NCBI RefSeq assembly: GCF_004210215.2
Contig: NZ_CP067394.1
Location: 372,001-436,000, forward strand
Direction of reading: 5' to 3'
DNA: 64,000 bases
Source of the DNA: Cryobacterium sp. SO1
GTDB lineage: Bacteria; Actinomycetota; Actinomycetes; Actinomycetales; Microbacteriaceae
Shown here one piece after another: positions 1 through 64,000 of this stretch. The notes below the pieces were generated by a model. The model was not told the DNA's origin. It was given only the letters and a program-made list of their open reading frames with translations, and made no database searches. Both the position numbers and the translations under genes were made by a program. The stretch's first letter is position 1, and each line of letters opens with the position of its first letter.

Positions 1-233
1 TGGTGCTCACCGACCTCACCCTCGATGTGCTGCTGTTCGAGACGGTGTCCGCGTTCGGCACCGTCGGGCTGTCCACCGGCATCACGGCCGACCTACCGCA
101 GGCCGGCCAGGTCATCCTGATCCTGCTGATGTTCATCGGCCGGCTCGGACCGATCACCTTCGCCTCCGCCCTCGCCCTGCGCGAGCACCCCGTCGCATAC
201 GAACTCCCGAAGGAGAGGCCCATCATTGGCTAA
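1..233 (+). CDS. TrkH/KtrB-type potassium channel subunit, C-terminal end (5' truncated by window)
   Basis: Only the last 76 or so codons are visible. They contain the conserved last pore-region block of TrkH/KtrB proteins, ETVSAFGTVGLSTGIT, with a selectivity-filter-like glycine, followed by a hydrophobic helix and the block LMFIGRLGPIT. Family knowledge: TrkH/KtrB is the membrane pore for K+ uptake and works with a cytoplasmic RCK (TrkA/KtrA) ring. The next gene is exactly such a regulator and starts inside the stop region (8-bp overlap), so the two are co-translated. The N-terminus lies outside the window. Confidence 0.93.
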   Translation, partial: VLTDLTLDVLLFETVSAFGTVGLSTGITADLPQAGQVILILLMFIGRLGPITFASALALREHPVAYELPKERPIIG

Positions 234-939
234 ATTCCGGTCATCATCGTTCTCCCTGTTCGGCCAGCGGCAGCCCGCCCGCCTGGCCGAGGAGGACTCC
301 GTCGTGGTCATCGGCCTGGGACGGTTCGGCAGCGCCCTCGCGCTGGAGCTGATGGAGAGCGGCACCGAGGTGCTCGGTATCGACGACGACGAGGAGATCG
401 TGCAGGCGCACAACCGGTTGCTCACCCACGTGGTGCGGGCAGACTCCACCAAGGAGGAGACCCTGCGGCAGCTCTCGGTGCCGGAGTTCAGCAGCGTCGT
501 AGTCGCCATCGGCAGCGACATCCAGGCCAACATCCTCACGGCGTCGCTGCTGATCAAACTGGGGATCCCTAATATCTGGGCCAAGGCGGTGAGCGAACCG
601 CACGGCGAGATCCTGCGCCAGCTGGGCGTCAAGCACGTGATCTCCCCGGAGAAGGACATGGGCAAACGCGTCGCCCACTTGGTGCGCGGGGTGATGCAGG
701 ACTACATCGACATCGGCGAGGACTTCGCCCTGGTGAAGACCGCCCCGCCCCAGGAGATCCTGGACAAGCCGCTGAACCTGACCAAGGTGCGCACGGTGCA
801 CGGGGTCACCGTCACCGCCTATCACCGGGCCGGCCAGGGCTGGAGCTACGCCACCATGGAGACCGTGATCCTCGAGGGCGACATCATCCTGGTGGCCGGC
901 CAGACCGAACGCGTCGAGTCGTTCAGCCGGCTGCCGTGA
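226..939 (+). CDS. TrkA/KtrA-type potassium uptake regulator
   Basis: A 237-aa cytoplasmic RCK protein that gates the TrkH/KtrB pore. The nucleotide-binding Rossmann motif GLGRFG is at residues 30-35 and the second strand ends in an acidic IDDDEE stretch, as expected for NAD(H)/nucleotide binding. The C-terminal third resembles a TrkA_C domain. The TTG start at 226 is preceded by a GAAGGAGA ribosome site at about 209-216 and overlaps the upstream channel gene by 8 bp, which argues for one transcript and coupled translation. Length fits the usual 215-240 aa. I cannot tell whether ATP/ADP or NAD is the physiological ligand. Confidence 0.95.
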   Translation: MAKFRSSSFSLFGQRQPARLAEEDSVVVIGLGRFGSALALELMESGTEVLGIDDDEEIVQAHNRLLTHVVRADSTKEETLRQLSVPEFSSVVVAIGSDIQANILTASLLIKLGIPNIWAKAVSEPHGEILRQLGVKHVISPEKDMGKRVAHLVRGVMQDYIDIGEDFALVKTAPPQEILDKPLNLTKVRTVHGVTVTAYHRAGQGWSYATMETVILEGDIILVAGQTERVESFSRLP

Positions 940-1172
940 CGGGTCCGGTCGAGTTCCTCACCGCCACCGCGCCGGGCACCCGGGTCGTGGTGCGCACCCG
1001 CATCGCCGGCGGCTACACGGATGCCCTCGGCTACCTGCGCTCCTGCGACACCACCCACTGCACGGTGGAAACCAAGCGCGGCACGGTGTCGCTCGCGCTC
1101 GCCGAGGTCGTCGCCGCCAAAGAGGTGCCGCCGCCCCCGCCGCCCCGCCCCCGCCGCCACGTCGGCGACTAG
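936..1172 (+). CDS. Small SH3-like domain protein (78 aa)
   Basis: The GTG start overlaps the TrkA stop in a GTGA junction, so this is probably the third gene of the potassium operon. The product is one small beta-rich domain (GTRVVVRTRI ... GYLRSCDTTHCTVETKRG ... LAEVVAAKEVPP) followed by a proline/arginine tail. From memory this resembles the SH3-like domain at the N-terminus of actinobacterial GNAT acetyltransferases such as Rv0428c, but here it stands alone with no acetyltransferase part. A role in K+ transport is only suggested by position. No catalytic residues are apparent. Confidence 0.75.
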   Translation: MTGPVEFLTATAPGTRVVVRTRIAGGYTDALGYLRSCDTTHCTVETKRGTVSLALAEVVAAKEVPPPPPPRPRRHVGD

Positions 1173-1218
1173 CCGCGCCGCGCCTGCCCGCGCCTGCCCG
1201 CGCCACGCCTGCCCGCCG

Positions 1219-1286
1219 CAACTGGTCCCCGTGCGGACTAATGCGCCCGGCGTACCGGGCGCATTAGTCCGCTTCGGCAACAGTTG
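1219..1286. repeat. Palindromic repeat family 1, copy a
   Basis: Imperfect inverted repeat with outer arms CAACTG/CAGTTG and inner arms GCGGACTAATGCGCCCGG / CCGGGCGCATTAGTCCGC around a short GTA-containing loop. It lies in the gap after the potassium operon. Related copies are at 1380-1445, 23517-23582 and 28746-28811. It could act as a terminator or be a REP-like non-coding element. Confidence 0.85.
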
Positions 1287-1379
1287 GGAGTGCGGACTCC
1301 CCGTACGCACGATGGCGGGCACAACGGATGCGACCCCTGTCGCGGCCCTGTCGCGGCCCGGTTGCGGCCCGGGCGCGAC

Positions 1380-1445
1380 TACTGGTGCCCGTGCGGACAT
1401 TTGCACCCGGCGTACCGGGACCATTCGTCCGCACGGGTAACAGTT
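1380..1445. repeat. Palindromic repeat family 1, copy b
   Basis: Same layout as the copy 100 bp upstream: GTGCGGACATTTGCACCCGG, a CGTA loop, then CCGGGACCATTCGTCCGCAC and a terminal AACAGTT. Several changes are compensated across the stem. The rest of the 1173-1632 gap shows no credible gene; long open frames there only reflect GC-rich sequence. Confidence 0.82.
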
Positions 1446-1632
1446 AGGCGGCGGTGACGCGAGCGCGGCGGGTGACGCGGCTCAGGCTGCCGCGTCTACT
1501 GCCGAACCCCCCGGCCCGCGCGAAAGGCGCAGTTTTTCGCAACAGCCGTGTCGGCAGCCCGCCCACTGGTCGTGTCGCCAAAAAGTCCGCCTTCACGCGG
1601 CGGATGCGGGGGCAGGCGAGTGAGCTGAAACG

Positions 1633-1660
1633 GAAACGCCCACTCGAGAGCGGGCGTTTC
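1633..1660 (-). terminator. Hairpin terminator after the tRNA-Ser/66-bp array
   Basis: Perfect 9-bp stem GAAACGCCC/GGGCGTTTC with a 10-nt loop. Read on the minus strand it ends in a T-rich run (TTTCCGTTTC), which suits rho-independent termination of transcription coming from the tRNA-Ser gene through the array. It sits directly next to the last repeat unit at 1663. Confidence 0.7.
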
Positions 1661-1662
1661 AC

Positions 1663-2454
1663 TGGCGGAGAGTGGGGGATTCGGACCCCGCGCGTGGGTT
1701 TTGTGCTTTCACCCAACACGTTTACAACTGGCGGAGAGTGGGGGATTCGGACCCCGCGCGTGGGTTTTGTGCTTTCACCCAACACGTTTACAACTGGCGG
1801 AGAGTGGGGGATTCGGACCCCGCGCGTGGGTTTTGTGCTTTCACCCAACACGTTTACAACTGGCGGAGAGTGGGGGATTCGGACCCCGCGCGTGGGTTTT
1901 GTGCTTTCACCCAACACGTTTACAACTGGCGGAGAGTGGGGGATTCGGACCCCGCGCGTGGGTTTTGTGCTTTCACCCAACACGTTTACAACTGGCGGAG
2001 AGTGGGGGATTCGGACCCCGCGCGTGGGTTTTGTGCTTTCACCCAACACGTTTACAACTGGCGGAGAGTGGGGGATTCGGACCCCGCGCGTGGGTTTTGT
2101 GCTTTCACCCAACACGTTTACAACTGGCGGAGAGTGGGGGATTCGGACCCCGCGCGTGGGTTTTGTGCTTTCACCCAACACGTTTACAACTGGCGGAGAG
2201 TGGGGGATTCGGACCCCGCGCGTGGGTTTTGTGCTTTCACCCAACACGTTTACAACTGGCGGAGAGTGGGGGATTCGGACCCCGCGCGTGGGTTTTGTGC
2301 TTTCACCCAACACGTTTACAACTGGCGGAGAGTGGGGGATTCGGACCCCGCGCGTGGGTTTTGTGCTTTCACCCAACACGTTTACAACTGGCGGAGAGTG
2401 GGGGATTCGGACCCCGCGCGTGGGTTTTGTGCTTTCACCCAACACGTTTACAAC
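1663..2454 (-). repeat. Twelve perfect 66-bp tandem repeats derived from a tRNA-Ser 3' half
   Basis: Units start at 1663, 1729, 1795, 1861, 1927, 1993, 2059, 2125, 2191, 2257, 2323 and 2389, and look identical. On the minus strand each unit reads GTTGTAAAC, then GTGTTGGGTGAAAGC (also in the adjacent tRNA-Ser), a 13-nt or so insertion, a T-arm-like GGGGTCCGAATCCCC, and ends CTCTCCGCCA, with encoded CCA. Each unit could fold as an enlarged variable arm plus a T-arm but lacks the tRNA 5' half, and the T-loop has TCC instead of TTC. The array starts right after the CCA of the genuine tRNA at 2455. Open frames across it repeat the peptide GEWGIRTPRVGF and are not credible proteins. Confidence 0.95.
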
Positions 2455-2542
2455 TGGCGGAGAATGGGGGATTCGAACCCCCGAGGGCTTTCACCCAACA
2501 CGCTTTCCAAGCGTGCGCCATAGGCCACTAGGCGAATTCTCC
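2455..2542 (-). tRNA. tRNA-Ser (anticodon GGA)
   Basis: Minus strand, 88 nt including encoded CCA. The acceptor stem GGAGAAT pairs with ATTCTCC, with discriminator G. The anticodon stem-loop is GCACGC-TTGGAAA-GCGTGT, giving GGA. A long class II variable arm and the T-arm GGGGGTTCGAATCCCCC are present, so the structure is that of an intact serine tRNA. A TAAGAT hexamer on the minus strand at 2580-2585 could be its -10 element, but no good -35 is visible. Downstream it runs straight into the 66-bp array. Confidence 0.97.
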
Positions 2543-2785
2543 TGAGCCGATCGATTCGTGAAGACAACGACCAGGGAAAATCTTACCTGCTTCTGGGGGT
2601 GCCGAGTGACACGGTGTGCCTGAGGCGGGTTTGGGTGCGGGGCTCGCACGCCCTAAACTGGTCACGGCTCCTCGCGTGGCGCTATCTCAGCCAACTCCCC
2701 CAGGACGGAAACGTAGCAAGGGTAACTGGGCTCTGGTGGGTGCGCGAGGAGTTTTACTTTGCCCGGACGCAATCGCGCAAGAGTC

Positions 2786-2809
2786 ATTGCACAAGAGTTC
2801 TTGTGCAAT
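2786..2809. promoter_or_regulatory. Palindromic operator upstream of the ArsR-type repressor
   Basis: A perfect inverted repeat, ATTGCACAAGA-GT-TCTTGTGCAAT, 12 bp before the ATG at 2822. A further half-site-like CGCAAGAG lies at 2775-2783. Position and symmetry fit an autoregulatory site for the winged-helix dimer encoded next to it. Binding is inferred. Confidence 0.75.
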
Positions 2810-2821
2810 TACACTCAGAGC

Positions 2822-3409
2822 ATGACCACCGCCGATGCCCTGCCAGACTCTGCCGTCGTCTCGCTCACGACCGCCAAGCAGATGCGCGCCCTCGCGCATC
2901 CGCTCCGGCTACGGATTCTCGGCGAACTGCGCATCGACGGTCCGCGCACCGTGGGCGCCCTGGCCGACCTCGTGGACGAGGCGCCGGGCACCCTGAGCTA
3001 CCATCTGGGCAAGCTCGCCGAATTCGGCTTCGTCGAGGAGGCGCCCGAACTCGCCACGGATCGCCGCGAGCGCTGGTGGCGGGCCGCCCACGACGCCACC
3101 CGCATCACCCCGAGTGCTGCGGATGCGCCCGCCGACGAGCGCCTGGCCTCCGCCGCGATGTTGCACCAGGTGGCCGATGTGTACGCGGCCGCGCTGCACG
3201 CCGCGGTCGACGCGCAGCAGGGGCAGCCGCGCGGCTGGGTGGACGCGGCCACGGGCGGCGACACCGTGGCCTACCTCACCGTGGCCGAGCTGGCCGAGGC
3301 CAGCGCCGAACTCGAGGCCGTGCTGGGAAAGTGGCACGCCGCGGGGGATCGCGACCGGCCGGGCGTTCAGGCCGTGCAGTTCATCGTGCACGCGAGCCGG
3401 CGCCCGTGA
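2822..3409 (+). CDS. ArsR-family winged-helix transcriptional regulator
   Basis: 195 aa. The N-terminal helix-turn-helix block MRALAHPLRLRILGELR ... GTLSYHLGKLAEFGFVEE is typical of ArsR/HTH_20 repressors. No metal-binding cysteine pair is visible, so the signal is probably not a soft metal. The C-terminal half is helical and could bind a ligand or dimerise. ATG at 2822 was chosen because it follows the operator palindrome; an upstream in-frame start would run through that palindrome. The downstream MFS exporter overlaps by 4 bp (GTGA), so the protein probably represses itself and the transporter. Confidence 0.9.
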   Translation: MTTADALPDSAVVSLTTAKQMRALAHPLRLRILGELRIDGPRTVGALADLVDEAPGTLSYHLGKLAEFGFVEEAPELATDRRERWWRAAHDATRITPSAADAPADERLASAAMLHQVADVYAAALHAAVDAQQGQPRGWVDAATGGDTVAYLTVAELAEASAELEAVLGKWHAAGDRDRPGVQAVQFIVHASRRP

Positions 3410-4959
3410 CCGCCGGCGGACGGGAGGGACGGCAGTGGCACAGGGTCGACGTCAACAAGCTCAGCACGACGTCGACAGGCTCGACCAGCGCGGTCTACGT
3501 CGACGGGCTCAGCACGACGTCGACAAGCTCGACCAACGAGATGGTCGCGACCACATGCTGGTCGAGCTCGTCGAGACCCGGTGGCCCGGACTCGACCGGC
3601 GGGCCGGGGCCGACGAGCGAGGCTGTCGGACCTGCACCACGCCGCGGTCTCCTCGCGCTGATCGCCCTGTTGGGCGGGCACGGACTCTCCCTGCTCGGCA
3701 ACGTCATCACGGTCATCGTCATCCCCTTGTATGTGCTGCACGACACCGGCTCGGTGCTCGCCACCGGGATCGCCGGGGTGTTCGCGACGGTGCCCGTGAT
3801 CGTCGGGGGAGCCCTCGGCGGCGTCCTGGTGGACCGGATCGGCTTCCGCACCGCCGCCATCGTGGCCGACCTCGCCAGCGGGGCCACCATCCTGCTCATC
3901 CCGGTGCTCGCTGCCACCACCGGTCTGCCGTTCCCGGTGCTGCTCACCCTGGTCTTTCTCAGCGGTCTGCTCGACACCCCCGGCAACACCGCCAAGTCGG
4001 CGCTGGTGCCCGACCTGGCCGAGGGCGCCGGACTGAGTGTCGCCAGGGCCACCGGCATCCACTCGGCCGTGTCGCGCAGCGCCGCCATGATCGGCGCCTC
4101 GGTGGCCGCGGTGTGCGTTATCTGGCTGGGCCCGCTCAATGCGCTGCTCATCGACGCGGTGACCTTCGCGGTGTCCGCGCTGCTGCTCGGGGTGGGCGTG
4201 CCCAGATACGCGGATGCCCGCCCCGCGGATCCCGAGGCCGCCGCCCCCGCCCCGTCGACCCCGGGCCCCGACCATGCCCGCCCCTCCGAGACACCTACCC
4301 AGCCCGCCACCCGGCGCGGCTACTGGACCGACCTCGCCGCCGGCATCCGGTTTCTGCACCACCGACCACTGCTGCGAAATCTGGTGCTCATGATCGTGGT
4401 CACCAACTGCTTCGACGCCGCCGGCCTCACCGTGCTGATGCCCGCCTACGCCAGCACCGTCGGCGCGGACGGCGCGATCTTCGGGGTCATGGTCGCCGTG
4501 TTCTCCGGCGGTGCGCTCGCCGGGGCGGGACTCTTCACCTGGCTCGGCCAGCGGTGGCCCCGCCGACCGGTGCTCGTCATCTCCTTCCTACTCGCCGGCG
4601 CCCCGCCCTACCTCGCGATGGCCGCCGCCGTGCCCGTGCCGGTGCTGCTGGCCGTGCTCGCTGTCGCCGGTCTGGCGGCCGGGTCGATCAACCCGCTCAT
4701 CACGACGGTGCTCTACGAACGGGTACCGCGGCAGCTACGCGCCCGGGTGCTCGGCGCGATGACCACCGGTGTCTCGCTGGGCCTTCCGTTGGGCAGCCTC
4801 GGAGCCGGCGTCGCCGTCACGGCGGCCGGCCTGGCCCCGGTTCTGCTGGCCGTCGGCGCCGTGTACGCCCTGGTCACGCTCGCCCCGCTGATGGGGGGAT
4901 CCTGGCGGAACCTCGAACCCGGAAGCCTAGACCTGTCACGGGAGGCTCACAGGGACTAA
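3406..4959 (+). CDS. MFS transporter (drug/metabolite efflux type)
   Basis: About 517 aa with a predicted twelve-helix major facilitator fold. Helices begin near [18 protein letters not shown], and the loop motif after helix 2 ([11 protein letters not shown]) is the usual MFS D-R signature. A proline/alanine-rich cytoplasmic loop separates the two six-helix halves. The substrate is unknown; the protein resembles the broad MFS_3/macrolide-efflux-like group. GTG at 3406 overlaps the ArsR stop. The first 85 or so residues are odd: low-complexity Ser/Thr-rich sequence encoded by copies of a GTCGAC/GCTCGACC repeat (3444-3578), probably inserted into the 5' end. An internal ATG at 3541 is a possible alternative start. 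Confidence 0.85.
3444..3578. repeat. Cluster of GTCGACAAGCTCGACCA-type repeats inside the MFS 5' end
   Basis: Several partial copies of a semi-palindromic motif occur in a row: GTCGACAGGCTCGACCAG, GTCGACAAGCTCGACCAA and CTGGTCGAGCTCGTCGAGAC, plus shorter pieces. The same motif occurs in coding sequence at 49588-49659 and 50898-50973. Confidence 0.8.
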
Positions 4960-5035
4960 CGTCCCCTTCCTGGCCCACACCCCCGCTCCTAAACTTGAAA
5001 GGCGCAACTGCCGCCCACAATCCCTGGAGATGGTC

Positions 5036-7510
5036 ATGGCTGACTCGTCCGCAACTCCCACCGCATTCACCTGGCCCAGCCGCCTGCCGCACGCGTTGAG
5101 CACCGAAGCGCTTGCCAGCGTGGACGCCTGGTGGCGCGCCGCCAACTATCTCTCGGTCGGCCAGATCTACCTGCTCGACAACCCGCTGCTGCGCGAGCCC
5201 CTCACCCGCGAGCACATCAAGCCGCGCCTGCTCGGCCACTGGGGAACCACGCCCGGCCTCAACTTCCTCTACGCCCACCTGAACCGGGTCATCCGCGAAC
5301 GCGAGATCAGCACCCTCTACATCACCGGCCCCGGCCACGGCGGGCCCGGCATGGTCGCCAACGCCTACCTCGACGGCACCTACTCCGAGATCTACTCCGG
5401 CATCGACCAGACCGTCGACGGCGTCAAGGGCCTGTTCCGTCAGTTCTCCTTCCCCGGCGGCATCCCCAGCCACGCCTCGCCCGAGACCCCCGGCTCGATC
5501 CACGAGGGCGGCGAGCTCGGCTACGCGCTCAGCCACGCCTACGGTGCCGCGTTCGACAACCCCGACCTGCTCGTGGCCGCCGTCGTCGGCGACGGTGAGG
5601 CCGAAACCGGCCCGCTGGCCACCAGCTGGCACTCCAACAAGTTCGTCGACCCACTGCAGGATGGCGTCGTCCTGCCGATCCTGCACCTCAACGGCTACAA
5701 GATCGCCAACCCCACCATCCTCGCTCGCATCCCCGAGCACGAACTGCTCGACCTCATGCGCGGCTACGGCCACAACCCGCACATCGTCTCCGGCGGCTTC
5801 GACGGCGAAGACCCCCTGGCCGTGCACCAGCGCATGGCGCAGACCATGGACGAGGTGCTCAACGAGATCGCCGCCATCAAGCGCGCCGCCCGCGCCGGCG
5901 ACACCAACCGGCCGCGCTGGCCGATGATCATCCTGCGCACCCCCAAGGGCTGGACCTGCCCGCCCGTCATCGACGGTGTGCAGGTGGAAGACTCCTGGCG
6001 CTCGCACCAGGTGCCGCTGGTCAACGCCCGCGACACCCAGTCGCACACCGACGTGCTCGAATCCTGGCTGCGTTCGTACCGTCCGGAGGAGCTCTTCGAC
6101 GAAGCCGGCGCCCCCGCCGCGAACATCACCGCGCTCGCCCCGCACGGCGACCTGCGGATGAGCGCCAACCCCGTCGCCAACGGCGGACTGCTGCGCCGCG
6201 AGCTCAAACTTCCCAACTTCCGCGACTACGCGGTGGAGGTGCCGTCCCCCGGCGCCACCATCGACGAGGCCACCAAGGTGCTCGGCATCTGGCTCGCCGA
6301 CGTCATCCGCGACAACCCGGACAACTTCCGCATCTTCGGACCCGACGAGACCGCGTCCAACCGGCTCGCGCCATCCGTCTACGCCGCCACCGACAAGCAG
6401 TGGAACGCCGAGTACCTGCCGGGGGACACCAACCTGGCCCGCGCCGGCCGGGTGATGGAGATGCTCAGCGAACACCAGTGCCAGGGCTGGCTGGAAGGCT
6501 ACCTGCTCACCGGCCGGCACGGCCTGTTCAACTGCTACGAAGCGTTCATCCACATCATCGACTCGATGTTCAACCAGCACGCCAAGTGGCTCAAGGTCAC
6601 CCGGGAGATCCCGTGGCGCCGCTCGATCTCGAGCCTGAACTACCTGCTCTCCTCACACGTCTGGCGCCAGGACCACAACGGCTTCAGCCACCAGGACCCC
6701 GGCTTCATCGACCACGTCGTGAACAAGAGCGCCGACGTCGTGCGGGTGTACCTGCCGTTCGACGCGAACACCCTGCTCTCCATCTACGACCACTGCCTGC
6801 GCAGCGTCGACTACGTCAACGTGGTCGTGGCCGGCAAGCAGCCGGCGCCGAACTGGCTCACCATGGACCAGGCCGTCGCACACTGCGAGCGGGGCCTGGG
6901 CATCTTCGAGTGGGCCGGCACCGAAAAGCCCGGCACCGAACCCGACGTGGTGCTCGCCGCCGCCGGCGAGGTGCCCACCCTCGAGGTGCTCGCCGCCGCC
7001 AAGATCCTCCGCGAGGCCATGCCCGACCTCAGCGTGCGTGTGGTCAACGTGGTCGACCTGATGCGCCTGCAGAGCGAGGACGACCACCCGCACGGGCTCT
7101 CCGACCGGGAGTTCGACGCCTACTTCACCGCCAACAAGCCCATCGTGTTCGCCTACCACGGCTACCCGTGGCTGATCCACCGGCTCACCTACAAGCGCCA
7201 CGGCCACTCCAACCTGCACGCCCGCGGGTACAAGGAGAACGGAACGACGACGACGCCGTTCGACATGGTCATGCTCAACGACCTCGACCGGTACCACCTG
7301 GTGATGGATGTCATCGACCGGGTACCCGGACTCGGAGCCCGTGCCGGACTGCTTCGCCAGCAGATGCAGGATGCCCGCCTGCGTGCCCGGCAGTACACCC
7401 GCGATCACGGGGAAGACATTCCCGAGGTGACCGACTGGGTATGGGCTGGGAACGATGCCGCGGCAGCCGCCGCACGCACACTGGACACCACCGGCGGGGA
7501 TAACGTATAA
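5036..7510 (+). CDS. xfp: Xylulose-5-phosphate/fructose-6-phosphate phosphoketolase
   Basis: 824 aa, thiamine-diphosphate dependent. It splits xylulose 5-phosphate or fructose 6-phosphate with phosphate to give acetyl phosphate plus glyceraldehyde 3-phosphate or erythrose 4-phosphate. Family signatures are clear: GHGGPG at 100-105, the ThDP/Mg motif GDGEAETGP at 185-193 with [10 protein letters not shown], and the later block [14 protein letters not shown]. Length matches full phosphoketolases (about 790-825 aa). ATG at 5036 is preferred over the in-frame ATG at 5030 because GGAG at 5026-5029 is then 6 nt away. It is followed by pta (2-nt gap) and ackA, which consume acetyl phosphate, so this is one functional operon. 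Confidence 0.97.
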
Positions 7511-7512
7511 CC

Positions 7513-9729
7513 GTGGCTCGAAGCATCTACATCACCTCCGCCGAGGGAAATACCGGCAAATCTACTATCGCACTCGGCGTTCTCGACACCCTGTTGCACT
7601 CCATCGAGCGGGTGGGCGTCTTCCGCCCCATCGCCCGGTCCAAGCACAAGCCCGACTATGTGCTCGAACTCCTGCTCACCCACCTGCAGGCCCGCAAGCC
7701 CGTCGGCGACCACCCCGTCGCCCAGCCGGCGCTCAGCTACGACGAGTGCGTCGGCGTCACCTACGACGACGTGCACGCCGACCCGGATGCCGCACTCGCC
7801 CGCATCGTGGCCCGCTACAAGGCCGTCGAAGCGCAGTGCGACGCCGTGGTGGTCATCGGTAGTGACTTCACCGACGTGGGCAGCCCCACCGAGCTGGCCT
7901 ACAACGCCCGCATCGCCGCGAACCTCGGTGTTCCGGTGCTGCTGGTGCTGGCCGGCCGGGTGGCCTTCGGCCAGGGCGAGGGACTGGGCCAGAGCGACCA
8001 GCTCGGCCAGAGCGAACCGCGCTCGAGCGACGACATCCGCCAGCTCACCGACGTGGCCCTGACCGAACTCGCCTCCGAGCACGTCTCGCTGCTCGGCGTC
8101 GTGGTCAACCGCGCCGACCCCGCCAACCTCAACGGCCTCATCGCCGCGGTGCGCGAGGGCGTCGACAACACCCCCGAGACCGCGGATGCGTCGCACGCCG
8201 TCGTCGTGCCCGTCTGGGCCATCCCCGAAGACGCGTTCCTCGTGGCCCCGAGCATGAAGACCATCCTCGAGGCCACCCACGGCACCCTGGTGCAGGGCGA
8301 CCCCGAGCTGCTCTCCCGCGAGGCGCTCAGCGTGGTCGTGGCCGCCATGTCGATGGTCAACGTGCTGCCCCGCCTCACCGAGGGTTCCGTCGTCGTCATC
8401 CCCAGCGACCGCCCCGAGGTGCTGCTGGCCGCCCTGATGGCCAACTCGTCCGCCACCTTTCCGTCGCTGGCCGGCGTTGTTCTCGTCGGTGGCTTCGCGC
8501 TGCCCGAGTCGATCGAGCAGCTCATGAAGGGCCTCGCCCCGTCGGTGCCCATCATCCGCACCGACCTGGCCTCGTACGAGGCGGCGCTGCGCATCACCCA
8601 CACCCGCGGCCGCCTGGCCGCCGACTCGCAGCGCAAGCACGACACCGCGCTGGCGCTGTTCGAGCAGCACGTCGACGGTGCCGCCCTGCTCGACCGGCTC
8701 AAGGTGAGCCGCGCCGACGTGGTCACCCCGCTGATGTTCGAGTACACCCTGCTCGAGCGCGCCCGCCAGAACCGCATGCGCATCGTGCTCCCCGAGGGCG
8801 ACGACGACCGGGTGCTCCGCGCCGCGGCCACCCTGCTGGCCCGCGACGTGGCCGACCTGATCATCCTCGGCGAAGAGTTCGAGGTGCGTTCGCGCGCCAT
8901 CGGCCTGGGCCTGGACATCGCCAAGGCCACCGTCGTCAGCCCGTTCGACGACGTGCTGCGGATGCGTTTCGCCGAGGAATACGCCCGGCTCCGCGCCCAC
9001 AAGGGCGTCACCATCGACCAGGCCCGCGACGTTGTCACCGACGTCTCGTACTTCGGCACCATGATGGTGCAGCTCGGCCTGGCCGACGGCATGGTCTCCG
9101 GCGCATCGCACACCACCGCGCACACCATCCGGCCCAGCTTCGAGATCATCAAGACCCGCCCCGGTGTGTCCGTGGTCTCCAGCGTGTTCCTGATGGCACT
9201 GGCCGACCGGGTGCTCGTCTACGGCGACTGCGCGGTCAACCCCGACCCCACCGCCGCCCAGCTCGCCGACATCGCCATCTCGGCGTCGGAGACCGCCATC
9301 GAGTTCGGCATCGAGCCGCGCATCGCGATGCTCTCCTACTCCACCGGCGGCTCCGGCAGCGGCGCGGATGTCGAAAAGGTGCGGGAGGCCACCGCGCTGG
9401 TACGTGAGCGTCGCCCCGACCTCGCCGTTGAAGGCCCGATCCAGTACGACGCCGCGGCGGATGCCGCCGTGGCCGCCGCGAAGATGCCCGAATCCGAGGT
9501 CGCCGGCAAGGCGAACGTGTTCATCTTCCCCGACCTCAACACCGGCAACAACACCTACAAGGCGGTCCAGCGCAGCGCTGGCGCCGTGGCGATCGGCCCC
9601 GTCCTGCAGGGCCTGCGCAAACCCATCAACGACCTTTCCAGAGGAGCCCTCGTGCAGGACATCGTGAACACCGTGGCAATCACCGCCATCCAGGCCGCAT
9701 CGCTGGCAGCAGTGGAGGCGGCCGTATGA
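7513..9729 (+). CDS. pta: Phosphate acetyltransferase (three-domain form)
   Basis: 738 aa. It interconverts acetyl phosphate and acetyl-CoA. The N-terminal region is a P-loop dethiobiotin-synthetase-like domain (SAEGNTGKST at about 9-18), the middle a DRTGG-type regulatory domain, and the last 340 or so residues the catalytic PTA_PTB domain (LPEGDDDRVLRAA, SYSTGGSGSG, PDLNTGNNTYKAVQR). This is the long enterobacterial/actinobacterial form rather than the short catalytic-only form. The GTG start is 2 nt after the xfp stop, and the last 4 bp overlap ackA (ATGA). With ackA it drains phosphoketolase-derived acetyl phosphate. Confidence 0.97.
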   Translation: MARSIYITSAEGNTGKSTIALGVLDTLLHSIERVGVFRPIARSKHKPDYVLELLLTHLQARKPVGDHPVAQPALSYDECVGVTYDDVHADPDAALARIVARYKAVEAQCDAVVVIGSDFTDVGSPTELAYNARIAANLGVPVLLVLAGRVAFGQGEGLGQSDQLGQSEPRSSDDIRQLTDVALTELASEHVSLLGVVVNRADPANLNGLIAAVREGVDNTPETADASHAVVVPVWAIPEDAFLVAPSMKTILEATHGTLVQGDPELLSREALSVVVAAMSMVNVLPRLTEGSVVVIPSDRPEVLLAALMANSSATFPSLAGVVLVGGFALPESIEQLMKGLAPSVPIIRTDLASYEAALRITHTRGRLAADSQRKHDTALALFEQHVDGAALLDRLKVSRADVVTPLMFEYTLLERARQNRMRIVLPEGDDDRVLRAAATLLARDVADLIILGEEFEVRSRAIGLGLDIAKATVVSPFDDVLRMRFAEEYARLRAHKGVTIDQARDVVTDVSYFGTMMVQLGLADGMVSGASHTTAHTIRPSFEIIKTRPGVSVVSSVFLMALADRVLVYGDCAVNPDPTAAQLADIAISASETAIEFGIEPRIAMLSYSTGGSGSGADVEKVREATALVRERRPDLAVEGPIQYDAAADAAVAAAKMPESEVAGKANVFIFPDLNTGNNTYKAVQRSAGAVAIGPVLQGLRKPINDLSRGALVQDIVNTVAITAIQAASLAAVEAAV

Positions 9730-10919
9730 CCGCCATCCTCGTCATCAACAGCGGTTCCTCCTCGTTCAAGTACCAGCTGATCGACATCGACACCGAGACC
9801 GAACTGGCCGGCGGACTCGTCGAGCGCATCGGTGAGGCCAGCGGCCACGCCCGCCACACCAACACCGCCTCCGACGCCGGCCGCCAGGAGGCGAACCTGC
9901 CGATCCCCGACCACACCGCGGGCTTCGAGGTGATGATCGCGGCATTCAAGGAACACGGTCCGCAGCTCAGTGGCGCCAACCTCGTCGCCGTGGGGCACCG
10001 TGTCGTGCAGGGTGGGGCCATCTTCACCGGCCCCACCGTGATCGACGACGCCGTGCAGCAGCAGATCAGCGACCTCGCCGACCTCGCCCCGCTGCACAAC
10101 CCGGCCCACGTGCAGGCCATTGTCGCCGCCAGGGCGAACTTCCCCGACGTGCCCCACGTCGCGGTGTTCGACACCTCGTTCCACCTCACCATGGAGCCGG
10201 CCGCGTACACCTACGCGATCAACACCGAGCTGGCCGCCAAGCACAGCATCCGCCGGTACGGCTTCCACGGCACGTCGCACAAGTACGTGTCAGAGGCCGC
10301 CGCCGAGTTCCTCGGCCGCCCGCTCGATGAGCTGAAGACCATCGTGCTGCACCTCGGCAACGGCGCGTCGGCCACGGCCGTCGACGGCGGCAAGTCGATC
10401 GACACCTCGATGGGTCTCACCCCGTTGCAGGGCCTCGTGATGGGCACCCGCTCCGGCGACATCGACCCCGCCGTGCTGTTCCACCTGCACCGCAAGGCGG
10501 GCCTGTCGATCGAAGAGCTCGACACCCTGCTGAACAAGAAGAGCGGCATGCTCGGCCTCACCGGCAACGGTGACATGCGCGACGTCGAAGACGCCGCCGT
10601 GGCCGGCGACGCCGTGGCGCAGGCCGCGCTCGACGTCTACTACCACCGCATCAAGGGCTACGTGGGCAACTACATCGCCCAGCTGGGCGGCGTTGACGTG
10701 ATCGTGTTCACCGCCGGTGTCGGTGAGAACTCCGGCATCATCCGCGAGGGCGCCCTGCGCGGCCTCGAAGGCCTCGGCATCGAGATCGACCCGGAGCGCA
10801 ACGACCCGTTCTCCCGGGTCGCCCGGGTTGTGTCGACGGATGCCTCCCGCGTCACCGTGCTCGTCATCCCCACCAACGAGGAGCTCGAGATCGCCCGCGA
10901 AACCCGCGCGGTCATCTAG
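9726..10919 (+). CDS. ackA: Acetate kinase
   Basis: 397 aa. It makes ATP and acetate from acetyl phosphate and ADP, or the reverse. ASKHA-fold motifs are intact: VINSGSSSFKYQL at the N-terminus, FHGTSHKYVS, HLGNGASATAVDGGKS, GTRSGDIDPA and FTAGVGENS. ATG at 9726 overlaps the pta stop. It is the last gene of the xfp-pta-ackA operon, and two inverted repeats of family 2 follow it. Together the three genes let the cell gain ATP or acetyl-CoA from sugar phosphates without pyruvate decarboxylation. Confidence 0.98.
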   Translation: MTAILVINSGSSSFKYQLIDIDTETELAGGLVERIGEASGHARHTNTASDAGRQEANLPIPDHTAGFEVMIAAFKEHGPQLSGANLVAVGHRVVQGGAIFTGPTVIDDAVQQQISDLADLAPLHNPAHVQAIVAARANFPDVPHVAVFDTSFHLTMEPAAYTYAINTELAAKHSIRRYGFHGTSHKYVSEAAAEFLGRPLDELKTIVLHLGNGASATAVDGGKSIDTSMGLTPLQGLVMGTRSGDIDPAVLFHLHRKAGLSIEELDTLLNKKSGMLGLTGNGDMRDVEDAAVAGDAVAQAALDVYYHRIKGYVGNYIAQLGGVDVIVFTAGVGENSGIIREGALRGLEGLGIEIDPERNDPFSRVARVVSTDASRVTVLVIPTNEELEIARETRAVI

Positions 10920-10937
10920 CCCCCTCCCCACCCCCGG

Positions 10938-10992
10938 ACTCGCCCACTTCTGCTAGTGCGGCGGGCCTGCCAACTAGCAAAACTGGGCGACT
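10938..10992. repeat. Palindromic repeat family 2, copy a
   Basis: Arms ACTCGCCCACTTCTGCTAGT and ACTAGCAAAACTGGGCGACT enclose a 15-nt loop. It lies directly after ackA and may double as a transcription terminator. Other copies are at 11013-11065 and 27221-27273. Confidence 0.82.
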
Positions 10993-11012
10993 CAAGAGGT
11001 TCCTCCCTCGGG

Positions 11013-11065
11013 GTCGCCCATTTTTGCTAGTGCCGACGGCTCGTAACTAGCCAAAATGGGCGAGT
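11013..11065. repeat. Palindromic repeat family 2, copy b
   Basis: Arms TCGCCCATTTTTGCTAGT and ACTAGCCAAAATGGGCGA, 20 bp from copy a. Both copies lie between ackA and the YccF gene. Confidence 0.82.
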
Positions 11066-11108
11066 CTGGTTGGGGGACGGCGCGGAGTGAGTGCGCTACG
11101 ATCTTCGC

Positions 11109-11516
11109 GTGCGCACACTCCTCAACCTGATCTGGCTCGTCCTTTCGGGCTTCTGGCTCTTCTTGGGCTACGTTGCCGCGGGGATTGTGCTCTGCATCCT
11201 GATCATCACGATCCCGTGGGGCATCGCCTCCTTCCGCATCGGCGTTTACGCGCTCTGGCCGTTCGGCCGCACGGTGGTCGCCAAGCCCACCAGCGGCGCG
11301 TTCTCGTTCCTCGGCAACGTGATCTGGGTGATCCTGGCCGGCTGGTGGCTGGCGCTGGCGCACATCGTCTCGGGCATCGCGCTCTGCATCACCATCATCG
11401 GCATCCCGCTGGGCATCGCCGACTTCAAGATGGTGCCCATCTCGCTCGCCCCACTCGGCAAGGAGATCGTGCCCACCGGCGGCGAGTTCGACCGGGCGAT
11501 CGCCCGCCGCGGCTGA
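11109..11516 (+). CDS. YccF domain membrane protein
   Basis: 135 aa, a small inner-membrane protein with two repeats of the YccF fold. Hydrophobic stretches LLNLIWLVLSGFWLFLGYV and GNVIWVILAGWWLALAHIV are each followed by a conserved IPWGIASFRI / IPLGIADFKM block. GTG at 11109 is chosen because family members begin near M/V-RTLLN-IWLVLSGFWL; an upstream in-frame GTG at 11091 would add six atypical residues. Its function is not known. It stands alone, with repeats upstream and an envelope/stress cassette downstream. Confidence 0.92.
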   Translation: MRTLLNLIWLVLSGFWLFLGYVAAGIVLCILIITIPWGIASFRIGVYALWPFGRTVVAKPTSGAFSFLGNVIWVILAGWWLALAHIVSGIALCITIIGIPLGIADFKMVPISLAPLGKEIVPTGGEFDRAIARRG

Positions 11517-11558
11517 CACCCCACCGCCCCCACCGCGGTGGCCCCCCGTGTGTGGATG

Positions 11559-11650
11559 CGCAACTTCTGCAGAATTATTCCCGGAGCCCCGCTGCCGCGT
11601 GATTCCGGCATCCGCTGCTGGCCCCGGACGAAAATCGCCGGAGTTATACG
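11559..11650. repeat. Degenerate member of inverted-repeat family 3
   Basis: The ends CAACTTCTGCAGAAT and CGCCGGAGTTATACG resemble the CATAACTCCTGCAAT termini of the better copies at 28872-28950 and 43917-43995, but are diverged and enclose a longer, different interior. The rest of the 343-bp gap (11517-11859) holds a short CCACCGCGGTGG palindrome after the YccF gene, and upstream sequence of the next gene with no promoter I can name. Confidence 0.45.
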
Positions 11651-11859
11651 GGGTAGGCGGATTTGGACGGGGGCTGCCGGGTTCGGCCGTTCGGTGCGGG
11701 TTCGGTGTGCGTTCGCGCAGAATGTGAGAATTGGTCGCGATCGAGCGTGACGATGCGTGTACTCAGTGCGTCTGAGAGAGGTAGCCCGAATCGGGCGGAG
11801 GCCTGAGGCCTCGGAGACGCACTCGTTCCACTCGGCACCATCGTTCGAAGGAGAACCTC

Positions 11860-12513
11860 ATGACGTCAGCACAGAATGAATCCCGCCAGCCGCCTCTGGC
11901 GTCCAGTGACACCCGGCCGGTCGCCCACCCCGCCACCAGCGGCCACACCGTCCGTGAGGACGTCGTCGCGAAGCAGAAGGAAGAGTTCGGCGGCATGCGG
12001 TTCTTCACCGCCTTCTTCGGCTGGCTCACAGCCACCGGGGCAGCGGTGCTGCTCACCGCCCTGGTAGCGGGCGCCGGCGCCGCTGTTGGGCTCGGCACCC
12101 AGGCCGACCCGTCCCAGACGACGGATGCCGCGGCCGAGAACGCCGCGACCGTCGGGCTGATCGGCGCCATCGCCCTCGGCGTCGTCGTCTTCGTGGCGTA
12201 CTTCTGCGGTGGCTACGTCGCCGGCCGGATGGCACGGTTCAGCGGCGCGAAGCAGGGCATCGCCGTGTGGCTGTGGGCCGTGATCGTTGCCGTGATCCTC
12301 GCCATCGTGGGCGCCATCGCGGGCAGCCAGTTCAACATCCTCGCGGACCTGAACAGCTTCCCCCGGATCCCCATCAACGAGGGCGACCTCGCGCTGGGCA
12401 GCGTCATCACGGCGGTCGCGATCGCCGTCGTCAGCCTCGGTGGCGCCATCCTCGGCGGTCTCGCCGGCATGCGCTATCACCGCAAGGTCGACAAGGTAGG
12501 CCTCGGCCGCTAG
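11860..12513 (+). CDS. Four-helix membrane protein, cassette copy 1
   Basis: 217 aa of unknown function. The polar N-terminus (about 45 residues) contains SGHTVREDVVAKQKEEFGG. Four hydrophobic segments follow at about 47-78, 96-117, 131-156 and 177-203, and a basic tail MRYHRKVDKVGLGR. It is preceded by AAGGAGAACCTC and sits 96 bp upstream of a PRC-barrel/DUF2382 gene. The pair is duplicated at 17738-19224, where the paralog has lost 31 residues covering parts of helices 2 and 3. An envelope or stress role is inferred only from the PRC-barrel partner. Confidence 0.85.
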   Translation: MTSAQNESRQPPLASSDTRPVAHPATSGHTVREDVVAKQKEEFGGMRFFTAFFGWLTATGAAVLLTALVAGAGAAVGLGTQADPSQTTDAAAENAATVGLIGAIALGVVVFVAYFCGGYVAGRMARFSGAKQGIAVWLWAVIVAVILAIVGAIAGSQFNILADLNSFPRIPINEGDLALGSVITAVAIAVVSLGGAILGGLAGMRYHRKVDKVGLGR

Positions 12514-12609
12514 CCCACAGCACTCTTGCACCACCCCTGATCCTCAATTCGATCCACCGCCCCACCATCGCCGGGCAACCCGTTCGGCGAGCGAAGAAGG
12601 AAGAGAGAA

Positions 12610-13491
12610 ATGACAATGATCAACACCACCAACATCGACTCGCTCATCGGTGCCAACGTCGTCGACACCGAGGGCCGCAAGGTCGGCACCGTCGGCCAGG
12701 TGTACCTGGACTCATCTACCAATCAGCCCAGTTGGGTCACGGTCAAAACCGGACTGTTTGGAACCAGCGAATCCTTCGCCCCGCTCGAGAGCGCCGACTG
12801 GACCGGCGACGAGTTGCGCGTCGGTTACGACAAGAACTTCGTGAAGGATGCGCCGCGCATCGACACCGACGGCTCGCTGGAGAGCGCCGACGAAGATGCG
12901 CTCTACCGGTACTACGGCATCGGCGGGTCGAACGCAGGCCAGGGCACGGCATCCGCCGAAACCCGCACGGATGCCGCCGCTGGCGGCCGCCGCACCGCCG
13001 ACTATGACAGCACTCGTAACGACACCGCCGACCACGACACGGCCGGCGCGCGCCGCACCGAGGGCTACGACACCTCGGGACCCACCACCGACGATGCGAT
13101 GACCCGCTCCGAGGAGCAGTTGCGCGTCGGCACGGAGCAGGTCTCCGCGGGTCGTGCCCAGCTGCGCAAGCACGTGGTGACGGAGAACCAGACGGTCACG
13201 GTGCCGGTGAGCCACGAAGAGGTCACCCTCGAACGTGAACCCATCACCGACGCCAACCGCGGCGACGCCACCTCCGGCCCCGACCTCAGTGACGAGGAGC
13301 ACGAAATTCAGCTCACCGCGGAGCGCGTCGTGGTGGAGAAGGAAACCGTTCCGGTGGAGCGGGTGCGCCTGGGCACCGAGACGGTGACCGAAGACCAGCG
13401 GGTCTCCGAAGACGTGCGCAAGGAAGAGATCGACTACGACGAGTCGGACATCGACCGCAAGAGCCGCCGCTCCCGCGACGACACCGCCTAG
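12610..13491 (+). CDS. PRC-barrel and DUF2382 (YsnF/AvaK) domain stress protein, copy 1
   Basis: 293 aa. The N-terminal PRC-barrel (NIDSLIGANVVDTEGRKVG ... QPSWVTVKTG, residues about 5-95) is followed by a polar, low-complexity linker (about 115-165). The C-terminal DUF2382 domain has the repeat-like HVVTENQTVTVPVSHEEV ... TAERVVVEKETVPVERVRL ... VTEDQRVSEDVRKEEI. DUF2382 is known from YsnF-like general-stress proteins; no enzymatic activity is expected. ATG at 12610 follows GAAGGAAGAGAG. A TAG stop follows RDDTA; the paralog at 18425 has lost this stop. A GC-rich inverted repeat downstream (about 13508-13540) may terminate transcription. Confidence 0.9.
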   Translation: MTMINTTNIDSLIGANVVDTEGRKVGTVGQVYLDSSTNQPSWVTVKTGLFGTSESFAPLESADWTGDELRVGYDKNFVKDAPRIDTDGSLESADEDALYRYYGIGGSNAGQGTASAETRTDAAAGGRRTADYDSTRNDTADHDTAGARRTEGYDTSGPTTDDAMTRSEEQLRVGTEQVSAGRAQLRKHVVTENQTVTVPVSHEEVTLEREPITDANRGDATSGPDLSDEEHEIQLTAERVVVEKETVPVERVRLGTETVTEDQRVSEDVRKEEIDYDESDIDRKSRRSRDDTA

Positions 13492-13555
13492 ATCCGCACG
13501 AAGCATCGGGCCGCGGGGAAGTTCGGCCCCGGGGCCCGGTGTCGCGCCGGGCCCC

Positions 13556-13870
13556 ATGGCCACGGCGGAGACCCTGCGCATCGTGCCAGAAGAGCAGGCG
13601 GATGCCGAGGACACCGCGGCCCTGGTCCGCGCCGCCGGCCGCACCGCCCTGCTGCTGCCCGGCGACATCCGCGAGGAGGGGCATTGCATCTTCATCGTGA
13701 TCCCGGCCACCTCCTGGCCCGACAAACTACCGACCTTCGGTCAGGACATCTCGCTGGGCCGGGCCGGGCAGCCGGCCGAACTGGCGCCCACGTACGTCTT
13801 CCTGGCGTCACCGGAGGCGTCCTACATCTCCGGCGCCCTTGTCCCGGTCACCGGCGGCAAAGGTTTTTAA
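13556..13870 (+). pseudogene. Remnant of a short-chain dehydrogenase (SDR)
   Basis: An open frame of 104 codons joins two pieces of one SDR oxidoreductase. The first part (EEQADAEDTAALVRAAGRTALLLPGDIRE) matches the region after the Rossmann glycine motif. The second (DKLPTFGQDISLGRAGQPAELAPTYVFLASPEASYISGALVPVTGGK) is the C-terminal substrate/cofactor-closing segment. The N-terminal TGxxxGIG motif and the whole catalytic centre (Ser-Tyr-Lys) are missing, so roughly 100 or more codons were lost inside and the 5' end is gone. The frame is open only by chance. Such SDRs are often near general stress genes. It is clearly non-functional as an oxidoreductase. Confidence 0.8.
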
Positions 13871-13914
13871 CGCCGGAGGGCATCACAGCCGGCAATTGAG
13901 TGAGGAGTTAGATC

Positions 13915-14241
13915 ATGGGAAAGCTCGTTTACAACAGTGTCGTCGTCGACTTCGATGACCGTGCGCTTGTGCATCTGCAGATCGTGATCGGCTCCAAACT
14001 CCGCCGCGGCGAGAGTTTCTTTCTGTCCTGGCACGAGCCGCCGACCGGCGGCTCCGGTCGGGCGAGCCTGTGGCTGCACCCCAGCATTCCGCTGCACTTC
14101 AAGTATGTTGAGGGCGAGGCTCCCAGCATCAACCGAGCCTGGATTGACGCGTTGACTGCGTCGGCCAACAGCGGCCAGGGTCTGGTGCTCAGCACCGAGC
14201 CGAGGACGCAGGCTTCCCGGCAGCACCTGCGCGTCGGCTGA
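13915..14241 (+). CDS. Small conserved actinobacterial protein (DUF7882-like)
   Basis: 108 aa, starting MGKLVYNSVVVDFDDRALVHLQIVIGSKLRRGESFFLSW, then WLHPSIPLHFKY and PSINRAWIDALTASANSGQGL. Proteins of this size and pattern are widespread in Microbacteriaceae and are often misnamed ATP-dependent DNA ligase; no ligase KxDG motif is present here. The ATG at 13915 has GAGGAGTT upstream. Function is unknown. The gene stands between two decayed genes, yet its frame and ribosome site are intact. Confidence 0.82.
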   Translation: MGKLVYNSVVVDFDDRALVHLQIVIGSKLRRGESFFLSWHEPPTGGSGRASLWLHPSIPLHFKYVEGEAPSINRAWIDALTASANSGQGLVLSTEPRTQASRQHLRVG

Positions 14242-14274
14242 GTCGCCGACAGGCTGTCCATGGGGTCGGTGACC

Positions 14275-14463
14275 GGCCTCGGATCAAGTCGCGGTACGGT
14301 TTGGCCGCCACGCCGCGGAAGTTCATGGACTGGAAGAGGTACTGCATCATGGTGCGCATCTCGCCGAACCGTCCCCCGAGGCCTTCCTCAGTGCGTTGGC
14401 GGCGACCGGATCCGGCTCAACCCGGGTGATGTCGCTGATGAGCCGTTGCACGTGGAAGTACAT
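14275..14463 (-). pseudogene. Manganese catalase fragment with a frameshift
   Basis: Minus-strand translation from the ATG at 14463-14461 gives MYFHVQRLISDITRVEPDPVAANALRK, then a one-base deletion. The next frame continues GRFGEMRTMMQYLFQSMNF and RGVAAKPYRDLI. This is the N-terminal portion of non-haem manganese catalases, including the first metal-ligand region (GRFGEM ... QYLFQ). Homology stops near 14277, so only about 60 of the family's 280-300 codons remain. The frameshift falls at AAGGCCTCGGGG, where one G is missing relative to the expected AAG-GGC-CTC-GGG. It explains this 290-bp stretch without an intact gene. Confidence 0.8.
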
Positions 14464-14531
14464 GTCGGTCCCGTCAGAGATGGTGCGGAAATGGAAATCG
14501 AACGTGGTGGGACAGCCTCACCCGGAATGCG

Positions 14532-15599
14532 TTAGGGCTTCGAGTCCATTTTTTCGCTCGCGTCCTTACGGATGCGCCGACCGTCGCTGATGTCTGACCG
14601 TTCCTTCTCGGCGGCCTTGTCGCTCTTGCGGGTGTCCCGGGGCGGCAGCTGGATATCTTCCTCCGCGGCGATGCCCGCCTGGAGCTGGCGGCCCCTTTCG
14701 AGTTCGGCGTCGAACTCGGCACCGAAGAGCAGGGCCAGATTGGCGATCCAGAGCCACAGGAGGAACACGATGACGCCGGCCAGCGACCCGTAGGTTCGGT
14801 CGTAGTTGGAGAAGTTGGTGATGTAGAGCCCGAACAGGAACGATGCGATCACCAGGGTGATCAGCGCAAGCAGCGCGCCCAGGCTGATCCAGCGAAACTT
14901 GGGCTGCTTGGCGTTCGGAGTGGCGTAATAGAGGATCGCGATGATCAGCACCGCGGCCAGGGCCAGGATCGGCCACTTCGCGATGGACCAGACGATCTGC
15001 ACGGTCTCGCCGAGTCCGAGGGCGCTACCCACGGCATCCGTGACGGGGCCGGACACGATCAGGATCACGAGCATGAGCAAAATCAGGAGGATGGTGACGA
15101 TCGTCACGAACAGCTGCATCGGGCGCAGCTTCCAGAACGGCCGGCCCTCTTCGATTTCGTAGATCCGATTCATGGCCCGGCTGAACGCGCCGACGTAGCC
15201 GGATGCCGACCAGATGGCCAGCACGATACCGAAGACCAGGGCGAACCCGGCGGACGGCGACGAGCTGAACTGCTCGAGCGGTTCGCGCAGCAGGTCAGCC
15301 GTGCCGCCGGGAGCCAGCTGGTTGACGAGGTTGAGGATGGTGTCGACGGACCGCTCTCCCTGGCCGAAAACGCCCAGCAGCGAGATCAACGCAATCAGCG
15401 CTGGGAACAGCGCCAGCACGGCGTAGTAGGTCAGCGCCGCCGCGAGATCGGTGCACTGGTCGGCGGTGAATTCGCGCAGAGTCTTTCTCAGCGCGTACTT
15501 CCACGACGGCTTGCTCACCTCGCCCGGCGAATCCGGCTTGCGGGGATCGTCGGGCGAGGGAGCGGTGGCGTCCTTCTCGCTGGTGTCGTTGCGGGCCAC
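14532..15599 (-). CDS. YihY/BrkB-family inner membrane protein
   Basis: 355 aa with a polar N-terminus, six predicted transmembrane helices and a charged tail. The family block LREFTADQCTDLAAALTYYAVLALFPALIAL is near residues 42-72, followed by conserved Y-GAFSRAMNRIYEIEEGRPFWK and the last helix WLWIANLALLFGAEFDAELERGRQL. YihY/BrkB proteins were once called ribonuclease BN by error; their true role is unknown. GTG at 15599 follows GAGGAG. It is the last gene of a minus-strand operon with a DUF3618 protein (47-bp gap), a holin-like protein and an unknown protein, all envelope-associated. Confidence 0.93.
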   Translation of the reverse strand: MARNDTSEKDATAPSPDDPRKPDSPGEVSKPSWKYALRKTLREFTADQCTDLAAALTYYAVLALFPALIALISLLGVFGQGERSVDTILNLVNQLAPGGTADLLREPLEQFSSSPSAGFALVFGIVLAIWSASGYVGAFSRAMNRIYEIEEGRPFWKLRPMQLFVTIVTILLILLMLVILIVSGPVTDAVGSALGLGETVQIVWSIAKWPILALAAVLIIAILYYATPNAKQPKFRWISLGALLALITLVIASFLFGLYITNFSNYDRTYGSLAGVIVFLLWLWIANLALLFGAEFDAELERGRQLQAGIAAEEDIQLPPRDTRKSDKAAEKERSDISDGRRIRKDASEKMDSKP

Positions 15600-15646
15600 C
15601 GGAACATCTCCTCGTTCTCGTAGTACGGATGGTGCAGGCTCCGCAG

Positions 15647-16222
15647 TTAGACGGTGCCCTGGCCGGCGTGCTTAGCCGTGTCACGCACCTCGTCGGCGGA
15701 CGAGGTGGTTTCGGACTTCACGGTATCCGCGGCATCCGTCGCTGTGTCTTTTACGGCGTCGGCGGCGTCGGCGAGGGGCTGCTTGAGGTTCGCGCCCATA
15801 TCCTTCGCGGCGTCCTTGACCTCGCTCACCAGCGGCTCCGCGGCCTCCTTCACGTTGGCCGCGACCTTCTTCTCGACGGTGCTGGCGGGGAGCAGCGACG
15901 ACGCCAGCCAGCCGACACCGAACGCGATCAGGCCCACCGCAAGCGGGTTGCCCTTGACCTGGGAGACCGCGTTGTGCGCGCTGCCCGACACGCTGTCAGC
16001 CCCTCCGCCGATTGAGTCGCCGACGTCTGAAGCTGTGCCCATGATCTTGTCCTTTGCAGACGTGAAAACGCCTTTGACTTTGTCTTTCTGGCGGTCCATG
16101 ATCTTGCCTGGCGTGACCTTGTCGGCCAGGGCATCGACGTCGGCGCCCAGGCCCCGACGGGTTTGTTCGATCTGGCTCCGCAGAACCTCGGGGTCGGTGC
16201 TGGATGTGTCATACGTGCTCAT
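15647..16222 (-). CDS. DUF3618 domain protein
   Basis: 191 aa. The N-terminal DUF3618 block DPEVLRSQIEQTRRGLGADVDALADKVTPGKIMDRQ covers about residues 10-45. It is followed by amphipathic repeats, one hydrophobic helix NPLAVGLIAFGVGWLASSLL (about 92-111) and a long heptad-like Ala/Asp/Lys-rich tail that resembles LEA/apolipoprotein-like helices. The function is unknown. In Actinobacteria DUF3618 genes usually sit beside the holin-like gene found here. ATG at 16222 overlaps the holin-like stop by 4 bp (ATGA), so translation is coupled. Confidence 0.9.
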   Translation of the reverse strand: MSTYDTSSTDPEVLRSQIEQTRRGLGADVDALADKVTPGKIMDRQKDKVKGVFTSAKDKIMGTASDVGDSIGGGADSVSGSAHNAVSQVKGNPLAVGLIAFGVGWLASSLLPASTVEKKVAANVKEAAEPLVSEVKDAAKDMGANLKQPLADAADAVKDTATDAADTVKSETTSSADEVRDTAKHAGQGTV

Positions 16223-16635
16223 CGGTTTTCCTCGTTTCGTTTCAATGCGTCAGGAATCTGCTTCAGGGTGTCGACGGTCTCGGGCGCGCCCTTGACGGCC
16301 TTCATTTCTTTGCGGCCGAGCACGAAGAGCACCGCGGCCACGATGCCCCAGACGACGGCGACGATCACGGCCGCCCAGGCGATGTCGATGACGTGCCCGA
16401 GTCCCCACCAGGTGGCGAAAGACAGGAAGAGCACGGTGAGGTGACCGGCGTAGCCGGCTCCGCCGAGCATCCCGGCTCCCTTGCCGGCGCGGGTGGCTGA
16501 CTGCCTGACCTCGGCCTTGGCCAGTTCGACCTCCTGGCGCATCAGCACGGAGACGTCGCGGGTGACCTCGCTCAGCAGGTCGCCGAGTGAGGTGTCTGCA
16601 GCCTTGCGTTCAGAGGGGGTGGGCAGCTCACTCAT
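16219..16635 (-). CDS. Holin-superfamily III-like membrane protein
   Basis: 138 aa. A helical N-terminus (SLGDLLSEVTRDVSVLMRQEVELAKAEVR) is typical of the actinobacterial holin-like family PF07332. Two transmembrane helices follow at about 55-80 and 85-108. Despite the family name it is a chromosomal gene with no phage genes nearby, and is better seen as an envelope protein. It overlaps the downstream DUF3618 gene (ATGA) and the upstream gene by 8 bp. Confidence 0.9.
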   Translation of the reverse strand: MSELPTPSERKAADTSLGDLLSEVTRDVSVLMRQEVELAKAEVRQSATRAGKGAGMLGGAGYAGHLTVLFLSFATWWGLGHVIDIAWAAVIVAVVWGIVAAVLFVLGRKEMKAVKGAPETVDTLKQIPDALKRNEENR

Positions 16636-17347
16636 TGCGGTTCTCCGTGTACTGCGGGTACTCCGCCGCCAGCGGACTGCCGACGCCGGACGTGGTGGTC
16701 GGCGTGGTGGGGGTGTCGAAGGCGGTGTCGATTCCGGTGGTGGCTCCCACGTCGTAGTCGGTGCCGACGCCGGTGGTCGTGGCGGCCGGGGTGCCGGTAC
16801 CGTTCGAGTCGGTGTCGGAGGAGTCCTTGGCCTCGGCGATGACCGAGCGGGTCAGCCGGCCGGCGACCACGCCAGCGACGGCGGCGATTGCGATGAACAT
16901 GCCGGGGCTGCGTCGGGCGTAGCCCTTGACCTCGTTGAGGAGGGCCCCCGGGTCGCTCTGGTCGAGCCAGTCGGCGATCCCAGCGGCGCGCGATGCGGCC
17001 TGGTGGGCGAGGTCGCTAGCCACGCCCTGGGTGTCAGACTTGTCGGCCATCGAACCGAGTTCGTCGCCGAGGGTGCGGATGCCGGAAGCGACCCGCTTCT
17101 GCTGCGCGGCCGCTTGGTCGGCGAGTTCGCCCTGCGTCTGGCGGTAGAGGTCCTTGGCTTGCTGCTTGGTCTCGCTCCCGACCTTGTGCAGCTCGTCCTT
17201 GGCGACGCCGGCTACGTGCTGGCCGGCAGCGACCGAAGTGTCCTTCACTTCGGCCGCGCGTTCCTGGGCATCGGGGCCGCTGTCGGACGCCGCGCTGGTG
17301 CCAAGGTCAGGGATCCCGGGTGTGATTGTTGGATAGGTGTTCGACAT
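16628..17347 (-). CDS. Uncharacterised membrane-anchored protein, first gene of the holin/DUF3618 operon
   Basis: 239 aa that I do not recognise as a named family. Residues 25-120 are charged and strongly helical (QERAAEVKDTSVAAGQHVAG, ETKQQAKDLYRQTQGELADQ), resembling LEA-like or YtxH-like segments. A transmembrane helix (GMFIAIAAVAGVVAGRL) is at about 148-164, followed by a Thr/Gly-rich low-complexity tail. ATG at 17347 has AAGGAGAG just upstream. It overlaps the holin-like gene by 8 bp and so belongs to the same four-gene operon. Confidence 0.82.
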   Translation of the reverse strand: MSNTYPTITPGIPDLGTSAASDSGPDAQERAAEVKDTSVAAGQHVAGVAKDELHKVGSETKQQAKDLYRQTQGELADQAAAQQKRVASGIRTLGDELGSMADKSDTQGVASDLAHQAASRAAGIADWLDQSDPGALLNEVKGYARRSPGMFIAIAAVAGVVAGRLTRSVIAEAKDSSDTDSNGTGTPAATTTGVGTDYDVGATTGIDTAFDTPTTPTTTSGVGSPLAAEYPQYTENRNE

Positions 17348-17737
17348 GGCTCTCCTTGAGAAATCGATGTGGGTGAGACGTGGGTGCGACGTCGACCCTC
17401 GACGTCTGCCTCGCTATGCAAATACTTTGTGATGGTCACAGGCGGATTTCAAGCACTCTGAGAGAACTCGCGCGGATTGTTTTTTTCCGTGACGATTCAG
17501 GAATTTCATCGTCTATTAAGACGACTCGGGCGTCGCTCCGGTGTGGCTGGAGGGGGGTAGCGATGAACCCGCATGGCGGGTATGGTCCGCCGCCTCTTTC
17601 TTGGACAAAAGTTCAACGAATCGCGTGACATCGCGTCGGTTTCTCTCGTCTACGAGATAGCCCCGGATGTGTATCCGACGTGCAGCCCCGCTGCCACAGT
17701 CGGTCCAACCCGGCACCATCGTTGGAAGGAGAACCTC
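17348..17737. other. Divergent intergenic region between two envelope operons
   Basis: 390 bp separate the minus-strand holin/DUF3618 operon from the second membrane-protein cassette, so both promoters should lie here. It is AT-richer than its surroundings in the middle (around 17478-17522, including a run of T and the short palindrome GTCTATTAAGAC). I see no convincing -35/-10 pair on either strand and no gene. Confidence 0.6.
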
Positions 17738-18316
17738 ATGTCGTCAGCGCAGAACGAACCAATGCAGAACCCGTCGGCGCAGAACGCGAACCCTACTCCC
17801 GTCGGCACCGAACCTGCCGCCCGCGCGGCGACCAGCGGCCACACAGTGCGCGAAGATGTCGTCGCCAGGGAGAAGAACCAGTTCGGCGGCATGCAGTTCT
17901 TCACCGCCTTCTTCGGCTGGCTCACTGCCACAGGGGCGGCGGTGCTGCTCACCGCGCTGGTCGCCGGCGCCGGCGCTGCAGTGGGGCTCGGAAATCAGGC
18001 CGACCCCGAACAGGCCACCCAAGCCGCGGCCGAGAATGCCGCGACGGTCGGCCTGATCGGCGCGATCGCCCTGGGCATCGTCGTGTTCGTCGCCGTGGTA
18101 CTGGCTATCGTGGGCGCGATTGCGGGCAGCCAGTTCAACGTCCTCGCCGACCTGAACAGCTTCCCCCGCATTTCCATCAATGAGGGCGATCTCGCCCTGG
18201 GAGGCATCATCACGACCATCGCGATCGCCCTCGTCAGCCTCGGCGGCGCGATCCTCGGCGGTCTCGCCGGCATGCGCTACCACCGCAAGGTCGACAAGGC
18301 CGGGCTCGGCCGTTAG
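17738..18316 (+). CDS. Membrane protein, cassette copy 2 (internal 31-aa deletion)
   Basis: 192 aa, a close paralog of the protein at 11860. The shared leader CGGCACCATCGTT-GAAGGAGAACCTC lies before both ATGs. The N-terminus, first hydrophobic segment, the loop INEGDLALG and the C-terminus are nearly identical. Residues corresponding to the second half of helix 2, the connecting loop and the first half of helix 3 of copy 1 are absent: the frame runs from VVVFVA directly to VVLAIVGAIAGSQFN. The result is one hybrid helix, three instead of four membrane spans and a predicted change of side for the C-terminus. The frame is kept, so a protein is still likely made; whether it functions is unknown. 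Confidence 0.85.
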   Translation: MSSAQNEPMQNPSAQNANPTPVGTEPAARAATSGHTVREDVVAREKNQFGGMQFFTAFFGWLTATGAAVLLTALVAGAGAAVGLGNQADPEQATQAAAENAATVGLIGAIALGIVVFVAVVLAIVGAIAGSQFNVLADLNSFPRISINEGDLALGGIITTIAIALVSLGGAILGGLAGMRYHRKVDKAGLGR

Positions 18317-18424
18317 CGAACCTCGCACAGCACCCTCGCACCAGCGTGGTCCTCAATCCGATCCACAGCCCCACCATCGCCGGGCAGGTCGTTCGGCGTG
18401 TGAAATAGGAAGAGAGAACAGACA

Positions 18425-19507
18425 ATGATCAACACCAACAACATCGATTCCTTCATCGGTGCCGACGTCGTCGACACCGAAGGTCGCAAGGTCGGCACCG
18501 TCGGCCAGGTATACCTGGACTCGTCCACCGACCAGCCCACCTGGGTCACGGTCAAGACCGGACTGTTCGGCTCCCGCGAATCCTTCGCTCCGCTCGAGCG
18601 TGCCGAGTGGGCCGGCGACGAACTGCGCATCGGCTTCGAGAAGGATGTCGTGAAGGACGCCCCCCGCATTGACACCGACGGCTCGCTGGAGAGCGCCGAT
18701 GAAAACGCGCTCTACCGGTATTACGGGCTCGGCGGGTCGAGCGCCGGCCAGGGCACCGACCCGACCGGAACCTACGAAGACGCCGGCACTGAGGCCAACG
18801 CCGGCACCGACGACGCGATGACCCGATCCGAGGAGCAGATGCGCGTCGGAACCGAGCAGGTGTCCGCCGGCCGCGCCCGGCTGCGCAAGCATGTGGTGAC
18901 GGAAAACCAGACCGTCACGGTGCCGGTGAGTCGCGAGGAGGTCACCCTCGAGCGCGAGCCCATCACGGACGCCAATCGCGGCAGCGCCACCTCCGGCCCG
19001 GACCTCACCGACGACGAGCACGAAGTCCAACTCACCGCGGAACGCGTCGTCGTGGACAAGGAGACTGTTCCGGTGGAGCGGGTTCGCTTGAGCACCGAGA
19101 CGGTCACCGAAGATCAGCGGGTCTCCGAAGACCTGCGCAAGGAAGAGATCGACTACGACGAGTCAGAGATCGACAGCAAGCGACGCCGCGACCGCGACGA
19201 CACCGTTTACAGCCGCACCAACCATCGGACCCCGGGGCAGTCCAGCCTCGGGGTCTGGTGCCGGTCGGGCCAGCCGCCGCCGGCAGTCCTTCCCGCGCAG
19301 TCTGCCTGTGCCCGGACCCGAAGCGTCGCAACGTTGAAGGTCGGCAACCCCGGGGAGAACCCCTATGAGCACTCAGAGCGGGCGGGGGCGCGGTTCTCGT
19401 GCGCACCACGAGGTGGGTGGGCACGATGGTGGTGCCGGGCACGGCTGCGCCGGGCGAGTCGATCTGGCGCAGCGGCTTCTCGATGCAGAGCCGCCCCACC
19501 TGGCTGA
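18425..19507 (+). CDS. PRC-barrel and DUF2382 protein, copy 2, with stop-codon loss
   Basis: The first 266 or so codons are a paralog of the gene at 12610: PRC-barrel NIDSFIGADVVDTEGRKVG and DUF2382 block HVVTENQTVTVPVSREEV through KEEIDYDESEIDSKRRRDRDDT. Copy 1 then has GCC-TAG, but here the equivalent codons read GTT-TAC, and the frame continues for about 94 more codons to a TGA at 19505-19507. The extension runs over a terminator-like hairpin (19228-19255) and over the antisense strand of a LacI remnant. It has no domain-like character and is probably junk readthrough. The linker between the domains is shorter than in copy 1. Confidence 0.8.
   Translation: MINTNNIDSFIGADVVDTEGRKVGTVGQVYLDSSTDQPTWVTVKTGLFGSRESFAPLERAEWAGDELRIGFEKDVVKDAPRIDTDGSLESADENALYRYYGLGGSSAGQGTDPTGTYEDAGTEANAGTDDAMTRSEEQMRVGTEQVSAGRARLRKHVVTENQTVTVPVSREEVTLEREPITDANRGSATSGPDLTDDEHEVQLTAERVVVDKETVPVERVRLSTETVTEDQRVSEDLRKEEIDYDESEIDSKRRRDRDDTVYSRTNHRTPGQSSLGVWCRSGQPPPAVLPAQSACARTRSVATLKVGNPGENPYEHSERAGARFSCAPRGGWARWWCRARLRRASRSGAAASRCRAAPPG
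19228..19255 (+). terminator. Hairpin downstream of PRC-barrel copy 2
   Basis: GACCCCG and CGGGGTC arms around a 14-nt loop. The related position after copy 1 (about 13508-13540) also has GC-rich arms. It lies inside the readthrough extension of copy 2, supporting the view that the extension was originally non-coding. Confidence 0.5.
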
Positions 19508-19600
19508 AGTCCTGGTGCACGGTGGTCAGCGGCGGCCAGAAGGCATCGGCCTCAGGCATGTCGTCGAAGCCCACCACGCTCACGTCGGCCGGCGCCGTAT
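19383..19600 (-). pseudogene. LacI-family regulator, C-terminal remnant
   Basis: The minus strand encodes the end of a LacI/PurR-type sensor domain: DVSVVGFDDMPEADAFWPPL, then TTVHQDFSQVGRLCIEKPL, ending TTIVPTHLVVRTRTAPP. The DVSVVGFDD and LTTVxQD blocks are diagnostic of the last 70-80 residues of LacI-family proteins. No helix-turn-helix or N-terminal effector domain is present. Sequence upstream on the minus strand is occupied by the iron box and the start of the siderophore-binding protein. It is an isolated fragment left by a rearrangement, perhaps the one that placed the iron operon beside the cassette. Confidence 0.8.
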
Positions 19601-19618
19601 TGGACATTCGGGTAGAGG

Positions 19619-19637
19619 TTAGGTTAGCCTTACCAAT
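19619..19637. promoter_or_regulatory. DtxR/IdeR-type iron box
   Basis: TTAGGTTAGCCTTACCAAT closely matches the actinobacterial iron-box palindrome TTAGGTTAGSCTAACCTAA (about 16 of 19 positions). It lies 37 bp before the ATG of the siderophore-binding lipoprotein, where bound repressor would block transcription. Iron-dependent repression of the importer operon is inferred. Confidence 0.8.
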
Positions 19638-19674
19638 GTTCAAATGCCGCGTGCCTCAGGAGGCTCCCCCCCCA

Positions 19675-20691
19675 ATGATTTTGCAGCGCCCACTCGCAAC
19701 ACTTTCGTTCGTCGCCGTATCCGCTCTGGTTCTCGCCGGCTGCTCATCCACAGACACCGCAGCGGGAACCACCGGTGATGAGGCCGCGGCCGAGTCGGTG
19801 TCCTTTTCCTGGGACCGCAACACGGCCGACGAAGACGAAGAAGCCACCTACGAGGCGACCACCGTTGAGGTGCCGACCGACCCGCAGAACATCGTCGTGT
19901 TCGACATGGCCAGCCTGGACACGATCGGCGCGCTCGGCGGCGAGATCGCCGGCGCACCACTGGATTCGGTGCCCGATTATCTGCAGGCGTATCTGGCCGA
20001 TGACGCGTTCAACGTCGGTACCCTCTTCGAGGCCGACCTGATTGAAATCGAGGCGCAGCAGCCCGACCTCATCGTCATCGGCGGGCGCTCGGCGGCGCTC
20101 TATGACGACCTCAGCCAGATCGCGCCCACGGTCGATCTGAGCATTAGTGGGTCCTTCCTCGAGACCCTCGAGCGCAACACCGAGTTTCTCGGTGAGGTGC
20201 TCGGCGCTCAGAACGAGGCCGCGACCGCCCTCGCCGACCTCGAGGCGGGCATCGCCGACGCGCAGGCCGTCACGGCGGATGCCGGCACCGGCCTGGGCCT
20301 GATGGTCTCCGGCGGCAAGCTCAACGCCATGGCCCCCTCGGGCGACGACGCCACCGGGCGAAACGCCCGTGGTGGCCTCATCTACGACGTCTTCGGCGTC
20401 ACGCCGGTCGTCGAGGACATCGAGTCGGCCACGCACGGCGAGCCGGTCTCGTCCGAGTTCCTGCTCGAGCAGAACCCGGACTACCTCTGGGTCGTCGACC
20501 GTGACGCCGCCACCGGCACCGAGGATGCCCAAGCGGCCGCGGCCGTTCTTGACAACGAGATCGTCAAGCAGACCACCGCGGCAGAGCAAGACCAGATCGT
20601 CTCCCTCAACCCCACGGCCTGGTACATCGTGTTCGGTGGGCTCACCACCACCCAGCTGATGATCGACGACGTTCTGCAGATCGCCGAGTGA
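19675..20691 (+). CDS. Iron-siderophore ABC transporter, substrate-binding lipoprotein
   Basis: 338 aa. The signal peptide MILQRPLATLSFVAVSALVLAGC ends in a lipobox (LAGC), so the mature protein is lipid-anchored. The rest is a class III periplasmic-binding fold (FatB/CeuE/YclQ type) with IVVFDMASLDTIGALG, the strand QPDLIVIGGR, and DYLWVVDRDA. It should bind a ferric siderophore and deliver it to the two permeases encoded next. ATG at 19675 is chosen because the upstream ATG at 19636 lies inside the iron box and would spoil the signal peptide; AGGAGG is at 19658-19663. It is the first gene of a four-gene operon resembling Bacillus yclNOPQ in content. Confidence 0.93.
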   Translation: MILQRPLATLSFVAVSALVLAGCSSTDTAAGTTGDEAAAESVSFSWDRNTADEDEEATYEATTVEVPTDPQNIVVFDMASLDTIGALGGEIAGAPLDSVPDYLQAYLADDAFNVGTLFEADLIEIEAQQPDLIVIGGRSAALYDDLSQIAPTVDLSISGSFLETLERNTEFLGEVLGAQNEAATALADLEAGIADAQAVTADAGTGLGLMVSGGKLNAMAPSGDDATGRNARGGLIYDVFGVTPVVEDIESATHGEPVSSEFLLEQNPDYLWVVDRDAATGTEDAQAAAAVLDNEIVKQTTAAEQDQIVSLNPTAWYIVFGGLTTTQLMIDDVLQIAE

Positions 20692-20719
20692 CGCCCGGGC
20701 GCATCCGGCTGAACACGCA

Positions 20720-21739
20720 GTGACTGACCTTCTCACCCGCCGCACCCCCACCCCCGTGCCCGCCCGTCCGTGGCGCACCGGGGTGGGGGTGCTCATCGGC
20801 GCCCTGCTCGTGATCCTCTGTGTCGCAAGCCTGTTCATCGGAGTCTCCGATGTCTCGCCGCTGGCCCTGATCACCGGGGGACCGGGCAGCGACGCGGCCT
20901 TCCTGCTCGTGACCAGCCGCATCCCGCGCACCGTCGCCGTACTCCTGGCCGGCGCGTCGCTGGGCATCGCCGGCCTGATCATGCAGATGCTGGTGCGCAA
21001 CCGTTTCGTCGAACCCGGCACCACCGGTGTCACCGAGTTCGCCACCCTCGGCATGCTGATCAGCACCGTTTTCTGGCCCGGGATGCCGGTGGTGGGCAAG
21101 ATGGCCGTCGCCGCGGTGTTCGGCCTGCTGGGCACCTGGGTGTTCCTCCGGGTCGTGCGCGCGGTGCCCGTGCGCCAGCTGGTGCTCGTGCCGCTGGTGG
21201 GCATCATGCTGGGCGGCGTCGTCGGCTCAGTCACGGTGTTCTTCGCCTATCGCCTCGACCTGCTGCAGTCGCTCGGCCAGTGGTCGCAGGGCAGTTTCGC
21301 GCAGGTCATGCAGGGCCGCTACGAGTTCGTCTGGATCGCCGGCGCCATGGTGGTGGTGGCGTGGTTCGCCGCCGACCGGTTCAGCGTCATCGGCATGGGC
21401 GAGGACTTCGCCACCAACCTCGGCCTGGACTACCGCCGGGTCGTAGCGCTCGGAATGGTGATCGTGGCGCTCATCACCGCGTCGGTGCTGGTCACCTCCG
21501 GGGTGATCCCGTTCCTCGGCCTCGTGGTGCCCAATGTGGTCAGCCTGATCATCGGCGACAACGCTCGTCGGTCCATCCCGTGGATCGCCGGCCTCGGCGC
21601 CATCTTCGTGCTCGCCTGCGACATCATCGCCAGGGTCGTGCGCTTCCCCTATGAGATCCCGCTGTCGGTCATCGTCGGCATCATCGGCGCCGCCGTGTTC
21701 CTCTGGCTGCTGCTGCGAAGGAGGGGTCGTGCTCACTGA
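20720..21739 (+). CDS. Iron-siderophore ABC transporter permease (FecCD family), first
   Basis: 339 aa polytopic permease. Conserved FecCD blocks are present: SRIPRTVAVLLAGASLGIAGLIMQ near residues 68-91, the segment NRFVEPGTTGVTEFATLG, GMGEDFATNLGLDYR (the cytoplasmic coupling region that contacts the ATPase) and VTSGVIPFLGLVVPNVV. It should form the translocation channel with the next gene product. GTG start at 20720. The end overlaps the second permease by 11 bp. Confidence 0.95.
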   Translation: MTDLLTRRTPTPVPARPWRTGVGVLIGALLVILCVASLFIGVSDVSPLALITGGPGSDAAFLLVTSRIPRTVAVLLAGASLGIAGLIMQMLVRNRFVEPGTTGVTEFATLGMLISTVFWPGMPVVGKMAVAAVFGLLGTWVFLRVVRAVPVRQLVLVPLVGIMLGGVVGSVTVFFAYRLDLLQSLGQWSQGSFAQVMQGRYEFVWIAGAMVVVAWFAADRFSVIGMGEDFATNLGLDYRRVVALGMVIVALITASVLVTSGVIPFLGLVVPNVVSLIIGDNARRSIPWIAGLGAIFVLACDIIARVVRFPYEIPLSVIVGIIGAAVFLWLLLRRRGRAH

Positions 21740-22742
21740 CACCGCCCCCGCCCCCGGCCGCCTCCGCCGGCCCGGGCGGCTCGCCGGTCTCTGGGCCCGC
21801 CCCGGCGTGCGGTTGGCCCTGCTCGCGGTCGCGGCGCTGGCGCTCGTGGCCGTCTACTTCTTCACGGATGTGCCCGGGTCGGTGGCCTTCGCACTCAGAA
21901 TCCGCAGCCTCACCGTGATCGCCATGGTGCTGGTCGCCGCCGCGGTCGGCGTGTCCACGGTGGTCTTCCACACCATCACCCAGAACCGCATCCTCACCCC
22001 GTCGATCATGGGTTTCGACGCCTTCTACGTGCTCATCTCCACGGTGATCGTGTTCTTCTTCGGGTCGGCATCGTTCCTCGGCGCCGATCCGCTCACCCTG
22101 TGGGCGGTGCAGGTGCTGGTGATGGTGGCTTTCAGTGTGGTTCTGTTCAGCTGGCTGTTCGGCGGCAAACGCCGCTCGTTGCACCTGATGCTGTTGGTCG
22201 GCATCGTGCTGGGCACGTTCTTTCGCAGCTTCACCGAGTGGATGCAGCGGATGCTCGATCCGCTGGACTTCCAGGTGCTCTCCGATGCGATGTTCGCCTC
22301 GCTCAGCCGCCCCGACGAGACACTGCTGCTGCTCACCGGCGTGATCGTGGTGCTCGCGTGCGTCGCCGTCTGGCCGATGCTGGGCATCCTCGATGTGCTC
22401 ACCCTGGGGGAGCCCGCCGCCGTGGGGCTGGGGGTGAACCACCGGCGCACGGTGCTGATGCTCTTCACCATCGTGTCGGTGATGATCGCCGCCTCAACGG
22501 CCCTGGTCGGGCCGATCCTGTTCTTCGGGCTGATCGTGGCGAACCTCGCCTACTCCTACGCCGGCACCTTCCTGCACCGGTGGACGCTGCCGATGGCCGT
22601 GCTGATCGGCGTGATCTGTCTGCTCGGCGGCCAGATCGTCCTCGAGCGGGTCTTCTCCCTCGGCGGCAGCCTCTCGATGATCATCGAGTTCGCCGGCGGC
22701 CTCTTCTTCCTCTATCTGGTTCTGCGAAAGGGGGCACGATGA
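21729..22742 (+). CDS. Iron-siderophore ABC transporter permease (FecCD family), second
   Basis: About 337 aa, the partner permease. It has FecCD features TQNRILTPSIMGFDAFYVLI, LTLGEPAAVGLGVNHRR (ATPase-coupling loop) and ALVGPILFFGLIVANLAY. GTG at 21729, inside the end of the first permease gene, gives VLTDTAPAPGRLRR and then the first membrane helix; earlier in-frame starts would add residues read from the other permease's coding sequence. The stop overlaps the ATPase ATG by 4 bp. The genes of this importer are therefore co-translated. Confidence 0.94.
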   Translation: MLTDTAPAPGRLRRPGRLAGLWARPGVRLALLAVAALALVAVYFFTDVPGSVAFALRIRSLTVIAMVLVAAAVGVSTVVFHTITQNRILTPSIMGFDAFYVLISTVIVFFFGSASFLGADPLTLWAVQVLVMVAFSVVLFSWLFGGKRRSLHLMLLVGIVLGTFFRSFTEWMQRMLDPLDFQVLSDAMFASLSRPDETLLLLTGVIVVLACVAVWPMLGILDVLTLGEPAAVGLGVNHRRTVLMLFTIVSVMIAASTALVGPILFFGLIVANLAYSYAGTFLHRWTLPMAVLIGVICLLGGQIVLERVFSLGGSLSMIIEFAGGLFFLYLVLRKGAR

Positions 22743-23497
22743 TCGTGCTCGATGGCGTGACCAAACGCTACAACTCCCAGACGGTGCTCGACGACGTGAG
22801 CATCTCGTTCGGTGCCGAGGGGGTGACGGCGCTGATCGGGCCCAACGGCGCGGGCAAGTCCACCCTCTTCGGGGTCGTCGGGCGCCTCATCCGCCCCGAG
22901 CTCGGCAGCGTCACGGTAGACGGCCTGGATGTGACCGCGGCCCGCTCGAGCGACCTGGCCACCACCCTCGCCGTGCTGCGGCAAGACAACCACATCGCCG
23001 CCCGCCTCACCGTGCACGATCTGGTCGAGTTCGGCCGCTTCCCGCATTCGAAGGGCCGCCTCACCGTGACCGACCGCGACCACGTGGAGCGGGCCATCGC
23101 CTACCTCGAGCTCGACGACTATCGGCACCGGTTCCTCGACGAGCTCTCCGGTGGGCAACGGCAGCGCGCGTTCATCGCGATGGTGCTCGCGCAGGACACC
23201 AAGTATGTGTTGCTGGATGAACCTCTGAACAACCTCGATCTGCGTCACATGACCGAGATCATGAAGCTGTTGCGGCGCATGGCCGACGAGCTCGGCAAGC
23301 GCGTCATCGTGGTGCTGCACGACATCAACTTCGCCGCCACCTACTCCGACCGCATCGTCGCCATGCGCGACGGCCGGGTCGTGGCGGATGCCCCGGCCGG
23401 CGAGATCATGCGGCCAGACGTTCTCGAGGCGGTCTACGACACCAAGGTCGACGTGCGCGAGATCGACGGCCGCCCGGTGGCCCTGTACTACTCCTAA
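22739..23497 (+). CDS. Iron-siderophore ABC transporter ATP-binding protein
   Basis: 252 aa ABC ATPase that powers ferric-siderophore import. Walker A is GPNGAGKST, the Q-loop is VLRQDN, the signature is LSGGQRQR, Walker B is YVLLDEPLNNLD and the H-loop histidine is in VVLHDINFA. The LDEPLNNLDLRHM wording is typical of YclP/FepC-like ATPases. ATG at 22739 overlaps the permease stop (ATGA). It is the last gene of the iron-box-controlled operon, and a family 1 palindromic repeat follows 20 bp later and may end the transcript. Confidence 0.96.
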   Translation: MIVLDGVTKRYNSQTVLDDVSISFGAEGVTALIGPNGAGKSTLFGVVGRLIRPELGSVTVDGLDVTAARSSDLATTLAVLRQDNHIAARLTVHDLVEFGRFPHSKGRLTVTDRDHVERAIAYLELDDYRHRFLDELSGGQRQRAFIAMVLAQDTKYVLLDEPLNNLDLRHMTEIMKLLRRMADELGKRVIVVLHDINFAATYSDRIVAMRDGRVVADAPAGEIMRPDVLEAVYDTKVDVREIDGRPVALYYS

Positions 23498-23516
23498 CCG
23501 CACCCCGCCGTCCCGT

Positions 23517-23582
23517 AACTGTTCCCGAATCGGACTAGTGCACCCGGTGCGCGGGGCGCACTAGTCCGATTCGGGCACAGTT
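23517..23582. repeat. Palindromic repeat family 1, copy c
   Basis: The best-paired copy: AACTGTTCCCGAATCGGACT... / ...AGTCCGATTCGGGCACAGTT with arms of roughly 27 bp, including the shared core GGACTAGTGC/GCACTAGTCC. It lies between the siderophore ATPase stop and dnaX and could act as a terminator. Confidence 0.88.
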
Positions 23583-23703
23583 GTGCCGCATCCGGCGCGC
23601 CACACGACCGCTGTGCCGAGCGGATGCCGCATCCCGTGCCAGGAACAGCCGCCCTGTGCACGACCCACCCGGTGTGTCGGTGGCACCAAGTACGATTGAC
23701 CTC

Positions 23704-26565
23704 GTGGTTACCGCCCTGTATCGCCGTTACCGGCCAGAGACTTTTGCCGAAATGATCGGTCAGTCTCAGGTGACCGACCCGCTCATGACCGCCCTGCGCA
23801 CCAACCGGGTCAATCATGCCTACCTCTTCAGCGGACCCCGCGGCTGTGGCAAGACCACCTCCGCGCGCATCCTGGCCCGCTGCCTCAACTGCGCCGAGGG
23901 TCCCACCGACACCCCGTGCGGCGTGTGCCCCAGCTGTGTCGAGCTTTCCCGCGACGGCAGCGGCTCCCTCGACGTGGTCGAGATCGACGCGGCCAGCCAC
24001 AACGGTGTCGACGACGCCCGCGACATCCGCGAGCGCGCCATCTTCGCGCCGGCCCGCGACCGCTACAAGATCTTCATCCTCGACGAAGCGCACATGGTCA
24101 CCCCGCAGGGCTTCAATGCTCTCCTGAAGATCGTCGAAGAACCGCCGGAACACGTGAAGTTCATCTTCGCCACAACCGAGCCCGAGAAGGTCATCGGCAC
24201 CATCCGCTCGCGCACCCACCACTACCCGTTCCGCCTGGTGCCGCCGGCGCCCATGCTCGACTACGTGCAGACCCTCTGCGACAGCGAGCACATGACCGTG
24301 GCCCCCGGCGTGCTGCCGCTCGTGGTGCGCGCCGGTGGCGGTTCGCCCCGCGACACGCTGTCGCTGCTCGACCAGCTCATGGCCGGTTCCGAGACCGACG
24401 CCATCGAGTACGAGCGGGCCGTGGCCCTGCTCGGCTACACGCACGCCACCCTGCTCGACGACGCCGTCGACGCCATCGCCGCCCGCAACTCCTCGGCCGC
24501 GTTCGACGCCGTCGACCGGGTCATCCAGACCGGCCAGGACCCGCGCCGCTTCGTCGAAGACCTGCTCGAGCGCATGCGCGACCTCATCATCGTGGCCGCA
24601 ACCAGTGCTGCCGGCGCCGCCGCGGTGCTCCGCGGCGTGCCGCAAGACGAGCTCGACCGCATGCAGGTGCAGGCGAGCAAGTTCGGCCCCGCCGAGCTGA
24701 GCCGCAGCGCCGACATCCTCAACGCCGCCCTCACCGAGATGACGGGCGCCACCTCGCCACGCCTGCACCTCGAGCTGATGATCGCCCGTGTTCTCATCCC
24801 CGCCACCGACGACAGCACCCGCGGCGCCCTCGCCCGCGTCGAACGTCTCGAGCGCCGCATCGGCGTCGACGGTGGCAGCACGGATGCGTCCACTGCGACC
24901 GTATCCGCCGCTTCGGCTGGCGCTGCTTCGGGTGGCGCCGCTTCGGCGACTCGACCGCCTGCCGCGACCTCGGCCGGCCGGCCGGCCGCCGCGTCGGCGG
25001 CCAGTCCCGCGGGCGACGCCGCTGCCGCCGCGGCAGTTCCAGCCGGTTCGGGCTGGGCCACTCGCGTGCCCGGATCCCCGGCTGCCACCCCGGCCGAGAC
25101 CCCCGCCGGTGCGGCCGCCGGTGCCACCACGTCCTCCGACGCCGCCGGGGTGAGCGCACCAACCGCAGCGCCAGGCGCCACCCCGGCAGCGCCCGTTGCG
25201 GGCGCCACCGAAGCCGCCGCTGAGACCGCGCCGATTGTTACCCCCGTTGTTCCCGTCGGGCCGGTCAGCCTGGCGCAGATCAAGGATGCCTGGCCGCAGA
25301 TCCTCGAGGCCGTCAAGGAGGTCAAGCTCAGCGCCTGGCTCGTGGTCTACACCGCGCGAGTGCTCGAGCTGCGTGGCGAAGACGTTCTTGTGCTGTCCTT
25401 CCCCAGCGAGCAGGACATGCAGGGCTTCAAGGCTCAGCAGGCTCCCGGTCAGGGTGTCAGTGAGTTCCTCCGCGGCGCCATCGTGAAGGTGCTCGGCCTG
25501 CGAGTGAAGTTCATCGCCCGCGCCGACTCCGAGACGTTCGCCGCCGCGGGCGCCGGCCACTCCGCTGGCGGAGCTCCTGCCGGCCAGACTGTGAGTGCCG
25601 ACGCGTCACCGGCTGCCCGACCAGCGGGCTCCGGTGCCCCGTCGACGGCCCCGGTCGGCGGCCCCGGCGCGAACTCTTCCGGACCCTCCGCCGATGCCTC
25701 GGCTCCCTCCGGGTCAGGTCGGGCCGGCTCGGCTCCCGCCGACTCGCTTACATCGGGCGTTTCCGCACCGAGCCCCGCCGCAGCCGACGCCACGTCGTCC
25801 GCCGAGTCCGCGTTCGGCAGCTACGCCGGCAGCGGATCGCCCAGCAACGCCCCTTCCGGCGCGGGTGCAGGCTCTGCCACATCGGGAGCGGCTACCGCGA
25901 CGGCAACCCGCTCGGCCACCGCCACCCTCTCGCCGCCGGCCACTTCCACCGGATGGGCCACCGTCGTCATCCCCGGATCCGCCGCCGCCCTGGCTGCCGC
26001 GGAAACCCTGGCCGACGAGCCAGTGGTGGCGCCGCCGACCGACGGTGCGGCCGTCTCCGTTGGAGCTCCGGCCGCGGCCCCGGCCACCAGCGCTGCCGCC
26101 GCCCCCAGCGCAGCGCTCGACGTTCCGGCGTCGTCAGCACCCACCGCTGCTCCGCAGGCGTCGGCTCCGTCGGCCCCGGGCTACGACTTTGCGCCCGAAC
26201 CCGACTTCGAACCGCCGTTCGATGAAGAACCGCCGCCATACGACGACCTCCCGCCGGACCCGCAGCACTTCACCACACCCGTGGATCCGGCTCGCGGCGG
26301 CCGCCCGAACCGTCAGCAGCCCTCGGCGCCACAGCAGCCTCGAGCCCAGCAGGCGTCTGACCAGGCACCGACTGCCGGGGCGTCCGCACCCGGCGCGCCA
26401 GCCGCATCCGCCCCCGCCAGCCAGCGCGGCGCGCCCGCGCGGCGGTCGCCCGCGTTCGCCGAGAAGCAGCGCTACGGTGAGGCCGTGGTGCGGGAGATCC
26501 TCGGCGCCACCTTCATCGAGGAGCAGCCGCACGACCCGATCTCGCGACAGAGGAACGACAACTAA
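23704..26565 (+). CDS. dnaX: DNA polymerase III subunit gamma/tau
   Basis: 953 aa, the clamp-loader ATPase. The N-terminal AAA+ core has Walker A GPRGCGKTT (44-52), zinc ligands CLNCAEGPTDTPCGVCPSC, Walker B FILDEAHM and the sensor block TTEPEKVIGTIRSR. Domain III continues to about residue 375. Two long Ala/Pro/Ser/Gly-rich linkers (about 395-515 and 620-930) flank a folded tau-like segment (SLAQIKDAWPQILEAVKEVKL and after). The C-terminus PAFAEKQRYGEAVVREILGATFIEE is the conserved actinobacterial tail. GTG at 23704 gives the usual start VVTALYRRYRPETF. I see no A-rich slippery site for a short gamma form. The stop TAA abuts the recR ATG. Confidence 0.97.
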   Translation: MVTALYRRYRPETFAEMIGQSQVTDPLMTALRTNRVNHAYLFSGPRGCGKTTSARILARCLNCAEGPTDTPCGVCPSCVELSRDGSGSLDVVEIDAASHNGVDDARDIRERAIFAPARDRYKIFILDEAHMVTPQGFNALLKIVEEPPEHVKFIFATTEPEKVIGTIRSRTHHYPFRLVPPAPMLDYVQTLCDSEHMTVAPGVLPLVVRAGGGSPRDTLSLLDQLMAGSETDAIEYERAVALLGYTHATLLDDAVDAIAARNSSAAFDAVDRVIQTGQDPRRFVEDLLERMRDLIIVAATSAAGAAAVLRGVPQDELDRMQVQASKFGPAELSRSADILNAALTEMTGATSPRLHLELMIARVLIPATDDSTRGALARVERLERRIGVDGGSTDASTATVSAASAGAASGGAASATRPPAATSAGRPAAASAASPAGDAAAAAAVPAGSGWATRVPGSPAATPAETPAGAAAGATTSSDAAGVSAPTAAPGATPAAPVAGATEAAAETAPIVTPVVPVGPVSLAQIKDAWPQILEAVKEVKLSAWLVVYTARVLELRGEDVLVLSFPSEQDMQGFKAQQAPGQGVSEFLRGAIVKVLGLRVKFIARADSETFAAAGAGHSAGGAPAGQTVSADASPAARPAGSGAPSTAPVGGPGANSSGPSADASAPSGSGRAGSAPADSLTSGVSAPSPAAADATSSAESAFGSYAGSGSPSNAPSGAGAGSATSGAATATATRSATATLSPPATSTGWATVVIPGSAAALAAAETLADEPVVAPPTDGAAVSVGAPAAAPATSAAAAPSAALDVPASSAPTAAPQASAPSAPGYDFAPEPDFEPPFDEEPPPYDDLPPDPQHFTTPVDPARGGRPNRQQPSAPQQPRAQQASDQAPTAGASAPGAPAASAPASQRGAPARRSPAFAEKQRYGEAVVREILGATFIEEQPHDPISRQRNDN

Positions 26566-27165
26566 ATGTACGAAGGCATCGTTCAGGAACTCATCGATGA
26601 GCTCGGTCGTCTGCCCGGCATCGGCCCGAAGTCGGCGCAGCGCATCGCGTTCCACATTCTGCAGACCAAGAATTTCGACGTGACCCACCTGGCGAACGTG
26701 CTGCTAGAGGTGCGCGACAAGGTCAAGTTCTGCGAGATCTGCGGCAACGTCTCCGAGCAGGATACCTGCATGATCTGCCGCGACCCGCGCCGCAACCCCA
26801 CCTCGATCTGCGTGGTCGAAGAGGCCAAGGACGTCGTCGCAATCGAACGCACCCGCGAGTTCAAGGGCCTCTACCATGTGCTCGGCGGGGCGATCAGCCC
26901 CATCGACGGCATCGGTCCCGACGACCTGCGCATCCGCCAGCTGATGACCCGCCTGGCCGACAACACCGTGCAGGAGGTGATCATCGCCACCGACCCCAAC
27001 CTCGAGGGCGAGGCCACCGCCACCTACCTGTCGCGCCTGCTCACCACCTTGGACATCAAGGTCAGCCGCCTGGCCTCCGGCCTGCCCGTCGGCGGCGACC
27101 TCGAGTACGCCGACGAGGTCACCCTCGGCCGTGCCTTCGAGGGCCGCCGAACCGTCACCAGCTAG
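26566..27165 (+). CDS. recR: Recombination mediator protein RecR
   Basis: 199 aa, part of the RecFOR gap-repair pathway. The helix-hairpin-helix [20 protein letters not shown] is at the N-terminus, the zinc finger is [16 protein letters not shown], and a Toprim domain follows ([15 protein letters not shown] ... [15 protein letters not shown]). Length is standard. ATG directly follows the dnaX stop with no gap; in many bacteria ybaB lies between them, but not here. Translational coupling to dnaX is likely. Confidence 0.98.
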
Positions 27166-27220
27166 CCCCGCCCCTACCCGCCCGGCGCCACCCCTTCATC
27201 CCGCCGAGCACATCCGCATG

Positions 27221-27273
27221 ACTTGCCCGTTTTCGCTAGTTGAGGTGGCTCCGCACTAGCGAAAGTGGGCCAC
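27221..27273. repeat. Palindromic repeat family 2, copy c
   Basis: ACTTGCCCGTTTTCGCTAGT and ACTAGCGAAAGTGGGC arms around a GC-rich loop, between recR and lysC. Same design as the two copies after ackA. Confidence 0.8.
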
Positions 27274-27403
27274 CCACGCGAACGGCTGTCGCGGTGGGGC
27301 GAGAGAGACAGCGCGCAGCGTCACATGAACGACCGAGAATACGAACGCATTTAGGATGGGAGCGCGGGATGTCTCCGCGTACCCGGAAGCCAGGAGTGCC
27401 CAC

Positions 27404-28699
27404 GTGAGCCTGATCGTGCAGAAGTTCGGCGGATCATCCGTTGCCGACGCCGAGAGCATCAAACGCGTCGCCAAGCGCATCGTCGACACCAAGAAGGCCG
27501 GCAACGACATCGTCGTGGCCGTCTCCGCGATGGGCGACTCCACCGACGAACTGCTCGACCTCGCCCACGAGGTCACCCCGATCCCGGCGCCCCGCGAGCT
27601 CGACATGCTCCTCACCGCCGGTGAGCGCATCTCGATGGCGCTGCTCGCCATGGCGATCAAGAGCATGGGCTACGATGCCCGCTCGTTCACCGGCAGCCAG
27701 GCCGGCATGATCACCGATGCCCAGCACGGCGCCGCCCGCATCATCGACGTCACCCCCGGCCGGCTCCGCGACGCGCTCGACGAGGGCGCCATCGTCATCG
27801 TCGCCGGCTTCCAGGGCTTCAACCGCGACACCAAGGACATCACCACCCTCGGCCGCGGCGGCTCCGACACCACCGCCGTCGCCCTTGCCGCTGCCCTCGG
27901 CGCCGACATCTGCGAGATCTACACGGATGTCGACGGCATCTTCACCGCCGACCCCCGCGTGGTGCCGAAGGCGCACAAACTCGACCGGGTGTCCAGCGAA
28001 GAGATGCTCGAGCTCGCCGCCGCCGGCGCCAAGGTGCTCTACATTCGCGCGGTGGAATACGCCCGCCGGCACGGAGTCACCCTGCACGTGCGGTCGTCGT
28101 TCAACAACAACACCGGCACCATTGTCTACAACGCGGGCGCCACCAGCCCCTACGCCGCCGCACTATCGAATGGAGAGCCAGTGGAAGAGCCCATCATCGC
28201 GGGGGTCGCCGCCGACCTCAGCGAGGCCAAGGTCACCGTCGTCGGCGTCCCCGACATCCCCGGCAAGGCCGCGGAGATCTTCAAGATCGTCGCCAAGACC
28301 AACGCGAACGTCGACATGATCGTGCAGAACGTGTCCGCCGCATCCACCGGATTGACCGACATCTCGTTCACCCTGCCCAAGTCCGAGGGTCAGCAGGTGC
28401 TGACCGCGCTCACCAACGAGCAGCAGAACGTGGGCTTCGCCGGGCTGCAGTACGACGACCAGATCGGCAAGCTGGCCCTGGTCGGCGCCGGGATGCGCAC
28501 CAACACCGGCGTCTCCGCCAAGCTGTTCGAGGCGCTGTTCGAGGCCGGCATCAACATCGAGATGATCTCCACCAGCGAGATCCGCATCTCGGTCGTCACC
28601 CGCGCCGACACCATCAATCAGGCCCTGCGCGTGGTGCACACCGCCTTCGGTCTCGACGGCGACGGCGAAGCCGTCGTGCACGGCGGCACCGGCCGCTAA
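27404..28699 (+). CDS. lysC: Aspartate kinase (alpha subunit, feedback-regulated class)
   Basis: 431 aa. It phosphorylates aspartate, the first step toward lysine, threonine, methionine and diaminopimelate. The kinase motif KFGGSSV is at residues 7-13, [31 protein letters not shown] in the middle, and [13 protein letters not shown] follows. Two ACT domains form the last 170 or so residues ([18 protein letters not shown] and [24 protein letters not shown]). GTG at 27404 gives the canonical [10 protein letters not shown] start. asd follows 306 bp later, as in other Actinobacteria. An internal start for a beta subunit is annotated separately. Confidence 0.97.
28181..28699 (+). CDS. Probable internal translation product: aspartate kinase beta subunit
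   Basis: In frame inside lysC, a GTG at 28181 ([20 protein letters not shown]) is preceded by GGAGAG at 28172-28177. In Corynebacterium glutamicum lysC the beta subunit starts at the equivalent place (MEEAVLTGVATDKSEAKVTV, from memory), giving an alpha2beta2 enzyme in which the beta chain contributes the ACT domains that sense lysine and threonine. The product here would be 172 aa. This is an inference from position and ribosome site. Confidence 0.65.
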
Positions 28700-28706
28700 C
28701 CCGGCC

Positions 28707-28725
28707 CTGCCGCCCCGCGCGGCAG
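28707..28725 (+). terminator. Short GC hairpin after lysC
   Basis: CTGCCGC/GCGGCAG with a 5-nt loop, 7 bp after the lysC stop and with no T-run. It may be a weak or rho-assisted terminator. Two repeat elements follow before asd. Confidence 0.4.
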
Positions 28726-28745
28726 CGCCCGCCCGCCCGGCGGCC

Positions 28746-28811
28746 AACTGTTCCCCGAGCGGACAATTGCACCCGGTGCGCCGGGACCATTTGTCCGCAT
28801 CGGGAACACTT
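28746..28811. repeat. Palindromic repeat family 1, copy d
   Basis: AACTGTTCCCCGAGCGGACA ... TGTCCGCATCGGGAACACTT with a CACCCGGTGCGCCGGG centre. It sits in the lysC-asd gap. Confidence 0.85.
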
Positions 28812-28871
28812 GCTCGTCTCGAGCGGCCCCGCCCGCCGCCCGCCCCAGACATCCGGCCAGCCACCACCGGG

Positions 28872-30103
<1,232 letters not shown>

Positions 30104-30178
30104 TTGCCGCGAGACGCGCAGCCCTCGTCCGCTCCAGTAGTGTCAGACCTTGTGGAGACCATAAAGGGGGCAACGGCC

Positions 30179-32560
30179 GTGGGCCGGGTGGCATTCGCGA
30201 TCTTCGCGGCGACCGGGCTGATTTTCATCGGCTTCGCGCTGACGAAGTTGGTGCTGGGCGGCAACGCTGAACACCTCTTCATTGCGCTGATGGCGGTGGC
30301 CTGCGCCGGCACCATCGACATCGTCCGGCTGCGGCTGGGCACGGTGCCCCACCGCAGCCCGGTGGTCAGCATGCCGATCCTGGTCGTGCTGGCCCTCGAG
30401 CCGGTCCTCGACACGCCCACAGCGGTCGGCCTGGTCTGCCTGGGTGTTCTCATCGAGGTGTGGCTGCGAGCCCGCCGCTCCGAGGTCGCGCTCTACGCGG
30501 CAGGCCTCACCGGTGCCGGCGGTGCCGCCTTCTTCGGCGCCCACGATGGGATGCACGCCCTCGACTCCGGCGACCCCGGGGCCTCGGCCGTCGGCGCCAT
30601 CGCCTACCTCGTCACGGTCATCGCACTGGAGGCACTCCGCCGCCGGTTCGACCGCCCCCACGTCGACATCGGCGCCGGTCGGCACTACTCGGCGCTCCGG
30701 GTGGTTCTGATCGGCGGCGGCTACACCGGCCTCTGTGCGCTGATCGCCGCCTGGACGCATCCGTTCTTCGACCTGAGCACCGACACCCTGGCCGTGGCCG
30801 TCACCCTCGTGCCGCTCGCCGTCGTCGGCACCGGCGCGATCCTGATCGTGCGGGCCACGGCCATGCGTCGTCGCCTGGCCGGCGTGGTCGACGGGGTCAT
30901 CGACCTCAACGCCACGAACCAGTTCGTCACAACCGGTGGGCTGGCCACCCCCATCACCATCGCCCCGGCCGGCACCAGCACCGACCTGGCCACCGTGCTC
31001 CTCCGCGCCGTGCACGACACCGTCGGCGTCGAGTCCGCCGGTGTGCGCCACGATCCGGCCGGACACGGCGAGATCGACACCCCGCTGGCGATCAGCGCGC
31101 TCGGCGGCCAGTACCTGGTGGCCCGCCGCGACGTGATGGACTACCCGTTCACCCGGGACGACCGCCGCGCCCTCGAAGCCCTCGCCCACACCGCCGACGT
31201 GGTCTTCACCGCCAGGGAAAGCATCGGCGGCCTCACCATCCGGGCCAACACCGACCCGCTCACCGGCCTGCCCAACTACGGCGCCTTCCAGGACGCCCTC
31301 GCCAACATCAACGACCACCGCGACTACTCCGAGGCGCTGGCCGTGCTGTTCATCGACCTCGACGACTTCAAACGGATGAACGACCGGTACGGCCACCAGG
31401 CCGGCGACGAGATCCTCAGCGAACTCGGCCGCCGGCTCAGCGCCGTCATCCGCCCCTACGACGTCGTCGCCAGGGTCGGCGGCGACGAGTTCGTCGTCAT
31501 CCTCACCCGGCTGTCGTCCCTGGCCGAGGCCAAGCTGCTCGCCGAACGCATCATGGAGGCCACCGGTGAGCCCCTCGCGGTCAGCGGCACCGTGCTCAAC
31601 CCGATCCTCAGCATCGGCCTGGCCTACTCCGCGCACCGCGAAACGGATGTCAACCAGCTGCTGCGTGACGCCGACCGCAGCATGCTCGCGATCAAGAAGT
31701 CCCGCCGCCGCGGCGGCCCGGCCAACGAGAGCAGCATCAACATCTCCGGGCACCGCTCGTCGCAGATGAACGACATCGTCGCCCGCGCCATCGACGAAGA
31801 CCTGCTCGAACTGGCCTTCCAGCCCATCGTGAGCCTGGTCACCGGTCAGATCTGGGCCTTCGAGGCCCTCGTGCGCTACACCGACCCCGAGCTCGGCCCG
31901 CTATCACCGCCGTCGCTGGTGGAGAAGGCCAAGAGCCTCGGCCGGCTCGACGCGCTCACCCGCCAGGTGGCGCTCAAGGCGATGGCCGCCGCTGCGGACT
32001 TCCGGTTGATCGAACCAAGGATCGTGTGCATGACCATCAACGTCGAGGCCGGCCAGATCCTGCCGCAGCGGATCGGCGGATTCGTCGAAGACCTCGCGAA
32101 CCGCTACCCGGGCATCTCGCTCTGTCTCGAACTCAACGAACGCTCAGTCGCCCGGGTGTCCACCGCGGTGCGCGCCCAGGCCGACCACCTTCGCGACATC
32201 GGCATCATGATCGCCCTCGACGACTACGGCTCCCAGGACTCCTCGGTCGACGCGCTCGTGCGGATGCCGATGGACATCCTCAAGATCGACAAGAGCCTCG
32301 TCGACGACCTCGACGACGTGCGCCAGCGTGAGGTGCTCACCGCACTGCAGGGCTTCGGCGACAACCTCGAGTATTCGATGATCGTGGAGGGCGTGGAGAA
32401 CGAGGCCATGGCCACCCACCTGTCCGCGCTGGGCATCCGCAGCGCCCAGGGGTTCCATTACGGCGTGCCGCGCAGTTTTGAGAAGACTCTCGCCCGACTC
32501 GAAGAGTTCGGTGCCGACGCCGTGCTGCCCGTGCGCGCCGCGTCTGAGCTTTCGCTGTAA
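30179..32560 (+). CDS. Membrane-bound GGDEF-EAL cyclic-di-GMP enzyme
   Basis: About 793 aa. The N-terminal 230 or so residues form a sensory membrane region of about seven helices, followed by a GAF-like segment (about 255-350). The GGDEF domain has the intact active site GGDEF at 434-438 and an intact inhibitory I-site RxxD (RPYD) five residues before it. The EAL domain keeps EALVR (from 562), the metal-binding block ALDDYGS, KIDKSLV, and EGVE with QGFHYG. Either synthesis or hydrolysis of c-di-GMP is therefore possible. GTG at 30179 follows AAGGGGG; several earlier in-frame starts exist. It heads a signalling cluster with a kinase, a degenerate GGDEF protein and a glycan synthase. Confidence 0.92.
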   Translation: MGRVAFAIFAATGLIFIGFALTKLVLGGNAEHLFIALMAVACAGTIDIVRLRLGTVPHRSPVVSMPILVVLALEPVLDTPTAVGLVCLGVLIEVWLRARRSEVALYAAGLTGAGGAAFFGAHDGMHALDSGDPGASAVGAIAYLVTVIALEALRRRFDRPHVDIGAGRHYSALRVVLIGGGYTGLCALIAAWTHPFFDLSTDTLAVAVTLVPLAVVGTGAILIVRATAMRRRLAGVVDGVIDLNATNQFVTTGGLATPITIAPAGTSTDLATVLLRAVHDTVGVESAGVRHDPAGHGEIDTPLAISALGGQYLVARRDVMDYPFTRDDRRALEALAHTADVVFTARESIGGLTIRANTDPLTGLPNYGAFQDALANINDHRDYSEALAVLFIDLDDFKRMNDRYGHQAGDEILSELGRRLSAVIRPYDVVARVGGDEFVVILTRLSSLAEAKLLAERIMEATGEPLAVSGTVLNPILSIGLAYSAHRETDVNQLLRDADRSMLAIKKSRRRGGPANESSINISGHRSSQMNDIVARAIDEDLLELAFQPIVSLVTGQIWAFEALVRYTDPELGPLSPPSLVEKAKSLGRLDALTRQVALKAMAAAADFRLIEPRIVCMTINVEAGQILPQRIGGFVEDLANRYPGISLCLELNERSVARVSTAVRAQADHLRDIGIMIALDDYGSQDSSVDALVRMPMDILKIDKSLVDDLDDVRQREVLTALQGFGDNLEYSMIVEGVENEAMATHLSALGIRSAQGFHYGVPRSFEKTLARLEEFGADAVLPVRAASELSL

Positions 32561-32576
32561 ACGCTAGGGTCGCAGT

Positions 32577-34238
32577 ATGGTCGAGCAGAGTCTGAGGGCG
32601 CCGCGGGTGGGCGTGCGCGAGCGTGTCGAACGCTCCGTGTTCCTCTCCCAGCTGCTCCTGGCCGCGGCCACGCTGCTGCTCGTGGCGGTCACGGTGGCCA
32701 ACGATCCGGCCATGTTCGTGGAGCCGCTGTACTTCCTCGGCGTCATGATCATCTTCGGCACCACCGGGCTGGCTGCGGCCGTACCCTGGCGGCGGCTGCC
32801 CAAGGTCTACATTGTGGTGCTCCCTCTTCTCGACATCGTCGGCCTTGCCCTGGCGCGCGAGGCGCAGCCGCAGCTGGGCGTGAGCTTCCTGCTGGTGTTC
32901 CCGGTGATCTGGATGTCCACCCACTTCGGCCAGGCCGGTGCCACCGGCAGCGTCATTTTCGCCACCCTGCTTCTCTGGGCCGGGCTGCCGCTGAAGTTTT
33001 TCAACGACCCGCTCAACGCCACCGGCTACGCCACCTCTCAGGCGCCGCTGCTGGCCGTCGTGACGATCATGCTGGCCTTCGTGGCCTCCGTCACCTATAC
33101 CTCCAACCGGCGGGCGCTGGCCCAGCGGGTGCTGCTCACCCAGCAGGCCGGGTTGTTCGAGGCGGCCCTGCAACGTTCCCGGCGCCAGGAGCAGACCCTC
33201 GACGAGATCTTCAACACCGTCGACTTCGGCGTGGTCGGGTACGACGGCGACGGCCGGGTCAACTTCGTCAACCGGGCCCAGCGCTCCATGCTCACCCGGT
33301 TCGGCGTCAGCGACGGCGTCGGCCTGGCCGGCATCGTCTTCAAGGAAGACGGTGTCACCCCCTTCGACGGTCCCGACCGGCCCACCGAACGGGCGATCCG
33401 CGGTGAGACGGTGGACCGGGTCACGGTGTGGCTGGGTTCGCCCGACCAGCAGCAGGCCGCCGTGCTCGTCTCGGCCCGGCCCATCCGCGACCATGCCGGC
33501 CGCTACGACGGCGGCGTCATGGTGACCCGCGACGTGACTGCCGAAGTGCGCGCGGTGCAGGCCAGGGACGACCTCGTCGCCTCGGTCTCGCACGAGCTGC
33601 GCACCCCGCTCACCTCCATCCTGGGCTACCTCGAACTGGCCCTCGACGACGAGAGAGTCGACCCGGACACCCGCCGGATGCTCGAGATCGCGTCGAAGAA
33701 CTCCGACCGGCTCCTCGAGATCGTCTCGGGCCTGCTCACCGCGGCCAGCGAGTCCAAGGAGGGGCTGGCTCTCAACGTCGCCGCCTGCGACCTGTCCACT
33801 GTCCTCATGGATGCCGTCGAGTCGGCCGAGCCGCTCGCCGCGCAACGCGACATCCGGTTCGAAATCGCCGAACTGCCGCCGGTCACGGTCATCGCGGATG
33901 CGTTCCGGCTGCGCCAGGTGATCGACAACATCTTCTCCAATGCGATCAAGTACAACGTGGAATCCGGCAAGGTCAGCGTCACCGTGCACGAGGTGTCCTG
34001 CGGCATCGAAGTGCGGGTCGCCGACACCGGCCGGGGCATGAGCGAAGAGGAACAGGGCAACCTCTTCGACAGGTTCTATCGGGCCGACTCGGTGCGGGGT
34101 TCCAGCGTGCACGGCACGGGACTGGGCCTGAGCATCAGCCGGGACATCATGCGCGAACACGGTGGCGATCTGCGCCTGGAGTCGACCAAAGGCAAGGGGA
34201 CGACGGCAATCGCCACGCTCCCGGTGAACAGAGGCTGA
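32577..34238 (+). CDS. PAS-containing membrane sensor histidine kinase
   Basis: 553 aa. A six-helix membrane sensor (about 20-180), a PAS-like domain (about 205-325, FNTVDFGVVGYDGDGRVNFVN), then HisKA with His339 in SVSHELRTPLTS. The HATPase domain follows, with N-box VIDNIFSNAIKYN, G1 DTGRGM and G2 GTGLGLSIS. All residues for autophosphorylation are present. ATG at 32577 is 14 bp after the GGDEF-EAL gene. No response regulator is directly adjacent; the OmpR-type regulator at 40049, across the glycan synthase, is the nearest candidate partner. Confidence 0.95.
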   Translation: MVEQSLRAPRVGVRERVERSVFLSQLLLAAATLLLVAVTVANDPAMFVEPLYFLGVMIIFGTTGLAAAVPWRRLPKVYIVVLPLLDIVGLALAREAQPQLGVSFLLVFPVIWMSTHFGQAGATGSVIFATLLLWAGLPLKFFNDPLNATGYATSQAPLLAVVTIMLAFVASVTYTSNRRALAQRVLLTQQAGLFEAALQRSRRQEQTLDEIFNTVDFGVVGYDGDGRVNFVNRAQRSMLTRFGVSDGVGLAGIVFKEDGVTPFDGPDRPTERAIRGETVDRVTVWLGSPDQQQAAVLVSARPIRDHAGRYDGGVMVTRDVTAEVRAVQARDDLVASVSHELRTPLTSILGYLELALDDERVDPDTRRMLEIASKNSDRLLEIVSGLLTAASESKEGLALNVAACDLSTVLMDAVESAEPLAAQRDIRFEIAELPPVTVIADAFRLRQVIDNIFSNAIKYNVESGKVSVTVHEVSCGIEVRVADTGRGMSEEEQGNLFDRFYRADSVRGSSVHGTGLGLSISRDIMREHGGDLRLESTKGKGTTAIATLPVNRG

Positions 34239-34269
34239 GCGTGCCAGAGCACGCTCGGCGGGGGACAGA

Positions 34270-35448
34270 ATGCAATTAGACGGACCCACCCTGCAGATGA
34301 TCAGTGGGTTGATCGTGATCCTGTGCGGGGTCTCGTTCATCTTCAATACCGCGCTGAACCGCAACGACCCCCCGGGCCGTTTGTGGAGCCTCGCGTTCGT
34401 GGCGGGCATCATGGTCGCCGTCGGCTACGGCGTCTACCTGGTCAGCGACGAGGCGTGGTGGTCGATCACCGTCGCCAACGCCTCCCTGGTGGTGACCGTG
34501 GGTGCGCTCTGGTCGGGCAGCCGCGTTTACAACGGCCGCAGCTCGGGCTTCGCCGTTGTCGGCGGCCTCGCGTTGGTCGTGGCCGTCATCACCCTGATCC
34601 CCGGCGCGGATGGCGGCGAATGGGCCGGAGCCGGCCCGCTCTGGCTGATCGTGGCGCTGATGGGCGCCCTGGGCGGCACCGAGGCGCTCCGCGGCCGGTT
34701 GCGCCGCAACGTCAACGGGCGGATCTTCTCGATCGTGCTCTTCATCGCGGCCCTGTTCTACTCCGGCCGTGCCATCGCCTTCATCACGGATGGCGTCGAC
34801 AGCGCCACCTTCACCACGTACTTCAGCTCCGGCACCACGTCGATCCTCAACATGGGCCTCATCGTCACCGCCTGCATCGCCACGTCGATCCTGCGCGCCG
34901 AACGCGTCGGCAGCAACGCCGTCGGCGACATCACCGTTGGCATCCACTCGGCAGCCGGCGTGCTGTCGGGCACGTCGTTTTCGCAGGCGGCCACCGACCA
35001 CCTGCAGCGCGGCGAACGTGCCGAACTCGGGCTGGCCGTGATCGGTGCCGACATCGACAACCTCCCCGAGATCAACACGGCCTTCGGCCGCGTCGCCGGC
35101 GACGACGCCATCGCCCGCTTCGCCGACACCCTCCGCGGCAGCGCGCCACTGATGTCGCTGATCGGGCACCCCGCCGCCGGCCGCTTCTACGTGCTGGCCG
35201 CGGTCGGCTCAGCCACCGAGGCGCTCACGATCGTGCAGCGGATGCAGAACGCCCTCGTCGACGGACCGCTGGGGGAGTCGTACCAGATCCGGCTCACCGC
35301 GAGCTTCGGCATCGCGGACACCTTCGACCACGGCTACGACCTCGACGAGCTCAGCACGGCCGCCGGCCAGTCCATCGAGGTCGTCAAGCGCCGCGGCGGC
35401 AACGACATCGCCGTCACGACCGAGCCCGCCCCCGCCCGCGACCTCTAG
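34270..35448 (+). CDS. Membrane protein with a degenerate GGDEF domain
   Basis: 392 aa. Six or so transmembrane helices fill residues 10-210. The C-terminal region keeps the GGDEF fold pattern (LGLAVIGADIDNLPEINTAFG, ... TASFGIADTF), but the catalytic signature is replaced by AAGRF in HPAAGRFYVLA, and the second metal aspartate region is changed. It therefore should not make c-di-GMP but could bind nucleotide or regulate neighbours. The gene is 31 bp after the histidine kinase, in the same direction, and is followed by a hairpin. Confidence 0.85.
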   Translation: MQLDGPTLQMISGLIVILCGVSFIFNTALNRNDPPGRLWSLAFVAGIMVAVGYGVYLVSDEAWWSITVANASLVVTVGALWSGSRVYNGRSSGFAVVGGLALVVAVITLIPGADGGEWAGAGPLWLIVALMGALGGTEALRGRLRRNVNGRIFSIVLFIAALFYSGRAIAFITDGVDSATFTTYFSSGTTSILNMGLIVTACIATSILRAERVGSNAVGDITVGIHSAAGVLSGTSFSQAATDHLQRGERAELGLAVIGADIDNLPEINTAFGRVAGDDAIARFADTLRGSAPLMSLIGHPAAGRFYVLAAVGSATEALTIVQRMQNALVDGPLGESYQIRLTASFGIADTFDHGYDLDELSTAAGQSIEVVKRRGGNDIAVTTEPAPARDL

Positions 35449-35465
35449 TCCCGCGCCCCGCCCCT

Positions 35466-35528
35466 TCGCGAACCGTGAGTTAAGCCCCCAAAAACGCAAG
35501 TCTTGGGTTCTTAAGTCACAGTTCGCGA
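35466..35528. terminator. Long hairpin between convergent genes
   Basis: TCGCGAACCGTGAGTTAAG pairs with CTTAAGTCACAGTTCGCGA (17 of 19 positions), with a further CCCAA/TTGGG inner stem. It lies between the plus-strand degenerate GGDEF gene and the minus-strand lipoprotein gene, so a bidirectional terminator is likely. It may also belong to a further repeat family; I see no second copy in the window. Confidence 0.7.
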
Positions 35529-35550
35529 GGGTAGGTTCGCGAGACCAGGG

Positions 35551-36150
35551 CTACGGAACGATGGCGATCGTGATCTGGTCGCTGGCGGTCTGCTTCGCGA
35601 ACGAGGTCGCCGTCGGCGTCGTCTGGATGAGCAGCTCGTAGGTGAACGACAGGGTGACGCTGGTGGCCGCGGGGTCGATGGCCGACATCACGTAGGTCTG
35701 GCCGTAGCTGTATGGCGCTTTCATGAGGTAGCCGGGGGCCAGGGTGGACTGGTCCACGAACGTTGCGGGCGGCTCCAGCGGGCCCGTGGGCCCGGTGACG
35801 GCCGTTACGACGGTCATCGTGGACAGGAAGACGTCCTGGCCGTCGTCGGTGCCGAGCGTGGCGCTGAGCGAGAAGCTCACGGGCTTGTTCGCGGCCGCGG
35901 TCCACTTGCCCATGTTCAGGGTCGAGGAGTAGTCCACGGTCAGCGCCGCATCCCCGGCCGTGAGCTGGTGCCGGGTCGAGCCGGTGGCCAGGTCGTTCGC
36001 GATCGCCGTGATGGTCGCTTGTGCCGTGGGGGTGGCGGATGCGCCCGCATTCAGGTCCGCCCACGGCGCCTGCCCGCACGCGGAAAGGGTCAGCGTGAGC
36101 CCGGCGGCACAGGTGAGGGCTGCCAGGCGGGTGCGGATTGACGTCGGCAT
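35551..36150 (-). CDS. Putative lipoprotein of unknown function
   Basis: 199 aa. The signal peptide ends in the lipobox LSAC (MPTSIRTRLAALTCAAGLTL then TLSAC, cysteine near residue 25). The mature part is polar and beta-rich, with Tyr/Thr-rich strands such as SVTLSFTYELLIQTTPTATSF; I do not recognise a domain. It faces the outside of the membrane. Its promoter region overlaps that of the divergent glycan synthase gene, so the two may be co-regulated. An immunoglobulin-like or DUF4352-like fold is possible but unproven. Confidence 0.8.
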   Translation of the reverse strand: MPTSIRTRLAALTCAAGLTLTLSACGQAPWADLNAGASATPTAQATITAIANDLATGSTRHQLTAGDAALTVDYSSTLNMGKWTAAANKPVSFSLSATLGTDDGQDVFLSTMTVVTAVTGPTGPLEPPATFVDQSTLAPGYLMKAPYSYGQTYVMSAIDPAATSVTLSFTYELLIQTTPTATSFAKQTASDQITIAIVP

Positions 36151-36239
36151 GGGATCCCCCGATTTGCTCTGTGCGAGCGACTGCTGCGCTGATCTTGAGT
36201 TTATCTTGTGAAAACCTTGACTTGATTGGGGGTCAAACC

Positions 36240-37712
36240 GTGTGTCGGCCTGCCAGAGTGGATTTTGTGAACGAGAGAAACAATTACGCCAAGATCATCC
36301 CGGTCGTCGACCCGGTGGCCGATGCCTATGCCAACGAGTTCAACTCGATGGTGCAGGGCCTACCGTCGTCCCGTCCCATGGTCGGCTGTATCGTTCCCGC
36401 GTACAACGAGGCCGACTCCATCGGCGGTGTCCTCGAGTCGCTCCTGGCCCAGACCCGGCTGCCCGACGTCATCCACGTGGTGGTCAACAACACCACCGAC
36501 GACACCGTCAAGATCGCCAGCAAGTTCGCCGGCCCGCACGAGGTCGTCACCGAGGGCGTCATGCAGTTCACCGAGGTGTTCGTGCACGACATCGGCGAGA
36601 ACCCCGACAAGAAGGTCGGCGCGCTCAACTACGGCTTCTCGCTCATCGAGGGCTGTGACTTCCTGCTCGGCGTCGACGGTGACACCACCGCCTCGCCGAA
36701 CGCCGTGGAGCAGCTCGAGGCCGAAATCTCCTCGGACACCCGGGTCGGCGGCATCTCGGCGATCTACAGCATCGACGACACCGTGATCAACGGCATCATC
36801 CCCAGCTTCCTCATCGCCGGCCAGCGCGCCCAGTTCGCCGCGTTCAACATGCAGAACATGCTCCGCGGCCGCAACATGGCCGTGCTCGGCGGCCAGTTCT
36901 CGATCTTCTCCATCAAGGCCCTGCGCGAGGTGATGGTCGACAGCCACCAGGCCACGCCATGGGTGAAGGACAGCGAGGTGGAGGACTCCCTGCTCTCGCT
37001 GCAGATCAAGAGCGCCGGCTACCTCACCAAGATCAGCGCCCAGGCCCGCGCCAACGTGGGCGGCATGACCACCCTCCGCGGCCTGGATGCCCAACAGGTC
37101 AAGTGGAACTTCGGCGCCATCGAGCTCATGTGGCCCGGTCAGCGCGGCGACACCAAGGGCCAGCCCTTCCACCCCAACCTGCGGCTGCGCTGGCTCGAGA
37201 ACTTCTCCATGATCGTCAACGTGCTCACCCGGGTTATGTTCTTCATCCTGCTGTTCGCGTCGCTGTCGATCAACGCGTTCGTGTTCAGCCCGATCTGGCT
37301 GGTCCCGCCGATCGTGGCGCTGCTGCTGAACCTGCGCACGGCACTGTCGATGAAGAATCGCAACGGCAAAGACATCTTCTTCGCCATCGGCTTCATCCCC
37401 GCCGAGATCTACATGTGGGTGCGCATCGGCCACTTCGTGCGGGCCTGGACCAAGTTCGCCAGCAACAAGCAGGTCGACAATTGGGCGGAGCAGGCCAAGG
37501 CCGAGCGCGGCTCAGGCAACGCCCACCTCGTGCCCCTCCTAGTGGGGCTCGCCGCCGCGGCGGCAATGGTGTTCATCTGGATGCAACTGCCCATCGTGAT
37601 CCAGTCCACCATCCTGTGGATCGGATGGCCGATCCTTGGAGTGACCACAGTGCTGCAGACCCTGACCATGTTCTTCACCCTGATCAAGCGCCACCGCGGC
37701 TACAAGGTTTGA
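36240..37712 (+). CDS. Processive family 2 glycosyltransferase (BcsA/NfrB-like)
   Basis: About 490 aa. The GT-A domain has VGCIVPAYNEADSIGGVLES, the UDP/metal aspartates in FLLGVDGDTT (about 145), the catalytic ED in VKDSEVEDSLLS and a QQVKW block (about 285) equivalent to the QxxRW motif of processive beta-glycan synthases. Four hydrophobic segments follow at the C-terminus. No PilZ domain is visible, so any c-di-GMP control would need another protein. GTG at 36240 has GGGGGT 7 nt upstream; nearby GTGs at 36258 and 36267 are alternatives. The last 4 bp overlap the HPt-like gene. With the GH6 enzyme at 41104 a beta-glucan product is likely, as inferred. Confidence 0.88.
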   Translation: MCRPARVDFVNERNNYAKIIPVVDPVADAYANEFNSMVQGLPSSRPMVGCIVPAYNEADSIGGVLESLLAQTRLPDVIHVVVNNTTDDTVKIASKFAGPHEVVTEGVMQFTEVFVHDIGENPDKKVGALNYGFSLIEGCDFLLGVDGDTTASPNAVEQLEAEISSDTRVGGISAIYSIDDTVINGIIPSFLIAGQRAQFAAFNMQNMLRGRNMAVLGGQFSIFSIKALREVMVDSHQATPWVKDSEVEDSLLSLQIKSAGYLTKISAQARANVGGMTTLRGLDAQQVKWNFGAIELMWPGQRGDTKGQPFHPNLRLRWLENFSMIVNVLTRVMFFILLFASLSINAFVFSPIWLVPPIVALLLNLRTALSMKNRNGKDIFFAIGFIPAEIYMWVRIGHFVRAWTKFASNKQVDNWAEQAKAERGSGNAHLVPLLVGLAAAAAMVFIWMQLPIVIQSTILWIGWPILGVTTVLQTLTMFFTLIKRHRGYKV

Positions 37713-38071
37713 GCGCCCACATCGAAGCCACCGCGTTGCGCGCGCTGCTGACCCAGGTAGGCGGCGACCATGACCTGCAGCGCCGTTTTGTGCACGACTT
37801 CGTGCACCTGTGGCACAGCCGGTCCCAGCGCCTGGCCGCGGCATTGGGCGCGCAGTACCCGAACGCCGAAGAAGCCCACGTGGTGTTGCTGAGCATCCGC
37901 TCGAGCAGCACCATGGTGGGGGCGATCACGGTGGAGGCCACCGCCGCCATGATGCACGATGCCCTGCGCGACGGCGACATCCCCGGCTCGATGCGTCACA
38001 TCAGGCGCCTCAACGAGGTCGGCGAGCAGGCCTGCGCCGACCTCGCCACCATGTTCGCGCTGCAGCGCTGA
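37709..38071 (+). CDS. HPt-like protein lacking the phosphoacceptor histidine
   Basis: 120 aa. The TTG start overlaps the glycosyltransferase stop (TTGA). The pattern LLSIRSSSTMVGAITVEATA aligns with the HPt motif AHTLKGSSASLGAxxL, and the rest has the four-helix HPt character (IPGSMRHIRRLNEVGEQACADLATMF). At the position of the phosphorylated histidine there is a leucine; the only nearby histidine is four residues earlier (EAHVV). It may thus be a non-phosphorylatable regulator, or use the shifted histidine. It is co-translated with the glycan synthase, pointing to control of that enzyme. Confidence 0.7.
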   Translation: MSAHIEATALRALLTQVGGDHDLQRRFVHDFVHLWHSRSQRLAAALGAQYPNAEEAHVVLLSIRSSSTMVGAITVEATAAMMHDALRDGDIPGSMRHIRRLNEVGEQACADLATMFALQR

Positions 38072-38146
38072 CGCCTCCCGTTGCCGCGCGTCGCCGCACC
38101 CCCTGTGCACCACCGCACCTCGGGTGGGTCGGCGCGCCTGCACTAG

Positions 38147-39989
38147 GAGGGCGCTGAATATTAGGGGTCCAGTTGCCTCGGCGAGTTCTTCGAGTGTTTT
38201 TTTGCTCCGCTGTGGGGCTTTGTGCGGTCGACTGAGCGATCGGCCACGATGGTGGGATCTCGCGTCGGGGCTGATCGATGGGGCCGTAGTGGGCGGCTCT
38301 GCCGCCTGGGACCGTGCGCCGAGGTGGTCCTTGTGCGTCGGGGTGTTATCCAAGGGCCCAAACCCCGTTCTGGCTGGTCAAACCGAGGTTGAGGAGCCGT
38401 TTGAGATTGATCGCGGCAGCACGGATCACCCACCCCGCATTGTTCTTGGCAACGCCGCGGTAGCGGACCCGCCGGGCCCCGCGCGTCATCCACGCCAGCG
38501 TCCGTTCAATCATTGGACGGTGCTGGCGATAAAGGGCTTGAAAGTCCGGGTCCTGAGCGGTGACGCGGTGCTCCCGGCGAACCTGATCCAGCGGATGAAT
38601 CTGCATCTTCTTGCCGGACTTCGCGGTGGTGCACTGCGCCATCAGCGGGCAGGCCTTGCACGAACTACCAAAACTGGCCCGTCGTTTCGGGCTGAGCGAC
38701 CGGACGTTCCCGGCCGGGCAGGTCACGGTCTGCAGGGTTTCATCCACGGTGAAGTCATCGATGGTGAATCCGCCCGGAACGGCTCGGCCCAGCGGCATCG
38801 GCTTGATGATCGGCCGGTGCCCAGCGGCATGAATCTCGGTCAGGAGCCCGCCGCTGCCATAGGCCGAATCACCCAGCACGTCAATGTTTTGCTCACCGAT
38901 GCTGACGTCGGCCGCGAGCAGCTCGCCGCCGCGAGCCGCGTCGCTGTTTTGCGAACCAGAGGCTTTCGTGAGCATTGCCGCCGTCACCAACCCGGTGTCG
39001 GGCTCCGCGTTGACGTGGGCTTTATAGCCGTCGATCTTTTTCTGGCGGCTCTTGTGCGCATGGCGGGCATCAGGATCGACGGTGGAAATCACCCGGTCGG
39101 GAGCGACCCGGCGGGCGATCCGCCACCGCCCGTCGGTCCCGTCGGACCCGTCGGCGGGTTCCACGTCTTGGCCGGCGACCAAGGCAAGCAGCGCGACGGT
39201 TTCCTGCTGCTTCTTGTTGAGGATATGGACGTTGATGCTGCCCAGCAGAGCGAGAGCATCGGTGACCAGGCGGGAGACGAGCTCGTCGCGGGCGTCGCGG
39301 TCGTCCCACGCAATGTCGGGCTTGCCCGGCTGGGAGTAATCATGGCCGGTCAAGCCGGCGACGCTCACGTCCGCGCCGGGGATCTCCCGGCCAACACGGC
39401 GGATCTGTCCGACCAGCTGCGTGACGGTGTCCTGCCGGGCAACCGCATCCTCCAAAATTGTTGAGTCCAACGCCCGGCGTTTGCGCCCCGACAATGCTCC
39501 GGACTGGGCAATGACCGCGGTCACGGCCTCAAAAATGCGGTGCGGCCGGTCACTGGCAGCCAAGCGTTTGCGCCAATAGACCAGCACGGTCGGGTGGAAA
39601 GAGGTTTCAGTCAGCGCGAACCCGCAGGCGGCTTTCCACCGCAGGTCATACGTCAACGCCTCGGCCGCTTCCCTGTCGGAAAGGTTGTGCAGTGTTTGCA
39701 ACACCATCACCGACGCGATCACGTCCGCCGGTATTGACGGGCGGCCGTTCTGCGAGGAAAACAAGTCCGCAAACGCATCATCGGGAAACAGCTCCCGACG
39801 GTGCGCTGCGAGGAAAGCGAACACCGATCCAGGCGGAAGCAAGTGCCCCGCTACGGCATCGACATCGTAAATCTCACGCTGACCATCATCACAACCCTGC
39901 ATCACCCCAGTCTTAACGACCAAGAGCCGACCCGCCGCAGGCGCGCCTTAAATAAGCGACACCCGCACCCAAAGTTGTTCAGCGGCCTC
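38147..39989. mobile_element. IS1182-type insertion sequence
   Basis: Terminal inverted repeats GAGGGCGCTGAATA (left) and, reverse-complemented from the right, GAGGCCGCTGAACA match at 12 of 14 positions. Both ends are flanked by CTAG (38143-38146 and 39990-39993), which looks like a 4-bp target duplication. It contains one full-length transposase gene on the minus strand. The flanks form a large palindrome if rejoined, so it landed in the loop of an intergenic hairpin between the HPt-like gene and the response regulator. Confidence 0.85.
38346..39902 (-). CDS. IS1182-family transposase
   Basis: About 518 aa, full length. It starts MQGCDDGQREIYDVDAVAGH, with GRPSIPADVIASVMVLQTLH and RWKAACGFALTETSFHPTVLVYWR as the conserved N-terminal domain. 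The DDE catalytic core is present (RALDSTILEDAVARQDTV, later NIDVLGDSAYGSGG, then the RPMIERTLAWMTR region supplying the Glu), and a cysteine cluster CKACPLMAQC lies near the C-terminus. No frameshift or internal stop is visible, so it could be active. ATG at 39902 is chosen by similarity to family starts; a TTG at 39923 would extend it by seven residues. Confidence 0.93.
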   Translation of the reverse strand: MQGCDDGQREIYDVDAVAGHLLPPGSVFAFLAAHRRELFPDDAFADLFSSQNGRPSIPADVIASVMVLQTLHNLSDREAAEALTYDLRWKAACGFALTETSFHPTVLVYWRKRLAASDRPHRIFEAVTAVIAQSGALSGRKRRALDSTILEDAVARQDTVTQLVGQIRRVGREIPGADVSVAGLTGHDYSQPGKPDIAWDDRDARDELVSRLVTDALALLGSINVHILNKKQQETVALLALVAGQDVEPADGSDGTDGRWRIARRVAPDRVISTVDPDARHAHKSRQKKIDGYKAHVNAEPDTGLVTAAMLTKASGSQNSDAARGGELLAADVSIGEQNIDVLGDSAYGSGGLLTEIHAAGHRPIIKPMPLGRAVPGGFTIDDFTVDETLQTVTCPAGNVRSLSPKRRASFGSSCKACPLMAQCTTAKSGKKMQIHPLDQVRREHRVTAQDPDFQALYRQHRPMIERTLAWMTRGARRVRYRGVAKNNAGWVIRAAAINLKRLLNLGLTSQNGVWALG

Positions 39990-40048
39990 CTAGCGGGCGC
40001 GGTGCACCACCAGGGGTGCAACGAACGCACCCAGGGCGGAGGGGCGAC

Positions 40049-41041
40049 CTAGAACGTGTCGCGCCCGGCCTCATCCGACGCCGCGAGGCGGTAGCCGACG
40101 CCGCGCACGGTCTCGAGCCAGCGCGGGGAGGTGAGGCTGTCGCCAAGTTTGCGGCGCAGGTTGCTCAGGTGCGCCTCAACGGCGCGCTTGTCGGCCTCGT
40201 TCACGTAGTAGGACGTCACGTAGCTCTCGCCGCGCAGCAGCAGCGCCAGGTCGGCCTTGCTGCGCACCCGCCGCTTCGATTCGAGCAACGCGGCCAGCAG
40301 GTCGAACTCGGTGCGGGTGAGGTCCAGCTCCACGGTGCCGAGCATGGCCAGGCGCATGTCGTTGCTGAGCCGCAGGCCGTTGTGTTCCAGCCAGTCGTCC
40401 GCCCGCTCGTCGCTGCTGGCGGAGGCGGCGGAGGTCGCCTGCGCCACCGGTGCGGCGTGCGCGCCCGTGTGCGTGCCGGGAACCGAAACCGGGGCCAGGC
40501 TCGGCGGCAGGTCGGCGGCGGGCGGAGCAGGCGCCATCACCGGCGGCACATAGGCGGGGGTGAACGCGGGCTCGGCGGCCACCGGCGCGGCCGGGGCGTA
40601 CGCGACCGGCGCCACCGTCGCGACCGGTTCCTGCTCGGTGCCGTCCGGCGGCAGCGCCAGGCGGGGCCGGCGCAGCATGGCGTCGATGCGGGCGCGCAGT
40701 TCACGCGGCCGGAACGGCTTGGTCAGGTAGTCATCGGCGCCGGCCTCGAGGCCCTGCAGGGTGTCGATCTCCTCGTCGCGGGCGGTGAGCATCACAAGAT
40801 ACGTGGCGCTGAACGCGCGAATCCGCTTGGCGGTCTCGAAGCCGTCCATGCCGGGCATGCTCACGTCGAGAGTCGTGACGATCGGGTCATAGGCGCGAAC
40901 CGCGCGCACCCCGTCCAGACCGTTGCTCGTCGCGATTGCGTCGAATCCGGCCTGCGTGAGTACGGCTTCAAGCAGATGGCGGATGTCTGCGTCGTCCTCA
41001 ATAATCACCGCTACCCTGCGAATTTCCCCGGCTGACGACAT
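40049..41041 (-). CDS. OmpR/PhoB-type response regulator with a long linker
   Basis: 330 aa. The receiver domain (residues 9-125) has the acidic pair Glu15-Asp16-Asp17, phosphoacceptor Asp59 in TTLDVSMPGMDG, a Thr in MLTARDE and Lys in LTKPFRP. A proline/alanine-rich linker of about 90 residues (130-220) is unusual for the family. It is followed by a winged-helix DNA-binding domain (VELDLTRTEFDLLAALLES ... VEAHLSNLRRKLG ... RWLETVRGVGYRL). ATG at 41041 gives MSSAGEIRRVAVIIEDD. It is convergent with the HPt-like gene and only 62 bp downstream of the GH6 gene's end. Probable partner of the orphan kinase at 32577. Confidence 0.93.
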   Translation of the reverse strand: MSSAGEIRRVAVIIEDDADIRHLLEAVLTQAGFDAIATSNGLDGVRAVRAYDPIVTTLDVSMPGMDGFETAKRIRAFSATYLVMLTARDEEIDTLQGLEAGADDYLTKPFRPRELRARIDAMLRRPRLALPPDGTEQEPVATVAPVAYAPAAPVAAEPAFTPAYVPPVMAPAPPAADLPPSLAPVSVPGTHTGAHAAPVAQATSAASASSDERADDWLEHNGLRLSNDMRLAMLGTVELDLTRTEFDLLAALLESKRRVRSKADLALLLRGESYVTSYYVNEADKRAVEAHLSNLRRKLGDSLTSPRWLETVRGVGYRLAASDEAGRDTF

Positions 41042-41103
41042 ACCTGAGTATATGACGTGGTCTGAGCATCCATCACCTCGACCAGGGCGAGCCCGGAGGC
41101 CCG

Positions 41104-42099
41104 TTACCAGCCGGCGGCGGCCGCGAGTTCGAGGGCTCGCTCGTTCCACCATTCGCCCGCGGCCGGCCCGTTGTTGCAGGTGCCGTCGCTCTCGCCGGGT
41201 TCCTTCACCCACAGGTTCGCGTCGCGCAGGCCCCCATCGGTGGTCGCCTCCGGGGTGGTGCCCAGCGCCCGGCCGGTGGGGTTGCACCACTCTCCGTTGC
41301 CGCCGCGGCCGTTGCGCGAGGTGTCGACGATGAAGTGGGCGCCATTCGTCAGGGCGGACACCGCTTCGCCGAAGGCCTGCTCCGCGGCCGAGTCGTTGTA
41401 GTTGGAGACGTTCGTCGCGAAACCGCGCACGTTCTGCACGCCGGCCCGGTTGAGCAGGTCAGCGGCGGTGGCCGGGTCGAGCCAGTCGGAGTGGCCCGCG
41501 TCGAGGTACACCGTGGCGAGCGTGGGCGCGAAGGTGCTGATGCCCTGCTGAATCTGCTGCACCCGCTGGTCGACGTTGCCGCACTCCGTGGCCAGTGACA
41601 GGGCATCCGGTTCGAGAATCACCACGGATGGCGTGAGTGTGAGCGCCGTCGCTATCGAGGCAACCCAGGTCGGGTAGTCGGTCTCCGAGAGGCCGCCGGC
41701 GGAGAAGTTGCCGCAGTCGCGGTCGGGGATGCCGTAGATGACGAACACCGGCGTCTGCCCGGTGGCGACGGCGGCGTCCACGATCGCGGCGACGTCGGCC
41801 TGCACGGTGTCCATCGGGTATTTCTCCGGCAGCAGCCAGATCGCGGCGGGCTGCTCCGCCATCCGCGCCAGGGTGGCGGCCTCGGCGGAGTCCGGGTCGG
41901 CGGTCGCGGCGGCGGCGGCGGCCCCGTTCGCGGTCGAATCAGGGTTGGTATAGAGGGAGAGCCCGGCGAGCGGGTTGCTGTGGGCGGCGCTGGTCACCGG
42001 AACGGCGAAGGTCCCGATGAACAGGCCCAGGGCCACGATGGGCGCGGCGAGGGCGATGATGCCCAGGGAAATGCCCAGACGGCTTCCGGTGGAGTCCAT
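41104..42099 (-). CDS. Secreted or membrane-anchored GH6 endoglucanase
   Basis: 331 aa. An N-terminal hydrophobic segment (about 8-36, ISLGIIALAAPIVALGLFIG) acts as signal or anchor. The GH6 catalytic barrel follows: VFVIYGIPDRDCGNFSAGG with the catalytic-acid Asp in RDC, VVILEPDALSL, VYLDAGHSDWL and HFIVDTSRNGRGGNGEWCNP. GH6 enzymes cleave beta-1,4-glucan. In Streptomyces a GH6 enzyme (CslZ) works beside a cellulose-synthase-like protein, so this one may trim or release the glycan made by the GT2 at 36240. Its upstream region carries 13-bp tandem repeats. Confidence 0.93.
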   Translation of the reverse strand: MDSTGSRLGISLGIIALAAPIVALGLFIGTFAVPVTSAAHSNPLAGLSLYTNPDSTANGAAAAAATADPDSAEAATLARMAEQPAAIWLLPEKYPMDTVQADVAAIVDAAVATGQTPVFVIYGIPDRDCGNFSAGGLSETDYPTWVASIATALTLTPSVVILEPDALSLATECGNVDQRVQQIQQGISTFAPTLATVYLDAGHSDWLDPATAADLLNRAGVQNVRGFATNVSNYNDSAAEQAFGEAVSALTNGAHFIVDTSRNGRGGNGEWCNPTGRALGTTPEATTDGGLRDANLWVKEPGESDGTCNNGPAAGEWWNERALELAAAAGW

Positions 42100-42107
42100 T
42101 GGGCCAT

Positions 42108-42172
42108 CCTATGGGTCACCCCTATGGGTCACCCCTATGGGTCACCCCGGTGGGTCACCCTTGTGAGTAATC
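42108..42172. repeat. 13-bp tandem repeats in a divergent promoter region
   Basis: Three perfect units CCTATGGGTCACC (42108, 42121, 42134), then CCGGTGGGTCACC and a weaker CTTGTGAGTAATC. They lie between the divergent GH6 and mqo genes, 9 bp before the GH6 ATG. They may be regulator half-sites or a simple slipped repeat. Confidence 0.8.
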
Positions 42173-42275
42173 CCGACACGGCGCCGCGGATGCTCGCCCG
42201 CGGCACCCCGGCCGGCTGCCGCGCCCGCAGCCGCACCCCGCCGAAGCCGCCCGCGCGCCGGGTTAGAGTAAGAAC

Positions 42276-43751
42276 GTGAATTCAGAAAAGGTCGATGTCG
42301 CCCTGATTGGCGGGGGAATCATGAGCGCCACCCTGGCCACCCTGCTCGCCGAACTGCAGCCCGACTGGAACATCCAGGTCTACGAGCGCCTCGGCGAGCT
42401 CGCCCAGGAGAGCTCGAACCCGTGGAACAACGCCGGCACCGGGCACGCGGCGCTCTGCGAACTCAACTACATGCCGCAGGCGGCCGATGGCTCCGTCACC
42501 GCCGAGAAGGCCGTGGCCATCAACGAGCAGTTCCAGATCAGCCGCCAGCTCTGGGCGCACCTGGTCGAAACCGGGGTGCTGCCCGAGCCGGAGAAGTTCA
42601 TCAACTCCACCCCGCACATGACGTTCGTGCACGGCGCCGCCAACGTGGACTACCTGCGCAAACGCCGCGACGCGCTCGCCGACCAGCCGCTGTTCGCCGG
42701 CCTCGAGTACAGCGAAGATCCCGCCGTGATCGAGACCTGGACCCCGCTGCTCACCACGAAGCGCGCCGCCACCCAGAAGATCGCCGCGACCCGCATCGAA
42801 TCCGGCACCGACGTGGACTTCGGCGCCCTCACCCGCTACCTCTTCGACTCGCTCAAGAAGCGCGGCGTGAAGGTGCACCTCAACCAGCAGGTCACCAGTC
42901 TCAAGCAGCAGGACGACGGCTCTTGGAAGCTCAAGCTGCTCAGCCTGGTAGGCCGGTACACGAACACCGTCGAGGCCAAATTCGTTTTCGTCGGCGCCGG
43001 CGGCGGCGCCCTCGCCCTGCTGCAGAAGAGCGGCATCCCCGAGATCAAGGGTTTCGGCGGCTTCCCCATCAGCGGCCAGTTCCTGCGAACCGCCAACCCC
43101 CAGGTCGTGGCCCAGCATCAGGCCAAGGTCTACGGCAAGGCCGCCGTGGGCGCCCCGCCGATGTCGGTGCCACACCTCGACACCCGGGTGGTGGATGGCG
43201 AGACCTCGCTTCTGTTCGGCCCGTTCGCCGGCTTCAGCCCCAAGTTCCTCAAAACCAGCACCTGGTTCGACCTGCCGTTCTCGGTGCGCGCGCACAACCT
43301 CGTGCCGATGCTCGCCGTGGCCAAGAACAACTTCGGCCTGATGAAGTACCTGATCGGTGAGGTTTTCGCCTCCCGAAAGGCCAAACTGGGCGCGCTGCAG
43401 GAATTCATGCCCACCGCCAAGGCCGAGGACTGGGAGCTGATCACCGCCGGTCAGCGCGTGCAGGTGATGAAGAAGGATGCCGCGCAAGGCGGCATCCTGC
43501 AGTTCGGCACCGAGGTCATCACCTCCGCCGACGGCAGCATCGCGGGGCTGCTCGGCGCCTCGCCCGGAGCCTCCACCGCGGCCCCGATCATGGTGGACCT
43601 GCTGGCGCGCTGCTTCCCCGGCGAGTACTCCCGCTGGGAGCCGCAGCTGCGAGAAATGGTCCCGAGTCTGGGCACCAAGCTCTCCGACGACCCCGCAGCC
43701 GCAGCCGCCTCCCTGGCCGCCACCGCGGCAACCCTGCACCTCACCGCGTAG
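42276..43751 (+). CDS. mqo: Malate:quinone oxidoreductase
   Basis: 491 aa, a membrane-associated FAD enzyme that oxidises malate to oxaloacetate and passes electrons to quinone, bypassing NAD-malate dehydrogenase. The FAD-binding motif VDVALIGGGIMSATLATLL is near the N-terminus, with the family blocks ESSNPWNNAGTGHAALCELNY, FVFVGAGGGALALLQKSGI, GFPISGQFL and ASPGASTAAPIMVDLL. Length matches the family. GTG start at 42276. It is transcribed alone, away from GH6; several inverted repeats lie downstream. Confidence 0.97.
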   Translation: MNSEKVDVALIGGGIMSATLATLLAELQPDWNIQVYERLGELAQESSNPWNNAGTGHAALCELNYMPQAADGSVTAEKAVAINEQFQISRQLWAHLVETGVLPEPEKFINSTPHMTFVHGAANVDYLRKRRDALADQPLFAGLEYSEDPAVIETWTPLLTTKRAATQKIAATRIESGTDVDFGALTRYLFDSLKKRGVKVHLNQQVTSLKQQDDGSWKLKLLSLVGRYTNTVEAKFVFVGAGGGALALLQKSGIPEIKGFGGFPISGQFLRTANPQVVAQHQAKVYGKAAVGAPPMSVPHLDTRVVDGETSLLFGPFAGFSPKFLKTSTWFDLPFSVRAHNLVPMLAVAKNNFGLMKYLIGEVFASRKAKLGALQEFMPTAKAEDWELITAGQRVQVMKKDAAQGGILQFGTEVITSADGSIAGLLGASPGASTAAPIMVDLLARCFPGEYSRWEPQLREMVPSLGTKLSDDPAAAAASLAATAATLHLTA

Positions 43752-43788
43752 GTTCTCCGGGGATCGCCCGGAAAACAGGAAACAGTGA

Positions 43789-43827
43789 GTTTAGGAGGAC
43801 GCAATCGGCGAAAGCATCCTCGTAAAC
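43789..43827 (+). terminator. Hairpin downstream of mqo
   Basis: GTTTAGGAGGACGC and GCATCCTCGTAAAC arms (12 of 14 pairs) around an 11-nt loop, 37 bp after the mqo stop. A CCGGGGATCGCCCGG palindrome lies between. Probably ends the mqo transcript. Confidence 0.55.
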
Positions 43828-43916
43828 GGACTATGGCCTTATTATCGTGCGTGGTCCCCAACGCCCCGCCCGACGGATGCGCCCCCCGCCGAGCCGGCTT
43901 GGCGGCACCCGTAGCG

Positions 43917-43995
43917 CATAACTCCTGCAATTTCGTCTGAAGAGGCCCAAAACCGGCCGTTTGGGCTGGTTTTCGCGAGGATTGCAGGAGTTATG
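43917..43995. repeat. 79-bp inverted-repeat element, family 3, copy b
   Basis: Perfect 15-bp terminal inverted repeats CATAACTCCTGCAAT/ATTGCAGGAGTTATG, with an inner CCCAAAACCGG/CCGTTTGGG stem. Same length as the copy at 28872. It lies just upstream of the SOS-controlled radical SAM gene; the rest of the 328-bp gap (43752-44079) holds the mqo hairpin and the SOS box. Confidence 0.88.
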
Positions 43996-44055
43996 TCACA
44001 CCCGCGCCCGTTACGGCGCTGGCGGATGACCGGCCCGCCTGCGCTTGCATCCCAC

Positions 44056-44071
44056 TCGAACATGTGTTCGA
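44056..44071. promoter_or_regulatory. LexA (SOS) box
   Basis: TCGAACATGTGTTCGA is a perfect match to the actinobacterial SOS palindrome TCGAAC-N4-GTTCGA, 8 bp before the ATG of the radical SAM gene. LexA binding here would block transcription until DNA damage. The closeness to the ATG suggests a leaderless or very short leader transcript. Confidence 0.9.
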
Positions 44072-44079
44072 CTGGATGC

Positions 44080-45174
44080 ATGCGCTGGAGTGGACAGGAA
44101 CTGACGACAGAGCAGGCCGGCGCGCTGCCCGGCCTCGCCCGCCTGAACAACCTGGTGCGCAGCGTCCGCACCCCCGAATTCGACGGGATCACCTTCCACG
44201 AGGTGCTCGCCAAGTCCGCCCTCAACCGCGTGCCCGGCCAAAGCGCCATGCCGTTCGGCTGGACCATCAACCCGTACCGGGGCTGTTCTCATGCGTGTGC
44301 ATATTGTTTTGCCCGCCCCACCCACAACTACCTCGACCTCGACGCCGGTAAGGACTTCGACAACGAGATCATCGTCAAGGTCAACGTGGCCGAGGTGCTC
44401 CGCAAAGAGCTCACCAAGCCCACCTGGGGCAAGCATCCGGTGGCCCTGGGCACCAACACCGACCCGTACCAGCGGGCCGAGGGACGCTACCGGCTGATGC
44501 CCGGCATCATCGCGGCGCTCGCCGACTCCGGCACCCCGTTCTCGATCCTCACCAAGGGCACCCTGCTGCGCCGCGATCTCGACCTGCTCCAGGAAGCCAG
44601 CCTGCGGGTGCCGGTAGACCTCGCCATGTCGATCGCGATCTACGACGACGCCCTGCAGCAGGCCGTGGAACCGGGCACTCCGAGCACCAAGGCCCGGCTG
44701 GCCACGGTCAGCGCCATTCGCGACAAGGGCATGGACTGCTCGGTCTTCATGATGCCGATCCTGCCTTTCCTCACCGATACCCGCGCCCACCTCGACGAGG
44801 CCATGCGGCAGGCCAAGGCCGCCGGCGCCACCGGGGTGCTCTACAGCGCCCTCTATCTCAAGCCGGGCGTCAAGGAGTGGTACTTCCACTGGCTCGAACA
44901 GGACCACCCCGAGCTGATGCCCAAGTACCACGAGCTTTACAAACGCGGGGCCTACGCGCCCAAGGAGTACCGCCAGTGGCTGGCCGAGCGCATCCAGCCG
45001 CTGATTCGCGCGCACGGGCTGCAGCGCCGCACCGAGGATCCGGCCACCGGCGGCATCCTCTCGACGGCCCTGACCGCGGCGCCCTCCCGCGCCGCCCAAC
45101 CCGGCGGCCCGGTCGTCCCGCCCTCCCTGATCGCCGCCGAGCTGCCGCTCGACCTGACACCCACCCTGTTCTGA
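44080..45174 (+). CDS. Rv2578c-family radical SAM protein
   Basis: 364 aa. The [4Fe-4S]/SAM motif is CSHACAYC with Cys69, Cys73 and Cys76, within PFGWTINPYRGCSHACAYCFAR. Blocks KHPVALGTNTDPYQRAEGRYR and PFSILTKGTLLRRDLDLL are typical of the family also called SplB-like, or intein-containing in Mycobacterium; no intein is present here. A perfect SOS box lies upstream, and from memory mycobacterial Rv2578c also belongs to the LexA regulon, so a DNA-damage role is likely though the reaction is unknown. ATG at 44080 gives the family-typical MRWSGQ start; longer in-frame starts cross the SOS box. Confidence 0.92.
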   Translation: MRWSGQELTTEQAGALPGLARLNNLVRSVRTPEFDGITFHEVLAKSALNRVPGQSAMPFGWTINPYRGCSHACAYCFARPTHNYLDLDAGKDFDNEIIVKVNVAEVLRKELTKPTWGKHPVALGTNTDPYQRAEGRYRLMPGIIAALADSGTPFSILTKGTLLRRDLDLLQEASLRVPVDLAMSIAIYDDALQQAVEPGTPSTKARLATVSAIRDKGMDCSVFMMPILPFLTDTRAHLDEAMRQAKAAGATGVLYSALYLKPGVKEWYFHWLEQDHPELMPKYHELYKRGAYAPKEYRQWLAERIQPLIRAHGLQRRTEDPATGGILSTALTAAPSRAAQPGGPVVPPSLIAAELPLDLTPTLF

Positions 45175-45347
45175 GCTGCGCGAGTCAGGCGCCGCCAGGC
45201 GGGTGGCGCGCCACGGGCATAGCGGCGCCTACCCCGCACAGCGGCACAACAGGCTCGATCAACGGGACACTCGCCTACTCAACGGAGGGGGAGTACCGAC
45301 GCACACTCTGCCGCACAACTGCGATAATCAGCGGTGGAGAGGGCGCA

Positions 45348-46679
45348 ATGTCACTAGGTCTACCCGGCCACCTGGTCAAGGCCACGCTCAGTCGTGCCCT
45401 GGCCCGGGCGTCGCACTGGTTCGGCCTCGTCTGCCTGGCCGGCGCCCTGTTCTCGGTGCTGGCGCTGAGCGTGTTCCCGCCCACCGACCGGCTACAGGTC
45501 ACCGTCGCCGCGATCCTCGGCATGGGCGCGCTGCTGGCCCTGCTCGCCCGCTGGCGCACGGTGCCGCTCACCCTCGCCTACCTGCTGCTCGGCGCCGTGT
45601 GCACCTACCTGTTCACCAGCGCGGTGCTGGGCATGCCCGGCGTCTTCCCGTCCTCGGACATGTTCCTGATCTCCCTGCCCAAGATGGCCCTGATCATGGT
45701 CGGCGGCGCCGGCTCCGGCGCGCTGATCGGCGTGCTGTGGAGCACGGTCGGTTTCCTCCTCGCCGAGGTCGCCGCCACCCTCGCCGTCTCGCAAACCCCG
45801 GTGCCCGACCGCCCCGACGTGTTCAGCATCGTCACCTACCTGTTTCTGGTCGGCGTGATGCTGCTCGACGGACTCGCCCGCCGCACCGGGCGCACCGCCC
45901 AGCCGGCCATCCACCGGGCCGTGCAAGACGACGAGTCCCGCATCCTGCGCCACGACTTCGACGTGCGTGCCATCGCCCTCATGCACGACACCACCCTCAA
46001 CCAGCTGGTGTCGGTGGCCCGCGCCAAACCCGGCCCCATGACCCGCGGCCTCGAGGCGGGCCTCCGCGAGACCCTGCAGACCCTCGCCGACCGTGACTGG
46101 CTCACCCACGTCGACGAACGCACCGCCGCATCCGCCGGCAATGACGGATGGCTGTCCAGCGCCGTGTTCCGCGCCATCGACCGCATGCGTGACCGTGGTC
46201 TGGTCGTGGACATCACCGGCGACAAGGAGTCACTCGCCCGCCTCGACCCGCAGAGTGACCGGGAGCTGGGCCTGGCGGTGCAGCAATGCCTGGTCAACGT
46301 GCTGCTGCACGCCGGCATCGTCACCGCCGAGGTGGTCATCGACGCCGACGACCAGAACGTCTCGGTGATGGTGCTCGATGCCGGCCGCGGCTTCATGGAG
46401 GCCGAAACCGGCAGCGACCGGCTGGGCCTGCGCCAATCTGTACGCAAGCGCATCGAACGGCTCGGCGGCTCCGTGCAGATCTGGTCCCGGCCCGGCGCCG
46501 GCACCTCGGTGCTGCTCACCCTGCCCGCCCCGCCCGTAGTGGCGAGCACCATCGCCGCAGCCTCCGAAGAAGCCGCCGCCGAGTTGCCCCCGTCCGGACC
46601 AGTCGTCCCGGCAGACCGGGGCACCTCGTTCGCAGCAGGGCAACTCCCGGATGCCCCCACCCCCGAGCCCACCCCGTGA
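45348..46679 (+). CDS. Membrane sensor kinase-like ATPase (split form, first part)
   Basis: 443 aa. Five or six transmembrane helices occupy about 20-180. A short dimerisation-like segment contains His213 in ALMHDTTLNQL, resembling the HD(T/S) motif of NarL-type kinases (compare LVHDSVI in the gene at 49570). A HATPase_c domain follows (ELGLAVQQCLVNVLLHA, VMVLDAGRGFM, RLGLRQSVRKRIERLGG, GAGTSVLLTLP). GAGAGGG precedes the ATG. The C-terminus is an Ala/Pro-rich tail. The stop overlaps the next gene (GTGA). No regulator is adjacent; the LuxR-type regulator at 48923 is the nearest. Confidence 0.85.
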   Translation: MSLGLPGHLVKATLSRALARASHWFGLVCLAGALFSVLALSVFPPTDRLQVTVAAILGMGALLALLARWRTVPLTLAYLLLGAVCTYLFTSAVLGMPGVFPSSDMFLISLPKMALIMVGGAGSGALIGVLWSTVGFLLAEVAATLAVSQTPVPDRPDVFSIVTYLFLVGVMLLDGLARRTGRTAQPAIHRAVQDDESRILRHDFDVRAIALMHDTTLNQLVSVARAKPGPMTRGLEAGLRETLQTLADRDWLTHVDERTAASAGNDGWLSSAVFRAIDRMRDRGLVVDITGDKESLARLDPQSDRELGLAVQQCLVNVLLHAGIVTAEVVIDADDQNVSVMVLDAGRGFMEAETGSDRLGLRQSVRKRIERLGGSVQIWSRPGAGTSVLLTLPAPPVVASTIAAASEEAAAELPPSGPVVPADRGTSFAAGQLPDAPTPEPTP

Positions 46680-48064
46680 CCCGCCGACGCTCCACCCAGC
46701 AGCGCCTCGATCCGCTGGGCACCCTCGCCGCCTGGCCGCTGGCCCCCCTGATCGCCGCGATCGTGCTCTGTTACTCCGTGATCGCCACGGTCCTGCAACA
46801 GAACCAGATCCAGAACCCGCTCCTTGCCACCCTCGCCGTGCTCGCCATGGGCGCCGCCGCCGGCACCCTGGTGATCGCCGCCCAGCCGGCCAACGCCCCG
46901 TTCAACGGCCGCATGCACCTCGTGATGGCCGCCCTCGCACTGCTCGGCTACCTCTTCGAACAGTTCAGCCGCTGGGGCTCCAACCTGCTCGTGCAAGACG
47001 ACTTCGGCCCGGTCTGTATCGGCTTCCTGCTCCTGGCGCTGGCCCCCTACCGGCCCTGGCGGCAGATCGCCCTCTCCGGCGCCGTCGCCAGCATTGTCGC
47101 CATCGTGATCACCCTGCCGCAGGCCGACTCGTTCAAGGTCACCGTGCCCGTCGCCGTATACGCGATCGTCTCGGCCACCCAGATCCTCGCTCCCGCCGCC
47201 GCCGGCGCCGCGTATTCCCGCCGTATTGTGCGCTCCATCCTGGCCTGGCAGACGGATGCCCGCCGCGCCATCGTCGCCCGCACCGAAGAAGCCCGCGGCC
47301 AAATGGCCCGGGCAGTGGTGGAACAGCAGGTCGCCGCCCTGAAATCCGGTGTGATCCCGTTCCTCGCCGATCTCCTCGAACGCGGCACCGTCACCGCCCT
47401 GGACATCGCCCAGGCCGGCCAGCTCGCCGCCGAGGTGCGCCGTACCCTGGTCGCCGAGATCGACCGCACCTGGCTGGACAGCGTGGCCACCCGGGAACGC
47501 GCCGCCCTGACCGAGCGCGGCACCCCCGGGTTGCTCGTCGTGGCCGACCCCGAGCACCGTGCCACCGCGTTCCGTGCCGAACAGCGCGCCGCCACCGCCG
47601 CCCTGATCGGTGCCCTCTGCGCGGCGCCCGGCTTCGACCCGCACAGCCTCGTCGTGCAGATCACCGGCACCGCCCCGCCGGTCAGGTCCGCCCCGAGCAA
47701 GGCCAGACCGGCGCAGGCGCTCCCCACCATGGCCCAGGACACCGCATCCGTGCCCCGCCTGCCCCGCACGCCCGCGGCCAAGCCCGCGCCCGCCGCCGCG
47801 GCGCCGGCCCAGGTGGACACCATCACCATCCAGGCCGCCCTCGACCTGCCGCCGCGCAAAGCAAAAGCCCTGCTCCGCCCGTACCTGGGTGTCATCCGGG
47901 TGGTCTTCGACAACGTGCGGGTCACCGTGCGCAGGCCCTCGCTCACGATCGAGTACGACAGCGTCCGCGACCCCAACGACGCATCCGCAGCCCCACAGGC
48001 GCCGTCCACCCCGGCCACCCCCGCAGGGGTGCGTGCTCAGAAAGCGCCCCGCCAAGTACGCTGA
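46676..48064 (+). CDS. Membrane protein, partner of the sensor kinase (split form, second part)
   Basis: 462 aa. The N-terminal 190 or so residues have five or six transmembrane helices. The cytoplasmic half (RRAIVARTEEARGQMARAVVEQQVAALKSG ... LAAEVRRTLVAEIDRTWL) resembles the C-terminal half of the fused kinase at 49570 (LVEASLRDAIRGRALFLEP). A proline/alanine linker leads to a last conserved segment (TITIQAALDLPPRKAKALL). It has no catalytic ATPase motifs. GTG at 46676 overlaps the kinase stop, so the two proteins probably form one sensory complex. I do not recognise a named domain. Confidence 0.75.
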   Translation: MTRRRSTQQRLDPLGTLAAWPLAPLIAAIVLCYSVIATVLQQNQIQNPLLATLAVLAMGAAAGTLVIAAQPANAPFNGRMHLVMAALALLGYLFEQFSRWGSNLLVQDDFGPVCIGFLLLALAPYRPWRQIALSGAVASIVAIVITLPQADSFKVTVPVAVYAIVSATQILAPAAAGAAYSRRIVRSILAWQTDARRAIVARTEEARGQMARAVVEQQVAALKSGVIPFLADLLERGTVTALDIAQAGQLAAEVRRTLVAEIDRTWLDSVATRERAALTERGTPGLLVVADPEHRATAFRAEQRAATAALIGALCAAPGFDPHSLVVQITGTAPPVRSAPSKARPAQALPTMAQDTASVPRLPRTPAAKPAPAAAAPAQVDTITIQAALDLPPRKAKALLRPYLGVIRVVFDNVRVTVRRPSLTIEYDSVRDPNDASAAPQAPSTPATPAGVRAQKAPRQVR

Positions 48065-48098
48065 AACCTCAACGTACAAAAAGGCGGTACCGGCGGTT

Positions 48099-48851
48099 AT
48101 GGCGAAACTGTATTTCCGATACGGGGCGATGAACAGCGGCAAGAGCACCTCGATGCTCCAAGCCGCCTACAACTATGAGGAGCGCGGCCACCGGGTACTG
48201 CTGGCCAAACCGTCGATCGACACCAAAGGCGACCGCGGCGTCCTCTCCCGGCTGGGCGTCACCCGCGGCGTCGACTTCCTGCTCACCCCCGAGACGGATG
48301 CCTACGCCCTGTTCCAGCAACACCGCGCCCACACCGAAACCGACACCGGACTCGACGTCAGCGCCCTGCTCGTCGACGAGGCGCAGTTCCTCACCGAAAC
48401 CCAGGTCGACGACCTACTTCGCATCGCGATCATCGAGAACATCCCGGTTCTGGCCTACGGCATCCGCACCGACTTCCAGACCGTCGCGTTCCCGGGCAGC
48501 CGCCGGCTGCTCGAGGTCTCGCACAGCCTCGAAGAGCTCAAGACCATCTGCCGGTGCGGCCGCAAGGCCGTGTTCAACGGGCGCAAGGTCGACGGCGTCT
48601 TCGTCTTCGACGGCGACCAGGTGGCCATCGACGGCGTCGAGGTCGCCTACGAGTCGCTCTGCGGCTCCTGCTACCTCGAGGAGAGCCACGGCGTGCTCAA
48701 CAACCGCCGCCGCGAACCCGTCAGCCGGAACGACGGCCACGACCAGGGCCAGGCGCCGGGGCGCTCAACCGATACGGATGCGCAGAATGCGAATCATCCG
48801 GTCGAGAGCGCCCCAGCGAGCCCCCCGGCTCGTTCCCCTTCATTACCCTAG
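48099..48851 (+). CDS. tdk: Thymidine kinase
   Basis: 250 aa, type II (TK1-like) enzyme for thymidine salvage. The P-loop GAMNSGKST is at 9-17, the magnesium/base-binding block LLVDEAQFLT follows, and then the lasso domain with zinc cysteines CRCG and CGSC. The last 40 or so residues are a polar, Pro/Ser-rich extension not needed for catalysis; the core ends near residue 205. ATG at 48099 is canonical (MAKLYFRYGAMNSGK). It lies 34 bp after the membrane partner gene, probably by chance rather than function. Confidence 0.95.
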   Translation: MAKLYFRYGAMNSGKSTSMLQAAYNYEERGHRVLLAKPSIDTKGDRGVLSRLGVTRGVDFLLTPETDAYALFQQHRAHTETDTGLDVSALLVDEAQFLTETQVDDLLRIAIIENIPVLAYGIRTDFQTVAFPGSRRLLEVSHSLEELKTICRCGRKAVFNGRKVDGVFVFDGDQVAIDGVEVAYESLCGSCYLEESHGVLNNRRREPVSRNDGHDQGQAPGRSTDTDAQNANHPVESAPASPPARSPSLP

Positions 48852-48922
48852 GCACGCGGCCTCGCAGGCGAAAGCCGTTATTTATAGGGGCACCCGTTTC
48901 GGGTCTGCACGAGAGGCACAGA

Positions 48923-49573
48923 ATGAACCGGTACCGGGTCGCGCTGATCGACGACCATGAGATCGTGGTGCGCGGGTTCGCCAGCCTGTTCGCCACCCTC
49001 CCCGAGATCGAGGTGGTGGCCACCGTCGCCACGGTCACCGAGCTGCTCAGCGAGGTGGGCGAGACCCCCATCGACCTCGTGATCCTCGACCTCCGCCTGG
49101 CCGACGGCTCCACCGTCACCGGCAACGTCGACCGGCTGCGGGCCACCGGCGTGGCCGTGCTCGCGTTCACCGGCGGCGACGACGCGCAGCTGATGCGCGC
49201 CGCCGCCCGCAGCGGGGTGCTCGGTGTGGTGCGCAAATCCGAGCCCACCGGCGTGCTGCTCGACGCGGTCACCCGCGCGGCGGCCGGCGACACCATCGCG
49301 TCCACCGAGTGGGCGGCGGCCCTGGATGGCGCCCCCGACCTCTCCGATGCCGGCCTGAGCCCCCGCGAGCGGGAAGTGCTCTCGCTCTACGCCGCCGGCG
49401 CCAAGGCGCCGCTGGTGGCCTCGCACACCGGGCTGTCCGAGCTCACCGTGGTCGACTACATCCGTCGGGTGCGCTCCAAGTACGAACGGGTCGGCCGGCC
49501 GGCGAACACCAAGATCGACCTGTACAAGCGCGCCCTGGAAGACGGCATCCTGCCGGTTCCCGGCCACTCATGA
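48923..49573 (+). CDS. NarL/LuxR-type response regulator
   Basis: 216 aa. The receiver domain has Asp10-Asp11, phosphoacceptor Asp56 in LVILDLRLADGS, Thr in AFTGGDD and Lys in VRKSEPTG. The C-terminal LuxR helix-turn-helix is LSPREREVLSLYAAGAKAPLVASHTGLSELTVVDYIRRVRSKY. ATG at 48923 follows GAGAGG. Its last 4 bp overlap the large sensor kinase (ATGA), so the two form a two-component pair; since that kinase is now disrupted, this regulator may have lost its input or may answer the split kinase at 45348. Confidence 0.95.
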   Translation: MNRYRVALIDDHEIVVRGFASLFATLPEIEVVATVATVTELLSEVGETPIDLVILDLRLADGSTVTGNVDRLRATGVAVLAFTGGDDAQLMRAAARSGVLGVVRKSEPTGVLLDAVTRAAAGDTIASTEWAAALDGAPDLSDAGLSPREREVLSLYAAGAKAPLVASHTGLSELTVVDYIRRVRSKYERVGRPANTKIDLYKRALEDGILPVPGHS

Positions 49574-49587
49574 GCACCCCGGATCCG

Positions 49588-49659
49588 CTGGTCGAGCCAA
49601 CCGCGCTGGTCGAGCCTGTCGAGACCGACCCCCTTCCTCTGGTTGAGTCCGTCGGGACC
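49588..49659. repeat. GGTCGAGC/GTCGAGACC repeats at the kinase N-terminus
   Basis: CTGGTCGAGCC, CTGGTCGAGCCTGTCGAGAC and a degenerate CTGGTTGAGTCCGTCGGGAC are read in frame as LVEP..LVEPVET..LVESVGT, before the first membrane helix. Confidence 0.8.
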
Positions 49660-50897
49660 CCCGACCCCACTCACACCGCCACCGCCAACCTCACCCGGCT
49701 GCTCTGCATCGCCGTGGCCGCCGCGGCCGGCATCTTCGGCCTCCTGGCGATCCCCCTGTTCCTGGCCCAGGCCGGCAACCCGAGCGCGCCGGCGGCCGCG
49801 GCCGGCTTCGCGGTGTCGTTCGGTCTGCCCATCGCTCTCGGCGTCAGCGTGCGGTGGGCCACGCCGCGCATCTTGCAGGTCATCGTCGCCGCCGCGGCGC
49901 TCTGTTTCGTCCTGATCTTGAGTCTCCGGTTCCTCCTCACCGCCGAACCGATGCCCGCCGGCGCCGACATCTCCTGGGTGATCACCTTCACGGGGGTGCC
50001 CTGTGTGGCTGTGGCCATTTTTGCCCGTGAGAGCGTGGCCTGGGGGTTCACTCTGCTGGCCTGCACCCTGAGCGGGATGGTGCGGTTCCGCACCTCGGCC
50101 GAGGCCTACCCGGCCCTCGTCGGCCTCGCCGACGGGCTCTACTCCCTGCTGTTGGTGAGCGTGTTCGTCGCCTTCACCCTCGCTGCCCGCCGGTCCGCGA
50201 CCCGCGTCGACAATGCCGCCCTGCTCACCCGGCAGGCCGAAGCGCTCCGCGCCGCGCAGGTCGCCGGCCGGCAGGAGCGGTTGACCATCGATGCGCTCGT
50301 ACACGACAGCGTCATCTCCACCCTGTTGATGGCGGGCCTGGGCCGCACCCCGCCGGAGGTGGTCTCCGGGCACGCGTCGAAAACCCTCAGCCAGCTCGAC
50401 GCGCTGAGCTTCCCGCCCGTTCAGCCGGTGGTGCTGGTCTCCGAGGCCGTCCGCCGCATCGGCCGGCTGGTTCAGCAGATCGCCCCGAATGCCGCGCTGC
50501 GGGTCGACATCCCGCCTCGCGCCGGCCAGCACGTCGACATCGAACGCACCGTGCCATCGGTGGCCGTGGCGGCCATCCTCGGCGCCGTCGGCGAGGCCCT
50601 GCGCAACTCGGTCGCCTCCGCCGCCGGGCACTACCCGATGATCCGAGCGGTGCACCGTGCGGTCTCGATCCTGTCCACCACCGACGGCTTCCAGGTCACC
50701 GTCAGCGACGACGGGGCCGGGTTCGACCCCGCGCTGGTGCCGCCGGATCGGCTGGGCATCGCCGAGAGCATCCTGGGCCGCATGGAGCGCCTGCCCGACG
50801 GCGCGGCCCACGTGCGCTCAGCCCCCGGCCGCGGCACCGAGGTCGTCGTCGCCTGGGCCCCCGACCGCCGGTCACTCGACCCCACCGAGCCGAACTC

Positions 50898-50973
50898 GCT
50901 GGTCGAGCCGAACTCGCTGGTCGAGCCGAATCCGCTGGCCGAGGCTGTCCCGTTGGTCGAGCGTGTCGAGACC
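50898..50973. repeat. GGTCGAGC/GTCGAGACC repeats in the kinase linker
   Basis: Three 18-bp units of CTGGTCGAGCCGAAC type, then CTGGCCGAGGCTGTC and TTGGTCGAGCGTGTCGAGAC, translated LVEPNSLVEPNPLAEAVPL and VERVET. They lie in the linker between the two halves of the fused kinase. Confidence 0.82.
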
Positions 50974-51852
50974 CGCCGTCACGACCGCCGAGCCACCGAA
51001 CGCCGCCCCGAGTCCATCCCGCAGCCCGACCCGACCCCGCACGAAACCGACCAAGCCGCTCTGGCCCGCACCTTCGACCTCACCACCCCCCTGGCCAAGC
51101 TGATTTTGGCACTTTTCGTCCTCGTTCACGGCCTACTCGCCATCATCGACATCGTGCCCGGGCGGCCCATCGCCCTCATGTTCGGCGCCTACCTCGCCAT
51201 CGTGTTCTCCGCCGTCGCCCTGATGCGCCCCCTCAACCGTCCCTACCCCAGCACGCAGGTCGCCCTGGCCCTCGGACTCAGCGGCGCGGGCGCGGTCGTG
51301 ATGTTCGTTTACCTCCCCGGCCAGAACGACGTCCCGTTCGCGCACTGGCATCTCGGCGCCATCACCCTGATCTTGGTGGTGCTCGCCGCCCGCGGCCACA
51401 TCTGGTCGGCCTGGGTGGGCTACCTGGTCCTGGCCCTCTTTGCGGTCGGCTGGGCCGTCCACACCGGTCAGTCGGGCCTACTCGGCGGCGAACTGGTCAG
51501 CCGGCATGCCGGAACCTTGCTCGCCGGCACCCTCTTCGTGGTGGGGCTCGGCCGTTCCGAACGGGCCCTCCGGGTGCTCAACCAGGTCGACCTGACCCGC
51601 GCCCGGCACGACGCCACCACCGTCGCGGCCATCCGTGAGCGCAAGGCGCAGCTGCGCCGGGTCAATGCCCTGGCCCGGCCCACCTTGCTGCGCCTGGCCG
51701 AGACGCACGCCCTGACCGACGAGGAGCGCGCCCAGTGCCTCCTCGTCGAGGCCAGCCTCCGCGACGCCATCCGTGGCCGCGCCCTGTTCCTGGAACCCGT
51801 GATCACCGCCGTGAGCACCGCCCGGCAACGGGGGGTGCCCCTATGTGTTTCG

Positions 51853-53052
51853 TCAAGTCTTGATGGGGGTTTTGTTTTCGTAGAGCGTGCCATCGCGGAG
51901 CATGGCGTAGAGCACGTCACAGCGTCGGCGGGCGAGGGCTATGAGGGCTTGGTTATGGCGTTTACCTTGGGCGATCTTGCGGTCGTAGTAGGTGCGTGAG
52001 ACGGGGTCGCTGAGGGCCGCGAAGGCGGAGAGGAACAGCGTGCGTTTGAGGACTTTGTTGCCACGCCGTGAGGGGTGCTCGCCTCGGATGGATGATCCGG
52101 AGCGTCTGGTGACCGGCGCCAGGCCGGCGTAGGAAGCGAGGTGGCCGGCGGTGGCGAACTCCTTGCCGGAGATCTCGGTGATGACACGGGCGGCGGTCCT
52201 CACACCGACCCCGGGCATGCTCGTGATGATCGGTTCCAGTGGGTTGGCGTCGACGAGCTCGGCGACCTCGACGGCAATTTCGGTGCGTTGGCGGTGGAGC
52301 GTGCTGAGCTGCTCGGCGAGGCGCGGCAGCACGGCGCGTGTGGCGTGGGTGCCACCAACGATGACGGTCTGCTCGGAGAGCGCCTGGAAGATTTCCTCTG
52401 CTAAGCGGCGGCCCATCCGTGGCGCGAGCTTGATGAGGCGGTTGCCGACCCGGACCCTCCCGGCGGCCGTCAGTGCTGTCGGTGTCGGGTATTTCTGGAG
52501 GAGATCCAGGACGGCCGGGTGGTCGAGGTGCGGGCCCAGTACCCGCTCCAACGCTGGGTGGATCTGCATCAGCAGCCCCCGGATCCGGTTGCTGGTGGCG
52601 GTCATCTGGCCGACGATGTCATCGTCGAATCCGCACAGCATCGATAGTTCAGCGATCTGCTCGTCTTCAAGGCGCAGCGGGCGCAGAGCGTGCGGGAGGG
52701 TGCGGGCAGCTTCGGCGATGATGGCCGCGTCGCGGGCATCCGTCTTTGCCTCACCGGGGTGCAAGTCGGCGATTCGACGCATAGCCAGCCCGGGCAAATA
52801 GGCCACGAGGATGCCTTCGGCATAAGCGACGGCGACGGGCAGAGCGCCGACTGTTTCGGGCTGGTCGACGACTAGGAGGACCTGCCCGCGGACCTTGAGT
52901 TTCTGGATCACGGCGCGCAGTCTTGCCTCGTCATTGGGGAGCGCTTTGTCATAGAGGCGTTTCCCAGAGCGGTCCAGAGCGACCGCGTGATGTTCGCTTT
53001 TTCCAACGTCAACACCGATGAACACGTCGACGCTGTCGTAATTCTCAATCAT
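51853..53052 (-). CDS. IS110-family transposase (DEDD recombinase)
   Basis: About 399 aa. The RuvC-like N-terminal domain has Asp15 in FIGVDVGKSEHHAVAL and the aspartates of AKTDARDAAIIAEAART. The C-terminal Tnp domain has PGVGVRTAARVITEISG and the serine-containing SGSSIRGEHPSRRGNKVLKR. No frame damage is seen. Starts at 53052 (MIENYDSVDVF), 53070 or 53100 are possible; 53052 has GGGAA a few bases upstream. IS110 recombinases work with a bridge RNA made from the non-coding end of the element. Confidence 0.93.
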   Translation of the reverse strand: MIENYDSVDVFIGVDVGKSEHHAVALDRSGKRLYDKALPNDEARLRAVIQKLKVRGQVLLVVDQPETVGALPVAVAYAEGILVAYLPGLAMRRIADLHPGEAKTDARDAAIIAEAARTLPHALRPLRLEDEQIAELSMLCGFDDDIVGQMTATSNRIRGLLMQIHPALERVLGPHLDHPAVLDLLQKYPTPTALTAAGRVRVGNRLIKLAPRMGRRLAEEIFQALSEQTVIVGGTHATRAVLPRLAEQLSTLHRQRTEIAVEVAELVDANPLEPIITSMPGVGVRTAARVITEISGKEFATAGHLASYAGLAPVTRRSGSSIRGEHPSRRGNKVLKRTLFLSAFAALSDPVSRTYYDRKIAQGKRHNQALIALARRRCDVLYAMLRDGTLYENKTPIKT

Positions 53053-53070
53053 GAGTTTCCCGTCAGCCAT

Positions 53071-53284
53071 GCGGATTAGTTGGCCTGTCCACGGCATCAA
53101 GTCTCGGCATCCACGTTACGTTCGACCCAGAAACGAGTTCCAGTCGAGCCCCTATTAGCGATCACCCAATGCCAGTCAGGCCCGGTGACAACACCCCCCG
53201 GATCATTAACGACTGGGGGCAACAACCATGCCGGGCCTAACAGGCCAACACCCTTCAGAAGCAAGCTTCAAGGGCTACTTACAA
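53071..53284 (-). ncRNA. Candidate bridge-RNA region of the IS110 element
   Basis: This is the only long non-coding part of the element and lies upstream of the transposase, where IS110-group bridge RNAs are encoded. It contains CTTGAAGCTTGCTTC-type small hairpin potential at the outer end and a long interrupted stem AGGCCCGG...CCGGGCCT enclosing CCCCCC...GGGGGC, which would leave internal loops as in bridge RNAs. RNA ends and loops are not determined. Confidence 0.45.
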
Positions 53285-53513
53285 GGTAACGGGGGTGGAG
53301 GTCGTCGTCCTGGACGACAGCGGCGAGAGCCCGCCCGAAGCGCTGGCTGACCTGGCCCGCACTCTCGCCGACGTGCTCGACTCCGTCGACTCCGGCAAGG
53401 TCACGGTTCGAGTCCTGCCGCCCGGCCGCCCGGATCTCGCAACCCTCGTGATCGAGTCTGGCTCCCCGCGCCTCCTGGCCGTCGCCGCCGACGGCACTCT
53501 GCGCCGCGCCTGA

Positions 53514-53794
53514 CCATCGCACCCCGAATCAGAGTGTCAGCGCTCCATGCATCCACACGCTCCGCGCAAAGGATGCTCGCCCGGAGCTCGATGGAGTGCC
53601 GTTGTGGGCGGAGCCGTCCTGGCCAACGGGCAAGCGGTCACCGACATTGATTCGTCCCTCGTGCGGGCCACGCCGACAGGCCAGATGTCGCGCGATGGAA
53701 ATCGACCGGTGATTGCGGCGACGTAATCGTATGACACCATAAAGGGGGGCGCAGGTATTCGGCCTCCACATGCACGTCAATGAAAGGCTCCTGA
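53514..53794. other. Leader region of the exopolysaccharide locus
   Basis: 281 bp between the kinase remnant and the Wzz/BY-kinase gene. It should hold the promoter of the long polysaccharide operon. The stretch around 53720-53745 (GTAATCGTATGACACCATAA) is the AT-richest part and a likely promoter site, but I see no clear -35/-10 pair. Short open frames here show no coding character. Confidence 0.5.
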
Positions 53795-55216
53795 GTGGAA
53801 CTTCGCGACTACATTCGAATCCTGCGCAAAGGTTGGGTGGTTATCGTCTTGTTGACCCTGGTCGGAGTCGGTGCCGCCGCCGCATACTCGCTCACTCTGA
53901 CCCCTCGCTACAGCGCGACAGCGAAGGTGTTCGTCTCCACCCAGGGAGCGGGGACCACCAGCGAACTCCAGCAGGGCAGCACGTTCACCGTGCAGCGGGT
54001 GAAGACCTACTCCAGCTTGGTGTCCACACCGATCGTGCTCCTGCCGGTGATCGAGACCCTTGGGCTGGGCATCACGAGCGATCAGCTCGCGGGTAGGGTC
54101 ACCGCTTCGGCACCTCTGGACACTTCGATCATCACCATCAACGTCTCCGATACGGATCCGGCGCGAGCGGCTGAAACCGCGAACGCCGTCTCGGCGAGCC
54201 TCGCAGCGGTGGTGGAGGAAATCGAGTCCCCCGACGCCGTCGACGCTCTGTCCCCGGTCAAACTCACCCCCGCGCAGGAGGCCACCGTTCCGGCGAGGCC
54301 GATGAGCCCGAACGTGCCCCTGAATATCGTGCTCGGTACCATTCTCGGCCTGGCCCTGGGACTGACCGTGGCCGTGCTCCGCGAAACGCTGGAGACCCGC
54401 ATCCGCAACGAGCGCGACGTCGAAGGAGTCACCGACGTCCCGATCCTGGGGGGCATCGTGTTCGACCCCCGCGCCCATGACCGGCCTCTTATCGTGCACT
54501 CCGACCCACGCAGCCCCCGTGCCGAATCGTTCCGCACGCTGCGCACCAATTTACAGTTCCTCGACGTGGGTCGGGCGGACCGCAGCTTCGTGGTTACGTC
54601 GTCCATCGAGAGTGAGGGCAAGAGCACCACCGGCGCTAACCTGGCCATCGCTTTGGCGGATGCCGGCTCGCGCGTTCTCCTTGTCGATGCCGACCTGCGC
54701 CGGCCCACGGTTGCCGAGTACATGGGTGTTGAGGGTGCTGTCGGGCTCACCGACCTGCTCATCGACCGCGCGGAGCTCGAAGACCTGATCCAGCCGTGGG
54801 GCAAGGGCGAGCTGTTCGTCCTCCCGGCAGGGCAGATCCCGCCGAACCCCAGCGAGCTGCTCGGCTCGGCTCGCATGAACCACTTCATCGGTGAGTTCAA
54901 CAAGATGTTCGATGTGGTCATCTACGACACCCCGCCGCTTCTTCCCGTCACCGACGCCGCCATCCTGGCCAAGAGCGTCGGAGGCACGATCGTCGTGGTC
55001 GCCGCTGGACGTACTCATAAGAACCAGCTCCAGGGCGCCCTCAGCGCGCTCCGCAATGTGGGTGCGCCGGTCTCCGGACTGGTGCTCACCATGGTGCCGA
55101 CGAAGGGACCGGACGCCTACGGGTACGGCCGCTACGGCCACGGCTACGGATATGGCAACGGAACCGAGGTGGCCGAAGTTTCGACGCCCGCACCGGCACC
55201 GAAGGTGAGCGTGTGA
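53795..55216 (+). CDS. Polysaccharide co-polymerase/bacterial tyrosine kinase (Wzz-BY-kinase fusion)
   Basis: 473 aa. The Wzz domain is flanked by two membrane helices (about 14-32 and 172-192). The cytoplasmic BY-kinase follows: Walker A SSIESEGKSTTGANLA (about 268-283), Walker A' LLVDADLRRPT and Walker B VVIYDTPP (about 374). The C-terminus has a tyrosine/glycine cluster (YGYGRYGHGYGYGNG) that is the usual autophosphorylation tail. Such proteins set chain length and export of exopolysaccharide by cycling phosphorylation with a low-molecular-weight phosphatase, which is encoded next with a GTGA overlap. GTG start at 53795. Confidence 0.95.
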   Translation: MELRDYIRILRKGWVVIVLLTLVGVGAAAAYSLTLTPRYSATAKVFVSTQGAGTTSELQQGSTFTVQRVKTYSSLVSTPIVLLPVIETLGLGITSDQLAGRVTASAPLDTSIITINVSDTDPARAAETANAVSASLAAVVEEIESPDAVDALSPVKLTPAQEATVPARPMSPNVPLNIVLGTILGLALGLTVAVLRETLETRIRNERDVEGVTDVPILGGIVFDPRAHDRPLIVHSDPRSPRAESFRTLRTNLQFLDVGRADRSFVVTSSIESEGKSTTGANLAIALADAGSRVLLVDADLRRPTVAEYMGVEGAVGLTDLLIDRAELEDLIQPWGKGELFVLPAGQIPPNPSELLGSARMNHFIGEFNKMFDVVIYDTPPLLPVTDAAILAKSVGGTIVVVAAGRTHKNQLQGALSALRNVGAPVSGLVLTMVPTKGPDAYGYGRYGHGYGYGNGTEVAEVSTPAPAPKVSV

Positions 55217-55887
55217 AGACCACCAGGGTGGGGGGGCTGAGCGTGGCACCGAACGACACTCCGACACCGTTCACTGTGCTGGTCGTGTGCACAGGAAACA
55301 TCTGCCGGTCTCCTCTGGCGGAGCAACTCCTGCGAGCGCGCCTGGGAGAGCTGGGCGTATCGGTCAAGGTCCACAGCGCAGGCAGCCGCGCCATGGCCGG
55401 TGACGCCATGACCCCGGAAGCGGCACATGTCTCCCGTCGGTACGGGGGAGCGGGCGACGGCCACGTGGCCCGTCAGCTCACCGCATCGCTCATTTCCGAG
55501 GCGGATCTTGTGCTTACGGCCACCCGCGAGCACCGCAGTGCCGTTGCCGCCCTGTATCCGCGTGCCGTGCGGTACAGCTTCACCCTCACCCAGCTGGCCC
55601 GACTTGTCGCGCCCATGGTCTCGTCGCAACAGGTGTCGGGCGGATCGGCTGCCGATGGCGAGTCTGGCCGCCCGGACCCGGCAGGTACAGCCCGCATCCT
55701 GCGCGCCCTCGTCGCCGAGGTCGCCGCAACCCGGGGGTTCTCGCCGCCCCCCCAGCGGCCCGCCGATGACGACATCGACGACCCATACCGCCGAGCCATG
55801 GGCGTGTACGACAGCGTCGGCTTGATTGTCAACCGTGCCGTGACGACGATCTCGGGTGCGTTCGGGTCGGCGGCGCAGTTAATCTAG
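55213..55887 (+). CDS. Low-molecular-weight protein tyrosine phosphatase
   Basis: 224 aa. The P-loop CTGNICRSP has nucleophile Cys26 and Arg32 (CX5R). The general-acid aspartate is probably in DDDIDDPYRRAMGVY near the C-terminus. It is longer than classic enzymes (about 150-190 aa) because of an insert around 140-175 (SSQQVSGGSAADGESGRPDP). It should dephosphorylate the tyrosine tail of the preceding kinase. GTG at 55213 overlaps the kinase stop; a GTG at 55243 (VAPNDTPTPF) is an alternative closer to the fold. Confidence 0.92.
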   Translation: MKTTRVGGLSVAPNDTPTPFTVLVVCTGNICRSPLAEQLLRARLGELGVSVKVHSAGSRAMAGDAMTPEAAHVSRRYGGAGDGHVARQLTASLISEADLVLTATREHRSAVAALYPRAVRYSFTLTQLARLVAPMVSSQQVSGGSAADGESGRPDPAGTARILRALVAEVAATRGFSPPPQRPADDDIDDPYRRAMGVYDSVGLIVNRAVTTISGAFGSAAQLI

Positions 55888-55909
55888 ACGTAACCCGAAT
55901 GGGGTACGT
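55888..55909 (+). terminator. Hairpin after the phosphatase gene
   Basis: ACGTAACCC and GGGGTACGT arms around GAAT, followed by TAAAA, directly after the phosphatase stop. It may attenuate transcription into the sugar transferase gene 230 bp further on. The gap to 56143 shows no other feature. Confidence 0.5.
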
Positions 55910-56143
55910 TAAAACGACGGTCGGTCTCCTGGAATGTGCGGGAGTGCAGCTGATCGCCCTGCCGGACAAAGCACTCGCCCACCCCGACAGGTTGTCTCCA
56001 GGTGCACACACCAGCGGAGACCTTGCCTGGCACTGTCGCCGCCGCTCAAGCCGCCGGCACTCCTGGGTCCGGCAAACGCTGGGGTGAAGCGATCACTGGA
56101 TGAGGGCGCGTCGGGTAATGACTCGGAGCGTCACGGGGGGAAT

Positions 56144-57628
56144 ATGAGTAAAACAGAGATGGTGGCCGGGCTCTCGGACCCGAAAACGCCGTCCGTTAAC
56201 CGCGACTGGCGCGACACGTATGCCGTTCGGCTCGCTGTGACCGACTGTCTCGTACTCGTGTGGGTCGTCTTCGGCGTGCAGATCGCCTGGTTCGGTGTCA
56301 CCGCGTCCGACGTTCAGTTCCGTGGCCGGTTCAACGAAGTCGCCGTGAGCTACACGGTCTTCTCAGTGTCGATAATCGCCGCGTGGATGCTGGTGCTGGG
56401 CATCTATGGAAGCCGCGGCTACCGGGTACTCGGCACCGGCCCCCAGGAGTACAAGCAGGTGACGAACGCCACCGTGCGACTCTTCGGCCTGGTCGCCATC
56501 ATCGCCTTCCTGTTCCACATCGACATCGCGCGCGGCTATATCCTGATCGCCTTCCCGCTTGGCCTCATAGTGCTGCTGCTTTCGCGCTGGATGTGGCGCC
56601 AGTGGCTGGGAGTTCAGCGCTTCGACGGGCGCTTCTCGTCGCGCGTGCTGTTGGTCGGCTCCGAAGCCACGGCGACCCACCTTGCCCGTGAACTGGCCAG
56701 ACAACCATCCGCGGGCTACTACGTCGTTGGCGCGTGCATCCTGAGCGGCCCTCTGGCGGAGCGCCTTCCCGGCACCGACATTCCCGTCTTCAGCGACATC
56801 GACAAGCTGCAGGCGGCGATGGCCGCTGTCAACGCGGACACCGTGGTCGTCACAAGCAGCGACGAACTGCCCCCTGCCCGGATGCGAGAACTCAGCTGGA
56901 GCCTGGAACCGGGTCGACAGCACCTGGTCGTAGCGCCGAGCCTCACCGACATTGGTGGCCCACGCATTCACACCAGGCCGGTGGCCGGACTTCCGCTCAT
57001 TCACGTGGAAACCCCTCGGTACGAGGGCATGAAGCTGTACACGAAGCGGGGGTTCGACCTGCTCGGCAGCGCAGCCTTGATCCTCTGCCTGTCGCCCTTC
57101 CTGGTCATCATTGCGATGGCGATTCGGTTCAGCACACCAGGGAAGGTGTTGTTCCGGCAGGAGAGGGTCGGCATCAACGGCCAGCCCTTCTACATGCTCA
57201 AGTTCCGTTCGATGGTCACGGATGCCGAAACACAGCTGGCCGGCCTTCAGGACCTCTCCGAGGGCAACGCCGTCATGTTCAAGATGAAGGACGATCCGCG
57301 CATTACTCCCATCGGCAAGTTCCTGCGCAGATTCAGCCTCGACGAATTGCCCCAGTTGTTCAACGTCTTCGGCGGCACCATGTCCCTCGTCGGCCCTCGC
57401 CCACCGCTTGAGAAGGAGGTGTCGAAGTATGAGAACCACGTGCACCGGCGGTTCCTGGTCAAACCCGGCATCACCGGCCTGTGGCAGGTCAGCGGCCGAT
57501 CCAACCTGTCATGGGAAGACACCGTGCGGCTCGACCTCTACTACGTCGAGAACTGGTCGATGACGGGCGATGTCGCCATCCTCTGGCGCACGGCGAAGGC
57601 CGTACTGGCGCGCGAGGGCGCGTATTAG
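56144..57628 (+). CDS. Polyprenyl-phosphate sugar-1-phosphate transferase (exopolysaccharide initiation)
   Basis: 494 aa, a WbaP/CpsE-like priming enzyme that moves a sugar 1-phosphate from a nucleotide sugar to undecaprenyl phosphate. Four N-terminal membrane helices (about 27-150), a CoA-binding-like middle domain (VLLVGSEATATHLARELA), a further helix (about 310) and the catalytic Bac_transf domain follow. Key blocks are FRQERVGINGQPFYMLKFRSM, RRFSLDELPQLFNVFGG, MSLVGPRPPLEKEV and VKPGITGLWQVSGRS. ATG at 56144 has a GGGGGG ribosome site. It starts the glycan assembly part of the locus. The exact sugar cannot be told. Confidence 0.95.
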   Translation: MSKTEMVAGLSDPKTPSVNRDWRDTYAVRLAVTDCLVLVWVVFGVQIAWFGVTASDVQFRGRFNEVAVSYTVFSVSIIAAWMLVLGIYGSRGYRVLGTGPQEYKQVTNATVRLFGLVAIIAFLFHIDIARGYILIAFPLGLIVLLLSRWMWRQWLGVQRFDGRFSSRVLLVGSEATATHLARELARQPSAGYYVVGACILSGPLAERLPGTDIPVFSDIDKLQAAMAAVNADTVVVTSSDELPPARMRELSWSLEPGRQHLVVAPSLTDIGGPRIHTRPVAGLPLIHVETPRYEGMKLYTKRGFDLLGSAALILCLSPFLVIIAMAIRFSTPGKVLFRQERVGINGQPFYMLKFRSMVTDAETQLAGLQDLSEGNAVMFKMKDDPRITPIGKFLRRFSLDELPQLFNVFGGTMSLVGPRPPLEKEVSKYENHVHRRFLVKPGITGLWQVSGRSNLSWEDTVRLDLYYVENWSMTGDVAILWRTAKAVLAREGAY

Positions 57629-57716
57629 CCGCGTCAGCCCCACGGGCCGATCATCCGCATCGGACGCTGGGGCCGACCTGACAGGCACTTCGAACCATGA
57701 ACAGGAGGGCCCGCCC

Positions 57717-58946
57717 GTGAGCACAGCTCGCCGATATCGCGTGGGCGGTCAATTCGCCTGGGTGTCCGGCGGTCGTATTTTGGCGGCCCTGATCCAGGCG
57801 ATCATCATGCTTGTGCTCGTTCGTGCGGTGGCGCCGGCAGAATTCGGCTTCTTCGCAGCGGTATACGGGGTGATGACGCTGGCGCAGACCTTCTTCGACT
57901 TCGGCCTGCCGACCCTCGTCATTCGCGAGCGCGCCAAACGGGCGAACCCCGCTATCGTGGCCGCCGCGCTGCGCCTGAACAACTCGCTCTCCCTCATCAT
58001 GGGGGTGTTGCTCATAGCCGTCACCGGGCTGCTCGGAGTCGTGGCCGACTCGCGGTTCTTCCTGTTGTTGCCCCTCGGCCTCTGGGCTGCGGCCGAGCGA
58101 AACGCGGATGCCTGGCTGGGCGTGGTCTTCGCCGACGGTGATGCCCGCATCAACACGGCCAACCTGGTAGCACGGCGGATGGGAAATCTGGCGTTGTTCA
58201 TCGGATTCACCCTGTGGACGCCGATCGACCCGGTCCTGGCCTTTGGCATATCCTCAGCCGCCGCAGCCTGCGCGTCCTGGGTGTTCGCCCACGTCGTCGT
58301 GGGCAGGCTGCTCGAGTCCACCGACCGCGTCGCCGCGCGCGTTTTGCTCCGGTTGTCCTGGCCCTACTGGATCAATTCTGTCGCCACTCAGGCGCGCAAC
58401 CTCGATGCCACGATCATCGGCTTTGTCGCCGGCACCGCGCAGGCCGGTTTTTATGCGGCGGCCGCTCGCCTGACCAGTCCACTGCGCATCCTGCCCACGT
58501 CGCTGGCCTCGGTGCTCCTGCCGGCTTCGTCTACCCGCAACTCGAGCACGATGCGCGGGCTTCTCAAGCTGGTCGCCATCGTCGTGGGCGGGCTCGGGCT
58601 CTTCTACCTGCTCCTCGGACTGGCCGTGCCGTATGTCGTGCCCATCGTGCTCGGCGAGGCGTACACGGGAGCCATCCTGGCCCTGCAGATCACAGCCGTG
58701 GGTCTGGTCTTTGCTGCCGCGGCGTCACTGCTCGGTTCTCTCCTGCAGGGAGTGGGCCTCAAGCACTTCGTCGCGGGCACCGCTGTGCTGACCACGCTCG
58801 TCTGCCTCATCGGCGTCGGAATCGGTGGGTTGATGTGGGGCGCCGCGGGCGCCGCGTGCGGCTTGGCCTTTTCCTACGTGGTACAGAGCGCCGTCCTGGT
58901 GACCCGCCTGACAACCTTCATCCTTCGAAAGGAGCCCAACCGATGA
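57717..58946 (+). CDS. Wzx-like polysaccharide flippase (MATE/MOP superfamily)
   Basis: 409 aa with about twelve transmembrane helices. The N-terminus FAWVSGGRILAALIQAIIML and the block VRAVAPAEFGFFAAVYGVMTLAQTFFDFGLPTLVIRE are typical of RfbX/Wzx lipopolysaccharide exporters, which flip lipid-linked repeat units. GTG at 57717 is preceded by AGGAGG at 57702-57707. The stop overlaps the next gene (ATGA). A Wzy-type polymerase is not visible in the window and may lie beyond the right edge. Confidence 0.92.
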   Translation: MSTARRYRVGGQFAWVSGGRILAALIQAIIMLVLVRAVAPAEFGFFAAVYGVMTLAQTFFDFGLPTLVIRERAKRANPAIVAAALRLNNSLSLIMGVLLIAVTGLLGVVADSRFFLLLPLGLWAAAERNADAWLGVVFADGDARINTANLVARRMGNLALFIGFTLWTPIDPVLAFGISSAAAACASWVFAHVVVGRLLESTDRVAARVLLRLSWPYWINSVATQARNLDATIIGFVAGTAQAGFYAAAARLTSPLRILPTSLASVLLPASSTRNSSTMRGLLKLVAIVVGGLGLFYLLLGLAVPYVVPIVLGEAYTGAILALQITAVGLVFAAAASLLGSLLQGVGLKHFVAGTAVLTTLVCLIGVGIGGLMWGAAGAACGLAFSYVVQSAVLVTRLTTFILRKEPNR

Positions 58947-60067
58947 GCTCATCAGCAACCCGGTCTTCCCCGCGGCCGCGCCGCACGGTGTTCTACAGTG
59001 TCGCCGCGCAGTGGGACAACCTCGGTGACATCGAAATACGAAACGCCGCGCTGGGATGGATCCGTGCCACGGACAGTGACGTCATCGCCTTCGCAGGCAC
59101 AATGCCGCCGGCCTACCTCGAGGCCTTCGACATCGACGAACGAGTCCGGTTCGTCACCAATCCCGTGCAGTATCAGGCTCTGCTCTGGCAATACCTCGTG
59201 CGCCGACGAGCGTCGATCGTCTTCGCTCCGGGACCCCAGGTATTCGGACCGAGCATAAGGGCGATCAGCAAATCGCTGATCAACCTGGCTAATGTCGCCG
59301 CGGTCAGGAGCTCAGGCGGTGCCGTGCTGGCGGTCGGGCGGTCTCTTCGTGGACATGGTCGTGTGGCCCGACGGGTTGAAGCCGCCGTCGTGGCGATGTT
59401 CCAGCTCTACGTCGTGCGGGACACCCGGTCGGCGCAGGTGCTGGGAGAAGAGCTGGCCGGTGCACCCGACCTCGCGTTCGCGCACACCTTCAGCGACGCT
59501 GCCACCGTTCGTGGCCGAACCAACGTCGTGATCTCCCTGCGCGGCGATCGCCCCATCGCGGTGGATGGCCTGAGGGTCGTCGTCGGCCACTTGCGGGACC
59601 GAGGGCTGACCCCGGTTCTGGTCACGCAGGTCAAGCGTGACGACGACCGGCATCGCGCCCTCGGCCGTGAACTCGACGTGCCCACCGTCTTGTGGGGGAA
59701 CCATTCGCATGCCGAGCAGCTCGAACGGGCCCGCATCGCGTATGCCCAGGCCGGCGCTGTGCTGAGCAACCGGCTGCACGCGCTCATCTTCGGAATTCAG
59801 CACGGCGCCGCACCGATTGCGGTGCTCGACCGCGGATCCGACAAACTGACGTCCACCCTGCGGCCGTGGGTGGATTTGCGCACCACCAGTCCCGACTTCG
59901 ATGGGCCCAGCGACGTGGACTGGGCGAACGCCGATATCGTGGGCCCCGCCGGAGCGGTCGAGGTTGAGGCCGAACAGGCCCGTCTTGCACTGGCCGGCAT
60001 CCAGCGGCAGTTTTCTCAGTTTCTCGGTGTCGTCGCAGTCGCCCCGGTTGCCGGGGTCCGGGCATGA
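58943..60067 (+). CDS. Polysaccharide pyruvyl transferase family protein, first
   Basis: 374 aa. The pattern FYSVAAQWDNLGDIEIRNAALGWIR at the start, FAPGPQVFGPS, YVVRDTRSAQVLGEELAGAPDLAF and the C-terminal SNRLHALIFGIQHGAAPIAV fit the PS_pyruv_trans fold (CsaB/WcaK). Members add a pyruvate ketal from PEP to a sugar, giving negative charge, though some act on other substrates. It overlaps its neighbours at both ends (ATGA), so it is firmly in the operon. It is quite different in sequence from the second pyruvyltransferase-like gene at 62318. Confidence 0.85.
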   Translation: MSSSATRSSPRPRRTVFYSVAAQWDNLGDIEIRNAALGWIRATDSDVIAFAGTMPPAYLEAFDIDERVRFVTNPVQYQALLWQYLVRRRASIVFAPGPQVFGPSIRAISKSLINLANVAAVRSSGGAVLAVGRSLRGHGRVARRVEAAVVAMFQLYVVRDTRSAQVLGEELAGAPDLAFAHTFSDAATVRGRTNVVISLRGDRPIAVDGLRVVVGHLRDRGLTPVLVTQVKRDDDRHRALGRELDVPTVLWGNHSHAEQLERARIAYAQAGAVLSNRLHALIFGIQHGAAPIAVLDRGSDKLTSTLRPWVDLRTTSPDFDGPSDVDWANADIVGPAGAVEVEAEQARLALAGIQRQFSQFLGVVAVAPVAGVRA

Positions 60068-61194
60068 GCCGGCCGCGCCGCTCGCTCGTAGCGATAACCC
60101 AGCCCTACGTTCCCGGCTACCGGGTACCCCTGTGGGCCAGGGTCGTCGACAACCTCAAGAGTGAAGGCGTCGAATGCCGCGTGTTCTACGGCGGCGATGC
60201 AGAACAGCTGCGCATCCGAGCCGGCCGTGGCGACGGTGTAGAGACAGTGTGGGCCACGCAGGTGCCGACGCGCACGCTCACCCTGCACCGTCGGCTGCCC
60301 AAGCTCATCTTCCGCACCCTGCCGCGGCGATGGCGGGCACGCCGAGTACTTTTGGTCACGGAGATGCAGGTGTCCAATATGAACGCCTGGCTGGCCATAG
60401 CCTCCGGCCGTCGGGTGGTCACCCTCGGTCACGGTACCTCGGACACGACCGACCAGAACCGGCTTGCCGTGGCGCTGGAAAACCAGCTCAACCGGTGGGC
60501 GGACCACGTGCTGACCTACACCGAGCGAGGCCGCCGACATGTCACCGGCGAGGGCCGGGCTCGTCAGAACCAGGTGACCGCTTTCCACAATGCGACCGAC
60601 ACAGTCCAGCTTCGCGCCGCCCTGGCCGCTGTGACCGCCCACCGCCAGGATGAGTTCCGCGCCGCTCACGGAATACCGGGCAACGCCCAGATCGACCTCT
60701 ATCTGGGCGCGTTGAACCGGCACAAGAATATCGATCTGCTCGTGGACGCCGCCCGGACAGTGTTCGCGGCCGACCCTTTCCGCTGGGTGGTCGTCGCCGG
60801 CTGGGGAGAAGATGCCGCCAGGCTCGAGGCTCTCGCGGCCGAGACCGGCAGGGTGGTGCTCCTGGGCCAGGCTGAGCCCGCACAGTACGCCGCCGCCGCG
60901 AGCCAGGCCGGTTTGCTTCTGAATCCCGGTCGGGTCGGCCTCGTCGCCGTCGACGCGCTCATCATGGGCCTGCCCATCCTCACCACGTCCGCCAGCGCGC
61001 ACGCACCGGAATTCGACTATCTGCGGCCCGGCATCGACGTCATCGAAACCGCGCCGACCTCGGAGGCATACGCCACCGCGTGGCTGTCCGGTCCCACCCC
61101 GATCCAGATTCCGCCGTCGGACGTGCCCTCCATCGAGGCCGCGGCCGACATCATCAGCGGCGTCATCCTGGCCCAACTGGAGGAACATCGATGA
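60064..61194 (+). CDS. Glycosyltransferase (GT-B, family 4 type), first
   Basis: 376 aa. The N-terminal acceptor domain (SLVAITQPYVPGYRVPLWARVVDNL) and C-terminal donor domain (YLGALNRHKNIDLLVDAART, WVVVAGWGEDAARLEAL, GLLLNPGRVGLVAVDALIMGLPILTTSAS) form a GT-B fold. The usual E-x7-E is only partly kept (GLVAVDALIMGLP in place of EGFGLxxLE), so activity may be unusual. ATG at 60064 overlaps the preceding stop and the end overlaps the next gene. It should add one sugar to the lipid-linked repeat unit. Confidence 0.88.
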   Translation: MSRPRRSLVAITQPYVPGYRVPLWARVVDNLKSEGVECRVFYGGDAEQLRIRAGRGDGVETVWATQVPTRTLTLHRRLPKLIFRTLPRRWRARRVLLVTEMQVSNMNAWLAIASGRRVVTLGHGTSDTTDQNRLAVALENQLNRWADHVLTYTERGRRHVTGEGRARQNQVTAFHNATDTVQLRAALAAVTAHRQDEFRAAHGIPGNAQIDLYLGALNRHKNIDLLVDAARTVFAADPFRWVVVAGWGEDAARLEALAAETGRVVLLGQAEPAQYAAAASQAGLLLNPGRVGLVAVDALIMGLPILTTSASAHAPEFDYLRPGIDVIETAPTSEAYATAWLSGPTPIQIPPSDVPSIEAAADIISGVILAQLEEHR

Positions 61195-62321
61195 GCGCCG
61201 GCACCCAGCGCGTGCTGCACTACTACGCGCGATATCTTGAACACCCCTCCGGCGTGACCGATTCGCTCAATCATTGGGCAGAGGCGTCCCTCGCCGCCGG
61301 CGACGACGTGTCCATCCTGGCGGCCGAACCCACCGGCGGTGACCGTAACGAATTCGCGTTCGAGGGCGTCGTGAAGACCATTCCGCACTGGGGCAGGAAC
61401 CGAGGAACCTGGGTGCCCATCGGATTGGTGCGGGAACTGAAGCGCGGCGACCTCCTTGTTCTCCACGAAGGGTGGGTGCTCAGCAATGTCGTGGCGGGAG
61501 CCATCGCCCGGATCCGCGGCGCGCGAATCGTGGTGATGCCCCACGGCGTCTACGAACAGCAGATTGTTGCGAACCAACGCGATGTGCTCGGCATTCGCGC
61601 CCGCATGGACCGCTGGCTGCTGGGCCGGGCCAGCGCAGTGCACGTCTTCTACCCCGGAGAGCAAACCGTCGTCAAAGAGTTCGCGTCCTCCGTCACGCGA
61701 TTCATCACCGTACCCAACGGCACGACCGAGGTTCCGGCCGACGCGATGTGGACCGGCGCCGGCAACTATTTTCTCTGGATTGGCCGGTTTGATCTGTTCC
61801 ACAAGGGCATCGACAACCTGCTGGAATTCTGGGCGAGGCTGCCGCTGCCGCGCCCGAAGCTCCGGCTGGTCGGTCCGGACTTCCAGAACGGTCGCGCCGA
61901 GGCTGTGGCCCTGGTCGATCGGCTCGGACTCGAGGACAGCGTCGACATCAGCGGACGCGTGTCGGGTGCGGCAAAGGACGAGCTGCTCGCGAGGTGTCTC
62001 GCCTACGTGCACCCGTCCCGGTGGGAGTCCTGCAGCATCATGCTGCTTGAGGCTGCTGCAGCCGGAGTACCCAGCCTGATCTCCGACAGCATTCACGCTG
62101 CGGACGAACTCGGCCCGCTGCGGGTGCTGCACTCGGTCGACTTCACCGACGACACCGTCGACGGTCAGGCCGCCCTCGAATCAGTGGCCGGCAACCGGGA
62201 GCTGGCCGGAAACGCTCGCGACTGGGCGGCCACAGAAGCACGGTGGTCCCGGGTCGGCAGACAGATGGTTGAGGCGCACACCGCCCTCGGCCTGAGAACA
62301 CAAGGAGGATTACGCCCATGA
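61191..62321 (+). CDS. Glycosyltransferase (GT-B, family 4), second
   Basis: 376 aa. GT4 features are clear: an N-terminal HPSGVTDSLNHWAEASLAAGDDVSIL loop, the acceptor histidine region MPHGVYEQQI, the donor-domain start YFLWIGRFDLFHKGIDNLLE, LRLVGPDFQNG, and the nucleotide-sugar motif HPSRWESCSIMLLEAAAAGVPSL with the E-x7-E glutamates. It overlaps the preceding gene (ATGA) and the following pyruvyltransferase-like gene (ATGA). The sugar is unknown. Confidence 0.93.
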   Translation: MSAGTQRVLHYYARYLEHPSGVTDSLNHWAEASLAAGDDVSILAAEPTGGDRNEFAFEGVVKTIPHWGRNRGTWVPIGLVRELKRGDLLVLHEGWVLSNVVAGAIARIRGARIVVMPHGVYEQQIVANQRDVLGIRARMDRWLLGRASAVHVFYPGEQTVVKEFASSVTRFITVPNGTTEVPADAMWTGAGNYFLWIGRFDLFHKGIDNLLEFWARLPLPRPKLRLVGPDFQNGRAEAVALVDRLGLEDSVDISGRVSGAAKDELLARCLAYVHPSRWESCSIMLLEAAAAGVPSLISDSIHAADELGPLRVLHSVDFTDDTVDGQAALESVAGNRELAGNARDWAATEARWSRVGRQMVEAHTALGLRTQGGLRP

Positions 62322-63253
62322 GCGTTGTAGTAGTAGACCCCGGGATGACCTCCACGAATCTGGGCGACCAGATTATTTCGGATGCCATCCACCGGGAATT
62401 CATCACCCCGCTGAGCCGCTCCACCCATGTCGAGGTGATTCCCATGCACGGACCGTTATCGGATGCGTCGCGGGACGCCCTGCGGTCCGCCGACGAGGTT
62501 GTCGTCTGCGGCACCAACCTGCTGTCCAACCACATGCGCTTCCGTACCAGCTGGGAATGGGACCGCGCCGACATCGAGCTGGCCAAGGGCAAGCTCACCG
62601 TGTTCGGTGCCGGCTGGTGGCAGTACCAGGTTGGCGCGATCGACCCTGTCAGCGCCCGCTGGATGAAGTCCATGGGCGGCGGACGAACGTGGGGCGTACG
62701 AGACGCGTACTCGGCCAAGCGCCTGGCTGCGGCAGGCGTGGCGTCTGCGCACATCTCCTGCCCCACGCTATGGCGGGTCGGCGAGCAGCCCTTGCCGTCG
62801 ACACAGAAACGGATTATCGCCACCTTCACCGACTACAACCAGGACCCGCTCGCCGACCGCCGGCTGATCGACCTGCTCGAGTCGCGCCACGACGTGCTCT
62901 ATTGGCCACAGGGCCCGGGTGATCGTCGCTACATCGAATCGATTTCGCCCGGCGCGCCCACTTTCATCGATCCAAGCCTGGCTGCATTCGACCACGAGCT
63001 CCAGCAGCCGGACACGGCCTACGTCGGTCTCCGCCTCCACGGCGGAATCCGTGCACTGCAGTTCGGCGTGCCGAGTTTGATTCTCAGCATCGACAACCGC
63101 GCGCGTGAGATCAGCCGTTCGGTCGGCCTCCGTGCGCCGTCCCGGCACGCATTCCGTGACATCGAACACGCCCTGGACGGGCAGAGCCCCGTCGCGATCG
63201 AGCTCCCCGCCGACGCGATCGAATCCTGGACGAAGACTTGGAGCCTCGCATGA
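62318..63253 (+). CDS. Polysaccharide pyruvyl transferase family protein, second
   Basis: 311 aa. It opens VVVDPGMTSTNLGDQIISDAIHREF, where the NLGDQII block is the PS_pyruv_trans signature. Further blocks are VVCGTNLLSNHMRF, GRTWGVRDAYSAKRLAAAG and the C-terminal YVGLRLHGGIRALQFGVPSLIL with the RLH-G motif. Shorter than the first copy. Having two members of this family in one operon suggests two pyruvyl decorations or one altered function. Overlaps both neighbours by 4 bp. Confidence 0.88.
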   Translation: MSVVVVDPGMTSTNLGDQIISDAIHREFITPLSRSTHVEVIPMHGPLSDASRDALRSADEVVVCGTNLLSNHMRFRTSWEWDRADIELAKGKLTVFGAGWWQYQVGAIDPVSARWMKSMGGGRTWGVRDAYSAKRLAAAGVASAHISCPTLWRVGEQPLPSTQKRIIATFTDYNQDPLADRRLIDLLESRHDVLYWPQGPGDRRYIESISPGAPTFIDPSLAAFDHELQQPDTAYVGLRLHGGIRALQFGVPSLILSIDNRAREISRSVGLRAPSRHAFRDIEHALDGQSPVAIELPADAIESWTKTWSLA

Positions 63254-63624
63254 GCAAGCTGACCCCAACCCGCACGGCGACGACTGTTCTGGCGTGCGCC
63301 GTTCCGCGCACCTGGGCTTCGGCGCACGGCTCGGCCGACGCGATCGGGTCCGACCTATCGACGTTCGACTTCGTGCTGGTCTTCAACGCCGACCAATACC
63401 TGCACGTGCTCGCGGCGGACGGGCAGCCGATCCTCATCACCCGTGACTTCAGCGTGACCGATCGCAGGGGCAAGCTGCGGCTGCGCCTCGGCCGTCTTAT
63501 CGAGCCATGGCGACTCCGTCGCACGTTGCTCAATGAGGGTGTCACCCGCCTCACGATCCTGCCTGGACCAGGCGCTCTCGCGTACCGGATCGCCGCCATC
63601 ATGGGCCGCGTCCCGGTCTCGTAG
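63250..63624 (+). CDS. Uncharacterised protein at the end of the polysaccharide operon
   Basis: 124 aa that I do not recognise. It reads like an alpha/beta fragment with strands FDFVLVFNADQYLHVLAADG and GVTRLTILPGPGALAYRIAAIMG, and no membrane helix. ATG at 63250 overlaps the pyruvyltransferase-like stop, and a strong hairpin follows, so it is probably the last gene of the operon. It may be a small partner of the glycosyltransferases, or a truncated remnant of a larger enzyme. Confidence 0.65.
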   Translation: MSKLTPTRTATTVLACAVPRTWASAHGSADAIGSDLSTFDFVLVFNADQYLHVLAADGQPILITRDFSVTDRRGKLRLRLGRLIEPWRLRRTLLNEGVTRLTILPGPGALAYRIAAIMGRVPVS

Positions 63625-63637
63625 TTCGACGGGCGAT

Positions 63638-63673
63638 CACCTCTACTCGGGCTCAGACGCCCGTCTAGAGGTG
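63638..63673. terminator. Bidirectional hairpin between convergent genes
   Basis: CACCTCTA and TAGAGGTG arms with an inner CGGGC/GCCCG stem, between the last plus-strand polysaccharide gene and the minus-strand glycosyltransferase. Confidence 0.7.
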
Positions 63674-63712
63674 CTTGCCGATCGCGGAGAACGTGGGCCG
63701 GATAGGGTGCGC

Positions 63713-64000
63713 CTAGGAGCGCGCGGCTGCCGACAGTGCGTCGTCGTAGTGCCCGGCCAGCAGGGCGGCCACCGAGTCGATCGAGAAGTCCCGTTCGATC
63801 AGCTCGCGGCCGTTGTCACCCATGCGACGCGCCAGGGCCTCATCGCTCAGGAGGGACTCCAGCGCCAACGTGAGACTCTCCTGGCTGTCGTCAACCACGA
63901 TGCCGGCCTCGGCAGCCCGCACGAACGGCGCCAACCCGCAGGTGTCGGTGATGATGACCGGGAGGCCCACCGAGAGCGCCTCGAGCACGGACATCGGGAA
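63713..64000 (-). CDS. Glycosyltransferase family 4, C-terminal part (runs off the window)
   Basis: The last 95 or so codons of a minus-strand gene entering from the right edge. MSVLEALSVGLPVIITDTCGLAPFV holds the second glutamate of the GT4 E-x7-E motif and the donor-site glycine-proline turn, followed by the typical tail MGDNGRELIERDFSIDSVAALLAGHYDDAL. The true start lies outside the window; the methionine visible at 63994 is internal to the family motif. It is convergent with the polysaccharide operon and probably belongs to the same biosynthetic island. Confidence 0.88.
   Translation of the reverse strand, partial: FPMSVLEALSVGLPVIITDTCGLAPFVRAAEAGIVVDDSQESLTLALESLLSDEALARRMGDNGRELIERDFSIDSVAALLAGHYDDALSAAARS

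Follow-up and report, generated by a model that had tools for sequence, protein, structure and literature searches.

Among the described systems closest to the locus presented here is rtT RNA, the tyrT repeat of Escherichia coli, which we take to be Rfam RF00391 and whose units are 178 bp long. The repeats behind tyrT belong to the tRNA-linked repeats (TLRs), for which the part of PMC8144298 available to us gives 22 genes at 10 loci of E. coli, with 1-5 per locus and 18-19 bp of shared 3' end. These repeats have been known since 1978 (Egan and Landy 1978, Rudd 1999, both as cited in PMC8144298), and in that part of the account their tRNA-linked members are without known function; the amino-acid-starvation claim made for the tyrT repeat is described there as retracted. 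For arrays of such units in Actinomycetota, a search of the open literature by title and start of abstract returned no paper.

The array studied here lies in a window of 64 kb, the whole stretch of Cryobacterium DNA that was analysed, and its features are collected in Table 1. On the minus strand the tRNA and its CCA are followed without a gap by the units, and these by a hairpin terminator. An earlier note, made from the sequence alone, had described exactly twelve identical 66-bp units adjoining tRNA-Ser(GGA), and this was borne out by ARAGORN, TRF, BLAST and a parsing script. Indeed, TRF called the array at 1661-2481 with a period of 66 and a score of 1628, and the script parsed it into 12 units of one distinct sequence, a copy number that rests on the assembly. 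When one unit was compared with its own genome by BLAST, 12 contiguous matches of 100% and the tRNA itself (77%) were obtained, with no further unit copies at E <= 0.001 elsewhere in the 4.07-Mb single-contig genome. Chance is excluded as the origin of the array because of its length and its recurrence in related genomes. ARAGORN reported the tRNA-Ser(gga) gene alone in the 64-kb window, Rfam matches at the gathering score were confined to this tRNA and the small SRP RNA, and a simple scan around the array revealed no sigma-70-like promoter.

Table 1. Features of the array locus in the window, and loci with the second type of array
Feature	Position or loci	Strand	Basis
tRNA-Ser(GGA) gene, CCA encoded; source of the repeat	2455..2542	(-)	ARAGORN; Rfam RF00005
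Twelve identical 66-bp units	1663..2454	(-)	sequence, TRF, BLAST, parsing script
Unit no. 1, abutting the CCA of the tRNA	2389..2454	(-)	sequence; BLAST
Unit no. 12, last	1663..1728	(-)	BLAST
Hairpin terminator 3' of the array: GAAACGCCC...GGGCGTTTC, then CGTTTC; stem 1652-1637	1633..1660	(-)	sequence; terminator scan
Small SRP RNA gene, divergent, upstream of the tRNA; landmark outside the array	2663..2759	(+)	Rfam RF00169
Arg(UCU)-type array loci	L247, L248, L255-L265, L189

Each unit begins right after the CCA with a short spacer, to which the anticodon-stem 3' strand is joined. In the middle, TTGGGTGAAAGC, which equals the variable-arm 5' side of the tRNA, is followed by a segment absent from the tRNA that starts with ACAAAACCCACGC, and the 3' part consists of the T-arm, with the loop TCCGAAT, and of the acceptor 3' strand and end, ACTCTCCGCCA. 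The sequence thus agrees with the initial description of the unit as an anticodon-stem 3' strand, an enlarged variable arm, a T-arm and an acceptor 3' strand ending in GCCA, without a 5' half. Of the divergence reported at the same time, the T-loop change (TCC in the unit, TTC in the tRNA) stands and an insertion of 13 nt does not, since from GTGAAAGC to the T-loop the unit is longer by a net 10 nt (19 nt in the unit vs 9 in the tRNA); an additional change is found in the acceptor strand (ACTCTCC in the unit vs ATTCTCC in the tRNA). Over the final 20 nt, a single position distinguishes the unit of the window from its tRNA; G018 and G050 are examples of relatives in which the last 18-19 bp are identical.

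Read on the plus strand, each of the 12 units contains a terminator-like hairpin (GGACCCC...GGGTTT, then TGTG; window 1683-2427). Between 1200 and 3000 there are 14 sites, 12 of them in units, where shuffles lead one to expect 3.0, and the array could thereby halt antisense transcription heading towards the tRNA. Elsewhere in the window, TRF reported a 13-bp tandem repeat (CCTATGGGTCACC, 4.1 copies, 42108-42160). A related pair of imperfect palindromes around CCCGGCGTACCGGG, with the arms GTGCGGAC / GTCCGCAC, was noticed by eye at 1225-1300 and 1383-1447; similar palindromes lie behind the tRNA in G044, G041 and G036, and they perhaps form a small repeat family of the genus.

We lean towards reading the array as a tRNA-linked-repeat satellite, that is, as a tandem duplication of 3' half and trailer that turns over by recombination and is probably transcribed. 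The 3' half of tRNA-Ser(GGA) would have been duplicated in tandem together with its trailer, probably before the family diversified, and such a duplication, starting inside the tRNA and running downstream, would spare one intact tRNA and so be tolerated. The array would then expand, contract and become homogenised as identical units recombine unequally or slip, and exchange with the tRNA would hold the T-arm/acceptor part of the units like that of the local tRNA. In the transcript the units may form a long 3' trailer, which would be removed during tRNA maturation, and any role of the array would be dispensable at most. The observed order, tRNA 5' half - (3' half - trailer)n, is the one that a tandem duplication reaching from inside the tRNA into its trailer produces. 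Moreover, since the array sits between the tRNA and its terminator, the units should be transcribed with the tRNA, and such joint transcription appears likely. What can be observed directly are the position of the arrays, their identity, recurrence and copy-number differences, the likeness of unit ends to tRNA ends and the terminators inside repeats.

If the 5' part of the unit is old trailer, the unit is expected to restart after the last full unit. Such a restart, of at least 12 nt with at most 2 mismatches, was found in 11 of the 22 loci with a unit (G019 being left out of this count), which we count for the satellite. The absence of a restart in 11 of these 22 loci is counted against it, as is the restart of only 4 nt after the last unit of the window, where the old junction would so be blurred or absent. 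That the simple scan revealed no sigma-70-like promoter likewise counts against the satellite.

The same site was compared across Cryobacterium. A search of 57 genomes of the genus gave matches in 55 (none in G030 and G043), and 54 of the 55 scripted loci were resolved, that of G033 being the exception. At least one unit follows tRNA-Ser(GGA), at the same site and in the same orientation, in 23 of the 54 resolved loci, a recurrence that is counted for the satellite. These loci hold 12, 10, 8, 6, 5, 4, 4, 3, 3, 3, 2 (nine loci) and 1 (four loci) units; the count for G019 is a minimum, with units at the end of contig C12 and the start of C21, in G015 an assembly gap cuts one unit, and in G034 one unit is short (50 bp). 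The first unit is 66-74 bp long, with the exception of G005 (103 bp). Named records that contain the same arrays are those of Cryobacterium sp. PH31-O1, Cryobacterium sp. PH31-AA6 and C. glucosi MDB1-5, the last with 2 units. Five array-less genomes (G056, G044, G041, G036, G032) have a hairpin of the window's type directly after the CCA of the tRNA, and array remnants were recognised by eye in G017, G029, G038 and G002. The random decay of units among relatives, which the earlier note had named, together with a complete absence of transcription, as speaking against its own reading, is accordingly present in part, several relatives holding remnants only or nothing.

A flank comparison of 53 loci of the genus indicates how rapidly the number of units changes. 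With flanks that are 93.9-97.0% identical, G021 has 8 units, G040 4, and G003 and G013 none; similarly, G051 has 6, G016 2 and G008 none at 95.1-97.1%, and two units are set against none in G034 and G038 (96.3%) and in G005 and G041 (95.6%). All of these differences are counted for the satellite. The window, with 12 units, and G018, with a single one, have flanks of 91.2% identity. Unit number, whose comparison across relatives had been proposed beforehand, hence spans 0 to 12 at one site, near-identical flanks included. At the same time, the arrays are mostly uniform inside and diverged between species: mean within-array identity is at least 0.97 in 13 of the 19 Cryobacterium arrays with two or more units, again in favour of the satellite, and since the comparison was ungapped, 1-nt indels and truncated units depress some of the remaining values. 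Expansion, contraction and homogenisation by recombination fit both this identity and the relation between flanks and copy number, which together support the earlier suggestion of recent amplification or homogenisation.

Open frames of 276-363 aa extend over the array on both strands (window 1444-2545), and a protein-coding repeat was considered as a candidate. It was rejected, as the frame is not kept between species: the length of the first unit is a multiple of three in only 9 of 23 loci, which is counted for the satellite and indicates that the frames across the array are not genes. Such long false frames could nevertheless be annotated as (hypothetical) proteins.

Beyond the genus, a query consisting of tRNA plus unit was run against 398 genomes of Microbacteriaceae and gave, among the matches listed, extended matches in other genera. 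Inspection of the fetched loci revealed units behind this tRNA under 12 further genus labels (g3, g8, g10, g12, g26, g41, g56, g65, g77, g79, g80 and g84); the named carriers include Herbiconiux, Agromyces bracchium and Subtercola. Unit ends were compared with tRNA ends in 41 loci, which are related to each other and hence do not represent independent events. A tRNA acceptor reading ATCCTCC is matched by this C in the first unit in 7 of 7 loci, vs 2 of 34 loci with ATTCTCC in the tRNA, and where the tRNA gene lacks a terminal CCA, the unit copies the odd end in 4 of 6 loci; both results are counted for the satellite. Counted against it are L019 and L101, in which the unit does not copy the odd tRNA end, and L073 and L097, in which the tRNA has a CCA and the unit has none. 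The unit ends therefore appear largely to follow the local tRNA end. Terminator-like hairpins inside the repeat (G005, L097, L101, L102) are a further point for the satellite.

A T-loop pair pattern matched 28 of the 398 family genomes, namely 12 with Ser(GGA) units, 13 with units of a tRNA-Arg(UCU) type and three spurious ones that were dropped (G161, G347, G201); the pattern recognises only GTTCGAATCC T-loops and its counts are thus lower bounds. The window's genome is missing from the matches because its units have TCCGAAT. All 25 non-spurious genomes are accounted for by Ser-GGA and Arg-UCU, which we count against the satellite, and a blind process need not favour these two tRNAs, with the reservation that the pattern sees GTTCGAATCC T-loops only.

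The second type of array, that of tRNA-Arg(UCU), is present in at least 13 of the 398 Microbacteriaceae genomes (seven in g51, three in g64, two in g80 and one in g3), among them Microterricola pindariensis with 7 units. In 10 of the 13 loci an intact tRNA-Arg 5' part precedes the array; G197 is masked at this place, the locus of G229 is shorter, and the fetched stretch of G323 shows no intact one. Over the 13 loci, the anticodon loop TTCTAAT of the tRNA is changed to TTCTCAT in 31 Arg units, and a further unit lacks a T. The same change from TTCTAAT to TTCTCAT occurs in Quadrisphaera (L166, TCTCATCTG) and in G641, from another family. A pattern for this variant, which fits the known Microbacteriaceae units, matched 0 of 337 genomes elsewhere in the order, in a draw that held none of the 13 known carriers and thus no positive control.

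Conservation of the Ser(GGA) unit between species was calculated for 21 species (210 pairs; G005, G045 and second variants per genome left out). Mean pairwise identity is 0.24 in the spacer, 0.57 in the anticodon-stem part, 0.79 in the variable-arm 5' strand, 0.77 in the non-tRNA segment and 0.91 in the T-arm plus acceptor. The core of the non-tRNA segment, GCACA..GCCCA, is common to the genus and recognisable in other genera, which we count against the satellite, and this sharing seems to be more than would be expected of a freely drifting one, but the spacer is an unfair yardstick. Because the spacers of G051 and G016 differ in blocks despite flank identity of 97.1%, the spacer is no clean neutral reference. 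Exchange with the tRNA can keep the T-arm part of the unit, but it cannot maintain the non-tRNA segment, and the sharing of the latter hence suggests a common, old unit and perhaps constraint.

The conserved core also speaks for an alternative that we regard as possible though rather doubtful, namely that the trailer is processed to CCA-ended tRNA-Ser 3'-half RNAs, which would titrate SerRS, EF-Tu, the CCA enzyme or a processing nuclease, with the number of units acting as the dose. Seryl-tRNA synthetase, EF-Tu and the CCA enzyme make use of the long variable arm and the T-arm. The units keep both together with the CCA, which makes decoys conceivable; their variable arm is enlarged, and in some of them it folds into a stable hairpin (L084 with z -3.1, L081 with z -2.3). 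In addition, rrn-linked members of the same class in E. coli are, according to the part of PMC8144298 at hand, processed sRNAs that bind Hfq and CsrA. Against a functional RNA stand the RNAalifold analysis, which yielded zero consensus pairs on 36 unit cores in a sequence-based alignment, and the mean z of the variable region, which is only -0.56 (28 of 36 below 0, 8 of 36 below -1). Furthermore, the T-loop and acceptor strand of the units drift in several species. The array is absent in close relatives, which argues against an essential role. A function of the 3'-half RNAs is thus possible, if weakly backed by the predicted structures. We consider it improbable that a lineage of Actinomycetota keeps dose-variable 3'-half genes whose products, half-tRNAs with a CCA end, serve to decoy an enzyme that binds tRNA, with Arg(UCU) as a second case; if this were true, tRNA halves would be genomically encoded and not cut from the mature tRNA.

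The position of the units directly behind the tRNA, and in the window before its terminator, could alternatively mean that repeated 3' ends compete for 3'-processing or delay termination, so that copy number would set the yield of tRNA-Ser(GGA). Terminator-like hairpins between units in some species agree with this, but a copy number of 0-8 among close relatives does not, and we consider such tuning quite unlikely.

That elements integrating into tRNA-Ser(GGA) left the units as scars, or are diverted by them as decoy sites, seems to us very unlikely, and the integration-site array that had been thought conceivable at the outset is disfavoured. The gene itself does seem to be targeted by elements: G031 and G042 have its 3' end a second time, at a distance or on another contig, with integrase- or excisionase-like sequence beside the tRNA (a small helix-turn-helix-like ORF in the former, L059 with L103, and an integrase-like sequence in the latter, L064, all recognised by eye), and the Arthrobacter phage Richie has a 33-nt match to the tRNA. 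Both genomes are likely to hold integrative elements at tRNA-Ser. Yet the second copy in G031 and G042 shares only about 25 bp with the tRNA (GTTCGAATCC...CCA, from T-loop to CCA), has no variable arm and, within the stretch shown, no unit behind it, and since two integrative elements share no more than these last ~25 bp, an origin of the units as integration scars is argued against. An enlarged variable arm, moreover, would spoil the restored tRNA. Phage records cover at most 55% of the tRNA plus unit query, the best-covering ones matching the tRNA part, and two exact unit patterns had 0 matches in viral contigs. Five gene products flanking the array match TrkA, an ArsR-type regulator, an MFS transporter, a phosphoketolase and a phosphate acetyltransferase, and none an integrase. 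An integration-site or attR array was consequently rejected, exact patterns and nearby genes having shown neither an adjoining integrase nor an element with the unit. Finally, repeats do break assemblies, as in G019, but we find it hardly credible that the copy number is an assembly artefact, given that the window's genome is a single contig, that many assemblies made independently of each other contain arrays, with units that have diverged, and that the 792-bp array fits within one long read.

Repeated tRNA 3' ends are not confined to this family. The genome_contigs collection, which by its description covers 84,980 species, contains at least 120 stretches with T-loops 43-73 nt apart; they repeat the 3' end of the ARAGORN tRNA in front of them in 44 of the 120 listed by a loose test, in which the pattern fixes 10 of about 22-24 compared bases, and in 32 of 120 at >=90% identity. 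The remaining 76 stretches failed the loose test because ARAGORN called no tRNA, because the 3' ends were dissimilar or because a genuine tRNA lay next to them. Among the matches listed, the 44 that passed it belong to Ser(gga) (10), Tyr (6), Gln(ctg) (5), Arg(tct) (4) and others, and their hosts to Actinomycetota, Bacteroidota, Bacillota, Acidobacteriota, candidate phyla and archaea. The exact end of the window's unit had 0 matches in this collection, from which near records may be absent. Short tandem 3'-half repeats were also noticed behind other tRNAs (L142, L155, L176, L195, L200, L230, L232), in Prevotellaceae, Granulicella, Aeromicrobium, a methanonatronarchaeal MAG, a Flavobacteriaceae MAG and two Actinomycetota; the Flavobacteriaceae MAG has 6 near-identical 66-bp units behind tRNA-Ser.

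In 396 genomes of Actinomycetota, a 3'-half pair pattern matched seven, of which G161 is spurious, G558, G588, G500 and G641 were inspected and are genuine, and G622 and G634 are counted by pattern match only. The matched 5'-half pair pattern was found in two of the 396, neither with an evident 5'-half array, which is counted for the satellite. Copies of the 5' half would be made ahead of the tRNA, and if they interfere with folding, such an asymmetry is to be expected; it is only indicative, as the two motifs need not cover equal shares of tRNAs.

The interpretation first offered for the array is, as a whole, partly supported by these results. Cryobacterium provides a natural copy-number series which, together with two separate arrays in the family, makes origin, turnover rate and function of such repeats directly testable.

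Compared with known systems, the array resembles the TLRs of E. coli, as far as the available part of PMC8144298 describes them, in lying directly behind a tRNA (or, for some TLRs, an rRNA) gene in the same direction, in having units whose ends resemble the 3' end of the upstream gene, with the one difference noted above in the window, and in comprising one to several units; the tyrT repeats proposed at the start are thus an analogue of the right kind. Unlike E. coli TLRs, it has up to 12 units per locus, each of them 66-74 bp long as a rule and comprising the complete 3' half, variable arm included, and it recurs across the family behind Ser(GGA) and Arg(UCU). rtT RNA is likewise a repeat unit behind a tRNA that carries its 3' end, but its units are longer than the 66-bp units of the array, and no match to the rtT covariance model was obtained in the window at the gathering score. 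The order gene-terminator-repeat-terminator of rrA/rrB/rrF of E. coli is seen in G005, L097, L101 and L102, whereas rrA/rrB/rrF themselves belong to ribosomal operons, lie between dual rrn terminators and are CsrA/Hfq-binding sRNAs (PMC8144298, in the part consulted). Attachment sites at tRNA 3' ends and attR copies, like the units, duplicate the 3' end of a tRNA, but their shared block is about 25 bp, they have no variable arm and other DNA lies between the copies. By its anatomy, and without a claim of homology, we file the array among repeats of the TLR kind, from which it is set apart by how many units it has, by how much of the tRNA they include, by its recurrence within a family and by the second tRNA.
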